A DNA stretch of 9,174 bases from Candidatus Latescibacterota bacterium (GTDB lineage Bacteria; JAAXHH01; JACQVL01), in contig JACQVL010000263.1 of NCBI GenBank assembly GCA_016209865.1, forward strand, positions 1 through 9,174, read 5' to 3'. The position numbers and the translations under genes were made by a program. Of this stretch, positions 1 through 9,174 are shown in pieces (the stretch's first letter is position 1; every line of letters starts with the position of its first letter). The notes under the pieces are model-generated. The model was not told where the DNA came from. It made no database searches and saw nothing but the letters and a program-made list of their open reading frames with translations.

Positions 1-12
1 AAACACACCCTC

Positions 13-1296
13 GTGGCTCCTCATCGCACGGATGCCGAAGCCCGGCAGTTGCGGCTGGACGAGGATGCAAAGCGGCTCCGGCAGGATTTTCCGATCTTGT
101 CCCGAGAGGTGTACGGGAAGCCGCTGGTGTACCTCGACAACGCGGCGACCTCTCAGAAGCCCCTCTCCGTCATCGAGACGCTCTCCGACTATTACCGCCG
201 GTACAACGCGAACGTGCACCGGGGCATTCATGCGCTGAGCGAGGAAGCCACCCGGCGGTATGAAGACGCACGTCTGAAAGTCACCCGGTTCATCAACGCG
301 CCGACGGAGAAGAGTGTCATCTTCGTCCGCAACACTACCGAAGGCATTAACCTGGTCGCCTACGGCTGGGGACGGAAATACGTCCGGCAGGGGGATGAGA
401 TCCTGTTGTCGGAGATGGAGCACCACAGCAATCTCGTCCCCTGGCAGATCCTGGCCCAGGAGGTCGGGGCTCAGCTCAAATTCATCGGCATCCATGAGGA
501 CGGAACTCTGCGGCTCGAAGACCTGAACCGGCTGATCACCGACCGGACGAAGTTAGTCGCCGTGACCCAGATGTCGAACGTCCTGGGCACGATCAACCCG
601 GTTGCTGAGATCGCGGCGGCGGCGCATCGCAAGGGTGCGCTGATGCTCGTCGACGGGGCGCAGAGCGTCCCGCACATGCCGGTCGACGTCCAGCAGCTCG
701 ACTGCGATTTCCTGGCCTTCTCCGGGCATAAGATGCTCGGGCCGACTGGCATCGGGGTGCTGTACGGCCGGAAGGGCATCTTAGAGGAGATGAACCCGTT
801 CTTAGGCGGCGGGGAGATGATCAGCGAAGTCCAGTACGAACGCTCAACGTGGGCGTCGTTACCCCATAAATTCGAAGCGGGCACCCCCAACATCGCGCAC
901 GCGATCGGACTCGGCGCCGCGATCGATTACCTGTCGGACGTGGGGATGGACGGGGTCCGAGAGCATGAGGTCGAGTTGACCCGGTACACCATCGAGCACC
1001 TGCGGCAGATCGACGGCCTCACGATCTACGGAGCGGCGCCCGACCGGGGCGGAGCGGTGTCGTTTAACCTGCCGGATATTCATCCCCACGACCTCTCCAC
1101 CATCCTGGATCGTGAGGGGATCGCCATCCGGGCGGGCCATCACTGCGCCCAGCCGCTCGTCCGGAGACTGGGCACCCCGTTCTTTGCGACCGCGCGGGCC
1201 AGTCTGTACCTGTACAACACGACTGAAGAAATCGATCTACTGGTCGAGGCCCTTCACAAGGCACGGGCGTTCTTCGGAGGGAATGGGACGCGGTAG
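13..1296 (+). CDS. sufS: Cysteine desulfurase SufS (group II, PLP-dependent)
   Basis: Releases sulfur from L-cysteine as an enzyme-bound persulfide plus alanine, feeding the SUF iron-sulfur cluster assembly pathway in the cytosol. The 427-residue product is collinear with E. coli SufS at an offset of 14: PLP-stacking His137 in EMEHHSN, PLP-binding Lys240 in FSGHKMLGPTG, and persulfide-forming Cys378 in RAGHHCAQP. The RASLYLYNTTEEID block (Arg395) closes the active site. The start is uncertain. GTG at 13 is the first start codon in the window, but bases 1-12 keep the frame open and show no ribosome site, so the true start may lie outside; the first 20 or so residues are poorly conserved. sufBCD genes would be expected upstream but are not visible, and no sufU follows. 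The next gene begins 5 bases after the TAG stop. Function is near certain; the 5' end is not. Confidence 0.95.
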   Translation: MAPHRTDAEARQLRLDEDAKRLRQDFPILSREVYGKPLVYLDNAATSQKPLSVIETLSDYYRRYNANVHRGIHALSEEATRRYEDARLKVTRFINAPTEKSVIFVRNTTEGINLVAYGWGRKYVRQGDEILLSEMEHHSNLVPWQILAQEVGAQLKFIGIHEDGTLRLEDLNRLITDRTKLVAVTQMSNVLGTINPVAEIAAAAHRKGALMLVDGAQSVPHMPVDVQQLDCDFLAFSGHKMLGPTGIGVLYGRKGILEEMNPFLGGGEMISEVQYERSTWASLPHKFEAGTPNIAHAIGLGAAIDYLSDVGMDGVREHEVELTRYTIEHLRQIDGLTIYGAAPDRGGAVSFNLPDIHPHDLSTILDREGIAIRAGHHCAQPLVRRLGTPFFATARASLYLYNTTEEIDLLVEALHKARAFFGGNGTR

Positions 1297-1301
1297 CCCC
1301 G

Positions 1302-2303
1302 ATGACACGGATTCGGATGGCCCAGTACGGGACCAAGCATGGTCATGCCGCCGGGAAACTCCAGGCGATGCTACAGAACCCTGACGTGGACGTTGCCGGA
1401 GTTTTTGAACCGGACCCGGACCGGCGCCGGGAACTGGAGCACTCCGATGGCCCCTTCCGGGGTGTGCGCTGGTTCGATGATGTCCACGCCATGCTCGACG
1501 ACCCGACGATCGTGGCGATCGCTTCAGAAGGCCGCAACGACGAGAGCTTAGATCAGACCGACCGGATCGTGCGCGCCGGCAAGCACGTCTGGTACGATAA
1601 GCCTGCCGGGGACAACTGGGTGCACTGGCAGCGGGTCGTCGCCATGGCGCAGGACAACGGCCTGCTGATCCAGATGGGCTACATGTTCCGCTACCATGAT
1701 GGGTTCGAGCAGATCGGCCGGTGGGTGCATGCTGGCTTACTGGGCGAAGTGTTCGCCGTTCGCGCCCACATGTCGACCTGCATCCCCGCAGAAGCACGCC
1801 AGGTGATCAGCCGTCACGCGGGCGGGATCTTCTACGACCTGGCTGGACACATGCTCGACCAGGTCGTCTGGCTGCTCGGCCGCCCGGTGCGCGTGACCGC
1901 CTTCCTGCACAACGACACTGGGGCTGTTCCGGCGTTCAAGGACAATACGCTGGGCGTCTTCGAATACGAGCACGCGCTGGCTTTTGTGGACATCGCCGCG
2001 ATGGAGACCCCACCGATGGCGCGCCGGTTTGAGGTGTACGGAAGCCGGGGGAGCGCGATCCTCCTCGACCCGTTTGAGCCGGGGACGCAGATTCGTCTCT
2101 GTCTCGCGGAAGCGCAGGAAGGCCACAAGGCTGGCGAACAATTCAGCCCGATCCAGAGCCGGACCCGCCAGGCGCTCTATGACCGGGAACTGGAGGCGTT
2201 CTTAGCCGCTCTCCGGAGCGAGCGGCCGCCCGACCGGTCCCTGACGCATGAGCTGTCGGTCCAGGAGACTCTGCTGCGTGCCACGGGCGGGCTGCCCGGT
2301 TGA
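1302..2303 (+). CDS. Gfo/Idh/MocA-family NAD(P)-dependent oxidoreductase
   Basis: A 333-residue cytosolic dehydrogenase of the family that oxidises or reduces hydroxyl groups on sugars, inositols and related compounds. An N-terminal Rossmann domain (about 1-125) is followed by the family's alpha/beta C-terminal domain. The cofactor loop is unusual: YGTKHGHAAGK (9-19) stands where GxGxxG is typical. The catalytic EKP motif appears as DKP (99-101, in WYDKPAG), which keeps the lysine. The C-terminal signature GGIFYDLAGHMLDQ (174-187) supplies the usual catalytic His183 and the neighbouring Asp. ATG 1302 lies 5 bases after the sufS stop with no good ribosome site close by, so translation may be coupled to sufS; ATG 1317 is an alternative start that would shorten the first strand. 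The substrate is not identifiable. A role together with the sugar-acid genes to the right is possible, but they are not in the same transcript. Confidence 0.9.
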   Translation: MTRIRMAQYGTKHGHAAGKLQAMLQNPDVDVAGVFEPDPDRRRELEHSDGPFRGVRWFDDVHAMLDDPTIVAIASEGRNDESLDQTDRIVRAGKHVWYDKPAGDNWVHWQRVVAMAQDNGLLIQMGYMFRYHDGFEQIGRWVHAGLLGEVFAVRAHMSTCIPAEARQVISRHAGGIFYDLAGHMLDQVVWLLGRPVRVTAFLHNDTGAVPAFKDNTLGVFEYEHALAFVDIAAMETPPMARRFEVYGSRGSAILLDPFEPGTQIRLCLAEAQEGHKAGEQFSPIQSRTRQALYDRELEAFLAALRSERPPDRSLTHELSVQETLLRATGGLPG

Positions 2304-2424
2304 GCGAGCAAGGGAGCGACGACGATCAGCGGTGGTGATGAAGACGAACCGGAGTGCCCCCGTTTCTTTCGCCATAGACACCCCCAGTATTCTCATTCCG
2401 CAATCCGCAATCAATCTTCTCCCC
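2304..2424. other. Convergent intergenic gap
   Basis: 121 bases separate the stop codons of the rightward oxidoreductase gene and the leftward SDR gene. I found no GC-rich hairpin followed by a T-run in either direction, so termination here is either factor-dependent or uses a weak structure. The only recognisable element is the 7-nt tandem repeat at 2395-2412. Confidence 0.6.
2395..2412. repeat. Short tandem repeat, 7-nt unit (TTCCGCA/ATCCGCA)
   Basis: Units TTCCGCA (2396-2402) and ATCCGCA (2403-2409) are followed by a partial ATC. On the reverse strand this reads GATTGCGGATTGCGG, the 7-nt pattern that in longer arrays gives the spurious peptide RIADCGLRIADCG seen in many environmental genomes. 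Only about two and a half units are present, so this is a small or decayed copy. It lies between converging genes, the usual place for such elements. Confidence 0.55.
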
Positions 2425-3213
2425 TCACGCCCACGCCCCTTTGGCCATCATCCCGCCGTCCACGGTCACGTATTCCCCAGTCATGAAGGACGCCTTCTCG
2501 CTGGCCAGGAAGAGCACCACCTGCGCGACCTCGTCGGGCTGGCCGATCCGGCCGAGAGGATGCGCCCGGGCATACTGCTGCCGGATCGACTGTTCATCCC
2601 CGCCGACGTACCTGATCGCCTCGTCGACGAGCGGGGTGTCGATCGTCCCCGGGTTGACCGCCAGCACCCGGATATGATCCTCAGCATACTCTAACGCGAG
2701 CTGGCGGGTGAGGGAGAGCAGGCCGCCCTTGCTCGCCGCGTACGCGGAGACTCCCTTCATCGACTGGAGTCCCTGGACGCTGGCGGTATTGATGATCACC
2801 CCACCCCCGTGCTGCTTCATCACCGGCACGCAGTATTTGGTCATCAGGAAACAGCTTTTTAGATTCACGTTGATGATGCGGTCCCACGCCTCTTCGGGGA
2901 GTTCGTGCGCAGCCGCATAGCTGGTCGTCGGTTGAATCCCGACGTTGTTGCAGAGCACATCCACCGTGCCCCACATTGACACGGCGGTGTTGACCAGACC
3001 CTGGCAGTCGCGGCTCTGGGACACGTCCGCGTGCTGGAACCGGATCTCGCCCGCCAGGCCGGCGGATTCGCTCACGAAACGTGCTCCTGTCTGGTCGTCC
3101 ATATCCGCGCAAAGAACACGCGCGCCTTCCCGGGCAAACGCCAGACCAATCCCCCGGCCGATGCCCCTGGCCCCGCCGGTGACGATCACGACCTTCTGGT
3201 TGAATGCTGGCAT
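2425..3213 (-). CDS. Short-chain dehydrogenase/reductase (classical SDR, NAD-type)
   Basis: A 262-residue cytosolic oxidoreductase that interconverts an alcohol and a carbonyl on a small substrate. All classical SDR elements are present: cofactor motif TGGARGIG (12-19), Asp37 after the second strand (favours NAD over NADP), NNVG (89-92, usually NNAG), and the catalytic tetrad Asn117, Ser145, Tyr158 and Lys162 (YAASK). PG (188-189) and a C-terminal GEYVTVDGG block follow. The frame is open back to 3300, but the start at 3213 is preferred: AAGGAG lies 6 bases upstream, the cofactor fold begins about 7 residues in, and the promoter lies inside the longer version. It is transcribed divergently from the transporter/enolase-superfamily/UxuA operon and shares its control region. 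That makes a redox step in the same pathway plausible, for example reduction of a keto-acid, but the substrate is not shown by the sequence. Confidence 0.93.
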   Translation of the reverse strand: MPAFNQKVVIVTGGARGIGRGIGLAFAREGARVLCADMDDQTGARFVSESAGLAGEIRFQHADVSQSRDCQGLVNTAVSMWGTVDVLCNNVGIQPTTSYAAAHELPEEAWDRIINVNLKSCFLMTKYCVPVMKQHGGGVIINTASVQGLQSMKGVSAYAASKGGLLSLTRQLALEYAEDHIRVLAVNPGTIDTPLVDEAIRYVGGDEQSIRQQYARAHPLGRIGQPDEVAQVVLFLASEKASFMTGEYVTVDGGMMAKGAWA

Positions 3214-3219
3214 AGTCTG

Positions 3220-3225
3220 CTCCTT
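3220..3225 (-). promoter_or_regulatory. Ribosome binding site of the SDR gene (AAGGAG)
   Basis: AAGGAG on the reverse strand is followed by a 6-base spacer and ATG at 3213. It decides the start against the longer open frame reaching 3300. Confidence 0.8.
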
Positions 3226-3256
3226 GATTGAAGGGTCAGTCTCAATGAGTCTGCCC

Positions 3257-3287
3257 ATAAATATGCGTGAACCGGTACGCATGTCAA
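3257..3287 (-). promoter_or_regulatory. Sigma-70-type promoter of the SDR gene
   Basis: Reading the reverse strand, a consensus -35 TTGACA (3282-3287) is followed by an AT-rich -10 zone. Two -10 choices exist: CATATT with a 16-base spacer (3260-3265), or TATTTA with an 18-base spacer (3258-3263). Transcription would start near 3250, giving a leader of roughly 35-40 bases before ATG 3213. The -35 is perfect and the -10 is mediocre, which is typical of a regulated promoter. Confidence 0.65.
3263..3282. promoter_or_regulatory. Candidate operator: inverted repeat in the promoter spacer
   Basis: ATGCGT (3263-3268) and its exact complement ACGCAT (3277-3282) are separated by 8 bases. The centre also holds the palindrome ACCGGT (3271-3276), one base off the main axis; a LacI/GalR-like reading GTGAACCGGTACGC (3267-3280) pairs in 5 of 7 positions. 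The element fills the spacer between -35 and -10 of the SDR promoter, where a bound repressor would block RNA polymerase. The regulator family is a guess. Confidence 0.55.
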
Positions 3288-3289
3288 CC

Positions 3290-3305
3290 CCGGAGACCAC
3301 TCCGG
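3290..3305. promoter_or_regulatory. Candidate regulator site: perfect inverted repeat CCGGAG-ACCA-CTCCGG
   Basis: Perfect 6-bp arms surround a 4-base centre, beginning 2 bases upstream of the SDR -35 box (reverse-strand sense) and over 100 bases upstream of the rightward promoter. A 16-bp dyad at this position suits a dimeric regulator acting on the SDR promoter. It could also form a small hairpin, but it lies outside any predicted transcript. Confidence 0.45.
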
Positions 3306-3416
3306 TCGAAGAAATCGTTGACCCTCCGCCGGCGCTCCGTTACTTTGGACACGGTCGCCGTCGTCTCAAAGTACAACCGATTGATCGTACCGGGAAAGCG
3401 TTGATCTGGATTTACG

Positions 3417-3445
3417 TTGACATTTTCTTCGTCTGACTCTATGTT
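3417..3445 (+). promoter_or_regulatory. Sigma-70-type promoter of the MFS/enolase-superfamily/UxuA operon
   Basis: A consensus -35 TTGACA (3417-3422) is followed by a 17-base spacer and -10 TATGTT (3440-3445, 4 of 6 matches). The start site would fall near 3452, leaving a leader of about 67 bases before ATG 3519. This makes the in-frame TTG 3417 and ATG 3441 unusable as start codons, since they lie in the promoter itself. Confidence 0.7.
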
Positions 3446-3518
3446 TCACGAACGTTTCGACCTGTCACCAGGAGTTTCATCCTGCACCGCACACGTTGAA
3501 CGGAGCTCGACCCCGCCC

Positions 3519-4712
3519 ATGACCGCAGGGCGCTCATCGCTCGGCCTGATCTTCACGACGGTCACGATCGACCTCATCGGCTTCGGGATCGTCATCCCGG
3601 TCCTCCCGCTGTACGCCGAGCATTTCGGGGCTTCTCCCACGGTCGTCGGGCTGCTCATGGCCGTGTACTCGGTCATGCAGTTCGTCTTCGCTCCCATCCT
3701 CGGACGGCTGTCCGACCGGGTCGGCCGCCGGCCTGTCCTGTTAGTGAGCATCGTCGGCACGTCGCTCGGCTTTCTCCTGATGGGCCTGGCGCACACCCTC
3801 TGGCTGTTGTTCATCGCCCGGATGATCGACGGCATCACCGGGGGGAACATCTCGACCGCGCAGGCGTACATCGCGGACGTCACCCTGCCGGAGGAGCGGT
3901 CGCGCGGGATGGGGTGGATCGGGGCCGCCTTCGGCGTCGGGTTCGTCTTCGGCCCGGCCATCGGAGGGGTGATGAGTCACTTTTCCTTAGCCGCGCCGTT
4001 CCTGTGCGCCGCCGGCCTGGCCGCGGCCAACGCGGTCGCGCTCTACTTCCTGCTGCCGGAGAGTCTGCCCGCCGAGCATCGCCACCCCACTCGACGGGCC
4101 TCGATCATCCAGGTGTTCGAGGAAGCCGGGAACTGGCAACTGACGACCGTGACCGTGACGTACTTCGTCGCCACCGTCGCGTTCGCCATCCTGACGGCCA
4201 CGTTTGCGCTGTTCACCCATCTGAGCGTCCATTTCTCGTACGACGCGACGCGCAATGGGTACCTGTTCGCGTACCTCGGCGCGCTCGGCGCGATGATCCA
4301 GGGCGGGCTGCTCGGCCGGTTCGTGCGGACGGTCGGCGATAAAGCCCTGGCCGTCGCGGGCACGGCCGTCATGGCCGCCAGCCTGTTCGTCCTGCCGATG
4401 AGCACGACCCTGGGGAAGCTGCTTGTCGTGATTACCGGGATCGCCATCGGCAATAGCCTGGTGACCCCCACCCTCAACGGGATCGCGTCCAGAAGCGTGA
4501 ACGCCGCCTGGCAGGGACGGGTGTTCGGGGTGATGCAGTCGGGAGCCAGCTTGGCGCGCATCATCGGGCCGGCGGTCGGCGGATGGCTGCTCGACCGTGA
4601 CGTCCATGATCACACCACCTTGTTCGGGAAAACCCCGTACTGGACGGGCGCGGTGATTATGCTCGTCGCGTCCTGCCTGGCCCTCACCATCCAGACGCGA
4701 CGCCATGAATGA
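3519..4712 (+). CDS. MFS transporter, TetA/DHA1-like (12 TM)
   Basis: A 397-residue inner-membrane secondary transporter with about 12 hydrophobic helices. Conserved marks are TM1 TIDLIGFGIVIPVLP (16-30, with the acidic Asp18 also seen in TetA), the motif A loop GRLSDRVGRRP (62-72), RMIDGITGGN plus AYIAD in TM4 (101-120), and motif C-like GFVFGPAIGG in TM5 (141-150). Length matches TetA (about 400). These features are those of proton-coupled drug or metabolite exporters rather than the sugar-acid importers ExuT/GudP, so the direction and cargo are open: uptake of the pathway substrate, or export of a toxic compound. The open frame reaches back to 3417, but the promoter covers that part; ATG 3519 gives the normal TetA length. 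A weak GGAG lies 13 bases before it. It is the first gene of the rightward operon, and the next gene begins 15 bases after its stop. Confidence 0.85.
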   Translation: MTAGRSSLGLIFTTVTIDLIGFGIVIPVLPLYAEHFGASPTVVGLLMAVYSVMQFVFAPILGRLSDRVGRRPVLLVSIVGTSLGFLLMGLAHTLWLLFIARMIDGITGGNISTAQAYIADVTLPEERSRGMGWIGAAFGVGFVFGPAIGGVMSHFSLAAPFLCAAGLAAANAVALYFLLPESLPAEHRHPTRRASIIQVFEEAGNWQLTTVTVTYFVATVAFAILTATFALFTHLSVHFSYDATRNGYLFAYLGALGAMIQGGLLGRFVRTVGDKALAVAGTAVMAASLFVLPMSTTLGKLLVVITGIAIGNSLVTPTLNGIASRSVNAAWQGRVFGVMQSGASLARIIGPAVGGWLLDRDVHDHTTLFGKTPYWTGAVIMLVASCLALTIQTRRHE

Positions 4713-4716
4713 AAGG

Positions 4717-4722
4717 AAGGAG
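4717..4722 (+). promoter_or_regulatory. Ribosome binding site of the enolase-superfamily gene (AAGGAG)
   Basis: AAGGAG is followed by 5 bases and then ATG 4728. It favours ATG 4728 over the in-frame GTG 4722, which overlaps the site itself. Confidence 0.75.
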
Positions 4723-4727
4723 TGACG

Positions 4728-6032
4728 ATGAAAGTCACAAACGTGGAACGGATCGTGGTCGACGTCCCGTTAACCCCACGGCAGATCAAGATCAGTGAAC
4801 GGGAGGTGTACAACTGGGGGATCTTCGAGCTCTGCAGAGTCACGACCGACGCCGGGCTGGTCGGCTGGGGGGAGACGGTCATCCACTACACCTGGGCACG
4901 GGTCACGGAGGCGTCGGCGCAGCGGGTGATCGGACAAAACCCGGCGGACTTGATGAACGACGATTCCTTGGGCGCGGGCCTGCAGATGGCGCTGTTCGAC
5001 GTGGTCGGGAAAGCCCTTGGCGCACCGTGCTACCGGCTGATGGGGCCGAAAGTCCGCGACTGGGCGCCGATCTCCTGGTGGTCGATCGACGCCGACCCGG
5101 ACGACTGGGCGGAAGAGGCGAACGAGGCAGTCGAGAAGGGGTACACGAGCTTCAAGATCAAGCAGCGTCCGTGGTGGGACATCTTTGCCCAGGTGGAGGC
5201 GATCAAGTGGGTCGTCCCGCCCCATTTTAAGCTCGACCTCGACGCGAACGGCACGATGCAGAACGCCGCGGCCGCGATGCCCATCATGCAGCGACTCGCG
5301 TCCTACGATATCGTGGCGATGTTCGAGTCGCCCATCCCGCAGCACGACATCTTGGGCAACCGGCAGCTTCGCCGGGTGATCGCCCGGCCGATCGCCATGC
5401 ATTTCGGCTCCCCGCCGTACATCACCGCCGTCCGCGAGGAGGTGTGCGACGGGTTCGTCATCTGCGCGGGCAAGTCGCTGGTCATGCGCCAGGGGCTGTT
5501 GAGCGCGGAGGCGAACATGCCGTTCTGGCTGCAGCTCGTCGGCAACGGTCTGACGACCACCTGGGCGGCGCATCTGGGCGCGGTGCTCAGCCACGCGACC
5601 TGGCCGGCGATCACGTGCATCAACCTGTACAGTCACCAATTGTTGACGCGCCCGATCCAGGTGGTCGGCGGGTACAACCGCGTGCCGGAGGAGCCCGGCC
5701 TGGGCGTCGAGGTGGATGAAGACGCGGTCGAACGGTACCGCATCCCGGATGGGCAGGTTCAGGAGCTGGCAAAGAAAGGCCAGCTCTACGACCATCCGAA
5801 ACGGCGGATCATTTGCACCGTCGTCTACCCGGACGGGAGCCGTGTCTATCTGGCCCCGATGCACCAGGGATACGGCTACTTCAGCGCCGGCCACGGCCCG
5901 GCGCACGTCCAGGGGGTTCGTCTCGAAGCCTGGCACGACGATGGGTCGAAGGAATGGGCGGACCTCTTCGCCCGCGCCCAACAGCATCCCGTCCGCAGCA
6001 GGGAGGCATCCGCACAAGGAGCACAGCCATGA
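4728..6032 (+). CDS. Enolase-superfamily protein (mandelate racemase/muconate lactonizing type) with C-terminal extension
   Basis: A 434-residue cytosolic protein built as an N-terminal capping domain (about 1-115) and a beta/alpha barrel (about 115-340). The superfamily abstracts a proton next to a carboxylate, giving racemases, cycloisomerases and acid-sugar dehydratases. The catalytic KxK is present (Lys143, Lys145), as are metal ligands Asp172 (LDLDANG) and Glu200 (MFESPIP). The third ligand, normally in PxAxGE or ADE, is not recognisable: PIAMHFG (221-227) places His225 or Phe226 there. The sixth strand has Cys246 where MLE-type proteins have a second lysine, and the seventh strand reads VGNGL (271-275) instead of ESG. 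The family-typical PGLGVEVDE block (323-331) is intact. About 90 extra residues follow, with strands such as ICTVVYPDGSRVYLAP (362-377). It sits 15 bases after the transporter gene and overlaps the UxuA-like gene by ATGA. Activity and substrate are unknown; an acid-sugar dehydratase or epimerase is the obvious guess. Confidence 0.88.
   Translation: MKVTNVERIVVDVPLTPRQIKISEREVYNWGIFELCRVTTDAGLVGWGETVIHYTWARVTEASAQRVIGQNPADLMNDDSLGAGLQMALFDVVGKALGAPCYRLMGPKVRDWAPISWWSIDADPDDWAEEANEAVEKGYTSFKIKQRPWWDIFAQVEAIKWVVPPHFKLDLDANGTMQNAAAAMPIMQRLASYDIVAMFESPIPQHDILGNRQLRRVIARPIAMHFGSPPYITAVREEVCDGFVICAGKSLVMRQGLLSAEANMPFWLQLVGNGLTTTWAAHLGAVLSHATWPAITCINLYSHQLLTRPIQVVGGYNRVPEEPGLGVEVDEDAVERYRIPDGQVQELAKKGQLYDHPKRRIICTVVYPDGSRVYLAPMHQGYGYFSAGHGPAHVQGVRLEAWHDDGSKEWADLFARAQQHPVRSREASAQGAQP
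6016..6021 (+). promoter_or_regulatory. Ribosome binding site of the UxuA-like gene (AAGGAG)
   Basis: AAGGAG inside the end of the preceding gene is followed by 7 bases and then ATG 6029. It decides the start, since the frame is open back to 5813 without a comparable site. Confidence 0.8.
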
Positions 6033-6997
6033 TCGAGATCGCTGAAGTCCTCAGTCCGCAGCCGTCGCCGCTCTGGAAACTGGTCAAGCAGGCGGGGATC
6101 ACTCATGTGGTCGGAACCCTGCCGTACGGCGACAGCGGGAACGAGCACCCGTGGGATTACATGCCGCTGGTGCGGTTGAAAACACGGTATGAAGACGCGG
6201 GGTTCACGCTGTCCGTCATCGAGAGCAGTCCGCCGATGGACAACATCCGGCTCGGCCTGCCGGGACGCGACCAGGAGATCGAGCACTTCTGCACCTTCCT
6301 GCGGAACATGGGAGCGTTGGGAATCCCGACCGTCTGCTACAATTTCATGGCCGGGTTCAACTGGATGCGGACGTCGACGACGATTCCCTCGCGCGGCGGG
6401 GCGCTGGTGACCGGCTACGACCATGCCTTCATGCGGAACGCGCCGCCTCTCCCGGCCGGCGTCGTGACGGAAGACCGGCTGTGGGAGAATTTCCACTACT
6501 TCATCACCCGCGTCCTTCCGGTGGCCGAAGAGGCCCGCGTCCAACTCGCCCTGCATCCCGACGACCCGCCGCTCTCCCCGATTCGCGGGGTCAGCCGGAT
6601 CATGCGAAGCCTGGATGCATTCCAGCGGGTGATCGACATCGCCCCCAGCCCGTACAACGGCCTCACGTTCTGCCAGGGCAATTTCGCCCTCATGACCGAC
6701 GATCAGCCTGCCGCCATCCGCCACTTCGGTCAGCAGAAGAAAATCTTCTTCGTCCACTTCCGCGACGTCCGGGGGACGGCCGAGAAATTCGTCGAGACGT
6801 TCCACGACGACGGCCAGACCGACATGCTCGCCTGCCTCCGCGCCTACCGGGAGATCGGGTTTGAGGGAGTGCTGAGGCCGGACCACGTCCCGACGTTAGA
6901 GGGGGACAGCAACGACCACGCCGGCTACTCGTCGATCGGCCGGCTGTTCGCCATCGGCTACATCAAAGGGCTGCGCGAGGCGGTGTACGCCGCGTAG
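6029..6997 (+). CDS. UxuA-type mannonate dehydratase homologue
   Basis: A 322-residue cytosolic TIM-barrel protein of the UxuA family, which dehydrates D-mannonate to 2-keto-3-deoxygluconate in hexuronate breakdown. UxuA landmarks appear in order: VIESSPPMDNIRLGLPGRD (63-81), VCYNFM plus GFNWMRT (102-115), ALHPDDPP (174-181), GLTFCQG (211-217), FVHFRD (241-246), RPDH (283-286) and GRLFAIGYIKGL (304-315). Metal-binding candidates His176, Cys215, His243 and Asp285 are present, with catalytic candidates His286 and Tyr300 (equivalents of residues described in Streptococcus suis UxuA). It is shorter than typical UxuA (about 350-395), and RPDHVPTLEG replaces the usual RPDHGRMIWGE, so it may act on a related acid. 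The start at 6029 overlaps the previous stop as ATGA and has AAGGAG 7 bases upstream, implying translational coupling. The family is firm; mannonate as the substrate is likely but unproven. Confidence 0.87.
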   Translation: MIEIAEVLSPQPSPLWKLVKQAGITHVVGTLPYGDSGNEHPWDYMPLVRLKTRYEDAGFTLSVIESSPPMDNIRLGLPGRDQEIEHFCTFLRNMGALGIPTVCYNFMAGFNWMRTSTTIPSRGGALVTGYDHAFMRNAPPLPAGVVTEDRLWENFHYFITRVLPVAEEARVQLALHPDDPPLSPIRGVSRIMRSLDAFQRVIDIAPSPYNGLTFCQGNFALMTDDQPAAIRHFGQQKKIFFVHFRDVRGTAEKFVETFHDDGQTDMLACLRAYREIGFEGVLRPDHVPTLEGDSNDHAGYSSIGRLFAIGYIKGLREAVYAA

Positions 6998-7021
6998 GGG
7001 TACACGGTCGCTTGCCCACAT

Positions 7022-7027
7022 GGAGGT
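7022..7027 (+). promoter_or_regulatory. Ribosome binding site of glgX (GGAGGT)
   Basis: GGAGGT lies 8 bases before GTG 7036, within the 38-base gap after the UxuA-like gene. It supports the GTG start; ATG 7020 is in another frame. Confidence 0.7.
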
Positions 7028-7035
7028 CTGGCAGC

Positions 7036-9174
7036 GTGGCTGCTCCGCCCTATGAAATCGGTCCGGGACTTCCGCGTCCGCTGGGGGCGTTTCCGGATGA
7101 GCATGGCGTGAACTTCTCCCTGTTCTCCCGGCACGCCACCGCCGTCGACCTCCTGTTGTTCGGGCAACACGACCGCCCGGAGCCGATACAGGTCATTCCC
7201 CTCGACCCGACGATCAACAAAACGTTCTTCTTCTGGCATGTGTACGTCAAAGGCGCCCGGCCGGGCCTCCACTACGCGTATCGGGTTGACGGCCCGAACG
7301 GTCCCGACGAATTGCGCCAGTACGGGCACCGCTTCAACCCCAACAAGGTGCTGCTCGACCCGTACGCGCTGGGCAACACCAACGTCCTGTGGGATCGGGT
7401 CAGCGCGTGCGGGCCTGAGGACAACATGACCACCGCCATGCGATCCGTGGTCATCGACATCTCGGGGTACGACTGGGAAGGCGACCGGCCCCTGAACCGT
7501 CCGATGAGTGAGACGATCATCTACGAGATGCACGTCCGCGGGTTTACCAAATCCCCTTCTTCAGGCTGCCGGCACTCCGGCACGTTCGCGGGGATCATCG
7601 AGAAGATTCCCTACCTGAGGGAGCTGGGCGTCACGGCTATCGAACTCTTGCCGATCTTCGAGTTCGACGAGAAGGAGATCATGCGGTGCAACCCCATCGA
7701 CGGGACCCCGCTCGTCAACCTCTGGGGCTACAGCACGGTCAGTTTTTTTGCACCGCAGAGCTGGTACTGCATGTCCCCGGAGGAAGGGCGGCATATCAAC
7801 GAGTTCCGCGACCTGGTCAAGGCGCTGCACAAAGCCGGGATCGAAGTCATCCTGGATGTCGTCTTCAACCACACCAGCGAGGGCGACCATCAAGGGCCGA
7901 TCGTCTGCTTCAAAGGCATCGACAACAGTATCTATTACCATCTTTCCCCCCAGGATAAACAGTACTATGTGGACTATTCCGGGTGCGGGAATACCGTCAA
8001 TTGCAACCATCCGATCGTGGAGAAGTACATCGTCAACTGCCTGGAGTTCTGGGTGCGGGAGATGCACGTCGACGGCTTCCGGTTCGACGAGGGGTCGATC
8101 CTGTCGCGTGGCGAAGACGGCATGCCGATGGCCTATCCCCCGGTCGTGTGGCAGATCGAGCTGTCCGGCGTCCTGGCCAACACGAAGATCATCACTGAGG
8201 CCTGGGATGCCGCCGGGCTGTACCAGATCGGCTATTTTCCCGGCTACCGCTGGGCCGAATGGAACGGCAAATACCGGGATGACCTCCGGCGCTTCGTGCG
8301 GGGGGATCACGGCCTCGTCGGGATCGTCGCCAGCCGGATCGCGGGCAGCGCCGACGTCTATCAATCGACCGGTCATCTGCCGATCAACAGCATCAACTTC
8401 ATCACCTGTCACGATGGCTTCACCCTCAACGATCTGGTCTCGTACAACTCTAAACACAATGAGGCTAACGGCGAGGGCAACCGGGACGGGGTGGACGAGA
8501 ATTGGAGCTGGAATTGCGGTGTCGAAGGACCGGCCAGCGACCCGGCCGTCGAGACGCTGCGCGAGCGCCAGATCAAGAATTTCTTCGCCATCCTGATGCT
8601 CTCCCAGGGCTGTCCGATGTTCGTCGCCGGGGATGAAGTCCGCCGCACCCAGCGGGGCAACAACAACGCGTACTGTCAGGACAACGCGGTCAGTTGGTTC
8701 GACTGGACGCTCGTCGACACCCATCGGGATGTCTTCCGGTTCTTCACGCAGATGATCGCGTTCCGTAAGCGCCATCCAATCTTGCACCGCAATCGTTTCT
8801 TGACGGGCGAGCTGAACCCGCGCGGCATCCCGGATATCACCTGGCATGGCTGTACGCTGAACCGTCCCGGCTGGGACGACCCGAACGCCCGGGCGTTGGC
8901 CTGCACGATGGGCGGGTTCGAGGGGGACGCCGACCTGCACGTCATGCTCAACATGTACTGGTCGCCGCTCGACTTCGAGATTCCCATGGTCGACGGGCGG
9001 CGATGGTGCCGGGCGGTCGACACCGCCCTGCCCCCTCCGATCGACATCGCCGAACCGGGACAGGAAGTTGAAGTGTCCGGCCAGACGTACACGGTGCAGG
9101 GCCGGAGCGTCGTCGTCCTCATCTCTAAGAACCGCTATCACAATGTCACCCTGAGCGCAGCGAAGGGTCTCAAG
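7036..9174 (+). CDS. glgX: Glycogen debranching enzyme GlgX (GH13 isoamylase type), 3' end beyond window
   Basis: Hydrolyses alpha-1,6 branches of glycogen or limit dextrin in the cytosol. 713 codons are open to the last base with no stop seen. An N-terminal CBM48-like beta domain (about 10-115, RPLGAFPDEHGVNFSLFS) precedes the GH13 barrel, which starts near ETIIYEMHVRGFT. All four GH13 regions are intact: DVVFNH (274-279), GFRFD with nucleophile Asp351, ITEAWD with acid/base Glu388, and TCHDGF with His459-Asp460. The YCQDN and SWFDW blocks and a C-terminal beta domain ending in RSVVVLIS (about 697) follow. Length is already typical (650-720), so the stop is probably just outside. The last dozen or so codons, encoding LSAAKGLK, come from a sequence resembling a dispersed repeat. 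GTG start with GGAGGT. It lies 38 bases after the UxuA-like gene, so co-transcription is likely. Confidence 0.93.
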   Translation, partial: MAAPPYEIGPGLPRPLGAFPDEHGVNFSLFSRHATAVDLLLFGQHDRPEPIQVIPLDPTINKTFFFWHVYVKGARPGLHYAYRVDGPNGPDELRQYGHRFNPNKVLLDPYALGNTNVLWDRVSACGPEDNMTTAMRSVVIDISGYDWEGDRPLNRPMSETIIYEMHVRGFTKSPSSGCRHSGTFAGIIEKIPYLRELGVTAIELLPIFEFDEKEIMRCNPIDGTPLVNLWGYSTVSFFAPQSWYCMSPEEGRHINEFRDLVKALHKAGIEVILDVVFNHTSEGDHQGPIVCFKGIDNSIYYHLSPQDKQYYVDYSGCGNTVNCNHPIVEKYIVNCLEFWVREMHVDGFRFDEGSILSRGEDGMPMAYPPVVWQIELSGVLANTKIITEAWDAAGLYQIGYFPGYRWAEWNGKYRDDLRRFVRGDHGLVGIVASRIAGSADVYQSTGHLPINSINFITCHDGFTLNDLVSYNSKHNEANGEGNRDGVDENWSWNCGVEGPASDPAVETLRERQIKNFFAILMLSQGCPMFVAGDEVRRTQRGNNNAYCQDNAVSWFDWTLVDTHRDVFRFFTQMIAFRKRHPILHRNRFLTGELNPRGIPDITWHGCTLNRPGWDDPNARALACTMGGFEGDADLHVMLNMYWSPLDFEIPMVDGRRWCRAVDTALPPPIDIAEPGQEVEVSGQTYTVQGRSVVVLISKNRYHNVTLSAAKGLK
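9144..9171 (+). repeat. Probable dispersed repeat (TGTCACCCTGAGCGCAGCG type) at the end of glgX
   Basis: The sequence TGTCACCCTGAGCGCAGCG followed by AAGGGTCTC closely resembles an intergenic element (CCCTGAGCGCAGCGAAGGG core, with CCCT/AGGG complementary ends) that I recall as repeated in many Chloroflexota and other environmental genomes. Here it begins beyond the last family-conserved residues of GlgX and extends its frame. Only one copy is in the window, so its repeated nature rests on recall, not on this sequence. Confidence 0.5.

Follow-up and report, generated by a model that had tools for sequence, protein, structure and literature searches.

A conserved histidine in the predicted third metal-ligand place of an enolase-superfamily protein linked to a UxuA-type dehydratase gene in Latescibacterota

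The enolase superfamily is the textbook case of function deduced from a fixed active-site layout. Histidine as a third metal ligand would not in itself be new to it, being already known from GalrD-II, the galactarate dehydratase of Oceanobacillus iheyensis (PDB entries 2OQY, 3ES7, 3ES8, 3FYY, 3GD6 and 3HPF; GalD subgroup in SFLD). In the 2009 paper on this enzyme, Mg2+ reportedly occupies its canonical site, where strand 5 contributes a His ligand, an arrangement said to have been described then as unprecedented, and a Tyr164-Arg162 base with Tyr90 as general acid is said to carry out the chemistry. GalD is one of seven enolase-superfamily subgroups (PMC7246345, PMC9795676), and the 2009 work is cited in PMC4191879.

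The gene considered here lies in a window (the whole stretch of DNA analyzed) of 9,174 nucleotides, from a 3.75-Mb draft genome in 356 contigs. Its open reading frame covers 4722/4728-6032 of the forward strand (Table 1). The ATG at 4728, with AAGGAG upstream, is the likely start, and the residue numbering of the original prediction, which was made from the sequence of the window, fits it. That prediction called the product an enolase-superfamily protein, and this was borne out. Both Pfam domains exceed their cut-offs (MR_MLE_C, 92.5 bits; MR_MLE_N, 26.9 bits), and the N-terminal capping domain and modified TIM barrel are present. An AlphaFold2 model built on the family alignment (mean pLDDT 92.2, pTM 0.91) was compared with solved structures, and every match listed belongs to the enolase superfamily, at Z ~34. 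GalrD-II ties for the best Z (3hpf, 34.3; 3es7, 34.2; 336-338 residues) at 24% identity, and a further GalrD-II entry, 3fyy, is among the top matches. Scores against NCBIfam equivalogs were all far under cut-off, the protein being unlike any named equivalog, and the relatives listed from a plasmid collection all share less than 30% identity with it.

Table 1. Coordinates of the enolase-superfamily gene, its predicted active-site residues and its immediate neighbors
Feature	Position	Strand	Remark
MFS transporter, TetA-like, directly upstream	3417..4712	+	not kept beside orthologues
Enolase-superfamily protein, predicted His-type third metal ligand	4728..6032	+	434 aa; in-frame GTG upstream at 4722
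K143-x-K145, end of barrel strand 2, probable proton-abstracting lysines	5154..5162	+	K143 invariant; K145 = K 43/45, H 2/45
D172-x-N174, metal ligand 1 (predicted), end of strand 3	5241..5249	+	invariant
E200, metal ligand 2 (predicted), end of strand 4	5325..5327	+	invariant
H225, putative metal ligand 3, end of strand 5 (222-225)	5400..5402	+	His 45/45; pairs with His246 of GalrD-II
C246, strand-6 position of MLE second Lys	5463..5465	+	variable
Q269, strand-7 end, aligned with the catalytic His of MR-type dehydratases	5532..5534	+	from alignment
Family-specific C-terminal extension, residues 338-427, small alpha/beta domain	5739..6008	+	no database match
UxuA-type mannonate dehydratase-like gene, conserved partner	6029..6997	+	overlaps enolase-superfamily gene end by ATGA (6029-6032)

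The residues K143, K145, D172, E200, H225 and C246 are found where they were predicted to be, as are the motifs PIAMHFG (221-227) and VGNG (271-274). In the AlphaFold2 model, the DSSP strands 141-145, 168-172, 196-200 and 222-225 terminate in K145, D172, E200 and H225. Strand 5 had been described as lacking an acid, and it does; no Asp or Glu stands at or straight after its final histidine, where the protein reads H-F-G-S. A nearby acid as third ligand was rejected, since almost every close homologue reads F-G-S at 226-228, and S228 is replaced by Glu in one of 32.

H225 was placed against GalrD-II by profile alignment and by the strand ends of the predicted model. In a profile search of the PDB, PIAMHFG was aligned on PISEHVW of GalrD-II, with H225 on His246, D172 on Asp193 and E200 on Glu221. 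HHalign repeated the H225/His246 pairing at E 2.7e-25, with 26% identity across 306 aligned columns. In E. coli glucarate dehydratase (GudD) this column is occupied by Asn, and in the MLE-type enzymes 2p88 and 2qde and in AEE by Asp. When the PDB was searched with three divergent paralogues, GalrD-II alone carried His among the alignments listed. The claim that known members need a carboxylate as third ligand was therefore overstated, given the His of GalrD-II and the Asn of glucarate dehydratase. These pairings, the invariance of the residue and its location where strand 5 of the model ends give good support to the proposal that His225 occupies the third-ligand position.

The relatives that bear names are for the most part Latescibacterota MAGs, some being labelled Gemmatimonadetes or Zixibacteria. 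Conservation was counted over 45 distinct homologues, down to ~31% identity. None has an acid at position 225. All carry histidine, paralogues at 31-33% identity included, so it reflects neither chance nor sequencing error. D241 and H282 are likewise invariant. Pairwise dN/dS is 0.07-0.31 where dS is computable, and the family is under purifying selection. Position 246, by contrast, varies: Cys occurs in 16 of the 45 homologues, the 32 closest have C (16), S (10), G (5) or N (1), and the remainder have Gly or Ser. The histidine is thus a family trait and C246 is not. A catalytic cysteine at this position was ruled out, and the idea that C246 is a meaningful substitute for the MLE lysine fails, as the C/S/G/N variation leaves no catalytic signature. 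The replacement of a carboxylate by His is real, lineage-wide and has structural precedent. Two paralogues (L004 in C338, L008 in C153) have K-x-H in place of K-x-K and keep the strand-5 His; neighboring copies of K-x-H-type genes are present in C153.

Comparison with GalrD-II shows Asp, Glu and His on strands 3, 4 and 5 in common, but differences elsewhere. Strand 2 carries R162-x-Y164 in GalrD-II, as compared to K143-x-K145 here and Lys-x-Lys or Lys-x-His in the family, and D-x-S in GalrD-II is D-x-N here. The capping loop that bears Tyr90 is an insertion in GalrD-II without counterpart in the family profile, and the C-terminal domain is an addition unmatched in GalrD-II. Among the GalD features tested, the strand-5 His is therefore present and the Arg-x-Tyr dyad and Tyr90 general acid are absent. 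Assignment as a galactarate dehydratase was ruled out on these two absences, and the protein is, on sequence grounds, not a GalrD-II orthologue. In an enolase-superfamily tree computed without the strand-5 columns, the K-x-K/H group was recovered with support of 98/95; a second clade, at 100/100, unites GalrD-II and two R-x-Y proteins encoded by the source genome. The union of the K-x-K/H group with GalrD-II is in the best tree, with weak support (69/58), and in 70% of bootstrap trees; a single and a double origin of the strand-5 His are both possible. The source genome holds both His types, since it also encodes GalrD-II-like paralogues (L071 in C236, L080 in C124) that combine R-x-Y with His on strand 5 (TLHIG, SEHVH). 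A sister clade from Latescibacterota, Poribacteria and Planctomycetota (L003, L063, L064, L065) has His-Glu on strand 8 (HELW), as compared to Ile298-Asn299 here.

MLE-type enzymes (2p88, an N-succinyl-Arg/Lys racemase; 2qde; 1muc) share K-x-K, D-x-N and E with the protein and provide both its best PDB sequence matches and its neighborhood in the tree. However, the two MLE-subgroup features tested are absent: the strand-5 Asp-Glu is His-Phe here, and the second catalytic lysine on strand 6 is replaced in the family by Cys, Gly, Ser or Asn. GudD resembles the protein in its K-x-K and in having a non-carboxylate in the H225 column, but it falls in a separate clade, and the Asn that marks the GlucD subgroup is His here. 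GudD has an MR-like His/Asp catalytic pair. That pair of the MR subgroup (His on strand 7, Asp on strand 6) is absent from the present protein, which has Q269 and C246 in those columns.

A UxuA-type gene lies directly downstream of the enolase-superfamily gene in 16 of the 16 phylum genomes examined. The adjacent protein retains the metal-site motifs HPDDPP, CxG, HFR and RPDH. UxuA mannonate dehydratase (1TZ9, 3BAN, 4EAC) matches this adjacent gene alone and is of a different family from the enolase-superfamily protein. The linkage fits a sugar-acid pathway. Uronate and sugar-acid catabolism have been described for the phylum (PMC4454575), and the Latescibacterota literature examined, that paper included, does not mention these enzymes. 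In most genomes a 62% paralogue adjoins an SDR gene, not a UxuA-type gene. The other genes of the window encode a SufS-type cysteine desulfurase (13-1296), a Gfo/Idh/MocA oxidoreductase (1302-2303), an SDR oxidoreductase (2425-3300, reverse strand) and what reads, from the sequence, as a GlgX-like glycogen-debranching enzyme (7012-9174). This context differs from that at L037, the source of an 81% homologue, and at L043, where galactokinase-like, DUF4416-like and ECF-transporter-like membrane protein genes (again by reading) lie upstream of the pair.

The protein is best read as an acid-sugar dehydratase or isomerase. In a more specific form, to which we give a probability of roughly 55% from sequence and model, it would be an active Mg2+- (or Mn2+-) dependent single-lysine acid-sugar enzyme, most likely a dehydratase. 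A single divalent ion, probably Mg2+ but possibly Mn2+, would be held by D172, E200 and H225, and the bound ion would coordinate the carboxylate of the sugar acid. Removal of the alpha proton by K145, aided by K143, would leave an enediolate stabilised by the metal, and loss of the beta-hydroxyl would most likely follow, in a dehydration with a single base and probably of syn geometry. The product of the neighboring UxuA-type gene would work in the same pathway. The fold, the residues and their invariance and the linkage of the two genes are observed; we infer the metal and its binding by H225, the base, the reaction and the substrate. With Q269 for the MR-type His and C246 in the column of its Asp partner, the lysine pair would be the sole remaining base, which speaks for single-base chemistry and makes a two-base racemase less likely. 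Against the favored reading stand the lack of the loop that holds Tyr90, the general acid in GalrD-II, and the unlikeness of the family to every named equivalog; epimerisation or cycloisomerisation is possible.

The same metal site could also support a proton shift in which no water is lost, as in an epimerase, isomerase or lactone cycloisomerase that supplies the substrate of the UxuA-type dehydratase. The operon already has that dehydratase and does not obviously need a second one, and enolase-superfamily cycloisomerases and racemases are among the structural matches. However, for two-base racemisation or epimerisation the opposite face would have to supply a base too, and residue 246 varies and Gln (Q269) stands in for His; we consider a proton shift of this kind clearly less probable than dehydration. 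The original prediction offered a different metal for His225. Such a preference would suit the D/E/H ligand set, which is common for Mn2+, Fe2+ and Zn2+, as well as the UxuA-type partner, whose relatives are Mn2+/Fe2+ enzymes. It does not follow from the histidine, however, since GalrD-II, one solved His-type relative, was crystallized with Mg according to the PDB titles, and a site that prefers Mn2+, Fe2+ or Zn2+ appears improbable.

The absent third acid might also suggest a catalytically dead or regulatory paralogue, and the enolase superfamily does include poorly active paralogues. Against this, the predicted metal ligands and the lysines do not vary across the 45 proteins (K145 hardly at all), the operon partner is conserved, and the low dN/dS indicates purifying selection. 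A dead paralogue was rejected on the invariance and dN/dS and is very unlikely; the regulatory role that had been put forward finds no support in either. Since GalrD-II sets a precedent for a His ligand, there is no need to invoke a new metal or a regulatory role. A new reaction, which had also been suggested, is possible, because the catalytic set is unlike that of GalrD-II, MR or MLE.

For the single-lysine acid-sugar enzyme favored here, what is new is the combination of a His ligand with Lys-x-Lys, an extra domain, strict UxuA linkage and the size of the family. Proteins with K-x-K (or K-x-H), D-x-N, E and His and a C-terminal domain of their own might tentatively be viewed as an uncharacterised subgroup beyond the seven recognised, whose acid-sugar reaction would be new and coupled with the UxuA-type dehydratase in Latescibacterota. 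The C-terminal alpha/beta extension, of ~60-90 residues, is kept in most of the family. Foldseek found nothing for it at E <0.001, and no Pfam score came close to cut-off; since searches of this kind readily overlook small domains, a new fold does not follow from the absent matches. So large and conserved a group that pairs a His ligand with lysine catalysis would mean that the third ligand (Asp, Glu, Asn or His) varies independently of the catalytic residues. The gene pair offers a concrete target for reaction assignment in an uncultured phylum with dozens of such genes per genome. Searched with the protein at E 0.001, the source genome gives ~30 enolase-superfamily matches, and across the phylum a first look scored 64-105 candidates in each genome, an unusual expansion of the superfamily.
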